Both the position numbers and the translations under genes were made by a program. The notes under the pieces were generated by a model. It had not been told where the DNA came from and made no database searches. It saw nothing but the letters and a program-made list of their open reading frames with translations. From a virus, in IMG/VR virus record IMGVR_UViG_3300047376_000451, positions 1 through 37,219 of that record: a stretch of 37,219 nt of DNA; one strand, given 5' to 3'. Of the stretch, positions 1-37,219 are shown one piece after another. Numbering within the stretch: the stretch's first letter is position 1; the number at the start of each line of letters is the position of its first letter.

Positions 1-137
1 GGTTCAAGTTGCGCGGGCACAGGGAGGAAAACCCGCTTGAGGTGCAGACGTGGACGTCGAAACCACTCTGAGCAAGACCAAGGTAAACTTTTTTCAAAGA
101 AAATGCAAATAGCTGCATTTAGGGGGTTGTACCTATG

Positions 138-165
138 TTAACATTGTGTTAACTTAAGGTATAAA
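138..165 (+). promoter_or_regulatory. Sigma70-like promoter with CtrA-like box (copy A)
   Basis: A -35 TTAACA (138-143) is separated by 16 bases from a -10 TATAAA (160-165). The sequence GTTAACATTGTGTTAAC at 137-153 overlaps the -35 and fits the TTAA-N7-TTAA(C) form known for CtrA. In the second copy the spacing and half-sites are kept while three of the seven central bases change. This promoter would drive the rightward gene at 206. CtrA binding is inferred from the motif only. Confidence 0.65.
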
Positions 166-171
166 TCAACA

Positions 172-185
172 GGGGCTGCGGCCCC
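172..185 (+). promoter_or_regulatory. 5' leader hairpin before the ribosome-binding site
   Basis: GGGGC-TGCG-GCCCC forms a 5-bp stem with a 4-base loop about 10 bases before the GGGAGG ribosome-binding site (195-200). It is identical in the second copy at 36332-36345. It could modulate translation or mRNA stability; no known family is recognised. Confidence 0.4.
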
Positions 186-205
186 GCAACGCTCGGGAGG
201 GCAAC

Positions 206-715
206 ATGACTATCAACGAACTCATCACCTACTTAAACGAAATGCCATCATCTGGCTTTGCTTTGCACTGCTACGACGAAGACGATGACTTCAGCGATGA
301 CGACGATTGGGTCGATACCGCGTCACCATACACACGCAACGACGGCGGTCGCGCCGCGTCAGGCCGCAAGGGCAGCGCCGGAGATTGCGGCGTGCGTGCA
401 ATGGCCATCGCGCTGGGCCTCGACTACGACGCCTGCTACAAAGAGCTGGCCCAAGCCAACAAAGACGCCGGACGCGCCAAGTCAATGCGTCGTGGCATTA
501 TGAAATCAGACTTTGACAAAGTGCTGGCGCGCTACGGCTGGGTCTGGCACTCAGCGCCAAAGTTTGACGGGCGCAAGGCGCGCTGCTCAGACATGCCAGC
601 GGGCGCTGTCATCGCGCGGCAGTCTCGCCACTTCGTCGCCGTCATCGACGGCCAGCCGCATGACACTTGGGATTGCTCCGGCAAGATGGTCTACGGCTAC
701 TGGCACAAAGCCTAA
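206..715 (+). CDS. Papain-like cysteine peptidase-like protein
   Basis: A 169-residue protein that I assign tentatively to the papain/C39-like fold. After an acidic N-terminal stretch (residues 24-37 rich in D/E) comes GDCGVRA with a candidate nucleophile C61 at the head of a helix, then a candidate general base H142 in RHFVAVIDG and an acidic residue D153. This Cys-His-Asp order is typical of papain-like peptidases and amidases. The start is ATG at 206 after GGGAGG. It is the first gene behind a strong-looking promoter, runs opposite to nearly all other genes, and overlaps the TerL stop tail to tail in a shared CTAA. A different protein with the same Cys-His-Asp plan occupies this locus in the other copy (36366). 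A role against the host or in processing is a guess. Activity is not shown. Confidence 0.6.
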   Translation: MTINELITYLNEMPSSGFALHCYDEDDDFSDDDDWVDTASPYTRNDGGRAASGRKGSAGDCGVRAMAIALGLDYDACYKELAQANKDAGRAKSMRRGIMKSDFDKVLARYGWVWHSAPKFDGRKARCSDMPAGAVIARQSRHFVAVIDGQPHDTWDCSGKMVYGYWHKA

Positions 716-2133
716 ACGACCCCGCGTATGCCCCTGCGAAGGGGCGCGCCCCACCCGCCAACCTTAGAACCAAAATGCATCGCCGTGTGGTCTGTCGCCA
801 AAGACAGGCACACGGCGTCGGCGCGATCTGGTGAGGCAACGCGCCGCTTCTTCATGCTGTCCTTGCTCTCGACCTGCATCTTACCGCTCGACGTGAAATG
901 ATATCGCGGCGCCGCCAGCTCAGCATATAACGCGTCGTCACGCGGCAGCTTAACATCCATACCCTCCAGCCACGCCTTTGCCTTGAACCACAGCTCCGCG
1001 CGCAGGTTCACATATGTCTGGTTCGCCGCAGCGCGCTCCGACACGTTCAAGCCACGCGCCGGCAAGCCGATCTCGCGCAGCCGATCCAGCACGCCGGCGC
1101 CAAACCCGTTGCTATCCACAATGATCTCCTGCGGGCGCTTGTCAACCGGCAGCGCGTCATATTCCGCCTTCACGGCGCCCGTGAGCTGCATCAAATCGAG
1201 GTTACGCCACACGCTGAGCGGATGCACGACGGGGCCCTGACGCTTAGCCAAGACAGACGCATCGCCGCCCTGACGCGCAACATCCAATCCCCATATGCTC
1301 GCCGTGTTCTCATGCACACGCACGTCGCTGGCCATGGCAGCCTCGATCAGCGAGACAGGTATCACCGTGTCCTCTTCGGATGGCGGGAAATTACCAAGAA
1401 CGCGCACATGATAAGCGGGGCTATCGATTCCGTAGCGGCGCTGCATATCCTCCACAAAGTCATCGCTGACGCGCGGGCTGTCAACGCAGGAGACATGCAT
1501 CGTGTGCCAGTCATCGCGCAGCCGATTGTGCGTCTCGTAGAAGAACCCCGTGTTACGCGTGGGGTTGCCCGTCAGCACCGTCGTCGCCGTGTGGCCCGAC
1601 ATCGACCCACTGGCAGCCTCAAACACCGCCTCGGGTATCCCGCTGGCCTCGTCAGCCAGAAGCAGCACAGAGGGGCTGTGAACGCCGGCGAGGGCCTCGG
1701 GCTGCTCGGCGCGGCTGGTGCGGCACGAAATAAACGTGCTTTCGGGGTGGCTCTTCAGCTCGATCCGATCAGACTTCACCTCCAGCAAACTGTCAAACGG
1801 CGGCTTCAGCCTCTTGGCCAATGCCTTCATCTCAGCGAACAGCGCATCAAACAGCTGCGCGCTGGTGGGCGCCGTGACAACCGTCTTGCTCGGCACGCGC
1901 ATCAAAACGTGCCACAGGGCAGCCATGGCAACGCCGGTACTCTTGCCAACGCCGTGGCCGCTGCGCACGCTCACGCGGCGTATGGCAGGCGCTGAGACGG
2001 CGTCAAGCAGCTCAACCTGCCACTCGTCGGGCTCGATGCCAATGACCTCCTCGGCAAAGCGCACAGGGTCATCACGATAGCGACGCATGAGCGCCAGAAA
2101 CGGGTTATCGCTGGGGGTGGGGGTGCTGGTCAT
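712..2133 (-). CDS. terL: Terminase large subunit
   Basis: The 473-residue packaging motor cuts concatemeric DNA and pumps it into the procapsid through the portal. The N-terminal ATPase has Walker A SGHGVGKS (residues 58-65) and Walker B LLLADE ending at D161-E162. The C-terminal RNase H-like nuclease shows D284 in WGLDVARQGGD, D340 in IIVDSNGFG, and SPDRADA around residues 434-440, the expected acidic cluster. Length is normal for the family. The ATG at 2133 has AGGAG about 11 bases upstream, which is rather far. It lies downstream of terS across a 343-base non-coding gap and is convergent with the gene at 206. A second, diverged TerL C-terminus lies at the right edge of the window. Confidence 0.95.
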   Translation of the reverse strand: MTSTPTPSDNPFLALMRRYRDDPVRFAEEVIGIEPDEWQVELLDAVSAPAIRRVSVRSGHGVGKSTGVAMAALWHVLMRVPSKTVVTAPTSAQLFDALFAEMKALAKRLKPPFDSLLEVKSDRIELKSHPESTFISCRTSRAEQPEALAGVHSPSVLLLADEASGIPEAVFEAASGSMSGHTATTVLTGNPTRNTGFFYETHNRLRDDWHTMHVSCVDSPRVSDDFVEDMQRRYGIDSPAYHVRVLGNFPPSEEDTVIPVSLIEAAMASDVRVHENTASIWGLDVARQGGDASVLAKRQGPVVHPLSVWRNLDLMQLTGAVKAEYDALPVDKRPQEIIVDSNGFGAGVLDRLREIGLPARGLNVSERAAANQTYVNLRAELWFKAKAWLEGMDVKLPRDDALYAELAAPRYHFTSSGKMQVESKDSMKKRRVASPDRADAVCLSLATDHTAMHFGSKVGGWGAPLRRGIRGVV

Positions 2134-2476
2134 TTTTCGCGTGGCTCCTATTTTTCGGGAAACGTGAAGGGGTGGGGGGTATGGCGGGGGTGCGTGGGGG
2201 GGTCATTGCAATTGCACCCCGCCGCGCCGAAAGAGGGGGGGGTCAAACCTGACCATCCGGTCAGGATATAGCCCCAAAAACGGCTGGAATCGCATAATCG
2301 TTATTATGTTAAATTTATTATGCAGCAATATCAGCATGTTAGCGTTTTACAACTATTTAAAGTTGTATCGTTGCCATCGTTTCCGGCGTAAATTCGCCCC
2401 AATCTTGACCGCTTAGTCAGGTTGATGTATCCGCACGCGCGCGTTCGCGTCTCTGCATTGATGCGCAAAATCGCCA
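2134..2476. other. Non-coding gap between terS and terL (possible packaging or regulatory site)
   Basis: No convincing gene is seen in these 343 bases. They hold G-rich runs (2170-2240), a 10-bp palindrome TGCAATTGCA (2207-2216), a hairpin CCTGACC-ATCC-GGTCAGG (2248-2265), an AT-rich island (about 2285-2345) and a hairpin ACAACT-ATTTAA-AGTTGT (2349-2366). A possible leftward promoter reads TTGCTG, 16 bases, TAATAA within the AT-rich part, and is weak. Its position beside the terminase genes suits a pac/cos site or the terL leader; this is inference. Confidence 0.5.
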
Positions 2477-2920
2477 TCAATCGCCATCCTCGTCCACGAT
2501 CTCAGCGTCCTCGACGTCGTCCAGATCGCCAAGTAACTCCGCTGCCTGCGCGTGCAAGTCGTTCACGCTGATGTTGATTGCGATGTCCTTCTGGCGCACG
2601 TCGTATTGCTGGTTAAGCTTCGACGCGATCCATTTGTCCGTGTCCACTTGCAGGCGTGACACGTTCACTGTCGCCGGATCTGCTTTCTGCGCCGTATCAA
2701 CCGCGCGTGACGCGAAGAAATGCCCAGCGGCTTCCTGCGCCGCTCTGTAACGATCCTTGCGCCCACGCTCAGCGTCGAGCCACTTGTGCCACAGCTTCCA
2801 ACCTACATCCAGCTCGCCAATGATCGTAGACACGGTTTCACCGCGCGCCATCCTCTCGAACAGCGCGTCTTCGCCAACCGCATTGATCGCTGCGATCTTC
2901 GCCTTGCCAATCTCACCCAT
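2477..2920 (-). CDS. terS: Terminase small subunit (Sf6 gp1-like)
   Basis: Probable DNA-recognition subunit of the packaging terminase. The 147 residues show an N-terminal helix-turn-helix-like segment (GETVSTIIGELDVGWKLWHKW, written in full because it marks the fold), a central helical region ending in a DKWIASKLN motif typical of Sf6 gp1-like small subunits, and an acidic C-terminus. I place the start at ATG 2920, which has GGAGG six bases upstream, rather than the GTG at 2938. It overlaps the end of the upstream gene by 8 bases. TerL follows downstream after a non-coding gap, which supports the call. Confidence 0.75.
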   Translation of the reverse strand: MGEIGKAKIAAINAVGEDALFERMARGETVSTIIGELDVGWKLWHKWLDAERGRKDRYRAAQEAAGHFFASRAVDTAQKADPATVNVSRLQVDTDKWIASKLNQQYDVRQKDIAINISVNDLHAQAAELLGDLDDVEDAEIVDEDGD

Positions 2921-3182
2921 CGCCAGCCTCCAGCTCACCCGCTATCGCAGCGTACCCGCACACGTCCACCCAATTATCCGAGTGATCGCTTGAGCGCGAA
3001 CGCGATACCTTGAGCAGCACCATCATTGCCGCCACATCCACCTCAGTCACGGGCACGCCGAGATATGCTGACCACATGCCAGCAATGGTCGCGTGCGACG
3101 CCTTTGCGGAGCCATATGTCCGCTGCCTGTCGCCCGTGATCAGATCGCCCGCCGTCCGCAAAATATCTTCCCTCGTTACCAT
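2913..3182 (-). CDS. DUF6378-like phage protein
   Basis: An 89-residue protein resembling the DUF6378 family: ITGDRQRTYGSA near the N-terminus, a central WSAYLG-V segment followed by DVAAMMVLLKVSR, and a C-terminal DNWVDVCGYAAIAGE. The family is frequent in phages, often near packaging or nucleotide-metabolism genes, and its function is not established. It overlaps its upstream neighbour by 7 bases and terS by 8, so all three are probably one transcript. Confidence 0.7.
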   Translation of the reverse strand: MVTREDILRTAGDLITGDRQRTYGSAKASHATIAGMWSAYLGVPVTEVDVAAMMVLLKVSRSRSSDHSDNWVDVCGYAAIAGELEAGDG

Positions 3183-3763
3183 GGAATATCGTCCTCTATG
3201 TTTCCGTTGCCACTTTCGTCTACCACACGCGTCACCTTTGCGTTGGGAAACGTCTCAAACGCCTTCTGCAGGAACGCCTCGCTGAAATGCTGCTTCAGTA
3301 TACACGCCGCATCCTCGAACGAGTAGACCACCCACTGCGGATGCTTCTTCCGCAGATCAGCGCATCCCTGCCTTGCGAAGCACACGATCTGCCCGTCATC
3401 CACCTCCACGCACCAAGCGTGAGGCGACAGCGGCTTGTGCCCCGCCTGCGTCGCCTGCTCCTCCATGCGCTGCCAGCCAACCATAAGCTGCGTGGCAATC
3501 TTATTTGTCCGAACGGCATCCTTATCGACCACCGCCTGCTTCAGCGCCTCATAGGCTGCCTCGAACTTACCTGCCAGCTCAGGCGTAACCAGAGACGGCA
3601 GTGTATCACCCCACCGCTCTGTCATTTCCCTCGCCACCCGATCCAGCGGCTCAAGCTGACCCCAGACCGACGCCGGTATAGGCTCCGTTCTTTCACCAAC
3701 CGTAAACTTGCCCTTCGACGCTATTTGCTTAGCTGTGGGCCGACGCCCCTTCTTAACAGCCAT
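3176..3763 (-). CDS. Hypothetical protein, unknown function
   Basis: A 195-residue soluble protein that I do not recognise. The N-terminus is basic (MAVKKGRRPTAKQ), the middle is helical, and the C-terminal third contains a Cys-bearing segment (WCVEVDDGQIVCFARQGC). The start chosen is ATG 3763, which has GGGAGG eight bases upstream; ATGs at 3769 and an upstream codon at 3781 sit too close to that ribosome-binding site. It is the first gene downstream of the CCGCAC repeat cluster, so the cluster is its leader region. The basic N-terminus is compatible with DNA contact. Confidence 0.7.
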   Translation of the reverse strand: MAVKKGRRPTAKQIASKGKFTVGERTEPIPASVWGQLEPLDRVAREMTERWGDTLPSLVTPELAGKFEAAYEALKQAVVDKDAVRTNKIATQLMVGWQRMEEQATQAGHKPLSPHAWCVEVDDGQIVCFARQGCADLRKKHPQWVVYSFEDAACILKQHFSEAFLQKAFETFPNAKVTRVVDESGNGNIEDDIPW

Positions 3764-3775
3764 GACCATGCCCTC

Positions 3776-3922
3776 CCGCACCTTTCACCGCACCCAGAAT
3801 AAATACGCCCGCACCTCTCTCCGCACTTTGCATATATATATGCAAGAGGTGCGGCGGAAGGTTTTGAGCATTATTTACCGCACCTACCGAACCCCGCCGC
3901 ACCACAAGTGCGGTAAGTGCGG
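3776..3922. repeat. Iteron-like CCGCAC cluster with central palindrome (candidate origin/operator)
   Basis: Nine copies of CCGCAC or its complement GTGCGG lie in 147 bases: forward at 3776, 3788, 3809, 3821, 3878 and 3897, reverse at 3849, 3908 and 3917. Aligned in one orientation they read roughly (T)ACCGCAC(C/T)(T). In the centre is an 18-bp perfect palindrome TTGCATATATATATGCAA (3828-3845), flanked by inverted copies at 3821 and 3849. The block fills the gap between two leftward genes. Iterons beside an AT-rich segment suggest a replication origin or a multi-site operator; the binding protein is unknown. Confidence 0.75.
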
Positions 3923-3940
3923 TAGCGATATTACGACCCA

Positions 3941-4372
3941 TCACTTCAGCACCTTGAACGCTGAAATGTCCCAGTATGCCATTGGCTCCCAATCCTGCTC
4001 GTCTCCACGCCGATCAGAGCCGCCCCAATCCCAATATAGGTTTGCTCGCTCTGGCGGTGGCAGCTTGCACATGCCCAGATGGTCAGTCCACTGAACGATC
4101 AACATGCACGGCAGCCCCGTCACGGCTGCTAGGTTATACGCCGACTGCACCTTATGCATCCCAATCATAAACGTCGGATATTGGTGCATGGCATTTTTTC
4201 TCTGACGCATCTCAAAGAACGCCTTGGCCTTGCCGTCTAAGATCCCGACGTAATCTATGTAAAGCTTCATCGGCATCTTGTGCATCGTCAGCTTGTACCT
4301 TGCGGCGATAAAATCTGCCATCGCCTGTTCGTTTTGACGGTCTGCGTCACTTTCATATATTGGCCTGTTCAT
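3941..4372 (-). CDS. PD-(D/E)XK nuclease-like protein (tentative)
   Basis: A 143-residue protein. The pattern E(22)-rich helix, then YIDYVGILDG, then AFFEMRQRK resembles the E...D...ExK core of PD-(D/E)XK or VRR-type nucleases, with the last motif carrying R/K in a degenerate form. A Trp-rich C-terminus follows. The ATG at 4372 was chosen because GGAGAGGAGG lies seven bases upstream and it forms an ATGA overlap with the primase-helicase stop; an upstream codon at 4399 lacks this. Its place directly after the helicase gene fits a role in DNA processing. Function is inferred only. Confidence 0.6.
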   Translation of the reverse strand: MNRPIYESDADRQNEQAMADFIAARYKLTMHKMPMKLYIDYVGILDGKAKAFFEMRQRKNAMHQYPTFMIGMHKVQSAYNLAAVTGLPCMLIVQWTDHLGMCKLPPPERANLYWDWGGSDRRGDEQDWEPMAYWDISAFKVLK

Positions 4373-6570
4373 ATTCCAGCCTCCTCTCCTGTTATCCATT
4401 CACCCACCACAATGCACGGCACTTCCCTGCCGTCACGATTGCTGTGCGCCATTGCCTTGCGCAGCACGCCCGACGACAGCCATTTCTTGATGACGTCGCG
4501 CACCTTCGCCTTTTCGTTTTTCTTTTCCATATCGAGATCCAGCACCTGCGCCACAGCGTGGCCCACCCACGCCTTTGCCTGCGCGCTTTCACGCAGCGGC
4601 TCGCTGTTGGCCTCCGCCTCACCCACCACGCGCTGCACGGCCATCGTGTGCCGCGCTGTGATGCCCTCGAATAGATCCGGCAGCGTAAACTCGGTGGCCA
4701 CGCCGACATATTCCATGTTTGGAAGCTGCACGCCCACCATGCGCCGGTAGACCGCCTTCGCGGCTGGCGGTGCCAAGTTTGCCTTGCCGTCGTCCACGCG
4801 GAATATGCCGAGGCTCTCATCCTCAGACACGCCCAGCTTCTGCGCGTCTTCCGCGCTGATCTTGTTGATGACCCGCGCCGCACGCGCCGCCCCGATCAGC
4901 GACCCCGCGCCCCTCACGCTGTCCACGGTTGCCTCGTCGCCGTTGCCCTTGCGGATGTGATGCACCAGACCAGCGGCGCAATCTGTCTCGTCGCAGACGC
5001 TACGCACGGCGCTGACCGCCGCGTTCATGGCCACGTTGTCATTTTCGTTTATCATATTGGCGCCGACCCACGGGTCGATAAACATGACGCCGATATTGTT
5101 CTGTTTGATCATCTTGGCCATGTAATCGAGCATCTCGTCGTTTACCTCGGTGCCCTCGCGGCCCTGATTGGCGAAGACCATGTTGAGGCTTCTGCCGGCG
5201 TCAAGGAACAAGCGCCCTCGCACCTCTTCCGCCGCGATGCCATAGTGCAGCATCGTCGCCGCATATCTGCGCTGCATTTCCTCCAGCGGGTCTTCCAGAT
5301 TGATGACCCAGACGTTGCACCGCTCATGCACCGCCTCGCCAAGCAGCGGCTTGCCCGTCGTGATGCATAGACTTTCCAAAATTTGTAATGACGTTTTGCC
5401 AACGCCGCCCGCAGAGGCCAGCACGCTTACATTGCTGCGAATGTAATGCTGGCCGTAAATCCACCGACGCGCCGGTATGGATGCCGGATCTACGGGCTCA
5501 TATGGCGTCGGCCACTGGCGCTCGCTTGCGATGCGCTCCTGCTTCACCTCCTCGACCGGCTTTGCCAGCGCCAGCGCCTCGCGCAGCTTCTCCGCGCCCG
5601 CTTCCTGCAGGTAGTCGTTGGCATCTTTTACGTTTTCCACGCCCAGCGCGTCGAAGCGCACGACGTGGACGTCGGTGCTGCCGTCGCCGCGCAGCACGTC
5701 TGCGACCGCCTCCACGTCGAGGTCAGGGTCTGCGCAGATCGTGACGTCGCTGGCTCTTGGCGCGTTAAACGTTTTCATGCCGGCCTTGCCAAACGTGCAG
5801 ACGATTGCTGCGTCCGCATGATCTACGATAGCCTGCCTGACGCTTAGCGCATCCTCTGGCCCCTCGACCAATATGATCGCGCCGCCTTCATGCTCGTCGC
5901 CGATCCGCATGGCGTTGCCCACCAAGCTGCCGCGTGAATATTTGTTGATACCGTTATGCTCGCGCTTTTGGCCATCCTCTGTAAGCAGCACCGACTGCAC
6001 GCCGCACAGCTCGCCCTGCTCGTTTGTGGCGGGGAACATAATCGCTGGCCCGCCATAAATGCTGGGCGAATACCGAGCGACCCCAGCCGCTGTGCCTGCG
6101 CGCATCCCGCGATTGTTCAAATACAGCAACGCCGGTCGCACGGCGTCTTTATTCTCCCGAGATATCGGCACGCTACGCTCCCACGCCTCTTGCGCTTTTG
6201 CGATTTTTTCGGCGCGCGTTTCCTCGTCTCGGATCAAAAGCTCCTTACTGGCCAGTCTAGCGATCAGGCGATCCATCTCTGACGCTTGAAACGGCACGGC
6301 ATCGTCGCCGTCCAACTGCTTGGGGTTTTCGCTGCCGCGCTTGAAGCCGCTGCCAATGGTTGCCTTGATCTCTTGATCCGGCAGCCCGATTGCCTTAGCC
6401 GCCGTGTGCAAGTCTATGACGCTGCTATCAATGTTGCTGGCGTCCATGTGCGCGTGCCGACCCAGCGCGTATGCCGCGAGGTTCAGCGCCTCGTTGCGGC
6501 GCCCCTTCGGCGCCATGGTAATGTCAGAAACGACGCTTTCCCGTACCTTTTCAAAATAGTTTACGCTCAT
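4369..6570 (-). CDS. Primase-helicase (TOPRIM plus RepA-type ATPase)
   Basis: A 733-residue replication protein. Residues ~230-290 form a TOPRIM domain with ILVEGPED (E236) and CADPDLD (D281, D283). Residues ~370-560 form a RecA/RepA-like ATPase with Walker A SAGGVGKT (386-393) and Walker B VMFIDP (D499); the last ~70 residues look like a winged helix. This domain order is found in phage and plasmid bifunctional primase-helicases that act at the fork with host polymerase. No zinc finger is obvious at the N-terminus. It overlaps the nuclease-like gene by ATGA and follows the SSB-like gene after a GC hairpin. No polymerase gene is seen in the window. Confidence 0.9.
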   Translation of the reverse strand: MSVNYFEKVRESVVSDITMAPKGRRNEALNLAAYALGRHAHMDASNIDSSVIDLHTAAKAIGLPDQEIKATIGSGFKRGSENPKQLDGDDAVPFQASEMDRLIARLASKELLIRDEETRAEKIAKAQEAWERSVPISRENKDAVRPALLYLNNRGMRAGTAAGVARYSPSIYGGPAIMFPATNEQGELCGVQSVLLTEDGQKREHNGINKYSRGSLVGNAMRIGDEHEGGAIILVEGPEDALSVRQAIVDHADAAIVCTFGKAGMKTFNAPRASDVTICADPDLDVEAVADVLRGDGSTDVHVVRFDALGVENVKDANDYLQEAGAEKLREALALAKPVEEVKQERIASERQWPTPYEPVDPASIPARRWIYGQHYIRSNVSVLASAGGVGKTSLQILESLCITTGKPLLGEAVHERCNVWVINLEDPLEEMQRRYAATMLHYGIAAEEVRGRLFLDAGRSLNMVFANQGREGTEVNDEMLDYMAKMIKQNNIGVMFIDPWVGANMINENDNVAMNAAVSAVRSVCDETDCAAGLVHHIRKGNGDEATVDSVRGAGSLIGAARAARVINKISAEDAQKLGVSEDESLGIFRVDDGKANLAPPAAKAVYRRMVGVQLPNMEYVGVATEFTLPDLFEGITARHTMAVQRVVGEAEANSEPLRESAQAKAWVGHAVAQVLDLDMEKKNEKAKVRDVIKKWLSSGVLRKAMAHSNRDGREVPCIVVGEWITGEEAGI

Positions 6571-6596
6571 CTGTTTTCCCCGCTTTTATGTTGCCA

Positions 6597-6614
6597 CGCC
6601 CGCCGAAGCGGGCG
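6597..6614 (-). terminator. UUCG-loop hairpin between SSB-like and primase-helicase genes
   Basis: On the minus strand CGCCCGC-TTCG-GCGGGCG makes a 7-bp GC stem closed by a C(UUCG)G tetraloop, an exceptionally stable form. No U-tract follows, so it is more likely an attenuator or mRNA end-stabiliser than a full terminator. It lies in the 59-base gap before the primase-helicase start. Confidence 0.5.
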
Positions 6615-6629
6615 CGGTTGTAACTTTTG

Positions 6630-7205
6630 TTAGAACGTAAAATCGTCCGCATCTACAACGTCGGCCACGGGGGCTGGCGCCGCAGGAGCTGCAGGAGCTT
6701 CGCTGGGGGGCGAGATCCATTTAACGATGGTGAAGCCCAGATCGTAGGTGTTCCCCTTTCCAACAGCCACAGGCGTTGACGAAGTGACGCTTACCACGGG
6801 GATCATCCCCTGATTAAACTCTGGCGCGTTTTCCGCCTGATTGTACAGCTTGGCAATAAACTGCCCCGTGCCGTAGCTGTTGTTGCTGAACTGGGCCTTG
6901 GTGCCGTCAGACGTCCAGCAATTTACGTCAAAGCCTTGCTTGTAGGCAGGCTTGCCCTCCGCGTCTATCTCGGTTGGCTTTGGCAGCGCACGGTTTGGCG
7001 ACGGCCATTCCTGCCAATCGCGCTGTCCGATGGCGATCTTCAGCCATCCAAATTTTACGTTCTTGACATCAATGGCGATGCCCCTGACCATATCAAGCTC
7101 GACGGGGTCACCGCCTGCGTGCATCGTCCAGCGGTTTTGTGGAAGGTTTACGCGAATGTAAGCGTTGCTGCTATCGCCTGATGCTTCACCGAAAGATATT
7201 GGCAT
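6630..7205 (-). CDS. Putative single-stranded DNA-binding protein
   Basis: A 191-residue protein with a beta-rich body, a Pro/Ala linker (residues ~167-180) and a short acidic tail ending VVDADDFTF. An acidic C-terminus finishing in phenylalanine is the hallmark of bacterial SSB and of T7 gp2.5-like proteins, where it recruits partner proteins. No standard SSB signature was recognised, so the call rests on the tail and the neighbours: RecE-like exonuclease upstream, primase-helicase downstream. A recombination mediator is the main alternative. Confidence 0.65.
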   Translation of the reverse strand: MPISFGEASGDSSNAYIRVNLPQNRWTMHAGGDPVELDMVRGIAIDVKNVKFGWLKIAIGQRDWQEWPSPNRALPKPTEIDAEGKPAYKQGFDVNCWTSDGTKAQFSNNSYGTGQFIAKLYNQAENAPEFNQGMIPVVSVTSSTPVAVGKGNTYDLGFTIVKWISPPSEAPAAPAAPAPVADVVDADDFTF

Positions 7206-7235
7206 GTGTGTCTCCTTGACTTTGTGTGCCCGTGT

Positions 7236-8036
7236 TTATGCGCCGTGTGACGCCGTGAATTTGAACGCCCAGCGCGGTATCTGAAGCGTTTGCAGCTCCC
7301 CATACCCGTATCCCCAGACGCCCGTGTTTTGCGCTATTGCAAATTGCTCTAGCGCGCTCTGGACTGCAGCATCGCCTTCGTTAAGCGTACTCCAGTCTAG
7401 CTCGTAAACTCCAACAGGGTAAGGCGCTTCTTTGCCTACGCTGATGAAGATAAATCTGTCTATTTCATGGCCAAGCAAGCCCATTGTCCGGCGGTAGAAG
7501 GCTTCTTGAATATGATACCCAAAGTTGGCAACCTGCTTGGCAAAGCCTTCCGGATCTGGCGCTATCGTCGTCTTTAGATCGATCAGAGCCCCGATGTCAC
7601 GACGCCACCCGTCCGGACGCACGCGCATGTTGACGCCAGTGCGGTCATCTTTCGCAAACAGGCTGGCCTCGCAGATTAGATCGCCAGTTAAAAGCTTGGC
7701 CACCTCCTTGTTGCTGCGCACCGCGTTTGCCGCGTCTACGGCGATCTTATAGTCGCCTTCCGTTAGAAGCAGCGCGCCGTTGGCCTCGGCCTCCGCCTTG
7801 CGCTCGTTCCACTCCTTGCCGCGCCGCGTCTCCGGCCCGCACCACACGGTGCTTGCGTGCTGCGGCTCAAACACCAGCGTGTGCGTGGCCGTGCCGACGT
7901 CGAATGCGGTGCTTTCCTTGCGCTCGGCATACTTGTAATGCGCCAGCGACTTCATGGCGATTGTCTTGGCGCCAGAGGCGCTCAGAGCGTCACTGAGGTG
8001 GTATTCCTCGTTTGACATCGTGGTTGATATGGTCAT
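7236..8036 (-). CDS. RecE-like PD-(D/E)XK exonuclease (DUF3799 type)
   Basis: A 266-residue nuclease of the exodeoxyribonuclease VIII/DUF3799 type. Visible motifs are VGTATHTLVFEP (H52, E57), CEASLF (E123), RVRPDGW (D142), IDLKTT (D153, K155) and YHIQEAFYR (Y174, Q177, Y181). These match the metal-binding and conserved residues of this PD-(D/E)XK group. Such enzymes degrade one strand of duplex ends to prepare recombination, usually with an annealing protein; no RecT-like protein was recognised nearby, and the SSB-like gene follows directly. Its start overlaps the resolvase stop by ATGA. Confidence 0.85.
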   Translation of the reverse strand: MTISTTMSNEEYHLSDALSASGAKTIAMKSLAHYKYAERKESTAFDVGTATHTLVFEPQHASTVWCGPETRRGKEWNERKAEAEANGALLLTEGDYKIAVDAANAVRSNKEVAKLLTGDLICEASLFAKDDRTGVNMRVRPDGWRRDIGALIDLKTTIAPDPEGFAKQVANFGYHIQEAFYRRTMGLLGHEIDRFIFISVGKEAPYPVGVYELDWSTLNEGDAAVQSALEQFAIAQNTGVWGYGYGELQTLQIPRWAFKFTASHGA

Positions 8037-8488
8037 GCCTTCCCCCTTCCGTAGAGCGCAATTAAGAGCGCCTCTGCTTTATGTTCATCCTTCTTGCGCT
8101 TCAGTTCGCTCGCCATATCGGGAAACCACTGCTGCGCCATGCGCCGCGCTGCGTCTTTATCCTTTGGCAGGTTCATCGCCCGCTTCCACACGACCGGCGT
8201 CACCATGGTGTAGCGCGTGCGCGACAGCGCCACGGTCGTCGTGATCTGGCCAAACGCGTACCCCAGCTTGAACGTGCTGGACACGCCCTGCTTTGGCATC
8301 GCCTGCTGCTTCTCGATCCATATGTGATCGAGCCGATCCACCGACGTAAGAATGTCCATCAGCGCCACGACGTCAACGCCGCCCTCACTGTAGACGGGCA
8401 GGTCATGCACCTCCGACCAGTTTTCACCGACCAGCGCCACGCCGCCCGTGCGGTAGCCGCAGTCTATGCCACACGTAACGATGCTCAA
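8033..8488 (-). CDS. RuvC-like Holliday junction resolvase
   Basis: A 151-residue RNase H-fold resolvase. TCGIDCGYRTGGVALV carries the first catalytic Asp (D9), HIWIEKQQ the Glu (E59), and the C-terminal KKDEHKAEALLIALYG helix the remaining acidic residues (D134 or E135, and E139). It would cut branched DNA before packaging. I choose a TTG start at 8488: AAGGAGG lies seven bases upstream and the codon overlaps the stop of the preceding gene. Starts further upstream would add a stretch unlike the family. It belongs to the recombination block with the exonuclease. Confidence 0.8.
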   Translation of the reverse strand: MSIVTCGIDCGYRTGGVALVGENWSEVHDLPVYSEGGVDVVALMDILTSVDRLDHIWIEKQQAMPKQGVSSTFKLGYAFGQITTTVALSRTRYTMVTPVVWKRAMNLPKDKDAARRMAQQWFPDMASELKRKKDEHKAEALLIALYGRGKA

Positions 8489-8784
8489 TGCATGTCCTCC
8501 TTGTCGGGCGTGCTGTACGTCTCGAATATGATCCCTATGGCCATGGCAATCGCGTCCTGCACGTCGCAATCGTTTTCGCGCATGTGGCCAACCACTGACT
8601 GCAGCGCAGCGCCCAGCGCGTACACCTTGGCCAGATCCGGCAGCTCAGTGCGCTCGGTGACCGCCAGCGTACTACGCATGAGCGCGTTGACCTCGGCCAT
8701 CGTGTTGCTGGCAACCGCATGCATCTCTGCCTGCTGCTCCGGCGTCAGCGTGAACCCCTCATCCACGCTGCACGTCCACGCCAT
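8485..8784 (-). CDS. Hypothetical protein
   Basis: A protein of up to 99 residues, mainly helical and acidic, with no family recognised. The ATG at 8784 overlaps the preceding ribbon-helix-helix gene by 26 bases; a GTG at 8766 would shorten the overlap, and neither has a strong ribosome-binding site, so the start is uncertain. The reading frame ends inside the ribosome-binding region of the resolvase gene, which suggests coupled translation. Confidence 0.6.
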   Translation of the reverse strand: MAWTCSVDEGFTLTPEQQAEMHAVASNTMAEVNALMRSTLAVTERTELPDLAKVYALGAALQSVVGHMRENDCDVQDAIAMAIGIIFETYSTPDKEDMH

Positions 8785-8920
8785 GCTCGTCGAGCAGGCG
8801 CAGGATGGCGCGCTCTGTTAGACTTGCCATGCTGATGCGCTCCTGCTTTGACAGCTCACGCAGCGCCTCGAAGACGTCGGCGCGGATGCGCGATCCAAGT
8901 TGTTTCATCTCAGTGTCCAT
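8759..8920 (-). CDS. Small ribbon-helix-helix DNA-binding protein
   Basis: A 53-residue gene found by direct reading. The protein begins MDTEMKQLGSRIRADVFEAL and ends RAILRLLDEHGVDVQRG. A short beta-strand (QLGSRIR) followed by two helices (DVFEALRELSKQER and MASLTERAILRLLDE) is the plan of Arc/CopG ribbon-helix-helix repressors. The ATG at 8920 has GGAGG five bases upstream, and its promoter at 8944-8971 contains a GTTAAC element. It could be the regulator of early phage promoters, possibly including its own. The function is inferred from the fold pattern. Confidence 0.75.
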   Translation of the reverse strand: MDTEMKQLGSRIRADVFEALRELSKQERISMASLTERAILRLLDEHGVDVQRG

Positions 8921-8943
8921 AATTACCTCCGTTGGTTCGTGCC

Positions 8944-8971
8944 ACTATAACGCCGCGTTAACATTGTGCAA
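8944..8971 (-). promoter_or_regulatory. Leftward promoter of the ribbon-helix-helix gene
   Basis: Read on the minus strand: -35 TTGCAC (8971-8966), 16 bases, -10 TATAGT (8949-8944). The spacer holds one GTTAAC (8957-8962), a half-site of the box found at the other early promoters. The inferred start of transcription is about 15-20 bases before the ATG at 8920. Confidence 0.65.
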
Positions 8972-8979
8972 GAGGGGGC

Positions 8980-9234
8980 TTACGCCGCCCTCCATGATTT
9001 GATTTCTTCCAGCCACGTCATCGCCTCGTTGTAGGCGACAAGCTGGATCTCGTCGGCCAAGCATGAGATCGGCAAGCCAAGCTCGATCAGCTTGGTGCGC
9101 TGCATTCCAACGTTGCGCACGCGGCACAAGAACACTTTCTTGGCATCTGCTTCTGTCTTGAAGCCGCGCACGGAAAAGCAATTTTGCTTGCCGTCTTTTG
9201 TGTTGAAAGCTCTGATTTCGTAAGTGTTAGACAT
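8980..9234 (-). CDS. Hypothetical protein
   Basis: An 84-residue protein with no family recognised. An N-terminal beta segment (MSNTYEIRAFNTKDGK) and a helical middle are visible, with two Cys residues (C19 and C37) in the N-terminal half. The start is ATG 9234 with AGGAGG upstream. It lies between two promoter-bearing gaps in the early region, in the usual position of small host-takeover genes, but nothing in the sequence fixes a role. Confidence 0.65.
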   Translation of the reverse strand: MSNTYEIRAFNTKDGKQNCFSVRGFKTEADAKKVFLCRVRNVGMQRTKLIELGLPISCLADEIQLVAYNEAMTWLEEIKSWRAA

Positions 9235-9253
9235 ATCTTCCTCCTGTTAGTGT

Positions 9254-9269
9254 GGGGGCCGTAGCCCCC
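9254..9269 (-). terminator. Intercistronic GC hairpin
   Basis: GGGGGC-CGTA-GCCCCC gives a 6-bp stem with a 4-base loop in the 40-base gap between two leftward early genes. There is no U-tract on either strand, so it is more probably an attenuator or mRNA-processing element than an intrinsic terminator. Confidence 0.45.
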
Positions 9270-9274
9270 GTTGC

Positions 9275-9601
9275 TTAGGCGGTCGCCTTGCGCCATTCAA
9301 TGGCGCAATCAAGATGCCAATCAGATGCCAAGTGATCTGCTTTATTCTGGTCAAGCTCTTGAAAAAACTCTTTGCCTGTCATGCCTTGAGAAATACATTT
9401 CTCAACAAAGTATTTCGGCGCTTCGACAAGATTTTTAACCGCATCGATAATATCAACTTTTGAAGTGTAGAAATTATCGTCTTCAAATAAATCGTTGCCG
9501 TTTGCATCGAGCAGCCAGTATGACCAGCCATACATGTCACGTTGTGTACCGATGGTGACGCCTTTTGTGGTTGCGATTTTTCTAAGCTCATTGATTGTCA
9601 T
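9275..9601 (-). CDS. Hypothetical early protein
   Basis: A 108-residue protein, unrecognised. It begins MTINELRKIATTKG and has a central acidic WLLDANGNDLFEDDN segment and a helical C-terminal half. Its first residues MTINEL match those of the peptidase-like gene at 206, probably by chance. The ATG at 9601 follows GGAGG by nine bases. Its codons are clearly more AT-rich than those of the neighbouring replication genes, which hints at a separate origin. It is driven by the promoter at 9628-9659. Confidence 0.65.
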   Translation of the reverse strand: MTINELRKIATTKGVTIGTQRDMYGWSYWLLDANGNDLFEDDNFYTSKVDIIDAVKNLVEAPKYFVEKCISQGMTGKEFFQELDQNKADHLASDWHLDCAIEWRKATA

Positions 9602-9627
9602 TTGGTAGTACCTCCATTTGTTATACT

Positions 9628-9659
9628 GTTAACATAATGTTAACATCAGGAGATTGCAA
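9628..9659 (-). promoter_or_regulatory. Leftward early promoter with full CtrA-like box
   Basis: The sequence GTTAACATAATGTTAAC (9628-9644) is a palindrome apart from its centre and fits TTAA-N7-TTAAC on both strands. On the minus strand a -35 TTGCAA (9659-9654), 17 bases and -10 TATGTT (9636-9631) place the box over the -10; an alternative -10 TATAAC lies at 9625-9620. A protein bound here would compete with polymerase or recruit it. It drives the gene at 9601. Confidence 0.6.
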
Positions 9660-9719
9660 CCCCCACAGGCAAAATAGTTTGCGAAAAAGTAAAAATAGTT
9701 TTCCGCAAACCTTTTTCGC

Positions 9720-10052
9720 TTAAAACGCAAACTCTTCCTGCGTGCGCAGGCGGTACAGTTGCTGGCCCTCAATGAACGACGTCTTCACGATTGTGCGCCG
9801 CTCCCGCATGGTCTTCAGGCCAATGTCGATATGCACGGCGTCCTGCTCAATCATGCTGCACAAGTCGCCCACCGACAGCTCGCTGTGCTTGCTCAGGCAG
9901 CGCTTGATCTCCTTGCGCAGCTTCTCCAGCGGCCACGGCTTATGGGCATACGCGTGCATGTCATCGCGGCCAATCAGCCTGCGCTTCATGCGCGCGTTCT
10001 CAATGATCGCCAGCTCCTTCCAACGCTCCAGCGGTGTTAGGTTTTCCGTCAC
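9720..10052 (-). CDS. Putative DNA-binding protein (winged-helix-like)
   Basis: A 110-residue basic protein. The C-terminal ~65 residues (EIKRCLSKHSELSVGDLC, then a helix and a QQLYRL strand) resemble a winged helix-turn-helix. No family is firmly recognised. It is the last gene of a tight leftward run from 12013 in which most neighbours overlap by 4 to 8 bases, and it overlaps the upstream gene by ATGA. A regulatory role is a weak inference. Confidence 0.6.
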   Translation of the reverse strand: MTENLTPLERWKELAIIENARMKRRLIGRDDMHAYAHKPWPLEKLRKEIKRCLSKHSELSVGDLCSMIEQDAVHIDIGLKTMRERRTIVKTSFIEGQQLYRLRTQEEFAF

Positions 10053-10297
10053 AGCTTTTCCTCCATTTCATCGAATCGGTGTGCCAGTTTGCGAAGCTGT
10101 GTGGCCATGCCCTTCTTGACGTAGCCAGTGAATAGAGGGCGGCGGTCTTTTGCCTCCAACGCCTGACCGGCGATCAGCGCAAACGTCCTGCCGTCTTCTG
10201 GGTGGTCGCAGATTTCAAACGTTATGTGGCCCACCTCGAAGCGCTCACGAATCGCGTCTGGATGCCTGCGCTTGGATTTCAGAGAATGCTTGCTCAC
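10049..10297 (-). CDS. Hypothetical protein
   Basis: An 82-residue basic protein, unrecognised. A Lys/Arg-rich N-terminus (residues 1-18) precedes a beta-rich middle (HITFEICDHPEDGRTFALIAG) and a C-terminal helix. It overlaps both neighbours by four bases, so translation is probably coupled. Confidence 0.65.
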   Translation of the reverse strand: MSKHSLKSKRRHPDAIRERFEVGHITFEICDHPEDGRTFALIAGQALEAKDRRPLFTGYVKKGMATQLRKLAHRFDEMEEKL

Positions 10298-10524
10298 AGC
10301 CGCTTCTCCAGCATCTCGCAGAGCGCCATGATTTCCTCGGCTCGCTGCTTGATCGTCAGGCGCTCAGGGCCACGCCCCGCGTCCATCCGCATGATGTCTG
10401 CCTTGCGCCGGATCGACATGACCAGCATCAGCGGCGTTGGCTGCGTCGGCGTGCTGCTGTCCTCGTCGATATATGCGCCCACGCTGGCGCTGTTTTCCAG
10501 TTTCGATAGATCCCATTTAGCCAT
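10294..10524 (-). CDS. Hypothetical protein
   Basis: A 76-residue protein starting MAKWDLSKLENSASVG, with a helical C-terminal half that includes KQRAEEIMALCEMLEKRL. The ATG at 10524 was chosen because GGAGAG precedes it by six bases; codons further upstream would overlap the neighbouring gene widely without such a site. No family is recognised. Part of the early small-gene operon. Confidence 0.65.
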   Translation of the reverse strand: MAKWDLSKLENSASVGAYIDEDSSTPTQPTPLMLVMSIRRKADIMRMDAGRGPERLTIKQRAEEIMALCEMLEKRL

Positions 10525-10717
10525 TGTTACTCTCCTGTGTTGGCCGTGGCTTCGGTCTGACGTCGGGCCACGGGCGGCGGTAGTCTGCCTCGCCGCCCAT
10601 CTCGACGCATTGCGGTTCAAAGATCCGCGCTAAGTCGTAGTATTTCGCAAACGCTTTGCACTCGTCCGGCGACGAGAATATCACGAATGCCATGAAGACG
10701 GGTTCTGCTAGGGTCAT
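10517..10717 (-). CDS. Hypothetical protein
   Basis: A 66-residue protein. A hydrophobic beta-like start (MAFVIFSSPDECKAFAKYY from residue 9) is followed by an acidic and then a Pro-rich tail. Unrecognised. It overlaps the upstream gene by four bases and the downstream one by eight. An internal ATG at 10693 is a possible alternative start. Confidence 0.6.
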   Translation of the reverse strand: MTLAEPVFMAFVIFSSPDECKAFAKYYDLARIFEPQCVEMGGEADYRRPWPDVRPKPRPTQESNNG

Positions 10718-10983
10718 TCCATCCCCTCCAGCCTTGCATCAACGGCATCCTTAACAAGCCTCAGATGATACTTGGTTGATTGATCGATTATCGCCAGCAC
10801 AGTTTCATGCACAACGCGGCCTTGCAGATTGACGACAGGCTTTGCGTGATCCAGTATTGTAAGCTGCAAATTATACAAGCTGCCATGTACGCCGTCGTCT
10901 CGAAACTCTGCGGTTTGATTTGCGCTGACTATATGCTTGTACTCAAAATATTCATCGCGGGGGGTTGTGATATATATCCCCAT
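10714..10983 (-). CDS. Hypothetical protein
   Basis: An 89-residue protein starting MGIYITTPRDEYFEYK, with beta-strand-like segments and a C-terminal helix. The ATG at 10983 forms a TAATG junction with the preceding 30-residue gene; a GTG at 10992 is possible. No family recognised. Confidence 0.6.
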   Translation of the reverse strand: MGIYITTPRDEYFEYKHIVSANQTAEFRDDGVHGSLYNLQLTILDHAKPVVNLQGRVVHETVLAIIDQSTKYHLRLVKDAVDARLEGME

Positions 10984-11075
10984 TACATCCACCCCATGCT
11001 AACAACGCCGATCCAGCCCAGCACCGACGCGGCAATCGCTGCGGCGATGATGATGTCTTGCGTCCACTTGGTCAT
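10983..11075 (-). CDS. Tiny single-pass membrane protein
   Basis: A 30-residue gene found by direct reading. After MTKWTQD comes one hydrophobic segment of about 20 residues (IIIAAAIAASVLGWIGVVS) and the end MGWM. GAGGAGG lies nine bases before the ATG at 11075, and the gene overlaps its upstream neighbour by one base and its downstream neighbour in TAATG, so it is embedded in the operon. It would sit in the inner membrane. The role is unknown; small host-interaction peptides are one possibility. Confidence 0.65.
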   Translation of the reverse strand: MTKWTQDIIIAAAIAASVLGWIGVVSMGWM

Positions 11076-11224
11076 TACTCTTCATCCTCCTCGTTGCGCC
11101 AATCGAAGTCGTCTTCGTCTTGGCATTCTGGGCAGCGCACCGTTGTCCACGCGTCGCTGTCCGGCGTGTTGACGAAACGCGGCAACTCTATGAAGCCGGT
11201 TCCGTCGCAAGTCGTGCAGATCAT
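11075..11224 (-). CDS. Small zinc-ribbon protein (DnaJ-type CxxC pairs)
   Basis: A 49-residue protein starting MICTTCDGTGFIEL. Two CxxC pairs, CTTCDGTG and CPECQ, are spaced as in a zinc ribbon of the DnaJ Cys-rich type, followed by an acidic tail. The ATG at 11224 overlaps the upstream stop by ATGA, which decides the start over codons further upstream. Such mini zinc ribbons are common in phages and of unknown function; they could bind protein or nucleic acid. Confidence 0.7.
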   Translation of the reverse strand: MICTTCDGTGFIELPRFVNTPDSDAWTTVRCPECQDEDDFDWRNEEDEE

Positions 11225-11802
11225 TTGTACACATCCGCGTCGATGCTCCACAGCACCAACGACGCGCGCTGCTGGTTTGCGCGTTGGTTTACATGCGCTC
11301 GGCATATCTCGCCGCGTGCGTGCATGTTTTCGAGGTGCTGTGAAAGCTTGCGCGGCTCAACGCCAACGACGTCAGCGATGTCTGCCGTCTCGCAATATGT
11401 GACGTCGTCGCTCTGCAGCATCGCAAGGATCTTCCGCTGGACGTCAGCCCAATCAATCGGCTCAGGCTTTGGCTCGCCAACCTTTGCGACGACGACCGTG
11501 TTGCCGTCTTCATCTTTGGCAAAGCGATCACCGTCATCTAGCCCATAAGTGGCCGCCAGCACGTCACGCGCAGCGCGGCGCTCCTGCACATATGCGGCGA
11601 CCCACGGCGTGCGCTCGCGCTGCTCTTCTACCGCGTTCTGCACGATGATGCCGGTGCAGATGTCGTCGAGATTTGCGTGCGCCTGCTGCAACAGACGCGG
11701 CGAAATATGTACGCTCTCGCCGTTGTCGGTGCGTACCGCAAAGCCGGTGCCGCTGTCGGTGATGTGCGTGATTAGAAATTCATGTGTATGCGTAAGGTTC
11801 AT
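11221..11802 (-). CDS. Putative DNA-binding protein (OB-like plus winged helix)
   Basis: A 193-residue protein. The N-terminal ~50 residues (EFLITHITDSGTGFAVRTDNG onward) have an OB-like beta pattern similar to small nucleic-acid-binding domains. Residues ~120-190 look like a winged helix (VQRKILAMLQ, then ETADIADVVGVEPRKLSQHL and a wing ending LVLWSID). The ATG at 11802 is preceded by GGAG; the long upstream extension of the frame has no support. It is a candidate early transcription regulator. The fold reading is by eye only. Confidence 0.65.
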   Translation of the reverse strand: MNLTHTHEFLITHITDSGTGFAVRTDNGESVHISPRLLQQAHANLDDICTGIIVQNAVEEQRERTPWVAAYVQERRAARDVLAATYGLDDGDRFAKDEDGNTVVVAKVGEPKPEPIDWADVQRKILAMLQSDDVTYCETADIADVVGVEPRKLSQHLENMHARGEICRAHVNQRANQQRASLVLWSIDADVYK

Positions 11803-11828
11803 TATGGTTTCTCCATTTCCATATTTTT

Positions 11829-11846
11829 GGCGGGTTTGACCCCGCC
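11829..11846 (-). terminator. Intercistronic GC hairpin
   Basis: GGCGGG-TTTGAC-CCCGCC forms a 6-bp stem with a 6-base loop between the first two leftward early genes. The minus strand is followed by A-rich sequence rather than a U-tract, so attenuation or mRNA stabilisation is more likely than termination. Confidence 0.4.
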
Positions 11847-11854
11847 GTTTGTTA

Positions 11855-12013
11855 TTAAAACATATCTTCTGGATTAGTATCATCAGCCACAACGCGAGGT
11901 GACATAATATCATCAAAAGCTTTAGCCGCCTCTTCGTAAGATGAATATATAATACCTTCGTCTTTAGCTTCGCTCCAAAAATCTGCTAAAGCTTCTTCAT
12001 AATAGTTGTTCAT
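11855..12013 (-). CDS. Small acidic early protein
   Basis: A 52-residue acidic protein starting MNNYYEEALADFWSEAKDEG and ending in an acidic NPEDMF. It is AT-rich compared with most neighbours. AGGAGG lies about five bases before the ATG at 12013, and the promoter with a CtrA-like box is directly upstream, so this is the first gene of the leftward early transcript. Small acidic early proteins sometimes act as host-enzyme inhibitors or DNA mimics; nothing here proves that. Confidence 0.65.
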   Translation of the reverse strand: MNNYYEEALADFWSEAKDEGIIYSSYEEAAKAFDDIMSPRVVADDTNPEDMF

Positions 12014-12037
12014 TTTTTCCTCCTGATTGCTTATATT

Positions 12038-12068
12038 GTTAACATAAAGATAACACAGCACGGTGCAA
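12038..12068 (-). promoter_or_regulatory. Leftward early promoter with CtrA-like box
   Basis: Minus strand: -35 TTGCAC (12068-12063), 16 bases, -10 TATGTT (12046-12041). The box GTTAACATAAAGATAAC (12038-12054) has one mismatch to TTAA-N7-TTAAC on the plus strand and overlaps the -10, the same arrangement as at 9628. It would drive the leftward early operon from 12013. Confidence 0.6.
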
Positions 12069-12122
12069 GCAAAAAATGCACCCATCGGAAACTTTTTTTC
12101 GCCTCTATATAAAATCGTTTAA

Positions 12123-12503
12123 ATGCAGTATGTTGCGCGCGTGGCCAACAGCATCAACGTCGGACGTGCAGGCGAGTTTCTCGTTGCCGCCGAGCTAGAG
12201 CAGCGCGGGATACGCTGCCATCGGGTAGACATGCAGGACGATGACCTATGGGTAAAGTCGGCCAGCGGTGAGCTGTTGACCATGCAAGTGAAGGCGACCG
12301 TTGAGCCTCGCACCGAGCGAACCCGTGCGGCGCGCTACATTTTCACACGCGCAAACGGCGATGCGCAAATATTTGCGTATGTGGCTCTGGATATACGATT
12401 GTTTATACTGCGCGGCGCGCCAAGCGGTAAGACGGTGCGCATCAAGCCCGCCGAGTTTACACCGCAGGCCATGGCGGATAGTATCGCGGCACATCTGTAT
12501 TGA
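12123..12503 (+). CDS. PD-(D/E)XK nuclease-like protein
   Basis: A 126-residue protein with the core of the PD-(D/E)XK fold: GRAGEFLVAAELEQRG (Glu in helix 1), DDDLWV (Asp) and LLTMQVKAT (QxK), resembling archaeal resolvase or restriction-type nucleases. It is one of the few rightward genes and is divergent from the early operon. No ribosome-binding site precedes ATG 12123, while TATAAA (12108-12113) ends only nine bases before it, so the mRNA may be leaderless. A GTG at 12141 is an alternative start. Roles in junction processing or host DNA breakdown are possible. Confidence 0.7.
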   Translation: MQYVARVANSINVGRAGEFLVAAELEQRGIRCHRVDMQDDDLWVKSASGELLTMQVKATVEPRTERTRAARYIFTRANGDAQIFAYVALDIRLFILRGAPSGKTVRIKPAEFTPQAMADSIAAHLY

Positions 12504-12514
12504 AAGGATATACT

Positions 12515-12694
12515 ATGGACGACAAGACACGCGAATTGGTGCGCAACCTGAACCAACCCCACCGCGTCAATAACGTTATGGCGTTGTTCCGGTTTTGCGA
12601 GGAAGCGGCTGCCGTGATCGAGGATCAGAACGCGCAGATCAACGCGCTGAAGAACGCGCCCGCGCCGAAGGCGAAAAAGTCTAGCGGAAAGTAG
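12515..12694 (+). CDS. Small hypothetical protein
   Basis: A 59-residue protein starting MDDKTRELVRNLNQPHRVNN, mostly helical with a Lys/Ala/Pro-rich tail. AAAGGA lies about six bases before the ATG at 12515. It follows the nuclease-like gene and runs convergently into the ejection-protein gene, overlapping its last 14 bases. Unrecognised. Confidence 0.6.
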   Translation: MDDKTRELVRNLNQPHRVNNVMALFRFCEEAAAVIEDQNAQINALKNAPAPKAKKSSGK

Positions 12695-15011
12695 CGATCC
12701 CGAGATCCTGCATGATGCGCTCAGCGGGGGTCATTTCCCTTTGCTGAGCCTGCGCCATGCCGGCTCCCATTGTCAGCGATCTGCCGGCTTCCGCCGCTCT
12801 TGCGCCGCCAGCCTGCGCCTTACTGATGGCCGGCGTTAGTTGCTCAAGCAATCGAGCCTGCGCCATTAGCTGCTCAGGCGTCATGCGTTGCGTCAGGACA
12901 GGCGCAATCTCTTCGCCTACACGTCTTATGCGCTCAGACTGCTTCGCGCCTCCAAGAAGCCCCTGAGCCGCTGCGGCGGTCATTGTAGGAATAGCACCCT
13001 GACGCGCGACAGTTTCGCCGAGGCTTTCGCCTGTCATTTCCTTCATTCTGTTCATCACTTGGTTGCGGATAAACGTTTGCGAGTTTTTAGAGACGCCTGC
13101 TTGCTGCATTAGCGCGCTTGCCGTGTCGTTAATCTGCTTACCCAAAGCATCTGCAGCGTCATCGCCCAGCGCCATGCGTAGCTTTGTAGCCACGGCGCGC
13201 GTGTTCATCGCTTTTAATGCAGCCAGCGCCTCGATCACTTCCGCCTCATTGTCGGCGCGCGGGTTAATCTTGGCGTTTGCTTGGATCTCGTCAATCCGGT
13301 TTCTCAGCGCCTGCCGTAGCTGCCTGAGCCCCACGTCGTCAATGCTCTCCATGGCCATAGCCACGTCTTCACGCGTTACTCTTGGGCTCAGAATGTCGTT
13401 GCCAAGATCGGCAGCGATTTTCTGGTCGATGGCGTCCTTTCCTGCGGCGCGCGCCTTGGCGTAGTCGGGGTTCACATCATCCAGCGCGCTGCGGAGCTGC
13501 AGCGCCAAGTTGCGCTTTGATCTAGAGGCATCAAAATCTGCGGCCTTTTTCAGCGTCTGGCTCTGACTGTATAGGCGGCGTGTGACGTAGTCTATGGTCG
13601 CCACGGTCGGCTGTCTTGTCACTGTATATGTGCCGTCTCCATGCGAGATTATGTCCAGCCCCTGACGCTGCGCGGGCGTAAGATCGTTAAACTCTGCTTC
13701 CTTAATGCGCTGCCCGCCAATATAGTTATCCATTTCACCAGCTTCCCGAAGCAGCTCCCGAGCACCTGACATGTCATTTTTGCCAACGCGTGAAAACAGC
13801 GTCATCACTTGGCTGTCTGCAGGTATGTCTGCGTCATAAGATGCACCATAAAGCTCGCGCCGTGCTTCTGCGGTATCTTTCATAATCTGCGCTTTTTGCG
13901 TCAATATGCCGTCTGTGGTTTCGCCAAGCACGTTGTCCAGCGTTGTATTAAGATCACGCGAAGCAAGCAGAGATGTCTCGTTAAGGTTTTCCTTCACGAT
14001 CTTTGCCGCTGGCCCGCTTGTATTAGCCACAGTATCAAGCAGCGCCTCGGTGTTGGGGCCAAGCGCAGCAATAGATCCATATGGCCCCATCCGCTCTGCG
14101 CTCTCTACAGCGGTTGCGCTGTCCATAGCCAGCGTGTCCTTAACCACCTGAGCCGCTGTGTCCTTAAATCCGATCTTCTGCAGAATATCGCGCACCGGCC
14201 TTTCAAGATATTTGCCGTAAACGAACCCAGAACCCGCGCCAACGACAGGCGCAGCCGCGCCAAACAGCGCACCGCCCAATCCGCCTGACTTGGCCTGCGA
14301 AATGGCTTCCGGCAGTCTGCCCTCACCATAACCGGCTACAGCGCCCTCCAGCGCCGCCAGCGGCGCGCCGTAGCCAACGCCTTGCGTCACTTTGCCGGCG
14401 AGTGATTCCGCTGCCAGCTTAGGCGCAAACGGCGCTGCAGTTGCGATACCCGTGGCCAAGCGAGATGCTGCGGTTGTTTTAGGCGCTTCCAGTTCGCGGC
14501 CAGCGATGGCCTCTTGTATTACGCTTTGCGCCTGCGCTGGTGAAACGCCATCTCCATAATACTGGCTGGCTGCAGAAGACATTGCGCCAGCCACCGGCTC
14601 AACGTAACCTCTGAAAAACGGCATACCCTTCATCGCTGACAAGATCCGCGTCGGCACTTCGCCAATCATTTCCTGCGCTGATTGACCCTTCACGACCGCT
14701 GCAGCGTCTCCGCCTGCGGCTTTGATCATTTTGATCATGCTTGGGTCTGACGTGCTGTAGGTGCCGTCGGTAAACGACTTAACGCCTGTCTCCTCGTTTC
14801 TGACGATCATGCCGCCTTGCGGGAAGCTTTCGACAAGACTGGTGCCTAGCGGGGCTCGCGCAAGACTTGGCGTCAGGCCGATCCTCTGCGCGAAATCATC
14901 AAAAGGAATATCGCTGTAAAATTTTCGGTGATAAGCCGACGCAAAAGCTTCGTCCGACATATCATTGTAATCAGGAAACTTCTTGCGCAGATCCTCAAGC
15001 TTCGTCGCCAT
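12681..15011 (-). CDS. Large internal virion/ejection protein
   Basis: A 776-residue protein, the last of three adjacent probable ejection proteins in the place of P22 gp7/gp20/gp16 or T7 gp14-gp16. The N-terminus (DYNDMSDEAFASAYHRKFYSD, then FDDFAQRIGL) carries a motif common at the start of phage internal proteins. Residues ~200-275 contain Ala/Gly-rich amphipathic or membrane-active stretches, and the C-terminal half is long helix and coiled coil. Such proteins leave the capsid with the DNA and build a conduit across the envelope. No transglycosylase motif was recognised. It ends convergently with the gene at 12515. Confidence 0.75.
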   Translation of the reverse strand: MATKLEDLRKKFPDYNDMSDEAFASAYHRKFYSDIPFDDFAQRIGLTPSLARAPLGTSLVESFPQGGMIVRNEETGVKSFTDGTYSTSDPSMIKMIKAAGGDAAAVVKGQSAQEMIGEVPTRILSAMKGMPFFRGYVEPVAGAMSSAASQYYGDGVSPAQAQSVIQEAIAGRELEAPKTTAASRLATGIATAAPFAPKLAAESLAGKVTQGVGYGAPLAALEGAVAGYGEGRLPEAISQAKSGGLGGALFGAAAPVVGAGSGFVYGKYLERPVRDILQKIGFKDTAAQVVKDTLAMDSATAVESAERMGPYGSIAALGPNTEALLDTVANTSGPAAKIVKENLNETSLLASRDLNTTLDNVLGETTDGILTQKAQIMKDTAEARRELYGASYDADIPADSQVMTLFSRVGKNDMSGARELLREAGEMDNYIGGQRIKEAEFNDLTPAQRQGLDIISHGDGTYTVTRQPTVATIDYVTRRLYSQSQTLKKAADFDASRSKRNLALQLRSALDDVNPDYAKARAAGKDAIDQKIAADLGNDILSPRVTREDVAMAMESIDDVGLRQLRQALRNRIDEIQANAKINPRADNEAEVIEALAALKAMNTRAVATKLRMALGDDAADALGKQINDTASALMQQAGVSKNSQTFIRNQVMNRMKEMTGESLGETVARQGAIPTMTAAAAQGLLGGAKQSERIRRVGEEIAPVLTQRMTPEQLMAQARLLEQLTPAISKAQAGGARAAEAGRSLTMGAGMAQAQQREMTPAERIMQDLGIATFR

Positions 15012-15013
15012 TA

Positions 15014-16210
15014 CTATGGTTCCCTCAAATTAAGTGGGTCTGGTAGCTGCTCGCCGCCTCCGTTGTCGCCTTCAAGCCAAGTTGGCCGTCCGCCAAGTAC
15101 CCTATCCAACGCCGCCGTATCCGCGTTTGGCTCTTTGTAGGCAAACCTGATGGCTTTTTGGTATCGCCCTTTGATTTTGTTTAAATCTCTTAATACGGCT
15201 TCCTTGGTTTGGTTTAGGTTTAGCTTGGCGATGTCGCTCTCTAAAAGCTCCAATTCCTTTTCTGAAACTGAACCAAGAGTTGCCCCGCTGGCCTTTAAAT
15301 CCATAAGAGCCTGCAACGCCATATTTGACCGCAACGTCTGCGCATCAATTCTTAACTCGCCAGCGGCAGTAAATGGAATATTGCCAAGGATTGCGCCCCA
15401 AAAGCCCGTGGTGCCTTCAGTTTCTCGAACAGTGCGCAATAAATCTTCAACGGTTTCCAGCGTCTCACTAGCGCCGCCAGCCGCTGACACGCTCGCACGC
15501 GATTTCTCTATCTGCGCATCTATTTGGTCGATCTGCATTTTGATCGCGGGCGCCATCTCAGGAAACGCAAAAGCACGCTGAATAAGTTTCTGCTTTTGCA
15601 GCTCAAGGGAAGACATATCTCCCATGCCGGCGCCAGTGGCGGCAAACGTTTCGCCCAACATCTTCTGCCGCTGTGTGGCGGCGTCACGTTTACGCTGCAT
15701 ATCCGCCATATCGCCAAACGCCTTGAGCGTTCTTGCGAAAGACGTTCCCTCTTTGCCCTGCGCGGCTAAGCCTGCGTCTGCTATCGCGGAGAACGCCAGC
15801 ATCATCCGTTGCTGCTTGGACAAGTTGCCAAATGGGTCTGAAGACTGCGCAGACTGCGCAGGCTGCGCTGGCTGCTGCAAGATGCCAGCGCCAAGCTGAA
15901 ATCCTGCCGGCGTTGCAGGCTGCCGCATTGGCATCGCGGCTGGCGTAGCCAGAGGCGCGGTGGCCGGCGTAGCTTGAGGCGGGACAAACGGCACAGCAAG
16001 ATCCGTAGGCATTGCGCTGGGTGGCCGCCCAGATCCCGTTTCTGGCGGCGCCAGCGGCGGCACAAACGGCTTGTTTGCTTGCGCAGCTTGTGCCCGCTCA
16101 AATAAATCTATGTCATTCTGCGTAAGCGTTTCGCCTTCAAGCGGCAGTATATTTGGCGGCATACCGGATAGCGCCAGCGCGTCGATTATTTCTTGCGTTG
16201 CGATCATCAA
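15014..16210 (-). CDS. Internal virion/ejection protein
   Basis: A 398-residue protein. Residues ~45-115 are Pro/Ala-rich and low complexity, with repeated PFVPP and PATP elements; the remainder is helical with an Ala/Gln-rich coiled coil. It sits between the 311- and 776-residue proteins with two-base spacing or a 4-base overlap, and is probably the middle member of an ejection trio. The family was not recognised at sequence level. Confidence 0.65.
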   Translation of the reverse strand: MMIATQEIIDALALSGMPPNILPLEGETLTQNDIDLFERAQAAQANKPFVPPLAPPETGSGRPPSAMPTDLAVPFVPPQATPATAPLATPAAMPMRQPATPAGFQLGAGILQQPAQPAQSAQSSDPFGNLSKQQRMMLAFSAIADAGLAAQGKEGTSFARTLKAFGDMADMQRKRDAATQRQKMLGETFAATGAGMGDMSSLELQKQKLIQRAFAFPEMAPAIKMQIDQIDAQIEKSRASVSAAGGASETLETVEDLLRTVRETEGTTGFWGAILGNIPFTAAGELRIDAQTLRSNMALQALMDLKASGATLGSVSEKELELLESDIAKLNLNQTKEAVLRDLNKIKGRYQKAIRFAYKEPNADTAALDRVLGGRPTWLEGDNGGGEQLPDPLNLREP

Positions 16211-17142
16211 ACAAACCTTCCCATGCTAAGCGGGCCGCCGTAGCCCATGCCGTACCCAGCGCCCATTCCGGCACCCATACTTCCGAAGGCCATGCCGGCG
16301 GGGCCAAATGCGCCCATGCTTGCTGCGGACATGCCTAGATTGCCAAGCGTGCCCAGCGCCGGCCCTATGCCGCCTGTGGAGCTTGTTGTCGTGGACGTTC
16401 CAATACCTGCAGGAAACAGCCCAGCCGTTGTGAACATTCCAGACAGAGATGCGAGCGGATACTGTTTCTCCATCATAAACTTGTCGTAAGCTTCTTTTAA
16501 CTTTGCGCTCTCGATATCCATTGGGATGGCGCCCGCAGTCATCATGGCGCTTAAATTGGACAGCTCATCCTTTTTAGCCGCGCCGGCTGTAGATGTCATG
16601 CCAAGGGCGCCTGCCATCTTGGCTTGGTTTTCAGCCGCCACAGCCGCTTCGCCATAGCTCAAGCCTTTTTGCATTAGCTCGGAAACCATTAAGTCTCTCT
16701 GCGTGTCATAAGCAGCTTCACGCTCGCCTTCAAATACGCCGCGCCGCACATTTCCAAAGGCGCCTGCCTTAGTGACGCCCGCAGCCTCACCAACGCGCTC
16801 CTGCGCGCGTCTACGCTCCGCTTGAGCCATCATAGGGTCAATGACGCCCTCTGTGTACATGTCCTGATATCCACGCACACGCGCCATGCGCTGCTCAGGC
16901 GTTTCCGCAGCAATACCAGAATAAACATCAGCCGCCGCCGCATATTCCTCTGGCGTTGTCAGGCCGCCGTAACCCTCATATGCGGCTTTCATCAAAGGAT
17001 CCATTTCGGCAACCGTCGTGCCTTGGTATTCCTCATATGGGGTTTCTGCTATGGCATACGTTTTGTCGTACAGATAACCCAAGACTTTCTCTTGGAATGG
17101 ATCCATAGTGTTTTCGGTTTTTTCGGTGCTGCTACTGCCCAT
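16207..17142 (-). CDS. Internal virion/ejection protein, glycine-rich C-terminus
   Basis: A 311-residue protein. The first ~240 residues are helical (many Ala, Glu and Met), and the last ~60 are Gly/Met/Ala-rich (GPAGMAFGSMGAGMGAGYG), a membrane-compatible, glycine-zipper-like tail seen in small ejection proteins. It overlaps the GNAT-like gene by one base and the next gene by four. The order small, medium, large matches P22-like ejection cassettes. Confidence 0.65.
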   Translation of the reverse strand: MGSSSTEKTENTMDPFQEKVLGYLYDKTYAIAETPYEEYQGTTVAEMDPLMKAAYEGYGGLTTPEEYAAAADVYSGIAAETPEQRMARVRGYQDMYTEGVIDPMMAQAERRRAQERVGEAAGVTKAGAFGNVRRGVFEGEREAAYDTQRDLMVSELMQKGLSYGEAAVAAENQAKMAGALGMTSTAGAAKKDELSNLSAMMTAGAIPMDIESAKLKEAYDKFMMEKQYPLASLSGMFTTAGLFPAGIGTSTTTSSTGGIGPALGTLGNLGMSAASMGAFGPAGMAFGSMGAGMGAGYGMGYGGPLSMGRFV

Positions 17143-17594
17143 TATCGTATTTCCATCTCATAGTGCGTGTAAATTGGCCGGAATGTAGACCCTTTAACAT
17201 ATCTCTCAAAGCCTTTACGGCCATCTGCCTCGACGGCGTCAAGGTTAGCGTCTAAAGCCAACCCCGCCAAAATCCTTACCGCCTCGTCCATCCATATGTG
17301 CATGTACTTACCGCCCATAAATTCTATCTTGAGGTTCTTACGTTGAGGGTGTTTCACAACGCATGTGGTGATCGCTGCGGTCAACTTGTCTCCAACGTAA
17401 ACTAGCCACAATATAGATGTGCCAGCCATTATATCTTCTCTTACATCTTCCAGATTGACGTTTTGGTCAACCCGCCTAACCGCTGGAGCCAGTAACTCCA
17501 AGCCACTATCGATGTAGTTTGCAACCTCGCCCTCCGGCACTGGTAAGACCGTCACACGCTGTGCTTGCCCGAATTGTACAACATTATCAATCAT
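17142..17594 (-). CDS. GNAT-like acetyltransferase-fold protein
   Basis: A 150-residue protein whose pattern suggests a GNAT fold: an N-terminal helix pair, then ILWLVYVGDKLTAAITTCVV (strands 2-4) followed by a helix (DEAVRILAGLALDANLD) and KGFERYVKGSTFRPIYTHYE near the end. Related small proteins occur beside internal core proteins in T7-like podoviruses. The acetyl-CoA loop is not clear, so it may be structural rather than enzymatic. It overlaps both neighbours, inside the virion operon. Confidence 0.6.
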   Translation of the reverse strand: MIDNVVQFGQAQRVTVLPVPEGEVANYIDSGLELLAPAVRRVDQNVNLEDVREDIMAGTSILWLVYVGDKLTAAITTCVVKHPQRKNLKIEFMGGKYMHIWMDEAVRILAGLALDANLDAVEADGRKGFERYVKGSTFRPIYTHYEMEIR

Positions 17595-18247
17595 CCGTGA
17601 AGCCTCGTAATCGAAAGCGTTGACGCAGGTATTGCGGGCACTGGAGAAGACGCTGCGGTGTAATTCAGGAAGCCACTTGTACTGTCAATCATGTAATTCA
17701 CTTCAAGATATTGCCCCGCCGTCACGGTAAATATCTGCGTGCGGGATGTCACCAGTGTGGCGTTGTTCTGGTGCAGCGCAGTCGTCATTGCGCTATTGGC
17801 GACGTCAGTGCCATTTATACTTGGCCAGAAGTAGAAGTGAACCGTGCTGGCTGACGTCGATGATATTTGCGCGGAAAACGAAATCACATATTCTCCAGCT
17901 TCCTCGAAAACAATTCTTGAAGCTGGTGTCCCTTGTGTTATTCCTTCATTGCCGGTGGGAGCGTCGTAAGTCAGTTTGTAAGCTGTATTCGCAACCGCCG
18001 GCACGACGTCAGCCGTTTTAATAAAATCAGCGTGGCCATCTTCCAGAACGATCTGTCTAAACTCGCCATTCTTTGACACAACAGGATAACCGTTCACATT
18101 ATCCCACAAGATGACGCCGTTTTCAGCGGGGCTGCTTTCAGGCGTCTTAAATCCGAGCTTGTACAAGTTGATCGTCAAGTAACGCGTCAGGCCCCTTCCC
18201 CATTGGCGCAGATCATCGCCAATCGGTGGCAGTATCGGGGATGCCAT
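17591..18247 (-). CDS. Putative tail/receptor-binding protein, jelly-roll-like
   Basis: A 218-residue protein. Residues ~90-218 are a run of beta-strands with spacing like C1q/TNF-type jelly rolls: FEEAGEYVISFSAQISS, STVHFYFWPSINGTDV, and FTVTAGQYLEVNYMI. The N-terminal ~50 residues could be a virion anchor. It lies between the gp10-like tail protein and the ejection genes, with four-base or shorter overlaps. Receptor binding is inferred from fold and position. Confidence 0.55.
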   Translation of the reverse strand: MASPILPPIGDDLRQWGRGLTRYLTINLYKLGFKTPESSPAENGVILWDNVNGYPVVSKNGEFRQIVLEDGHADFIKTADVVPAVANTAYKLTYDAPTGNEGITQGTPASRIVFEEAGEYVISFSAQISSTSASTVHFYFWPSINGTDVANSAMTTALHQNNATLVTSRTQIFTVTAGQYLEVNYMIDSTSGFLNYTAASSPVPAIPASTLSITRLHG

Positions 18248-20064
18248 TACCGACGCCCTGCCGGCTTAACATCAACACGCATATTGCCGACACGCCACGC
18301 GGCCAGCTTAGCACCCTCAACGCGCATCCTTAGCTGGCGGCCAGCAAATCGCACAGAAGTCGGATTGGTGGGCGTAAATGGCCCGTGGCTTGTCTCTGTG
18401 TCGTTTGGATAAAAGCGTGTCTTAAATGTCACGTTCACGTCGCCCTGCGTGTTTTCGTCCGGTATTAACTGCGTGACATGCGCTGTCTGGTCGCCGTTAC
18501 CAATCGAGACAGGGCCGCTTTCTGCGAATACTGCGCCGCTGTCTACGTTTAGCCCAACCTCATGCTCAAAGATACTGACAGGCCCACCAACCGCAATTGT
18601 GTTGCCCATCGAATTACCATGAACTGTGCAGTAGTATTTTAAGCTGTCTGGCGCATCTGACGCCACGACGATAGTGACCTTTGCCCCAGCTTGTCCGGCT
18701 GTGCCTGTCGTAGTTACGCCGGTTGTATAAGACGCATCTGCGCTTGTTCTGAATGCAAAAGGATGCCCAGCGTTTGAGGCGTCTGAAAGGTCAAACACAT
18801 ATGTGTTTCCTCGCGCAAAATTTAGGGTCGGGGCAGACCCAGAAATGCCTTCTATTGCGTATTTATTTCCACCATCATTCACAACCGTAACAGTGTAGTT
18901 TACGGTTTGTGAATATTCGCCAGACATAAATGGATAGCGAAAAACGCCACGCTCTGTGCCTGACGTGCGCGCCAAGTTGCCAATCAGCCAATGCCGCTCG
19001 GTGTAGTCGTAGGCAACATATCTATCGATCTCGGTGCTATTCTCGGAGCAGTAGAACCACCAAATCTCTCCAAATTGCCCGTTTGCCACGCCCCACACTT
19101 TAGATTGCTGAGCCTTGTTGAAATCACCGAAAACATAATCATGCACGTCGCACGGCAATTCGCGCACGCTGTTACCGTCGAAATAGAAGAACCCACGCTG
19201 GCCCATGTAAAACACGCCCAAGTCCGTATCGACGGCAGATTTGCGAGATATGGCCCCGCAACTGGTTCCAACGCGTTGGAATGAGTAAATAAACGGTGGG
19301 CCTGCGTATACAGCCGCGTGACAGTCTGTGTCTGTGATGATTAGCGTCTGCCCTTTTGTGCGTACCGCCTGCATGATCTGGCCAGACGTCTGAAGGATTT
19401 GAGAGCCGGCTTGGTTGGTGGATGCGGGCGTCCATAAGGTGTTGTTTTCCTGATCGCACCAAGACACAGTGCGCGGATTGTTGCCCGCGCCCAGCGCGAA
19501 GATAAAGCGTTCTTCTGTGACCAGCAAGCCCATATTATTTGTCGGCGCATTTGCAATTACTGCAGCGTCACTGCTTGTGCCAAGCTGCCACTCAAGAAGG
19601 CGCCCGTCATCCTTGTGGCAGGCAACCAAGTATTCGCCAAAATTATCTAAGCTCCACGTCGTTGCCTCTGCGGGAACAGAGGATGCAAGTTGCTGGCGCG
19701 GCGTGCCATAGTAGCCTGTGCCGTAAAAGCTGTAGCCATACCCTGTTTCAATTTCAGCGTCTTCACGTCCAGCCGCCAAGTCGCTTGGCGTGATGTCATA
19801 GATAACCCCAGCACCAGTCATGGCTTTCAACTCGCTGTGCGAGCCCCCAGCAAGCCACGCAGACCCGTCGTTGCTTTCCCAAGCGTGCATCCCGCGCACA
19901 GGGTTGGTGCAGAACGATGCCTTGCGCTCTTGCCAGCCGCCGATCGGGCGTAAGCTGTTATCGCGCCAGCGCACCAAGCTGCCATCGCGCCAGCGTCCAG
20001 ACTGTTCGAGGTCAGTGCCGTTGCGGTAAAATCCAGCGGGTATATCCAGAGGAACAAGTGTCAT
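18247..20064 (-). CDS. Tail stabilisation protein (P22 gp10-like) with inserted cupredoxin-like domain
   Basis: A 605-residue protein. Residues 1-380 resemble the packaged-DNA stabilisation/tail protein family of P22 gp10: an N-terminal GFYRNGTDLEQSGRWRDGSL segment, then beta-propeller-like blades with repeated Trp/Gly motifs. Residues ~390-492 are different: VNYTVTVVNDGG onward looks like a plastocyanin-type cupredoxin, with H434 (NAGHPFAF) and C479-x2-H482-x3-M486 (YYCTVHGNSMG), the ligand order of type-1 copper sites. The tail resumes after residue ~495 and ends basic. The protein should sit at the tail neck. Copper binding is predicted from spacing only. Confidence 0.75.
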   Translation of the reverse strand: MTLVPLDIPAGFYRNGTDLEQSGRWRDGSLVRWRDNSLRPIGGWQERKASFCTNPVRGMHAWESNDGSAWLAGGSHSELKAMTGAGVIYDITPSDLAAGREDAEIETGYGYSFYGTGYYGTPRQQLASSVPAEATTWSLDNFGEYLVACHKDDGRLLEWQLGTSSDAAVIANAPTNNMGLLVTEERFIFALGAGNNPRTVSWCDQENNTLWTPASTNQAGSQILQTSGQIMQAVRTKGQTLIITDTDCHAAVYAGPPFIYSFQRVGTSCGAISRKSAVDTDLGVFYMGQRGFFYFDGNSVRELPCDVHDYVFGDFNKAQQSKVWGVANGQFGEIWWFYCSENSTEIDRYVAYDYTERHWLIGNLARTSGTERGVFRYPFMSGEYSQTVNYTVTVVNDGGNKYAIEGISGSAPTLNFARGNTYVFDLSDASNAGHPFAFRTSADASYTTGVTTTGTAGQAGAKVTIVVASDAPDSLKYYCTVHGNSMGNTIAVGGPVSIFEHEVGLNVDSGAVFAESGPVSIGNGDQTAHVTQLIPDENTQGDVNVTFKTRFYPNDTETSHGPFTPTNPTSVRFAGRQLRMRVEGAKLAAWRVGNMRVDVKPAGRR

Positions 20065-20086
20065 CTATTAAATCCTCAATTTCTAC

Positions 20087-20524
20087 CTATGCGCTGCCAG
20101 ACGTCTCAACATCACCCTCTGCCGTTAAAGACCCGTCACTGGCTAGTTTTAGCCTGTCCGTCCCCTGATATGCAAATTTCAAATCACTGCCAGATTGAGT
20201 AATTGTCCAGTCGCCAAGATCGACAGTCGTTGCATTTACAGTTGTGGATGTCAGTGTGGTCACAGTGGCTGCCCCGTTAGAGACGGTGAGCTTGCTGTCG
20301 ATTTGTGTCTGGATATTACTGGTTACGCCATCGATATAATTTATTTCAGCTCCGGTCGCTGAAATGGCTACACCGCCCACCTTCCACGATCCAGCGGTTA
20401 AGTCAGGCGTGCTGGCGGTCACTCCGTTTAATACATCTACAAGATCATCAAGAGCCGTGTTCGTTATAGTGCCCCACTGGTCTTCAGAGCCGCCCACTGT
20501 CGCTTTGGTTATCGTGATTGTCAT
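20087..20524 (-). CDS. Tail-fibre-like structural protein
   Basis: A 145-residue Thr/Ser/Asp-rich protein without cysteine. The GAEINYIDGVTSNIQTQIDSK-like segment (given because it is the diagnostic part) is recurrent in phage fibre shafts, and the C-terminus has the DWTITQSGSDLKFAY strand pattern of fibre tips. It lies next to the endolysin and gp10-like genes. It is probably a short virion-attached fibre or head decoration. Confidence 0.6.
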   Translation of the reverse strand: MTITITKATVGGSEDQWGTITNTALDDLVDVLNGVTASTPDLTAGSWKVGGVAISATGAEINYIDGVTSNIQTQIDSKLTVSNGAATVTTLTSTTVNATTVDLGDWTITQSGSDLKFAYQGTDRLKLASDGSLTAEGDVETSGSA

Positions 20525-20582
20525 GTCAAATCCTCATCTTTCGCTGAGTATACTACGTCCGCATCAAATCGTCTACGCTTGG

Positions 20583-21056
20583 CTAATCTATGCGTTCAAA
20601 GTGCGGGCCATCTATAAAGGGCCTGCGCGATTGTGACCTGCGAAGGTCGATGTAAGCGTTCATAGCCTCTTCCATCGTTCCTTCCCACTTTCTGATATCC
20701 ATTGGGTATGGCATTTCGGCTGTAGCCCACGCCGCACCCCAACATATAGGCACATTGAGCTGTATGGCCGCCTCTTTGATGGCATCCGCCAAATCATCAT
20801 AGACCGACAGCTCCCAACTCGCCCTGCCATTTATGAAGGCCATAATATCGAATGCCTTGCCCTCAAGGTGCTTTGATTTCATGGTTTGACTTGCGCCTTT
20901 GGCGACCAGCTCCTTTTGCTGTTCAATGGTTCTCATCCCCTGCACCACACCAAAATCGGTCCTCGACAGCGTGATAGCCATCTTCACAACCGCCTGCAGG
21001 CCATCGTCAATCCCTTCAAGCCTATCAAGGCTGCGTCTGCTCAATTTAAACGTCAT
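20583..21056 (-). CDS. M15-family endolysin (L-Ala-D-Glu/D-Ala-D-Ala-type peptidase)
   Basis: A 157-residue peptidoglycan peptidase. The zinc motif SKHLEGKAFD gives H63 and D70, and DGPHFER near the C-terminus gives H152, the third ligand, matching the M15 (VanY/T5 endolysin) pattern SxHxxGxAxD ... H. It has no signal peptide, so it needs the holin encoded just upstream, with which it overlaps by ATGA. It cuts the host wall at the end of infection. Confidence 0.9.
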   Translation of the reverse strand: MTFKLSRRSLDRLEGIDDGLQAVVKMAITLSRTDFGVVQGMRTIEQQKELVAKGASQTMKSKHLEGKAFDIMAFINGRASWELSVYDDLADAIKEAAIQLNVPICWGAAWATAEMPYPMDIRKWEGTMEEAMNAYIDLRRSQSRRPFIDGPHFERID

Positions 21057-21430
21057 TTCGTCACCTGTTTAACCTTTTCATATGATCTCATGCTGGCCAA
21101 TCCGAGCATACCCGTTAACACCGGCATCATCACCGACATGTCGGCCTGTGGCACCATGAACCCAAACCCCGCAGCTATTGGCGAGATCAGAAAGTTTACC
21201 GCCAGCCCCAAAACGCACACATATCCGCAAAGCGGGCGCCAGCTCGCCGCAAACCAGTTTCCGGCTGCCTCGGCCTTGTTGACCTCTATCTGCGCCAGCA
21301 TGGCCTGCTGGGCCTGCTTATCGGCAAGCGTGGCCAGCTCATGCGCCATCTTGGCGGCGGCATCCTTGTCTTGGATGAACTTGCCGGCGAGATCCGTTGC
21401 AGGCCCGATCAGGGCGCTCAGAATGCTCAT
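21053..21430 (-). CDS. Holin, 3-TM GTA type
   Basis: A 125-residue protein similar to the GTA_holin_3TM family. An N-terminal amphipathic stretch and a helix (residues ~18-57) precede a WFAASWRPLCGYVCVLGLA segment that begins the membrane part; hydrophobic segments span about 60-82, 84-96 and 99-113. The W-R-P-x-x-G motif is typical. It would permeabilise the inner membrane and release the endolysin encoded next. This family is best known from alphaproteobacterial gene transfer agents, which supports the host inference. Confidence 0.85.
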   Translation of the reverse strand: MSILSALIGPATDLAGKFIQDKDAAAKMAHELATLADKQAQQAMLAQIEVNKAEAAGNWFAASWRPLCGYVCVLGLAVNFLISPIAAGFGFMVPQADMSVMMPVLTGMLGLASMRSYEKVKQVTK

Positions 21431-21630
21431 TTTTTACCCCCGTTCACATATAGCCCAAACCACGCCGCTCCGGCGCCCACTATCACGCTGACAAATCCTG
21501 CCTGCGCGTTGTTTGGCATCTCAAGCCCCATGAACCAGCTACACGTCTGGTAAAACACGACCATGTAACTCAGGATAAGCAGGCGCGGAACAATGCGCCA
21601 AGCGTCTAGTTTCTCTGGTGTCATATTCAA
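21427..21630 (-). CDS. Small membrane protein (second holin or antiholin candidate)
   Basis: A 67-residue protein with two membrane segments, about residues 15-35 (LLILSYMVVFYQTCSWF) and 44-61 (GFVSVIVGAGAAWFGLYV), and a short Lys-rich end. It overlaps both neighbours by four bases inside the lysis block. Two-TM proteins in this place often act as holins or antiholins; similar small proteins are frequent in marine podoviruses. Confidence 0.65.
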   Translation of the reverse strand: MNMTPEKLDAWRIVPRLLILSYMVVFYQTCSWFMGLEMPNNAQAGFVSVIVGAGAAWFGLYVNGGKK

Positions 21631-21881
21631 ACCTCTATGTTGATGTTTGTGCCTTGCGGCCTGTCAGCAGTGGTCTTAGTGCCAAACCTATCATAAGCCT
21701 TGCCTAAGTCCAACTTCTGCTCCCTGAGCGCCTCCAGATGCGTGTGGTTGGCCCTATGCTCTTTGGCTACCCTCTGCTCCACCAGATGCGCTTCTATACG
21801 CTCACGCGTCTGCGTTTGCTGGTGTATGTCCGATTGCACATTAAACGGTGCCGACCCTATACCTGATAAACCGTCAGCCAT
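21627..21881 (-). CDS. Hypothetical protein in the lysis block
   Basis: An 84-residue charged, helical protein with no membrane segment (MADGLSGIGSAPFNVQSD, then a Gln/Glu/Arg/His-rich helix). Unrecognised. It directly abuts the upstream gene and overlaps the downstream membrane protein by four bases. Confidence 0.6.
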   Translation of the reverse strand: MADGLSGIGSAPFNVQSDIHQQTQTRERIEAHLVEQRVAKEHRANHTHLEALREQKLDLGKAYDRFGTKTTADRPQGTNINIEV

Positions 21882-22364
21882 CTACCACCACCCAGCGCCC
21901 AAACCAGTCAGCCATGTGCCGCCGCCAATAATCGCAGCAAGCATCACTAATAGAAGTACAACCAATACAGTTTCAAAGAATGCTGCGCGCCTTTCTTGCT
22001 GCCGGTATAATGTTTCCTCGCGCTCTTTCTTAATTTTGCGCCGTAGCTCCACCATTTCGCGCCATGTGCCATAGCCAAACCTGTTATTCAGCATTTGCTG
22101 CAAGTCTTTTTCTTGCTCAGCCAGCTTTTTCTGGTGGATGATGATTTGAAGCGCTTCTTGCTCCACAGATCCAGATGAAAACAGCTTGGTAAATATTGGC
22201 GGGTTCTTGCGCTGCTGCTCCGCTCGGCCAAGATCAGCCGCAAAGCCATACCACTTGCCAAGAGCGCCAGCTACATTCTCTAATTCTTGACCCGCATAAA
22301 CCATTTTGCGTACAAGATTATAAGCCTGCGTAGCACCGGCAATGGCTGTAATTGGATCTATCAT
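21882..22364 (-). CDS. Coiled-coil protein with C-terminal membrane segment
   Basis: A 160-residue protein. Residues ~55-128 are strongly charged helix (coiled coil), residues ~131-153 are one membrane segment (ETVLVVLLLVMLAAIIGGG), and the end is Gly/Trp-rich. The N-terminus MIDPITAIAGATQAYNLVRK is amphipathic. A tail-anchored coiled coil beside holin and endolysin genes could be spanin-like or virion-associated; the orientation is opposite to that of a classic i-spanin. Confidence 0.6.
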   Translation of the reverse strand: MIDPITAIAGATQAYNLVRKMVYAGQELENVAGALGKWYGFAADLGRAEQQRKNPPIFTKLFSSGSVEQEALQIIIHQKKLAEQEKDLQQMLNNRFGYGTWREMVELRRKIKKEREETLYRQQERRAAFFETVLVVLLLVMLAAIIGGGTWLTGLGAGWW

Positions 22365-22537
22365 TTGGCATCTTTACCCACGTTGGCATAACGCGGGCAT
22401 CCACTATTATACTCCACCCTTATAACATATGGGTAGTGATACCAGAAGGATGGATATGGGCATCTGTATATACACGCGGTGTAAAGCTGCCCATATGCAA
22501 GCACGCCAACGGCTACGCTGGCGAGTGAGCAGATCAC
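22361..22537 (-). CDS. Small Tyr/Cys-rich protein with N-terminal signal/anchor
   Basis: A 58-residue gene found by direct reading, with a GTG start at 22537. It begins (M)ICSLASVAVGVLAYGQLY, a hydrophobic signal or anchor, followed by a Tyr/Pro/Cys-rich part (CIYRCPYPSFWYHYPYV). The GTG overlaps the upstream stop (GTGA) with GGAG just before it, and its stop overlaps the downstream ATG (ATGA), so its frame is fixed on both sides. In a lysis block it could be a spanin partner, but no lipobox is visible. Confidence 0.65.
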   Translation of the reverse strand: MICSLASVAVGVLAYGQLYTACIYRCPYPSFWYHYPYVIRVEYNSGCPRYANVGKDAK

Positions 22538-22767
22538 CGCTCCATCAGGCGGTCAAGTTTTTCCTCGATGCGATCAAAGCGCGCTACGATCTGCGCCATG
22601 ACGGTCGTGCTGTCTGCCTTGGTGACATAATCCTTGGCCATTTCTTCGCGGGTCTTGTTTAATAGAATATTGAGGCGCTGCATCTCGTCCACAGCGCTTT
22701 TCAATACCCAGCCGATCAAACCCAATCCGGCAGTCAAAGCCGCCGTCCAAAGCAAGTCAGCGTCCAT
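22534..22767 (-). CDS. Membrane-anchored coiled-coil protein (lysis-associated)
   Basis: A 77-residue protein: N-terminal membrane segment (LLWTAALTAGLGLIGWVLKSAV, residues 5-26, slightly over the usual quote length because it defines the span) and then a charged coiled coil ending RIEEKLDRLMER. The ATG at 22767 has AGGAGG seven bases upstream and forms a TGATG overlap with the previous stop; the codon at 22791 is less likely. The form is that of XhlA-like or i-spanin-like lysis accessory proteins. The role is inferred. Confidence 0.65.
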   Translation of the reverse strand: MDADLLWTAALTAGLGLIGWVLKSAVDEMQRLNILLNKTREEMAKDYVTKADSTTVMAQIVARFDRIEEKLDRLMER

Positions 22768-23450
22768 CACGCCGCCTCCTGTTCTGTCCAAGTGTTGGCA
22801 GATATAGATTGATCAGCCCAAGTCGTCGGCGTTACGGGCTCCTCCTGCCACTTAAACCTCGCAAGCCCGACATCTACAGATCCGCACAAAACGCCATCAG
22901 TCGTGATCTGGTGGTCTTGCGCAATCGCAGTGGTTGCCGCTGTTGGGTTTGATGTATTAACGTCATTTGCTGCAATGTTGTGAACCTGAGTTATCGCAGA
23001 TGTAGCAATCGTTGGGTTTTGCGTGGAAACATCATTGCCAGCCAAAACGTGCTGAATTATCGCGGTCGCAGTTGAAACGCTTACCGATCCGGCGCTTACA
23101 TCATTTGCCGCAATACTGTGAACCTGAGTTATTGCGGATGTAGCAACCGTTGGGGCTTGAGCCGATACATCGGCACCCGCCAACGTGTGTTCCTGAGTAA
23201 ATACACCATCGCCGACACGAACATGCCCAGCAATAACATTGGGCGCCGAAAAGCTTTCATCCTCAAAGCAAGTTAAGTTTGGCACGCTTGCTGGGTTCGC
23301 AGTATAAACCAGTGTTACGACATGATCTTGAGATATTGCCGTGGTGTCCACGGTCGGCACGCCGGTAGAAACGCTTTCGTTCGGAATAGTTTGCTCAAAC
23401 GTACCTACATCAGCGATCGCTGCACTGGATATTGGGCTTCCGCTAATCAT
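22767..23450 (-). CDS. Repeat protein, probable fibre or decoration protein
   Basis: A 227-residue protein made largely of tandem ~23-residue repeats between residues ~85 and 195. Each reads roughly TQxHxxAxNDVSxxxPTxAT(S/T)AI, with His and DV at fixed places; five units are visible and earlier, more degenerate units occur near residues 25-45. The last ~30 residues are Trp/Thr-rich (TPTTWADQSISANTW). Such beta-repeat proteins usually form virion fibres. It directly abuts the oxygenase gene. Confidence 0.65.
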   Translation of the reverse strand: MISGSPISSAAIADVGTFEQTIPNESVSTGVPTVDTTAISQDHVVTLVYTANPASVPNLTCFEDESFSAPNVIAGHVRVGDGVFTQEHTLAGADVSAQAPTVATSAITQVHSIAANDVSAGSVSVSTATAIIQHVLAGNDVSTQNPTIATSAITQVHNIAANDVNTSNPTAATTAIAQDHQITTDGVLCGSVDVGLARFKWQEEPVTPTTWADQSISANTWTEQEAA

Positions 23451-23987
23451 TTAAATCCACCTTGGCCCTTCGAACCATGCCACTAAAGAACGTCTTGTGC
23501 CGCTTGTCACAGGCTGCACTGCATGTTGCAAATAGCTCGGAAAAACTAAGACCGTTCCCTTTTCCTTGGAGCTTTTATCGGGGCTTTGACACTCGCTAAA
23601 CGAAAAGTCACCCCCTTCATATTCGTCTGCACCTGACAGTTGAACAGTTACTGAAAGCTTACGATCCAAGCCATCATCGCGGTTCCAATCAATGTCGTGG
23701 TGCCAAGAATAGTGACCACCCTCTGAGCCTAAGTATTCTGTAAACTGTATGTCAGCTTTTTTGTAAATATGAGCCTTAAAAGCATTTCTGTTTGCCATGT
23801 CTACAAAGTCGTACAAAAGATCCAAAACAGGCTTGTTGTTCGTAAGCCATGCAACGCGGCTTTTACGAACATCAGACCCACCTTCATTAAAGGTTGATGC
23901 TTCCGCTGTATCCCCAGCCAACTTAACGATTTCGTCAACTCTATATTCGGGAATTGCCCCAGAAAACATCTGCCAGTTTTGCCTCAT
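23451..23987 (-). CDS. 2-oxoglutarate/Fe(II) oxygenase (prolyl-hydroxylase/PiuC-like)
   Basis: A 178-residue double-stranded beta-helix oxygenase. The iron ligands are the H96-x-D98 pair in YSWHHDIDW and the distal H155 in YLQHAV; R165 or R166 in SGTRRSLVAW would hold 2-oxoglutarate. FPSYLQHAVQPV followed by SGTRRSLVAWFEG is very close to the PiuC/YbiX-like group. Substrate is unknown: protein (Pro, Asn) and nucleic acid are both known for related enzymes. It lies among fibre genes, 1.5 kb after a collagen-like fibre, so it may modify a virion protein. All catalytic residues are present. Confidence 0.9.
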   Translation of the reverse strand: MRQNWQMFSGAIPEYRVDEIVKLAGDTAEASTFNEGGSDVRKSRVAWLTNNKPVLDLLYDFVDMANRNAFKAHIYKKADIQFTEYLGSEGGHYSWHHDIDWNRDDGLDRKLSVTVQLSGADEYEGGDFSFSECQSPDKSSKEKGTVLVFPSYLQHAVQPVTSGTRRSLVAWFEGPRWI

Positions 23988-24020
23988 ATGCTTACCCCTT
24001 CTAAAGCAATAAGTGACATA

Positions 24021-24335
24021 TTAAGATATTCTCAGCCAAAGAGTTGTGCTAGACCCAATGGAAGCGGCACCTTTATTGTACCCCATACATCTCCAAGTGC
24101 CGGTTAAATACTCTGCTGGAGTCTTGTCATAGGCCCCTGCGTTAGATGGCTGTAAACTTGATCCCGCCAATGTGTCTCCAAGGTCATGTTCATCGGCATT
24201 GGTCGCAAACGTATAAGATCCAATCTCACCTGCACCTCGCAACAGTGTAGTCGCGGTTGTGCTGTCAATGCTTGCAATGTTTTGCAATTGTCGGCTGTCA
24301 TTAATGACGCTTGTTCCACCTACTTTTATAGCCAT
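24021..24335 (-). CDS. Fibre-associated structural protein
   Basis: A 104-residue protein whose start MAIKVGGTSVINDSRQLQNI continuing to ASIDSTTATTLL is a stock N-terminal motif of marine phage fibre and baseplate proteins. The rest is Gly/Thr/Ser-rich with a C-terminal TLWLRIS. It probably sits in or on the fibre complex. Confidence 0.65.
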   Translation of the reverse strand: MAIKVGGTSVINDSRQLQNIASIDSTTATTLLRGAGEIGSYTFATNADEHDLGDTLAGSSLQPSNAGAYDKTPAEYLTGTWRCMGYNKGAASIGSSTTLWLRIS

Positions 24336-24372
24336 CTTCGTGTCCTTTCACTATTAGCTTATTAATCTTTAT

Positions 24373-24789
24373 TTAGGGCCTAGTCGGCCAAATCACATTG
24401 TGCGGGAAACCATGTTGCTGAGGAACATTTAGCAAGTCTGTTCTGTATTGCGCCCATGCAGTACGTTGCCCATCTGTAAGATCACTCCAGCGCAGAGAAT
24501 TTAAAACTAAAGAATCAACTTCTTGCGATAACCTATAGTCTCTCAAGGCTCTTACGTTTTCTGCTTCTTTAGCGTCCAACTCATCTTGAGTGGGTGCAAC
24601 GTAAGGCAAAAAATCTGAGCCAATTAAGGCAAGTAGGTTATCATTATTTATTGTCATATCCGTATCGTGTGGCAACAGCGTATATGGTATCCAACCAAAA
24701 TGTGGATGATTTATTTCCACATCAAACATTGTATCGTATGTATTAAGCGATTTTGCATTTTGAAATTCTGTTATTGTAACTGTTGGCAT
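24373..24789 (-). CDS. Tail-fibre assembly chaperone-like protein, paralogue 1
   Basis: A 138-residue protein. The C-terminal ~55 residues (SLRWSDLTDGQRTAWAQYR then NVPQQHGFPHNVIWP) match the Phage_tail_APC-type motif W-x-x-YR-x-x-L-...-P-x-x-x-x-FP-x-x-x-x-WP. The N-terminal ~80 residues are beta-rich and specific to this copy. It is paralogous to the next gene. Such proteins help fold or assemble the fibre encoded upstream, and a role as a capping virion part is also possible. Confidence 0.75.
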   Translation of the reverse strand: MPTVTITEFQNAKSLNTYDTMFDVEINHPHFGWIPYTLLPHDTDMTINNDNLLALIGSDFLPYVAPTQDELDAKEAENVRALRDYRLSQEVDSLVLNSLRWSDLTDGQRTAWAQYRTDLLNVPQQHGFPHNVIWPTRP

Positions 24790-24812
24790 AATATTCCCCC
24801 CCCAATATAAAT

Positions 24813-25106
24813 TTATGATGGCTTACTGGGCCATGTTACATTGTTTGGAAACCCAGCTTGCTGGGGAACATTTAATAAATCTGTTCTGTACTGCGTCCAC
24901 GCTGCACGTTGTACATCTGTAAAATCATTCCATCTCAAGACATTACTAACAATAGGATCAACATCCATTTGTAGCCTCAAGTCACGATCAGATCTTATTG
25001 CACTGGGGAGGTTAGCCTCCAACGCTGCTATTTCCTCTTCTGTGTAAGCTCGCACAGTTACTTCGCCAGTAACAGCATTTGTTATTGCTTCAACATATTC
25101 TGTCAT
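24813..25106 (-). CDS. Tail-fibre assembly chaperone-like protein, paralogue 2
   Basis: A 97-residue protein with the same C-terminal motif as its neighbour (WNDFTDVQRAAWTQYR then NVPQQAGFPNNVTWP) but a shorter, different N-terminus (MTEYVEAITNAVTGEVTVR). Over the last ~55 residues the two copies look about 60 percent identical by eye. It directly abuts the collagen-like fibre gene, as chaperones usually do. Duplication followed by N-terminal replacement is the simplest explanation. Confidence 0.75.
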   Translation of the reverse strand: MTEYVEAITNAVTGEVTVRAYTEEEIAALEANLPSAIRSDRDLRLQMDVDPIVSNVLRWNDFTDVQRAAWTQYRTDLLNVPQQAGFPNNVTWPSKPS

Positions 25107-26621
25107 TTACTTAACCCCATAAAATTTAATACTGCCTTTAGCCAAAAAAGTACCCGTTGAACCAAAGTAACTAGCATAAAAAGTTATCGATGTTGTAGAT
25201 GTGGTAATCCCGTAGTCTGCAGGGCCACCCTGTGTCACGTTATATGAGTAACGCGTCAAATTGGTTTGAAGAGTTGATGCTATTCCAGTAAATCCGTAGC
25301 CAGTAGATAAATCAATTTCTGTACTTGTGTTATTGAGAAATTGAGACCCATATTGGCTTATCATAAATTGTCCACGGGTACTATTTTGCTGCAAATAAAC
25401 ATATGCATTGTTATTTTGTAAGCCTAATCCTATAGCATATATTTTAAGAAATTTGTAACTACTCAGGTTTAAGCTACTAAGTGTAATACTAGAACCGGAA
25501 GTAACAGTTAAGGTTCCTAATAAGGTAGTTTCACCAGATGCGCCAGTTGGCCCCGTTGGCCCCGTGCTTCCCGCGCTTCCCTGCGGCCCCGTTGGGCCCG
25601 TTGGACCGGTTGGGCCCGTTGGGCCGGTGACAGAGTTGCCTTGAGGCCCCGTTGGCCCCGTTGGCCCCGTTGGCCCCGTTGACCCCGTATTTCCCTGTGG
25701 CCCTTGTGGCCCTTGTGAGCCTGTCGGGCCGGTCGGGCCGGTCGGGCCGGTCGGGCCATCATTGCCGTCAGCCCCCGCAGGGCCAGTGGCGCCTTGCGGC
25801 CCAGTCGGGCCAGTAGGCCCAGTAGGCCCAGTAGGGCCTTGGAGCGCGGCATTGGTAATTGTTTGCTTTTCCCAAGCCCCTGCGCTCACGTCATAAACAG
25901 GAATGAGATCAGAACCTGTTGCATCTGTACCAGTAGAAAACGCAGTTAAAGATGATCCAACATTTCCAGTGTCGGTAACATCCGCACTGGCCTCAATACC
26001 ATTCAGCTTGCTGTGGTCTGCATCAGTGAAAACATTGCTATCACTTGCAGCCTCTACAGCCGCTCTAATCTCAGCGTTAGTTTGATCGCCAGTTGCACCG
26101 CTTTCAATGCCGTCTAGCTTTGTATGATCGGCATCCGTAAAAACATTGCTATCGCTCGCCGCTTCAACCGCCGCCCTGATTTCAGCGTTAGTTTGATCGC
26201 CAGTAGCGCCGGCCTCTATGCCATCGAGCTTCGTTCCATCCGCTGCAACATCGCGTCCGTCAACGGTTCCGCTGATTGCAAGACTGCCTGTCAGGCTAAC
26301 ATTGCCACTAGCATCACGCACCAAATACTTTTCAGCCGGCACAGTCACAAAAATATCTTTTGAGCCGGACGGCCAATCTACTGCGTTATCGCTGTTGGAG
26401 CTTTCCAGAATAGTGTCGCGCGAAAGCGTAGCTCCAGACGCAGTAAATGTTCCGATACCAACCTCGTACAAGCTGCCATCTGTACAAGCATAATAAGTTG
26501 TATTCCCGTTCCCAACGGCTGCAAACGACTGGAAGCCGTCTGAGGCGCCGGCGAGCGTATAGGTGCCGGTAGACGTTGTCGTGGTTGTTTCTTTGACGCG
26601 GTCAGCAATTACCAAGGCCAT
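25107..26621 (-). CDS. Collagen-like tail fibre protein
   Basis: A 504-residue fibre. Residues 1-105 are an N-terminal domain common in phage fibres (virion anchor). Residues ~131-205 hold two 36-residue repeats ([20 protein letters not shown] type). Residues 262-365 are about 33 Gly-X-Y triplets, mostly GPT and GPQ, with one interruption at GNSVT; prolines occur only at X. Residues ~366-504 are a beta-rich tip, the likely receptor-binding part. The triplet region should form a trimeric collagen helix. Chaperone-like genes follow directly. GPT-rich collagens in bacteria can carry sugars on Thr; that is not shown here. Confidence 0.9.
25527..25838 (-). repeat. Nine-base tandem repeats coding for Gly-Pro-Thr triplets
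   Basis: Imperfect tandem 9-base units (GGCCCCGTT and variants on the plus strand) encode residues 262-365 of the fibre. Blocks of units are nearly identical (for example around 25650-25680 and 25730-25755), so slippage or recombination could change shaft length in multiples of three residues. Confidence 0.8.
26006..26231 (-). repeat. Tandem ~111-base repeat inside the fibre gene
   Basis: Two adjacent units encode the 36-37-residue segment with [20 protein letters not shown] and FTDADH; the nucleotide copies differ at many third positions, so the duplication is old or imported. A partial third start (DGIEASADV) precedes the collagen region. Confidence 0.75.
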
Positions 26622-26639
26622 GATAGTTCCTCTTCACTA

Positions 26640-27011
26640 TTACGATGGATCTGGGATGCCTACGTCCAAAGCTTCTAAACTAAATGTGTTTCCAGATGTT
26701 ACCGACTGAGACGCCGTGAGCGAGCCCGTGACAAGCAGGCGGCTGTTTCCAGTGTCAACTATCGCGTAATGAGTTGCTGTGCCGGTGCCGGTCACTGTGC
26801 CACCAGATGACGCTGACATCGTGACCTTGCGCCCACCGCCGGAACGATCCGCTGGCGCGCTAATCGAAATGGATGTCTGGTTGCCAAGTGTGTGTGTTGA
26901 TGTCGCCTCGGCGTAGGTCGTTGCCTCTTGTGAGGTAATATCAACGCGATTGGCCTCAGTATCTAAAATCGTAAGGCCGTTATCTAAAACGCGGTCTGCA
27001 ATGCTTGCCAT
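26640..27011 (-). CDS. Virion structural protein
   Basis: A 123-residue Ser/Thr/Gly-rich beta protein. Its start MASIADRVLDNGLTIL echoes the MALVIADRV of the fibre, suggesting a shared docking segment. It lies between the adaptor and the fibre, where tail-hub or decoration proteins are expected. No family was recognised. Confidence 0.6.
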   Translation of the reverse strand: MASIADRVLDNGLTILDTEANRVDITSQEATTYAEATSTHTLGNQTSISISAPADRSGGGRKVTMSASSGGTVTGTGTATHYAIVDTGNSRLLVTGSLTASQSVTSGNTFSLEALDVGIPDPS

Positions 27012-27012
27012 C

Positions 27013-27636
27013 TTAATAGCTCCTAAATTTCATTTTATGGCCAGTTCCGCCAAATTTCGCTTTATCGCTCTCTGCATTTATAGCACCTATCGCATTTTGC
27101 AGCAACGTGCCCCACACCTGTGTTCTGGGGTCGTCCGCTAGATACGGGGCGCTGTGAACCAACGCGCCATATAGCAGAGCGTCGGGGTAGTAAGTTAGCA
27201 ACCAATTGATGGTGTTGCTGTCGCTCAGGGATTCAGTGCGAGCGTAATACACCATTTCCAGAATGATTGTGTCGGAATCTGGCGTCGGAAAAACCTCTAT
27301 TGACCCATCGGTGATAGCGTAAAAGCGTGGCGTGCCCGTGTTGTTTCTGTTCAGCTCACGCTGCTCCATCATCTGCGCTTGGCTCAAAAGCTCCAGCCGG
27401 CTTGTGTTTCCTGTGGTCAGGCTAAGCCGAATGGGCTCTAAAAAATCCTGCGGGAATTGGCTGTACTGCGTATCAAGCGTGGTCGTGGATCTTTTCTCCA
27501 TACGCCAGTGCCTGATCTTGCGATCAAGATCCACCTCCGCCAGTGATATGAACGTCGGAATAACGCTTGTTAAATCGCTGCGATTTAAAAAGTCTGCGAT
27601 GTTCGTTTTTAGTTCAGCATATGTTGTGATGGCCAT
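27013..27636 (-). CDS. Head-tail adaptor protein (SU10-adaptor type)
   Basis: A 207-residue protein of the podovirus adaptor type: MAITTYAELKTNIADFLNR then FISLAEVDLDRKIRHWRME, a central beta part (TPRFYAITDGSIEVFPTPD) and a helical C-terminus (YYPDALLYGALVHSAPYL). This matches the adaptor family found in SU10 and related phages, which forms a dodecameric ring under the portal. Placement after the capsid gene fits. Confidence 0.8.
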   Translation of the reverse strand: MAITTYAELKTNIADFLNRSDLTSVIPTFISLAEVDLDRKIRHWRMEKRSTTTLDTQYSQFPQDFLEPIRLSLTTGNTSRLELLSQAQMMEQRELNRNNTGTPRFYAITDGSIEVFPTPDSDTIILEMVYYARTESLSDSNTINWLLTYYPDALLYGALVHSAPYLADDPRTQVWGTLLQNAIGAINAESDKAKFGGTGHKMKFRSY

Positions 27637-27645
27637 CTGCTATCC

Positions 27646-27945
27646 TTAAAGCGTGCCGGCTCTTGTCCGGAAGACGCGGTTATCTCTATCGTTAAGCCAT
27701 TTCTTCAAACGCTTCGGATCGTCCGCAATGCCTTGGCTCTTGAGCTGATAATACACTGAAATTGGTATTGACGCCACCCGCGCCATATCTCCAAATTTGC
27801 CGTCAGTTTCGTTATAAGCCCGCTTGTTGCTTTCTGCGATATGCTGGCTGTCTTGAACAGTCTCCACCACATATTCGCCCTTGCCGGTGACGTGCCAGTA
27901 TTTGGTAATGCCGGTTGCTGCGTCTTGGCTAAACAGTCTCTTCAT
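27646..27945 (-). CDS. Hypothetical protein between capsid and adaptor
   Basis: A 99-residue basic protein starting MKRLFSQDAATGITKYWHV, with a beta N-terminus and a helical rest. A GGAGGGG ribosome-binding site stands before ATG 27945. The gene is separated from the capsid gene by a strong hairpin. Similar small genes occur at this point in marine podoviruses; function unknown. Confidence 0.65.
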   Translation of the reverse strand: MKRLFSQDAATGITKYWHVTGKGEYVVETVQDSQHIAESNKRAYNETDGKFGDMARVASIPISVYYQLKSQGIADDPKRLKKWLNDRDNRVFRTRAGTL

Positions 27946-27963
27946 AACCCCTCCTGTGGTAAA

Positions 27964-27984
27964 GGGGCGGCTAAGCGCCGCCCC
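27964..27984 (-). terminator. Strong hairpin after the capsid gene
   Basis: GGGGCGGC-TAAGC-GCCGCCCC is an 8-bp GC stem with a 5-base loop, followed on the minus strand by TTTACC. It ends seven bases from the capsid stop codon. It is probably a partial terminator or 3' end stabiliser that raises capsid mRNA above downstream genes. Confidence 0.7.
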
Positions 27985-27991
27985 CTCATTG

Positions 27992-28948
27992 TCACGATAC
28001 GTTCAGATCGAACACGCCGCCGTGAGCCGCTTCGTTTGACACTTTCAAGCCAAACTCGCAGATCATCATCTTCTTCTCGGCGTCACCAGTTTTGGCGAGA
28101 TCAACCGCTTGGATCGGACGCAGATAGCATACTGATGCATATTCTGGGTCTAATACAAAGGCGTCACGCTCACGCTGGAAGCGGTTTGGCACAACCTGAA
28201 GTGTACCAAAATCTGACATATACACGTCAGCCGCACCAATAATTGTGGTTGGGCTGTCGCTTGGTGCCATGTAACGCTGAGCAGCAATACCGGCAAAGCC
28301 TGACACAACAGTCTTGTTGTGTGGGCCAACCATCAGGATTGATGGGTTGCCGCCAGACACAAACGCCTTCTGCATCACGTCCTTGACCATCGCTTCGGTC
28401 AAGTCGCGCTGCGTTCCGTCGTTACGAGCGTCTGAACCGTCAGCCGCTGTCGGATCTGTACCGTCACCAGCTTTGTTGGTGTTGGTCGCAATCCACGCAC
28501 CCAAGCCCGCAGTCTCGCGAGCTGTAGATGAGTTTCCGGCTACGCGGGCATTATTGTCAGTTAAAACTGCTTCAACATCACGACGAATTTCTTTACCCCG
28601 CTTTGCGAGCTGATAGCTTAATTCGTCGTTTCTTCCGGCCAAATCCTGCGAGCCCAAGTTGTCCGCAACGATCAATGTACGACGGCGAATGTGCGTATAG
28701 TTTCCGATACGCGTAGTCGCTGATGTGCTGTCGAAAGACGCCACATCATCACCGTCAATTACGGCTGTTGTGCTGGTTGCAGCCAGTGAATCTGTCTGCC
28801 ACTCAAAAAACGTGTTTGATACGTTTTCTGAACCAACGTTACTTTGGAAAGGCACCTCTTCGGGCGAGATAGAGGCAATTATATTACTTAACTCTTCTCT
28901 GATGCCTTTTGCGTCAAAAGACGTAAAGGTGTTTGCTACGATTGCCAT
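27992..28948 (-). CDS. Major capsid protein (SU10/DUF5309 type, HK97-like fold)
   Basis: A 318-residue capsid protein of the DUF5309/SU10 type. The N-terminus MAIVANTFTSFDAKGIREEL then SPEEVPFQSNVG and FFEWQTDSL is characteristic. ILMVGPHNKTVVSGF and SDFGTLQVVPNRFQRERDAF are typical later segments. It would assemble the icosahedral head around the scaffold encoded immediately upstream. GGAG lies before ATG 28948. A strong hairpin follows the gene, as often for the most expressed protein. Confidence 0.92.
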   Translation of the reverse strand: MAIVANTFTSFDAKGIREELSNIIASISPEEVPFQSNVGSENVSNTFFEWQTDSLAATSTTAVIDGDDVASFDSTSATTRIGNYTHIRRRTLIVADNLGSQDLAGRNDELSYQLAKRGKEIRRDVEAVLTDNNARVAGNSSTARETAGLGAWIATNTNKAGDGTDPTAADGSDARNDGTQRDLTEAMVKDVMQKAFVSGGNPSILMVGPHNKTVVSGFAGIAAQRYMAPSDSPTTIIGAADVYMSDFGTLQVVPNRFQRERDAFVLDPEYASVCYLRPIQAVDLAKTGDAEKKMMICEFGLKVSNEAAHGGVFDLNVS

Positions 28949-28960
28949 TTTATTTCTCCA

Positions 28961-29974
28961 TTACAGCAATGTTTTAATTGCAGCCGCTGCGTCTCGCACA
29001 CGGCCAGTCTGATGCGCGGTTTGTATATGCGCTTGCTGCACAGTTTTCGGCTTTGGCACTGAACCGCGAGATCCTGCTTTTAACGTTTTGGAACGCGCTT
29101 TCTTCGGCTTCACTTTAGCCTCATTAGCACGCGTTTCGCCTCTATCGTAAAGCATGGCTTTCCTCGCCAGTTTAACCAACGTTGCGTTTTTTAACCCTTG
29201 GACATCCTGTTCGCTAAATCCTTCGTTAAGAAGAAAGTCACGAATCTGCCCAGCTTCTGTGGATGCAACCTTTTGGTCACGCCACTCTGGGATAATATCC
29301 GGCAGCGCCGTGCGCTGTTGCTCCAAATATTCTTGTTCCATTTGCTGCATTTTCTTCTGTTGAAGATCCTGCAGTCGGGCCTGCTCGGCTCTAACCGCGT
29401 GCAATTGAGCTTGCTTTTGCTCTTGTTGCTTTCGCCATTGTCGCTCTGCTTTCGCTGCCATCGCGGGGTCTGTGTCATACAGTGTATCCCAATCAGGCTC
29501 TTCTTGTACCGATTGCTCAATTTGCTGGCTTAGGGCCGGCAATAGTTGAGCATATTGCGCACGCTCCTGCTCAATCGCTTCGGCTTCCGCTGCATACGAC
29601 TTGCGCATCTCAGCCAGCTCCTGCGTTTTGCGGGTATAGTCTCGGTGCCTTAAATGTCCGCTTTTCAAATCTTCGACCGTAATCTCTTCGCCGTCTACCT
29701 CCACTTTCGCGGACAGTATGTCGAAGGATTGGTCGCCAGAATTGTCGGCGTCATCCTCGTCATCAAGCTCGACTTCAGATCCTTCGACAGGTGAATTGTC
29801 GATCTCATCATCAGCCATTTCGACTTCAGCTTCGGATTGCTCTTCAGCTTCGGTCTCTAGCGCATCAGTCGCTTCTGCATTATCCCCTTGGGGTGCAAAC
29901 ATTGCACTGATTGCATTTTGCGCGTCGGTCAGCCCAATCCCTTGCGGGGTGTTGCTATCTGACATTTGCGTCAA
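28961..29974 (-). CDS. Scaffolding protein
   Basis: A 337-residue, strongly acidic-then-helical protein: residues ~30-85 are Asp/Glu-rich, residues ~105-220 are a long Gln/Glu/Ala coiled coil, and the last ~50 residues are basic (Lys/Arg), the expected capsid-binding end. It lies between portal and capsid genes, the usual scaffold position. It guides procapsid assembly and leaves or is digested before packaging. Confidence 0.85.
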   Translation of the reverse strand: MTQMSDSNTPQGIGLTDAQNAISAMFAPQGDNAEATDALETEAEEQSEAEVEMADDEIDNSPVEGSEVELDDEDDADNSGDQSFDILSAKVEVDGEEITVEDLKSGHLRHRDYTRKTQELAEMRKSYAAEAEAIEQERAQYAQLLPALSQQIEQSVQEEPDWDTLYDTDPAMAAKAERQWRKQQEQKQAQLHAVRAEQARLQDLQQKKMQQMEQEYLEQQRTALPDIIPEWRDQKVASTEAGQIRDFLLNEGFSEQDVQGLKNATLVKLARKAMLYDRGETRANEAKVKPKKARSKTLKAGSRGSVPKPKTVQQAHIQTAHQTGRVRDAAAAIKTLL

Positions 29975-29991
29975 TCTCCTTAATTATGCGT

Positions 29992-30234
29992 CTATTTTTG
30001 CTTTTTTTCAATAGTCGCGTTGTCAACCATGGCACGCAGGGATCTCTGAACCAGATCAACCCCGCGCAGTTTCATATAGATGGCCTCTCGGCCTTCTGCA
30101 TCGCCGGTGCCAGTCGCCTTAAACTCGCCCCAGCAATCCTGCTCAATCTCGGCGAAAAACCTCACCAGATCAGTGTCTTTCAGCAATCGGTCGGCGGCAT
30201 TGCCATCATCGATTATTTGCTGCTTAGTCTTCAC
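29992..30234 (-). CDS. Small portal-scaffold spacer protein
   Basis: An 80-residue helical protein starting MKTKQQIIDDGNAADRLL with a central WGEFKATGTGDAEGREAIYMKLRG segment. A gene of this size and type is usual between portal and scaffold in P22-like marine phages; it may help procapsid assembly. It overlaps the end of the portal gene by 11 bases. Confidence 0.65.
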   Translation of the reverse strand: MKTKQQIIDDGNAADRLLKDTDLVRFFAEIEQDCWGEFKATGTGDAEGREAIYMKLRGVDLVQRSLRAMVDNATIEKKQK

Positions 30235-32353
30235 GCGCGCCCTCCTTGATCACGTCTGCCTGCGCCTTGAGAACCTCGCGGTTGATGGCCAGATCGGATC
30301 GGATCTGCTCGACGTTAAGCTGCGCGCCATATTTGGCCTTCATCTCTTCGGCCTTTACAAACAGCTCAGCCTCCAGCTCGTCACGCTTGCGGTCATCCTC
30401 CATCTGCATCTTTTCACGATCAAGCTGCAACTGCGCGGCTTTTTTCTGAATGTCTGCTTGGATATCTTGGATCTGCACTTGTATCAGCATCTCGTTGACG
30501 TCTGGCTTTTCCTGCTTTGGCGGTGGTCTAAACTCTGCAGGGTTGCTCCAGAATTGAGATGTGTCCTTGAAACCGGCCAACTCTGTCATTGATTTCAGCG
30601 TGTTGCTGAGCTTAGTGATGTCGGTTAGCGGATTTTGCGGGCCCATTGTCTTCATAGCATCCTTCTGCATTTCGCCAATTTGGCGAAGCATCATCATGCG
30701 CTCTGTGTCTGTGCCACGGCCCAAAGCAACAGTGATCGACACATCCATCTTACTATCCCACGCCCTTGGGTCTATCGGCACAAATTTATTGAGCAAGCGA
30801 ACCATGCGCGGCGCATCCTGATGCGTGGTGATCAAGTGCAGCACGATCTGATACAAACGCTTCATGCCTGTCTCAGCAAATATGCGCGCGATCAGCTCAA
30901 TGTGTTGCTGTGCGGCGCTCACAGTCGCTGCAACGGCGCTGGCGGTGGTAGACTGCAGAACGTTGGCGTCTAGCCCCTGAGACGCCTTTGAGATGCCTGT
31001 GCGGGCCTCTTTGACCTGATCCATGTATTGCAGAACGGGGAACGCCTCGCGGCCAACAAATGGCATCGAAAGCGGCTGCACCTGACCGGCTTGGCGCTGG
31101 CGGATGATGCTGCCGACCTCTGTATTCATAACATCGTCTAAATTAACCATGCCCTCTGTGACAGCCACGCGGGGGTGTATGGACATGGCCAAGCTATCCA
31201 GCGTGTTACGCATGATGACAGACTTGATCCGCTGGATGTCCATGACGGTGTCCGCCACGCTAATACCGAAGAAATCGTGTGGCTCTGGGTCTGGGCAGAA
31301 CGTGGCGAAGGGCGCCATGTCAATTGGCTCGTTGTTCAGTATCTTGTTGCCGTCGCCCGCCGTGCAGATTTTGCGCAGCTCCGCAATGCCGTCGCCGTCG
31401 TAATCAACGCGGATATAGTTTTCGACGTAAAGAACCTTTTTCATCGCTGGGTCGTTGCGCTCGTTCATCTCGTTCGTTAGCGCAGGGTTTCGCGTGTACC
31501 GCTCGACGTTGGTGTTCATATCATCATAAGCAGATGACATGCTGGAAACGTCGTCGTAATCATATCCCATCGCAACCAGCTCGGAGACGGTCACAATGCG
31601 CCTGTGAGCGACGTAATCCGCTTCTTCGATAGATTTTGCCTCACGCGAAATTAGCAACTCCTCGGGCGGCACAGCCTCCAGCTTAACGCGGCCATCGGGG
31701 CGCGTGTATTCCACACGCACGTCATGCACCATCGGCATCGGCATTTGCATTCCGGTCACTGGGTCGATCATGGGCTCGCCAAACGGCATGGACGCCTGCA
31801 CGGTGATCATCGCATCCGGATCTGCGGCAAGAGCCGCCAGCGCGTTGTCGTCGAGGCCGGTGTAATTGTAGGCGTCAATCGTGGTCTGGTCATCCCACCA
31901 ACACTTTAAAACTCCAACCTTGCGGATAAGCGCATCCTTAAACGCTGAATGCATGGCTAAAAAGCCGTTGTTATCGCGGTTGATGATAAAATTGGCATAG
32001 TCGGTCGCTTGCTCCGCCGCCTGCACGTCTTCGGGCCCCTGCGGCGCGTATTCGACGGTGCGGTCGGTGCCGTGAAAGATCCGCATCAGCGACGGCAGGA
32101 TGGCTTGTACGGTATCGCGCACGTCCATGCTAACCACTTGGCTGCGCCCGTCCTCTTCGTCACCAAACGGTTGCCCGCGATAATATTCGGTGGCCTCCGC
32201 CCTTACGGGCGATATGGTGTTGTCGATGTAGTCGATCGCGTCGTCGATTTCCTTGCCGACAATGCCCTGCAGCTCGTCATCGCTCATTATGTTGGGGTTG
32301 AGCTGCTGCTCCACCTGATTGACCAGATCGTTGATCTCATTTTTCATTTTCAT
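30224..32353 (-). CDS. Portal protein (P22-like)
   Basis: About 709 residues, the length expected for P22 gp1-like portals. Visible are an N-terminal helical region with VRAEATEYYRGQPFGDE then VSMDVRDTVQAILPSLMRIF, a mid part with PEPHDFFGISVADTVMDIQR, IKSVIMRNTLDSL and GISKASQGLD, and a long C-terminal coiled coil (residues ~600-705, Lys/Glu/Gln-rich) that forms the barrel. The start is ATG 32353 or 32347; AAAGG lies upstream of both. It forms the dodecameric ring through which TerL pumps DNA. Confidence 0.93.
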   Translation of the reverse strand: MKMKNEINDLVNQVEQQLNPNIMSDDELQGIVGKEIDDAIDYIDNTISPVRAEATEYYRGQPFGDEEDGRSQVVSMDVRDTVQAILPSLMRIFHGTDRTVEYAPQGPEDVQAAEQATDYANFIINRDNNGFLAMHSAFKDALIRKVGVLKCWWDDQTTIDAYNYTGLDDNALAALAADPDAMITVQASMPFGEPMIDPVTGMQMPMPMVHDVRVEYTRPDGRVKLEAVPPEELLISREAKSIEEADYVAHRRIVTVSELVAMGYDYDDVSSMSSAYDDMNTNVERYTRNPALTNEMNERNDPAMKKVLYVENYIRVDYDGDGIAELRKICTAGDGNKILNNEPIDMAPFATFCPDPEPHDFFGISVADTVMDIQRIKSVIMRNTLDSLAMSIHPRVAVTEGMVNLDDVMNTEVGSIIRQRQAGQVQPLSMPFVGREAFPVLQYMDQVKEARTGISKASQGLDANVLQSTTASAVAATVSAAQQHIELIARIFAETGMKRLYQIVLHLITTHQDAPRMVRLLNKFVPIDPRAWDSKMDVSITVALGRGTDTERMMMLRQIGEMQKDAMKTMGPQNPLTDITKLSNTLKSMTELAGFKDTSQFWSNPAEFRPPPKQEKPDVNEMLIQVQIQDIQADIQKKAAQLQLDREKMQMEDDRKRDELEAELFVKAEEMKAKYGAQLNVEQIRSDLAINREVLKAQADVIKEGARED

Positions 32354-32426
32354 CAACCTTTCGCTGGTCTGACTTTTTCTTTAATGCCGCAATGCACTGC
32401 GCCTTAAAATCTCTAACTTTAGTCAT
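32337..32426 (-). CDS. Tiny basic protein upstream of portal (tentative)
   Basis: A 29-residue frame found by direct reading, MTKVRDFKAQCIAALKKKSD to DENEK, overlapping both the upstream gene end and the portal start. It may be a translation-coupling leader for the portal rather than a functional protein. No ribosome-binding site is evident. Confidence 0.3.
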   Translation of the reverse strand: MTKVRDFKAQCIAALKKKSDQRKVDENEK

Positions 32427-33438
32427 TGTACCCAAGCCTCTTCATTTCTCGCAGCAATATATCATAAGCCTCGTCATATTCAGCTTTCTGGCCACCCTGC
32501 CCGCTCATTGCTCTGGGTGTAAACTCAGGATCGCGCACCATAAATACAAGATCCGGCCTGCCTTCGTTAAATCTAGCATTAGCCTTCATAAATTCATCTA
32601 CGGCCTCGTCTCCGATTTCGGATCTAAACATTTCTTCATCAAACCCAACGCGAGATACTGGTTTAAACCCAGCTTTGCCGTAAAGATTGGTAAGCTCAGT
32701 GTCAAACGCATTCAAAAACACGCCGCCGTCATCTTTAGCTCGCTTCAATGCTTTACCGGCAAAACCTTTCATCTTGGAGTCTTTGCTCTTAACCAGCGAG
32801 ACAATTTCGCCTTCTGGTGAAATTGCATAACCAGCGTCAGCATTCGGGGAAGCCGTCATGCTCATACCTTTATAAGCTTCTGGCTCATAAACGCTAACCT
32901 GAGATCCAAGCGGCCCCTGACTGTCTTGAGCATCAGCCAAAATCCCTTGAAAATATTTTCTACCTTCTGGCGTCTGAGGTATATCAACAAGCTCCGGAGA
33001 TTGACGCGCGTTCCTATATGCCGCCTTTAAGCCAGCACCGCTTCCGACAATGTCCAAAATGCTTAGTGCCGCATTGCCAAGCGCAGCGCCGCGATTTCCC
33101 TGCGCCGCCTGCGTAAAAGCCTCTCCCGCCATCAAGCTTCCAGCAACCATCGGTGTTGCGTTGGCAACGCCGAGCGTTTCTAAAAATGGAAGCTCCGATT
33201 GTGGCCGCGCAAATGGCCTGCCTAAGATCCCTTCGCTGGTGCGGCGCGCCATGTAAGGCGAAAGCCCCGTTCTCTGCAGGCTAGACGTTAGCCCCTGACG
33301 TGCGCGGCCAATAAACCCTTCAGCCGGCGCAGCGGAAAGACGCGCTGGCGGGTTGGTAACGGTTACCTTTCCTGTCACAGCGTCTTGGATGACAACAGAA
33401 CCGTCCGGCTGCGTGTAGTACCTATTCTGCATCTTCAT
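32419..33438 (-). CDS. Virion-associated protein with GNAT-like C-terminal domain
   Basis: A 339-residue protein. The first ~60 residues are a flexible virion-type start (YYTQPDGSVVIQDAVTGKV), residues 60-150 contain Ala/Gly-rich helices, and the C-terminal ~170 residues carry a domain seen in phage polyvalent proteins: SPEGEIVSLVKS, GVFLNAFDTELTNLYGKAGF, then SRVGFDEEMF. That part reads like a degenerate GNAT acetyltransferase. ATG 33438 or 33432 are both possible starts. The target, if any, is unknown; it may be packaged and injected. Confidence 0.6.
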   Translation of the reverse strand: MKMQNRYYTQPDGSVVIQDAVTGKVTVTNPPARLSAAPAEGFIGRARQGLTSSLQRTGLSPYMARRTSEGILGRPFARPQSELPFLETLGVANATPMVAGSLMAGEAFTQAAQGNRGAALGNAALSILDIVGSGAGLKAAYRNARQSPELVDIPQTPEGRKYFQGILADAQDSQGPLGSQVSVYEPEAYKGMSMTASPNADAGYAISPEGEIVSLVKSKDSKMKGFAGKALKRAKDDGGVFLNAFDTELTNLYGKAGFKPVSRVGFDEEMFRSEIGDEAVDEFMKANARFNEGRPDLVFMVRDPEFTPRAMSGQGGQKAEYDEAYDILLREMKRLGYND

Positions 33439-33586
33439 CCCGCTCTTCTGTAACTTTAACGTGATACCCGCCTTCGAATGATCCGTCTTCGACCTTACTG
33501 ATGATTTCTATGTCAAAAGACGGGTTATCCTTAAATAAAGACATTCCAAAATCGTTCATTTTCATTTCATACGTCAACGTAATCAT
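33422..33586 (-). CDS. Small acidic protein
   Basis: A 54-residue gene found by direct reading: MITLTYEMKMNDFGMSLFKD, then an acidic second half ending TEERDEDAE. Its ATG forms an ATGA overlap with the stop of the upstream gene and it overlaps the downstream start, which supports reality. A beta-rich fold is likely; function unknown. Confidence 0.6.
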   Translation of the reverse strand: MITLTYEMKMNDFGMSLFKDNPSFDIEIISKVEDGSFEGGYHVKVTEERDEDAE

Positions 33587-34677
33587 TGAATGCCCCTGTC
33601 TTGAAAATAATTTAATATGTCAGATTGGTTCTGATTTTGCTGTACCATCCCCGCAGCTCCCAGCCCAAATATGGGGATTGACCCGCGCACCATGCCCTTC
33701 ACGACGTCTTGCGGCTTCATGCCCGTCACTGAGCTTGTGCGCTCAATGGCTTCGTTTACAAACTGGATCATCGGCTTTCCGATTTTTCCTGATCCGCCAT
33801 GCCATGCAACCTCTTGAAACCCCATAGGGGTGGTGCGATTTTTATCGGCCAGCTCCACAGCCACTTCTTCAACGGCGCCATATGTATTGGGGGTTGGGAC
33901 GTTCATGCCGTATCCCATTGTCATCATCTGCTCGTCCATGGTGGCTCGGTCAGCGGCGCCTTGAAAATTTGTTGAAAAATTGAACCGCTTTGGGTTGGTT
34001 CTGGGGTTTATCTCTCCGGCAGCCTCAACCTTTTTGGCTTGAGCGGCATTTGTTCCTAAAAACCTGCCGCCAATAGGATATGGAAAGTCAAAAGCTTTTT
34101 CCGGCAGGTTTGCGCCCTGCACCTTTCTGAAATTGTCATATGTGGCCATAAGTAGGTTTGCCGTTGGATCTGCGCCGCCAGTCCATGCCGCCATCGGGTC
34201 AGCGAACATCGCCGTAAACATCTTACGACCCTGCTCTGGGCCATATTCATCGATAAACTCTTTTTCGAGCTGGCCCATAAAATACCAACCTTGCGTCTCG
34301 GGGATATCCAATCCTTTTAGATACGCCTCCTGCAGCCGCTTTTTGCTTTCTGGGTTGTTGTAAATTTCTCTATATTTTTCAATGGTTTCCTGCTTAGCGG
34401 GCAAAACCTGCAGCGTTTGATTTGGCTGCGAAGCGATTGGATAGTTTTGCCTATTGACCGGAAATCTCTCGGAAACATCAAAATATGGGTCATAGTCACC
34501 GGCGTTAACCCGTTTGACCGCAGCATCGCGGGCTTTCTTTACCTGCTTTGCTTCTGGGCCAAGCTCCTTAGCGAGATATTCTTTGCCTTTTTTCTTATCA
34601 AACTTGAGAACAGGCGGCATCACTTCTGGGTATCTGCCGCGCATTGCCGCTCTGATGATATCGTCAAGTATGCTCAT
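33583..34677 (-). CDS. Marine-phage structural-region protein, unknown function
   Basis: A 364-residue protein starting MSILDDIIRAAMRGRYPEV. Conserved-looking parts are residues ~150-200 (QGRKMFTAMFADPMAAWTG) and ~265-300 (TPNTYGAVEEVAVELADKN then GFQEVAWHG). The C-terminus has a Gly-rich hydrophobic stretch (GSIPIFGLGAAGMVQQ) that might contact membrane. I recall similar proteins in marine podovirus genomes but no function. Encoded beside the 339-residue protein, it may be packaged in the head. Confidence 0.6.
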   Translation of the reverse strand: MSILDDIIRAAMRGRYPEVMPPVLKFDKKKGKEYLAKELGPEAKQVKKARDAAVKRVNAGDYDPYFDVSERFPVNRQNYPIASQPNQTLQVLPAKQETIEKYREIYNNPESKKRLQEAYLKGLDIPETQGWYFMGQLEKEFIDEYGPEQGRKMFTAMFADPMAAWTGGADPTANLLMATYDNFRKVQGANLPEKAFDFPYPIGGRFLGTNAAQAKKVEAAGEINPRTNPKRFNFSTNFQGAADRATMDEQMMTMGYGMNVPTPNTYGAVEEVAVELADKNRTTPMGFQEVAWHGGSGKIGKPMIQFVNEAIERTSSVTGMKPQDVVKGMVRGSIPIFGLGAAGMVQQNQNQSDILNYFQDRGIQ

Positions 34678-35129
34678 TTTCTGTTCCTAAAATAATCAAG
34701 CAAACCAGACATAACGCCGGTCATGCCGCCCACTCGGCTGCGCTGATCTCCAAACAATGTTTCTCCAAGAGCGCGCGCGCCAAATTTGGCGGATTGGACG
34801 TAATCTTCCTGCCTCGCCAGCTCCATAGCATCGTCAAACAAACCGCGCGACCGCATGGCAGATTTTTGCGGCGTGGGCATCATAGAAGCCGATTGCGACA
34901 GGGATGCGCCGACACGCGGGCCCACTCCCTCAAATAATTGCGCTGCCACCGCCTGATTGGCGTCAGCGGTGTATGGATCGCCGTAAAGGCGTGAAAACTC
35001 GTCAAGAGCGCGCGCAATCGTAGCGTCGGAGTAAAGAAACCCCTCCGGCCCGTCTTGGCGCATGGCGAAAGCGTTTTTATCGTCGCCAGTTAGCTCTGCG
35101 TATTGCGTTCTAAGCTCCATCGTATTCAT
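34674..35129 (-). CDS. Hypothetical virion-region protein
   Basis: A 151-residue protein starting MNTMELRTQYAELTGDDKNA, mainly helical, ending with a basic DYFRNRK. I place the start at ATG 35129, directly after the upstream stop and behind AGGTGGAAG; the frame is open further upstream but overlaps the basic protein gene. It overlaps the next gene by four bases. Unrecognised. Confidence 0.6.
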   Translation of the reverse strand: MNTMELRTQYAELTGDDKNAFAMRQDGPEGFLYSDATIARALDEFSRLYGDPYTADANQAVAAQLFEGVGPRVGASLSQSASMMPTPQKSAMRSRGLFDDAMELARQEDYVQSAKFGARALGETLFGDQRSRVGGMTGVMSGLLDYFRNRK

Positions 35130-35130
35130 C

Positions 35131-35382
35131 TTAACACTTCCACCTTCTGCGTGCTGCCTTGCCGCGTTCACCCGTCCAGCCGCGTGAGCGGGCGCAGAAC
35201 GACTTTTTACGCGCTTTTTCTGATTTCGTTTTGGGGTTGGGCGCCGGCGCTTTTAACTTGCTGCCGGTGGCCTTGTTGTACTTCGCGCGCCCCTTGGCGG
35301 TCAAACCGCCGCCACGCTTCACCGAAAGCTTCTCGCCGCGCCCAACAGATAGGCTTGGGCCTGATTTGCGCTTGGTCGCCAT
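35131..35382 (-). CDS. Small basic protein (DUF6321-like)
   Basis: An 83-residue, very basic protein. GGGLTAKGRAKYNKATGSKL then KSEKARKKSFCARSRGW matches the DUF6321 pattern recurrent in marine phages. Two Cys (C62 and the C-terminal residue) stand among Lys/Arg. It overlaps its upstream neighbour by one base. Nucleic-acid binding is plausible from charge; no role is established. Confidence 0.7.
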   Translation of the reverse strand: MATKRKSGPSLSVGRGEKLSVKRGGGLTAKGRAKYNKATGSKLKAPAPNPKTKSEKARKKSFCARSRGWTGERGKAARRRWKC

Positions 35383-35741
35383 TACGCCCTCTTCACTGCG
35401 CGTTTTTCTGCAGCCGTGTAGGACGCGCGCTTCTTGCCGGAGCTGGTCGCCTTATTCTTGGCGCGAGATCCGGCTGCCTTCTCGCCGGCGGACAGGCTTT
35501 TGCGCGCTGATTTGGGCAGATAACGGCTTTTCTTCTTTTCGCCCGTATATCCCCAATCCTGCTTGCTCCACTTGGACAAGCTGTTGCCGCTGCTCTTTGA
35601 GCCAGAATAACCGCCGCCGGCTTCCTTGTAATACTTTGTGGCGAGCTGCATAGCACGCGCACTGTGCCCGCCCATCTTCGCCTTGGCTCGCGCCTTTGAC
35701 TTTTCCCATAGCTTCGGGTTGGTCTTCTTCGCCGTCGCCAT
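35382..35741 (-). CDS. Small basic protein (DUF5872-like)
   Basis: A 119-residue Lys/Ser/Ala-rich protein. A helix with ARAMQLATKYYKEAGGGY and the segment SLSKWSKQDWGYTGEKKKSR resembles DUF5872 members, followed by a Lys/Ala-rich, histone-H1-like tail. It is the middle of three adjacent basic proteins. It could bind DNA in the virion or after entry; inferred from charge only. Confidence 0.65.
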   Translation of the reverse strand: MATAKKTNPKLWEKSKARAKAKMGGHSARAMQLATKYYKEAGGGYSGSKSSGNSLSKWSKQDWGYTGEKKKSRYLPKSARKSLSAGEKAAGSRAKNKATSSGKKRASYTAAEKRAVKRA

Positions 35742-35927
35742 CTACGCTCCTTCGCCCCACTGGACGCACTGATAATCCATTGCGCGGTATGCAGGAAACA
35801 TCTGCCGCGCGTATTCGAGCCCGCTCGGTATGGATTGTATGCACTGGCTCTCGCTCTGCATCACGGGGCTGCCAAACGAAAAACAACCGCCATCAACGCT
35901 GCAAAGCAAAAGCAGCGCCGTCCACAT
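35742..35927 (-). CDS. Small cysteine-containing protein with hydrophobic N-terminus
   Basis: A 61-residue protein: MWTALLLLCSVDGGCFSFG is hydrophobic at its start and could be a signal, though it lacks the usual basic residues. Four Cys (9, 15, 28, 54) suggest disulfides or export. Its ATG overlaps the stop of the first gene of the operon (TAATG). It stands apart from the basic proteins on both sides. Confidence 0.55.
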   Translation of the reverse strand: MWTALLLLCSVDGGCFSFGSPVMQSESQCIQSIPSGLEYARQMFPAYRAMDYQCVQWGEGA

Positions 35928-36079
35928 TACTTCTTGCGGGCGGTCATCGTCCGCTTCGTCGTTGTGCCGTACTGCTTCGGCTTCTTCGGCTTCGACTTCT
36001 TTTTCTTTTTCATCGCAGCGGCTGCAGCCTTTTTGCCTGCGGCTGTGTACGGGTACGTTTTCCCATCTACATTTGGCAT
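35927..36079 (-). CDS. Small lysine-rich protein, first gene of the late operon
   Basis: A 50-residue gene found by direct reading: MPNVDGKTYPYTAAGKKAAA followed by a run of Lys/Ala/Pro, ending TTTKRTMTARKK. The ATG at 36079 has GGAG six bases before it; ATG 36091 is an alternative. The N-terminal MPNVDGKxYPYT motif is familiar from small phage proteins. Probably nucleic-acid binding by charge; function unknown. Confidence 0.65.
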   Translation of the reverse strand: MPNVDGKTYPYTAAGKKAAAAAMKKKKKSKPKKPKQYGTTTKRTMTARKK

Positions 36080-36104
36080 AAAAATCTCCATAATAGCTCG
36101 CTAC

Positions 36105-36133
36105 ATAATACCATTAAAACGCCAAAAAGAAAC
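36105..36133 (-). promoter_or_regulatory. Possible late leftward promoter
   Basis: A -10-like TATTAT (36110-36105) stands just before the first late gene, with only a poor -35 (GTTTCT, 17 bases upstream). Since a terminator lies right behind it, some promoter is needed here; a weak -35 suggests dependence on an activator. Confidence 0.3.
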
Positions 36134-36161
36134 CCCGCGCGCTGGGAGGGCGTTCGCGGGG
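36133..36161 (-). terminator. Intrinsic terminator at the map junction (leftward)
   Basis: On the minus strand CCCCGCG, a 15-base loop and CGCGGGG are followed by TTTCTTTTT, the form of a rho-independent terminator. On a circular map it would stop leftward transcripts coming from terL after they cross the rightward gene at 206 and the repeat. The first two bases of the window (GG) are the remains of the same stem in copy A. Confidence 0.6.
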
Positions 36162-36369
36162 TTCAAGTTGCGCGGGCACAGGGAGGAAAACCCGCTTGAG
36201 GTGCAGACGTGGACGTCGAAACCACTCTGAGCAAGACCAAGGTAAACTTTTTTCAAAGAAAATGCAAATAGCTGCATTTAGGGGGGTTGCACCTATGTTA
36301 ACAAAATGTTAACGTCAGGTATAAATCAACAGGGGCTGCGGCCCCGCAACGCTCGGGAGGGCAACATGA
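36160..36369. repeat. Direct repeat copy B
   Basis: Second copy of the 1-210 block, with one inserted G in a G-run, one T-to-C change, three changes in the centre of the CtrA-like box and two just after it. The match stops at the ATGAC of the downstream gene. The distance between copies gives a unit length of about 36,160 bases. Confidence 0.95.
36298..36325 (+). promoter_or_regulatory. Sigma70-like promoter with CtrA-like box (copy B)
   Basis: -35 TTAACA (36298-36303), 16 bases, -10 TATAAA (36320-36325). The box reads GTTAACAAAATGTTAAC (36297-36313). Compared with copy A, both GTTAAC halves and their spacing are unchanged although three central bases differ. Confidence 0.65.
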
Positions 36370-37091
36370 CCAAACTAAAAATCAAATCAATCAACCACGG
36401 CGAAACCAAAGCAGACAAAAACCGCTACTGCGGCCCCGCCGTCATCAGCGCCATCACAGGCATGACCACTGGCGAGGCTGCGCGCCTGATCCGTCACGTC
36501 AGCGGGCGCAAGTCTATCAAAGGCTCTTCTGTCTGGGAGGTGACGCGCTCCCTCGAAATGTGCGGCGTCGACAGCAAGCGCGAAAGCTTCGGCCTCGCGC
36601 TGGGGCGTAGCAAAGGCCCGACGCTGGCGGCGTGGCTCAAGCACACCGTCAAGCAGCGCACCGCCGACCGCGTATTCCTGATCGTCGCGGGCTGGCACTG
36701 GCAGCTTGTGCAAGGCCGCCGCATCGTGTGTGGCATCCTCGGCGATCCCACTTCGATCCGCGACAAGCGCGTCAAGCGCCGCGCACGCGTCGCCGAGGTG
36801 ATCGAGCTGCACTCAATGGGCGCGATCACCAAGGCCATGGCAGCGGCCAAGCCAAAGCGCGCAGCGCAGCCTGCCGACAGCGACCGCGCTAAGGCAAAGC
36901 GTCTGGCCGCCAAGCTCGGCTTCACCATCGAAAGCCAATACGACACATATTTCGACGGCAGCCGCCAATACATGTATTGGATCGACGGCGCAGATAAATA
37001 CGTCGATGAAGGCGTGGTCGAGTATTCGTGCCACTACTCATGGTACGACGTCCTCGACAGCCTGCAGGCCATCGAGGCGCACAAGCCCTAA
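36366..37091 (+). CDS. Papain-like cysteine peptidase-like protein, alternative allele
   Basis: A 241-residue protein starting MTKLKIKSINHGETKADKN. NRYCGPAVISAITG carries candidate nucleophile C22 at a helix start, GWHWQLVQG candidate base H111, and ILGDPTS candidate D127: the same Cys-His-Asp plan as the gene at 206 but with almost no other similarity and ~70 extra residues, including a basic central part (residues 131-200) and a Tyr/Trp-rich C-terminus. Promoter, leader and ribosome-binding site are those of the repeat. It ends in the same CTAA convergent overlap with a TerL C-terminus. Function unknown; amidase or transglutaminase-like activity are alternatives. Confidence 0.6.
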   Translation: MTKLKIKSINHGETKADKNRYCGPAVISAITGMTTGEAARLIRHVSGRKSIKGSSVWEVTRSLEMCGVDSKRESFGLALGRSKGPTLAAWLKHTVKQRTADRVFLIVAGWHWQLVQGRRIVCGILGDPTSIRDKRVKRRARVAEVIELHSMGAITKAMAAAKPKRAAQPADSDRAKAKRLAAKLGFTIESQYDTYFDGSRQYMYWIDGADKYVDEGVVEYSCHYSWYDVLDSLQAIEAHKP

Positions 37092-37219
37092 GCAATCCCC
37101 TGCAGGTTGCGCTTGAGCGCGCCACGCCAACGTGACATCGGCCCGCTCAGGGCCGTTGCCGCGTCTGACGCCATCGTCAGGCACACGGCGTCGGCAAGGT
37201 CAGGCGAGCGCAGGCCGCG
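37088..37219 (-). CDS. terL: Terminase large subunit, diverged allele (C-terminal fragment cut by window edge)
   Basis: The last 43 residues of a TerL, open at the window end. RSPDLADAVCLTMASDAA aligns with SPDRADAVCLSLATDHT of the complete TerL at 712, and the ends (WRGALKRNLQGIA against WGAPLRRGIRGVV) are recognisably related but clearly diverged. This shows the right end of the window comes from a different terminase allele than the left end. Confidence 0.85.
   Translation of the reverse strand, partial: RGLRSPDLADAVCLTMASDAATALSGPMSRWRGALKRNLQGIA

Follow-up and report, generated by a model that had tools for sequence, protein, structure and literature searches.

The window, that is, the whole stretch of DNA analysed here, is an IMG/VR record of 37,219 bp in which a short palindromic sequence, the box, recurs at promoters. 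The motif TTAA-N7-TTAA is present exactly at 138-152, 9629-9643, and 36298-36312, and with one mismatch at 12039-12053. Conservation extends beyond it to a 17-bp unit, GTTAAC-N5-GTTAAC, that occurs exactly at 137-153, 9628-9644, and 36297-36313, with one mismatch at 12038-12054 and with two at 8946-8962. These five matches compare with 0.67 expected, and a count of five was reached in 1 of 100 dinucleotide shuffles. The original prediction had placed boxes at these loci, and the scan confirms them as exact or near-exact matches; the promoter with a half-site that it proposed at 8944-8971 is likewise present, as TTGCAC-N16-TATAGT on the minus strand. The boxes and the genes behind them are as follows, where the register is the distance in nucleotides between a -35-like TTGNNN and the box.

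127-132, plus strand: -35-like TTGTAC of the box 1 promoter, register 4, read from the sequence
137-153, plus strand: box 1 allele A, GTTAACATTGTGTTAAC, an exact match 4 nt behind TTGTAC
160-165, plus strand: TATAAA, 6 nt after box 1, read from the sequence
206-715, plus strand: cargo gene A (169 aa), led by box 1, matching phrog_3754
712-8569, minus strand: genes for replication and packaging led by the RHH promoter, encoding RuvC, an exonuclease, a helicase-primase, and both terminase subunits (small and large)
8759-8920, minus strand: 53-aa ribbon-helix-helix (RHH), Arc-like protein, a candidate repressor (phrog_3180, E 6.4e-8)
8946-8962, minus strand: box 4 (weak), GTTAACGCGGCGTTATA, two mismatches, in the RHH promoter
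9275-9601, minus strand: gene behind box 2, 108 aa, no family
9628-9644, minus strand: box 2, GTTAACATTATGTTAAC, exact, register 9
11855-12015, minus strand: small gene behind box 3, ATG at 12015
12038-12054, minus strand: box 3, GTTATCTTTATGTTAAC, one mismatch, register 8, with a -35-like TTGCAC at 12063-12068
36297-36313, plus strand: box 1 allele B, GTTAACAAAATGTTAAC, an exact match at the same locus as 137-153
36366-37091, plus strand: cargo gene B (241 aa), led by allele B, with no match to a family

The two ends of the record overlap. Positions 1-126 are identical to 36160-36285 (126 bp) and the stretch that follows is 93% identical, so that 1-210 and 36160-36370 represent the same locus, which leads into different cargo genes and then, on both sides, the 3' end of the terminase gene. 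In three independent contigs (L005, L007, and L008), the terminase is followed by this block and then directly by window position 36370 and the structural operon, which connects position 1 to 36370. The record reads as wrapped, not linear, the contig closing on itself with the allele of a second strain. The overlapping ends are thus two alleles of a single locus, so that 137 and 36297 mark a single box site; the original prediction's count of them as two is ruled out. The two alleles keep the arms of the box and differ in its 5-bp centre (ATTGT versus AAAAT). An inverted repeat, AAATGCAAATAGCTGCATTT, lies at 102-121, just upstream of box 1 and within the block identical between the alleles, and the stretch 85-180 folds better than 200 of 200 shuffles, for which the palindrome of the box is partly responsible. 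By eye, both cargo proteins (206-715 and 36366-37091) show a Cys...His pattern and look peptidase-like; phrog_3754 is a family of unknown function, and in Sinorhizobium phage phiM5 an annotated putative peptidase adjoins the terminase.

The gene for the RHH protein is the first gene of the replication operon, and in the RHH loci examined it adjoins replication genes like those of the window (RuvC, exonuclease, helicase-primase). Its weak box lies among promoter elements on the minus strand, a -35 TTGCAC at 8966-8971 and a -10 TATAGT at 8944-8949. The small accessory genes at 9275-9601 and 11855-12015 are also led by boxes. The accessory locus beside the terminase is hypervariable: its promoter persists across relatives, and the first genes behind it fall into about 25 sequence clusters (L005-L084), some of whose first ORFs may be miscalled. 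In five contigs (L011, L012, L015, L019, and L024), the box and the cargo are missing together. We suggest from sequence a putative box regulon comprising the replication operon, the hypervariable accessory locus, and the small accessory genes; judging by their content, the box-led genes are probably of an early class. Elsewhere, the window encodes a 2OG-Fe(II) oxygenase family protein (23451-23987) and a collagen-like tail fibre with Gly-Pro-Thr repeats of 9-bp period (25107-26621).

Conservation of the box was followed in 80 terminase relatives (81-100% identity, 875 kb), which contain 44 exact and 27 one-mismatch copies. In the same set, GTTAAC pairs at spacings other than N5 are essentially absent, and palindromes with permuted arms gave a mean of about 0.07 exact hits versus 18 for the arm GTTAACA. 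Spacing specificity and the permuted-arm controls together rule out the box as a product of chance in AT-rich DNA. A second class of box at N4 (21 one-mismatch hits) was considered and dropped, those among the listed examples being a single homologous TerS/TerL junction. Across the window and 20 relative records (681 kb), 52 boxes have at most one mismatch, and 48 of them fall outside long ORFs, defined as ORFs of at least 120 aa and covering 83% of this DNA. By eye, the remaining four resemble promoters inside over-long ORF calls, one of them the RHH promoter. The boxes are thus preferentially intergenic, as in the LPEG phages of Mascolo 2022, whose CtrA boxes are clustered; equal frequency inside genes, which would have counted against the regulatory role originally predicted, is clearly not what is seen. 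Mismatches divide 20:11 between TTAA and flanks, as expected for equal weights, and by this measure the whole GTTAAC hexamer is evidently constrained, its G/C flanks as much as TTAA. The sister clades (1.8 Mb) hold no exact box, one one-mismatch box, and one marginal RHH-like hit. A random collection scan for the 17-mer found window homologues in 27 of the 118 contigs examined, and many of the contigs that have none look like AT-rich chance or repeats in other phages. The clade consists of uncultured phages recovered many times from metagenomes, and the boxes of the window are real and under selection.

The box also occupies defined positions within the promoter. Among 103 non-redundant oriented sites, the distance from TTGNNN to the box is mostly 4, 8-10, or 15-16 nt, giving three registers, with TTG 4 nt from the box in 35 of the 103. 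In register 9, the centre of the box, otherwise free, reads xxTAx in 30 of 36 sites, compared with 1 of 35 in register 4 and 0 of 7 in register 15 (Fisher p about 1e-14 for the enrichment, not corrected for relatedness). With this centre, a TA(T/G)GTT -10 element falls inside the box, 17 nt from TTG, as in box 2, where TATGTT (9631-9636) stands 17 nt from TTGCAA (9654-9659). At the -10 position of registers 4 and 15, TAACNN comes from the half-site itself. The box thus appears to overlap the core promoter, covering the spacer and -10 of host-type sigma70 promoters. A TATA sequence follows the box in 16 of 35 register-4 sites and 33 of 36 register-9 sites; in the window and its relatives, it lies 2-7 nt after the box and at a nearly fixed distance of 27-29 nt from the -35-like TTG. 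It may mark the region of transcription start or, possibly, a second promoter with the box near its -35. At box 1, TATAAA at 160-165 together with TTAACA at 138-143 also forms a sigma70-like promoter with 16-bp spacing, and a TATA element lies near box 2 at 9620-9625. Computationally, then, the box is conserved, promoter-specific, clade-restricted, and fixed in register to a -35-like TTG. The predicted regulatory and promoter-sited character of the box accordingly holds (48 of 52 copies outside long ORFs, fixed register), as does its exact match to the CtrA consensus.

This geometry could be read as promoter architecture only, for example as a -10 variant and a DNA-shape signal recognized together by a host sigma factor; no dedicated regulator would then be involved. 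The box does always overlap the core promoter and supplies a -10-like TAACNN or TATGTT. However, a 12-bp motif in two halves, with invariant spacing and three registers, exceeds what a -10 requires, and the part outside the -10 is conserved too. We consider this reading highly improbable. Register shifts of 5 and 11 bp would place the site on different faces of the helix, an arrangement better suited to occlusion than to activation.

A dedicated binder could be the host cell-cycle regulator CtrA, as originally proposed. Phosphorylated CtrA (CtrA~P) would bind the boxes and tie early, replication, and accessory transcription of the phage to the cell-cycle or motility state of the host (lytic deferment), with repression from boxes over the -10 and activation from boxes near the -35 of the TATA promoter. 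The window matches the CtrA consensus, TTAA-N7-TTAA, exactly. The site GTTAACGGTTTGTTAAC of phiCbK gp005, which is bound and activated by CtrA, has the same GTTAAC-N5-GTTAAC form (PMC9437464), and full CtrA sites in Caulobacter activate at -35 and repress at -14 (PMC4287350), which resembles the two promoter readings here. Cultured relatives of the window phage are mostly, not only, alphaproteobacterial: those annotated include phages of Sinorhizobium, Rhizobium, Sulfitobacter, Octadecabacter, and Pelagibacter, but relatives also infect Methylophilales and Microcystis. Genome contigs and plasmids were not informative on the host; the three genome-contig hits lie in MAGs of different phyla and may be misbinned phage contigs. 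A 10.6-kb contig with a 99% identical terminase in a Desulfuromonadales MAG (JAQYVZ010000053.1, our L086), is probably misbinned phage DNA. A phage-encoded response regulator was also sought, and no PF00072 match was found; Lacusarx, tried as a CtrA reference, has no full site in its first 14 kb.

Regulation of phage promoters by CtrA has already been published (Mascolo 2022, PMC9437464). The phages described there, phiCbK, vB_BsubS-Delta, and Cp1R7A-A1, carry the same TTAA-N7-TTAA in intergenic positions, at promoters of small genes of unknown function, as here. In contrast to those phages, the present clade carries a single box at each promoter and 2-5 boxes in each long record, includes the replication operon among the box-led genes, and shows co-occurrence of box and RHH gene. 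The LPEG pattern of boxes clustered in one gap or in a direct terminal repeat was not seen, the window boxes lying at separate loci and those of the relatives being spread over the genome; the lack of such a cluster sets these phages apart from published CtrA phages and argues against CtrA. So does the comparison with LUZ24-like podoviruses related to Sinorhizobium phage phiM5. The window phage shares 51% identity in the terminase, 44% in the portal, and 52% in the major capsid protein with phiM5, yet in the sister-clade scan phiM5 and phiM5-type relatives have neither the box nor this RHH protein, although the Sinorhizobium host of phiM5 bears CtrA. Further against CtrA, the boxes are limited to the clade with the RHH gene and absent where the ribbon of the RHH protein has changed, and their G/C flanks are as constrained as TTAA. 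Control by CtrA is a possibility to be taken seriously, though somewhat less likely than not.

The RHH protein of the phage, which the original prediction named as an example of a phage repressor in its second reading, is an alternative candidate binder. Its match to phrog_3180 carries the signature of the RHH family, the family scores being modest, and the Pfam match to PF12651 (RHH_3) reaches 19.9 bits, below the cut-off of 21.6. Structure prediction was uninformative as support for the fold: the AlphaFold monomer has two helices and no ribbon, and the Arc and CopG matches from a Foldseek search of PDB folds all had E values above 1. The gene is present in 16 of 18 relatives (G001-G018), and the two that lack it (G004 and G005, 34.8 and 32.5 kb) may be incomplete; no homologues were found in cultured phages. 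A box with at most three mismatches occurs at the RHH promoter in 76 of 80 loci scored, compared with about 3% of random windows, so that the protein has a candidate operator in its own promoter, usually degenerate in its second half. In three contigs (L130, L146, and L214), two exact boxes lie 80 bp from each other, and the second is followed immediately by the ribosome-binding site of the RHH gene. Q7, G9, R11, and R13 of the ribbon are invariant. RHH proteins with an RQxGA ribbon (4 loci, at most 2 lineages) have no box at their promoter and no one-mismatch box elsewhere in these loci; a search for an alternative repeated dyad in these lineages returned pairs only, none recurrent. The same loci (L260/G019 and L265-L267) have no RuvC hit beside the RHH gene and possibly reflect loss of the whole regulatory module.

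As the best explanation, to which we give an even chance, GTTAAC-N5-GTTAAC would be the operator of an autoregulated phage RHH repressor. A protein bound to the box, lying over the spacer and -10, would block RNA polymerase, and this protein would be the phage-encoded 53-aa RHH, whose dimers would sit on two self-palindromic hexamers 11 bp, or one helical turn, apart. As RHH accumulates, early transcription would be shut down: its own weaker box on the promoter of the replication operon would provide negative autoregulation, and the stronger boxes elsewhere would silence the accessory genes, among them the variable cargo next to the terminase. Arc, too, reads two palindromic half-sites about one turn apart. 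Phage repressors of the Arc/CopG type (phrog_3180 being Arc-like) are likewise RHH proteins of about 50 aa with an operator over their own promoter; here, in contrast, the operator would be GTTAAC-N5-GTTAAC, the gene heads the replication operon, and accessory promoters share the box. The N5 spacing, the location outside ORFs, the registers, the constraint on the full hexamer, the co-occurrence of RHH and box, the box at the RHH promoter, its absence with the RQxGA ribbon, and the sister clades that lack both favor the RHH repressor. Against it, the co-occurrence comes from a single clade and the change of ribbon from two lineages at most, hence few independent events; the fold rests on modest family scores; the second half of its own box is usually degenerate; a TATA 27-29 nt from TTG with the box at about -35 also fits activation of the CtrA type; and the exact match to the CtrA consensus would be an uncomfortable coincidence were CtrA not involved. 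A small phage repressor with the box on its own gene is at least as likely a binder as CtrA.

Another phage or host protein could bind the box, for instance a host regulator distinct from CtrA or the weak candidate winged-helix protein at 11221-11805. The accessory region does encode further small candidate DNA-binding proteins (HTH_24, E 0.04), but none is shown to be conserved with the box or known to have it in its own promoter, and we regard such a binder as very unlikely; even taken jointly, readings that involve neither RHH nor CtrA seem unlikely. It is also rather improbable, in a case that overlaps the RHH and CtrA readings, that the box is contested between the RHH protein and host CtrA~P, with a phage repressor that reads CtrA sites.

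What is new here is a clade-wide box with three registers, its link to a replication operon headed by an RHH gene, and a variable cassette led by the box. Together, these amount to a conserved cis-regulatory code in a metagenomic phage clade, for which a candidate regulator can be named. A match to the CtrA consensus in a phage does not by itself show control by CtrA, and the question of CtrA boxes in phages becomes a test of two alternatives, host CtrA and a repressor of the phage. If CtrA binds, cell-cycle or motility gating would reach the replication operon in uncultured phages; if RHH binds, these phages would encode a repressor with CtrA-like specificity. If both bind, the motility or cell-cycle state of the host and the gene dosage of the phage would both feed into early and replication transcription, and CtrA promoters of the host might be further targets of RHH.

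Follow-up and report, generated by a model that had tools for sequence, protein, structure and literature searches.

A fixed leader with a CtrA-type motif beside terL of uncultured marine phages precedes either of two exchangeable genes modelled as papain-like

Morons of tailed phages are extra genes which have their own promoter, lie on the opposite strand and are present or absent in relatives. Control by CtrA is known from alphaproteobacterial phages: TTAA-N7-TTAA is the CtrA consensus, and CtrA binding and regulation of phage promoters, discussed as 'lytic deferment', have been shown for PhiCbK, Cp1R7A-A1 and vB_BsubS-Delta (PMC9437464). In Caulobacter, activating CtrA sites are located near -35 and repressing half-sites over -10 (PMC6180460). 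Loci of rapid gene turnover have been described in the diversity hotspots of P2 and P4 (PMC9122126). Here we analyse a gene position next to terL in uncultured marine phages, where one and the same control region leads into either of two unrelated-looking genes with products modelled as papain-like, which suggests an interchangeable host-directed enzyme that is switched on together with the early virus genes. New here is that, by its motif, the fixed promoter has a CtrA-type full site like the early/replication promoters of the same phages. No report of this terL-adjacent slot was found among the literature matches listed, and the paper on phage CRP-901 (PMC10149686) mentions none of peptidase, CtrA, promoter or moron.

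The window, i.e. the whole stretch of DNA that was analysed, is an IMG/VR virus record of 37,219 bases. Its positions 1-210 repeat positions 36160-36370 (126 nt at 100% identity, then 89 nt at 93%), and a contig 99.8% identical to the window (L081) spans the circular join and leads into the gene at the left end. Therefore, the record maps as a circle, and its left and right ends represent different haplotypes. The preliminary description had proposed two alleles at one locus with a common leader and a common convergent overlap with the terL stop, and all of this was borne out. From a shared ATG, the left end encodes a protein of 169 aa (allele 1, 206-715, plus strand) and the right end one of 241 aa (allele 2, 36366-37091, plus strand), the latter behind the second, end-repeated copy of the leader (36160-36370, plus strand). 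The CTAA at 712-715 and at 37088-37091 consists of the TAA of each allele overlapping the TAG of a convergent terL. At the left end this is terL type A (712-2133, minus strand), while 37088-37219 (minus strand) shows the 43 C-terminal residues of a differing version, terL type B.

The proximal leader of allele 1 (110-205, plus strand) is missing in relatives with an empty slot, the boundary lying near 109. It holds the 17-bp motif GTTAAC-N5-GTTAAC at 137-153, which contains TTAA-N7-TTAA and, as a motif, matches the published CtrA full site exactly, including the spacing (PMC9437464). Downstream, on the plus strand, are TATAAA at 160-165, by its position a likely -10 box though without a consensus sigma-70 match, the hairpin GGGGC-TGCG-GCCCC with a UNCG-type loop at 172-185, and the ribosome-binding site GGGAGGG at 195-201. 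The allele 2 leader has an exact copy of the motif at 36297-36313 and its hairpin at 36332-36345 (plus strand). In most of the rows compared, the 17-bp site ends a few bases before the TATA. With the sigma-70 consensus as query, 1-800 contained no promoter and a single, unrelated match came up at 36066; Rfam and tRNA searches gave no match. A C(UNCG)G-type hairpin with a TGCG or TTCG loop just 5' of the ribosome-binding site is kept in two lineages (the two window copies; L032, L033, L034 and L041).

Exact copies of the 17-bp site begin at only three places in the window, 137, 36297 and 9628, and 0.003 GTTAAC pairs per window are expected under a Markov model. The copy at 9628-9644 lies upstream of the minus-strand gene start at 9601, and a site with one mismatch (12038-12054) lies 25 nt upstream of the minus-strand start at 12013; both are thus 25-27 nt upstream of starts in the exonuclease and primase-helicase cluster, which is called early/replication from its gene content. 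Among the best 80 of 326 terL relatives, the GTTAAC pair occurs in 38 loci and, of all spacings from 0 to 15, at spacing 5 only. When up to one mismatch was allowed, the 16 near-full relatives had 42 sites, with 14 in the slot zone, 26 upstream of the exonuclease operon and 2 elsewhere (both zones were drawn after the sites had been seen), and the reversed-pattern control gave 0 sites in all 16. One of the two sites elsewhere is in G009, where the exonuclease was not found. The slot site is missing in 3/16 near-full relatives, namely the empty-slot G006 and G008, and G010 (L037), which has no ORF overlapping the terL stop. CtrA-type control of the slot promoter appears somewhat probable, and a promoter of the early type is more in keeping with host takeover than with a structural or lysis role. 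The site was also considered as a property of the gene families themselves and rejected as such, since TTAA-N7-TTAA occurs in the upstream 250 nt of 5/69 viral and 0/64 bacterial family 1 genes and of 7/78 family 2 genes, compared with 1.7% of random stretches. Two further observations concern the early region: a lone plus-strand ORF of 126 aa (12123-12503) without Pfam or PHROG match lies just beyond the 12038 site, and the primase-helicase homologue of G013, the record of L047, is interrupted by in-frame stops.

Either allele 1 (L001, L003 and L004) or allele 2 (L002 and L128) is found in contigs whose two flanks both match the window at 96-97% identity. Between L001 and L002 only the slot gene differs, and in all these contigs the exchanged stretch runs from the start codon to the terL stop. 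Judged from these alignments, the exchange is real and recent. In relatives, terL type B is 55% identical to type A over the full-length protein and 71-75% identical in DNA. Since all four combinations of allele and terL type were found, with allele 1 next to type A (L001, L003, L004) or type B (L084, L085) and allele 2 next to type A (L002, L009, L010, L016, L018) or type B (L132, L133, L136), cargo and terL recombine at their junction. Compared with window 712-2133, terL has been swapped for the 55% identical version in L132, L133, L136 and L084 within flanks of about 80-93% identical DNA.

An empty slot with one common junction after the terL stop was found in 12 loci among the best 80 of 326 terL relatives. 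In the seven junctions inspected, the position corresponding to window ~109 runs directly to the terL stop, so the unit gained or lost is the promoter together with the gene. As in morons, this unit, its promoter being assigned by motif, is present or absent between conserved genes in near-identical phages. On a terL tree of 96 rows (80 unselected for cargo plus 16 selected for carrying family 1 or 2, the families of alleles 1 and 2), the cargo state changes 24 times, 9 times when only family 1 versus family 2 is counted, and five sets of identical terL proteins occur in more than one cargo state. Only 5/16 near-full relatives have either papain-like family, which makes the slot gene dispensable. 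The fact that neither any tree row (0/96) nor any near-full genome (0/16) contains both families was discarded as a significant sign of mutual exclusion, because a single slot explains it and 10 + 10 of 80 loci are too few. We have high confidence in the slot architecture as described. The ends of nine contigs (L004, L010, L020, L048, L049, L058, L059, L073 and L079) lie upstream of the terL match by no more than 34 bases, which may mark a G-rich assembly break or a genome end.

Next to the terL stop, many kinds of genes are found. In 44 loci among the best 80 of 326 terL relatives, the terL stop overlaps that of an ORF which starts with ATG and is 60 aa or longer, always in the identical register and with TAA in 43 cases and TAG in 1. 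These ORFs form 12 clusters, one of which merges families 1 and 2 through N-terminal residues derived from the leader, so that about 13 slot families can be counted. Families 1 and 2 account for 10 loci each in the same best 80 of 326; the other cargo in the 80 terL loci comprises HNH endonucleases, a NUMOD3-HNH protein, a C5 DNA methyltransferase, one or more HTH proteins and unknowns. The terL slot at large is therefore a general cargo slot, and the idea that it takes one fold only was abandoned for the slot as a whole given about 13 families in 44 of the 80 loci. In one clade, a 199-aa 2OG-Fe(II) oxygenase follows terL (L041, 2291-2887), with the papain-like gene behind it and a similar stop overlap. 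The phiM5 gene next to terL, annotated as 'putative peptidase', was dismissed as a homologue after alignment, as it lacks the Cys motif; we take it to be HslV-like.

The position defined by the leader behaves differently from the wider slot. When IMG/VR was scanned with nothing but the hairpin-RBS-ATG DNA, 27 contigs were returned, and in 27/27 the leader precedes a papain-like gene (16 of family 1 and 11 of family 2, five of the 27 genes running off their contig). The family 1 genes include a third allele of 148 aa, which is 41% identical to the 169-aa form. With a diverged leader from another lineage, 6/6 contigs were papain-like (4 of family 1, 2 of family 2). When loci were instead chosen by terL, 13/14 of those with a relaxed hairpin leader had a papain-like gene behind it, the exception being a 72-aa gene in L071. 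Since the leader-selected contigs are related to one another, the 27/27 represent few independent events, with at least one swap at each leader. Our survey of related phages agrees with the preliminary description in that two sequence-unrelated families alternate behind the leader, and they do so in two diverged lineages. The further claim of the preliminary description, a slot that keeps one fold, is supported at the leader-defined position, where 33/33 contigs have a papain-like gene, but not for the wider terL slot with its roughly 13 families.

In family 1, seven residues including C61, H142 and D153 are invariant in 57/57 rows from phages and bacteria; this alignment (A3) comprises 55/63 dereplicated rows, the window and L084, and leaves out five long planctomycete proteins, L081, L251 and L255. 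In the allele 1 model (pLDDT 89), C61 starts helix 61-70, H142 starts strand 142-147 and D153 ends strand 150-153, so that Cys at the first core helix, His at a core strand and a third polar residue are placed as in clan CA. The best match in VIA-align was the C39 domain of PCAT1 (Z 7.8, a value within the range which the tool calls common; 103 aligned residues, 3.3 A), and C39 domains ranked first, with C39 leader peptidases and a pseudomurein endoisopeptidase among the structures nearest in fold. By sequence, allele 1 matches phrog_3754 and, weakly, phrog_15863, neither with an assigned function.

In family 2, C22, H111 and C122 are invariant in 42/42 rows (alignment A4, with 40/41 rows, the window and L136, L133 being replaced), and C122 is also found in 9/9 rows that include Roseobacter phage CRP-901, Erythrobacter phage XM05 and two Brevundimonas phages. 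The allele 2 model (pLDDT 93) has C22 at the start of helix 22-31 and H111 at the start of strand 111-116. C122 occupies the third catalytic place at the equivalent strand end, there is no conserved Asp, and D133 is not invariant. As a Cys stands where Asp or Asn is expected, we describe allele 2 as papain-like in fold and not as a canonical triad member; if it is a cysteine hydrolase or transferase, its active site would be unusual. VIA-align placed the C39-type 6mpz first (Z 9.8, 123 aligned, 3.3 A); the second row, which looks unrelated, has the same Z of 9.8, and many C39 rows come next. An extra C-terminal alpha-beta domain (residues 165-240; window 36861-37088 corresponds to residues 166-241) resembles dsRBDs and T7 gp1.2 (7u65_G, Z 6.1, 64 aligned, 2.5 A). 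This domain is missing in some family 2 members (L175, L176).

The two models have the same order of helices and strands, and D153 and C122 each end the strand after the His strand. The Cys-His-Asp plan that had been attributed to both alleles is therefore seen in family 1 (C61, H142, D153) and only in its first two members in family 2, where C122 follows. Likewise, the structure comparison proposed earlier gave a divided answer: C39-type papain folds are the closest matches for either model, and the element order agrees between the two, but the Foldseek E-values of 0.05 for allele 1 and 0.02 for allele 2 are not significant. Neither a sequence relation between the families by BLAST nor a significant profile-profile match (probability 0.3%) was found, and sequence searches of the PDB yielded no significant relative. 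Pfam, NCBIfam, PADLOC and PHROG contained no homologue of either family with an assigned function, PADLOC giving 0 matches for both proteins. The hand-picked family alignments used 23 locus rows from 47 loci (A1) and 32 from 62 (A2). On the models, a papain-like fold shared by the two families is probable. Both proteins would then be cysteine hydrolases or transferases, and a host-directed hydrolase is a tentative proposal, slightly short of even odds.

The host of these uncultured marine phages is probably alphaproteobacterial, because of the CtrA-type sites, the presence of family 2 in phages of Roseobacter, Erythrobacter and Brevundimonas, and L194, a phage-like contig binned to Rhodobacteraceae that has homologues of allele 1 and of the replication genes. 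Family 1 is chromosomal in Polynucleobacter and is also found on Xanthomonas, Alteromonas and Agrobacterium plasmids, and hence need not be a weapon. In Polynucleobacter the homologue has a conserved chromosomal place (L210, L217, L223), and its neighbour is presumably malate synthase G. Planctomycete homologues of family 1 (L212, L228) have about 250 extra residues. Elsewhere in the window, 25107-26621 encodes a tail-like protein that has a long stretch of collagen-like Gly-Pro-Thr repeats.

We propose, with a probability of roughly 0.55, that the slot gene is a moron under CtrA-type early control which encodes interchangeable cysteine hydrolases aimed at a host target. At this position between terL and the next late genes, the sequences show a unit of promoter, hairpin leader, ribosome-binding site and one gene to be present or absent in near-identical phages. 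They also show that the gene is exchanged between start codon and terL stop, and in every contig found one of two sequence-unrelated families, both modelled as papain-like, stands behind the leader. Its promoter bears the motif of the early/replication promoters, and the slot gene may be timed with the early genes by host CtrA or by a phage regulator that recognises this motif. The product would be a cytoplasmic cysteine hydrolase or transferase acting on a host target, and the two families may replace each other because both do the same job.

A neutral recombination hotspot would account for much of the turnover. In that case, the terL end and the leader would be conserved patches for homologous recombination, HNH homing endonucleases might help, and papain-like genes would be common by descent with no selection on their fold. 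The roughly 13 unrelated families that end at the same terL stop in 44 of the best 80 of 326 loci, the HNH and NUMOD3-HNH cargo, the swap of terL itself for type B and the 24 state changes all speak for it, but it leaves aside that papain-like genes occupy 33/33 contigs selected by their leader, that each of the two diverged leaders occurs with either family, and that the unit seems, by motif, to have its own regulated promoter; we regard it as rather unlikely. Slightly less doubtful is the arms race of the preliminary description, in which, shortly after infection, a protein of bacterial immunity or regulation would be cleaved or modified by an anti-defence or host-takeover protease, and changes in host resistance would be followed by exchange of the alleles. 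It is consistent with an accessory, hypervariable gene with an early-type promoter and with a modelled papain-like fold that has no recognised secretion or lysis role. Against it, neither protein has a PADLOC match and homologues are chromosomal in Polynucleobacter or lie on plasmids elsewhere, so the arms race is a hypothesis and not a result. Improbable in our opinion is the most specific version, a 'functional socket' in which a host-CtrA-timed early promoter would accept only cysteine hydrolases of one fold. The Cys-His-Asp family and the Cys-His-Cys family, which is unrelated to it in sequence and has the added dsRBD/T7-gp1.2-like domain, would then displace each other, both disabling the same host or defence target.

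As to the regulator, the 17-bp site may be the operator of a phage-encoded protein instead of host CtrA. As a half-site, GTTAAC exceeds TTAA in length and symmetry, and the sites are few and confined to phage promoters; however, the exact match to the CtrA full site and spacing published in PMC9437464, and the lack of an HTH domain in the 10 early-region and neighbouring window proteins scanned, make this a possible but less favoured reading. As to the enzyme, a murein or leader-peptide peptidase serving lysis or C39-like processing is very improbable, even though C39 leader peptidases and a pseudomurein endoisopeptidase are among the nearest folds, since the phage has its own endolysin (phrog_465, 20586-21056), the slot gene is not fused to a transporter and phages with an empty slot exist.

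This locus is a natural swap experiment, in which two unrelated-looking enzymes stand behind the same DNA in near-identical phages, together with an empty form. If the two families are equivalent, one assay on either should reveal the function. Moreover, CtrA-type sites at early operons and at a cargo gene make host-timed expression of an accessory gene testable in Caulobacter.

Among known systems, the closest solved folds for both models are peptidase C39 and C39-like domains (PCAT1, ComA, 6mpz), although the slot genes stand alone without fusion to an ABC transporter, neither family has a Pfam C39 match, and family 2 lacks the catalytic Asp. The locus resembles the P2/P4 hotspots (PMC9122126) in being a high-turnover locus, of 1-5 kb in those elements, between two conserved genes and close to packaging genes or the packaging site. 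The P2/P4 hotspots, however, lie in prophages and satellites and contain anti-phage systems that have been tested, whereas here no defence gene was recognised and the leader-defined position keeps what is modelled as one fold. With the morons of tailed phages it shares an extra gene with its own promoter on the opposite strand, present or absent in relatives; their promoter is lysogenic, while the one found here is of the early type and no integrase was seen among the window proteins scanned. Finally, TTAA-N7-TTAA at phage promoters is common to this locus and to the CtrA-controlled alphaproteobacterial phages. In those phages the sites are clustered in terminal repeats or in a large gap (PMC9437464), whereas here single sites lie at the early operon and at the cargo gene beside terL, which takes CtrA-type sites beyond phage terminal regions, to early operons and to a cargo gene in uncultured marine phages.
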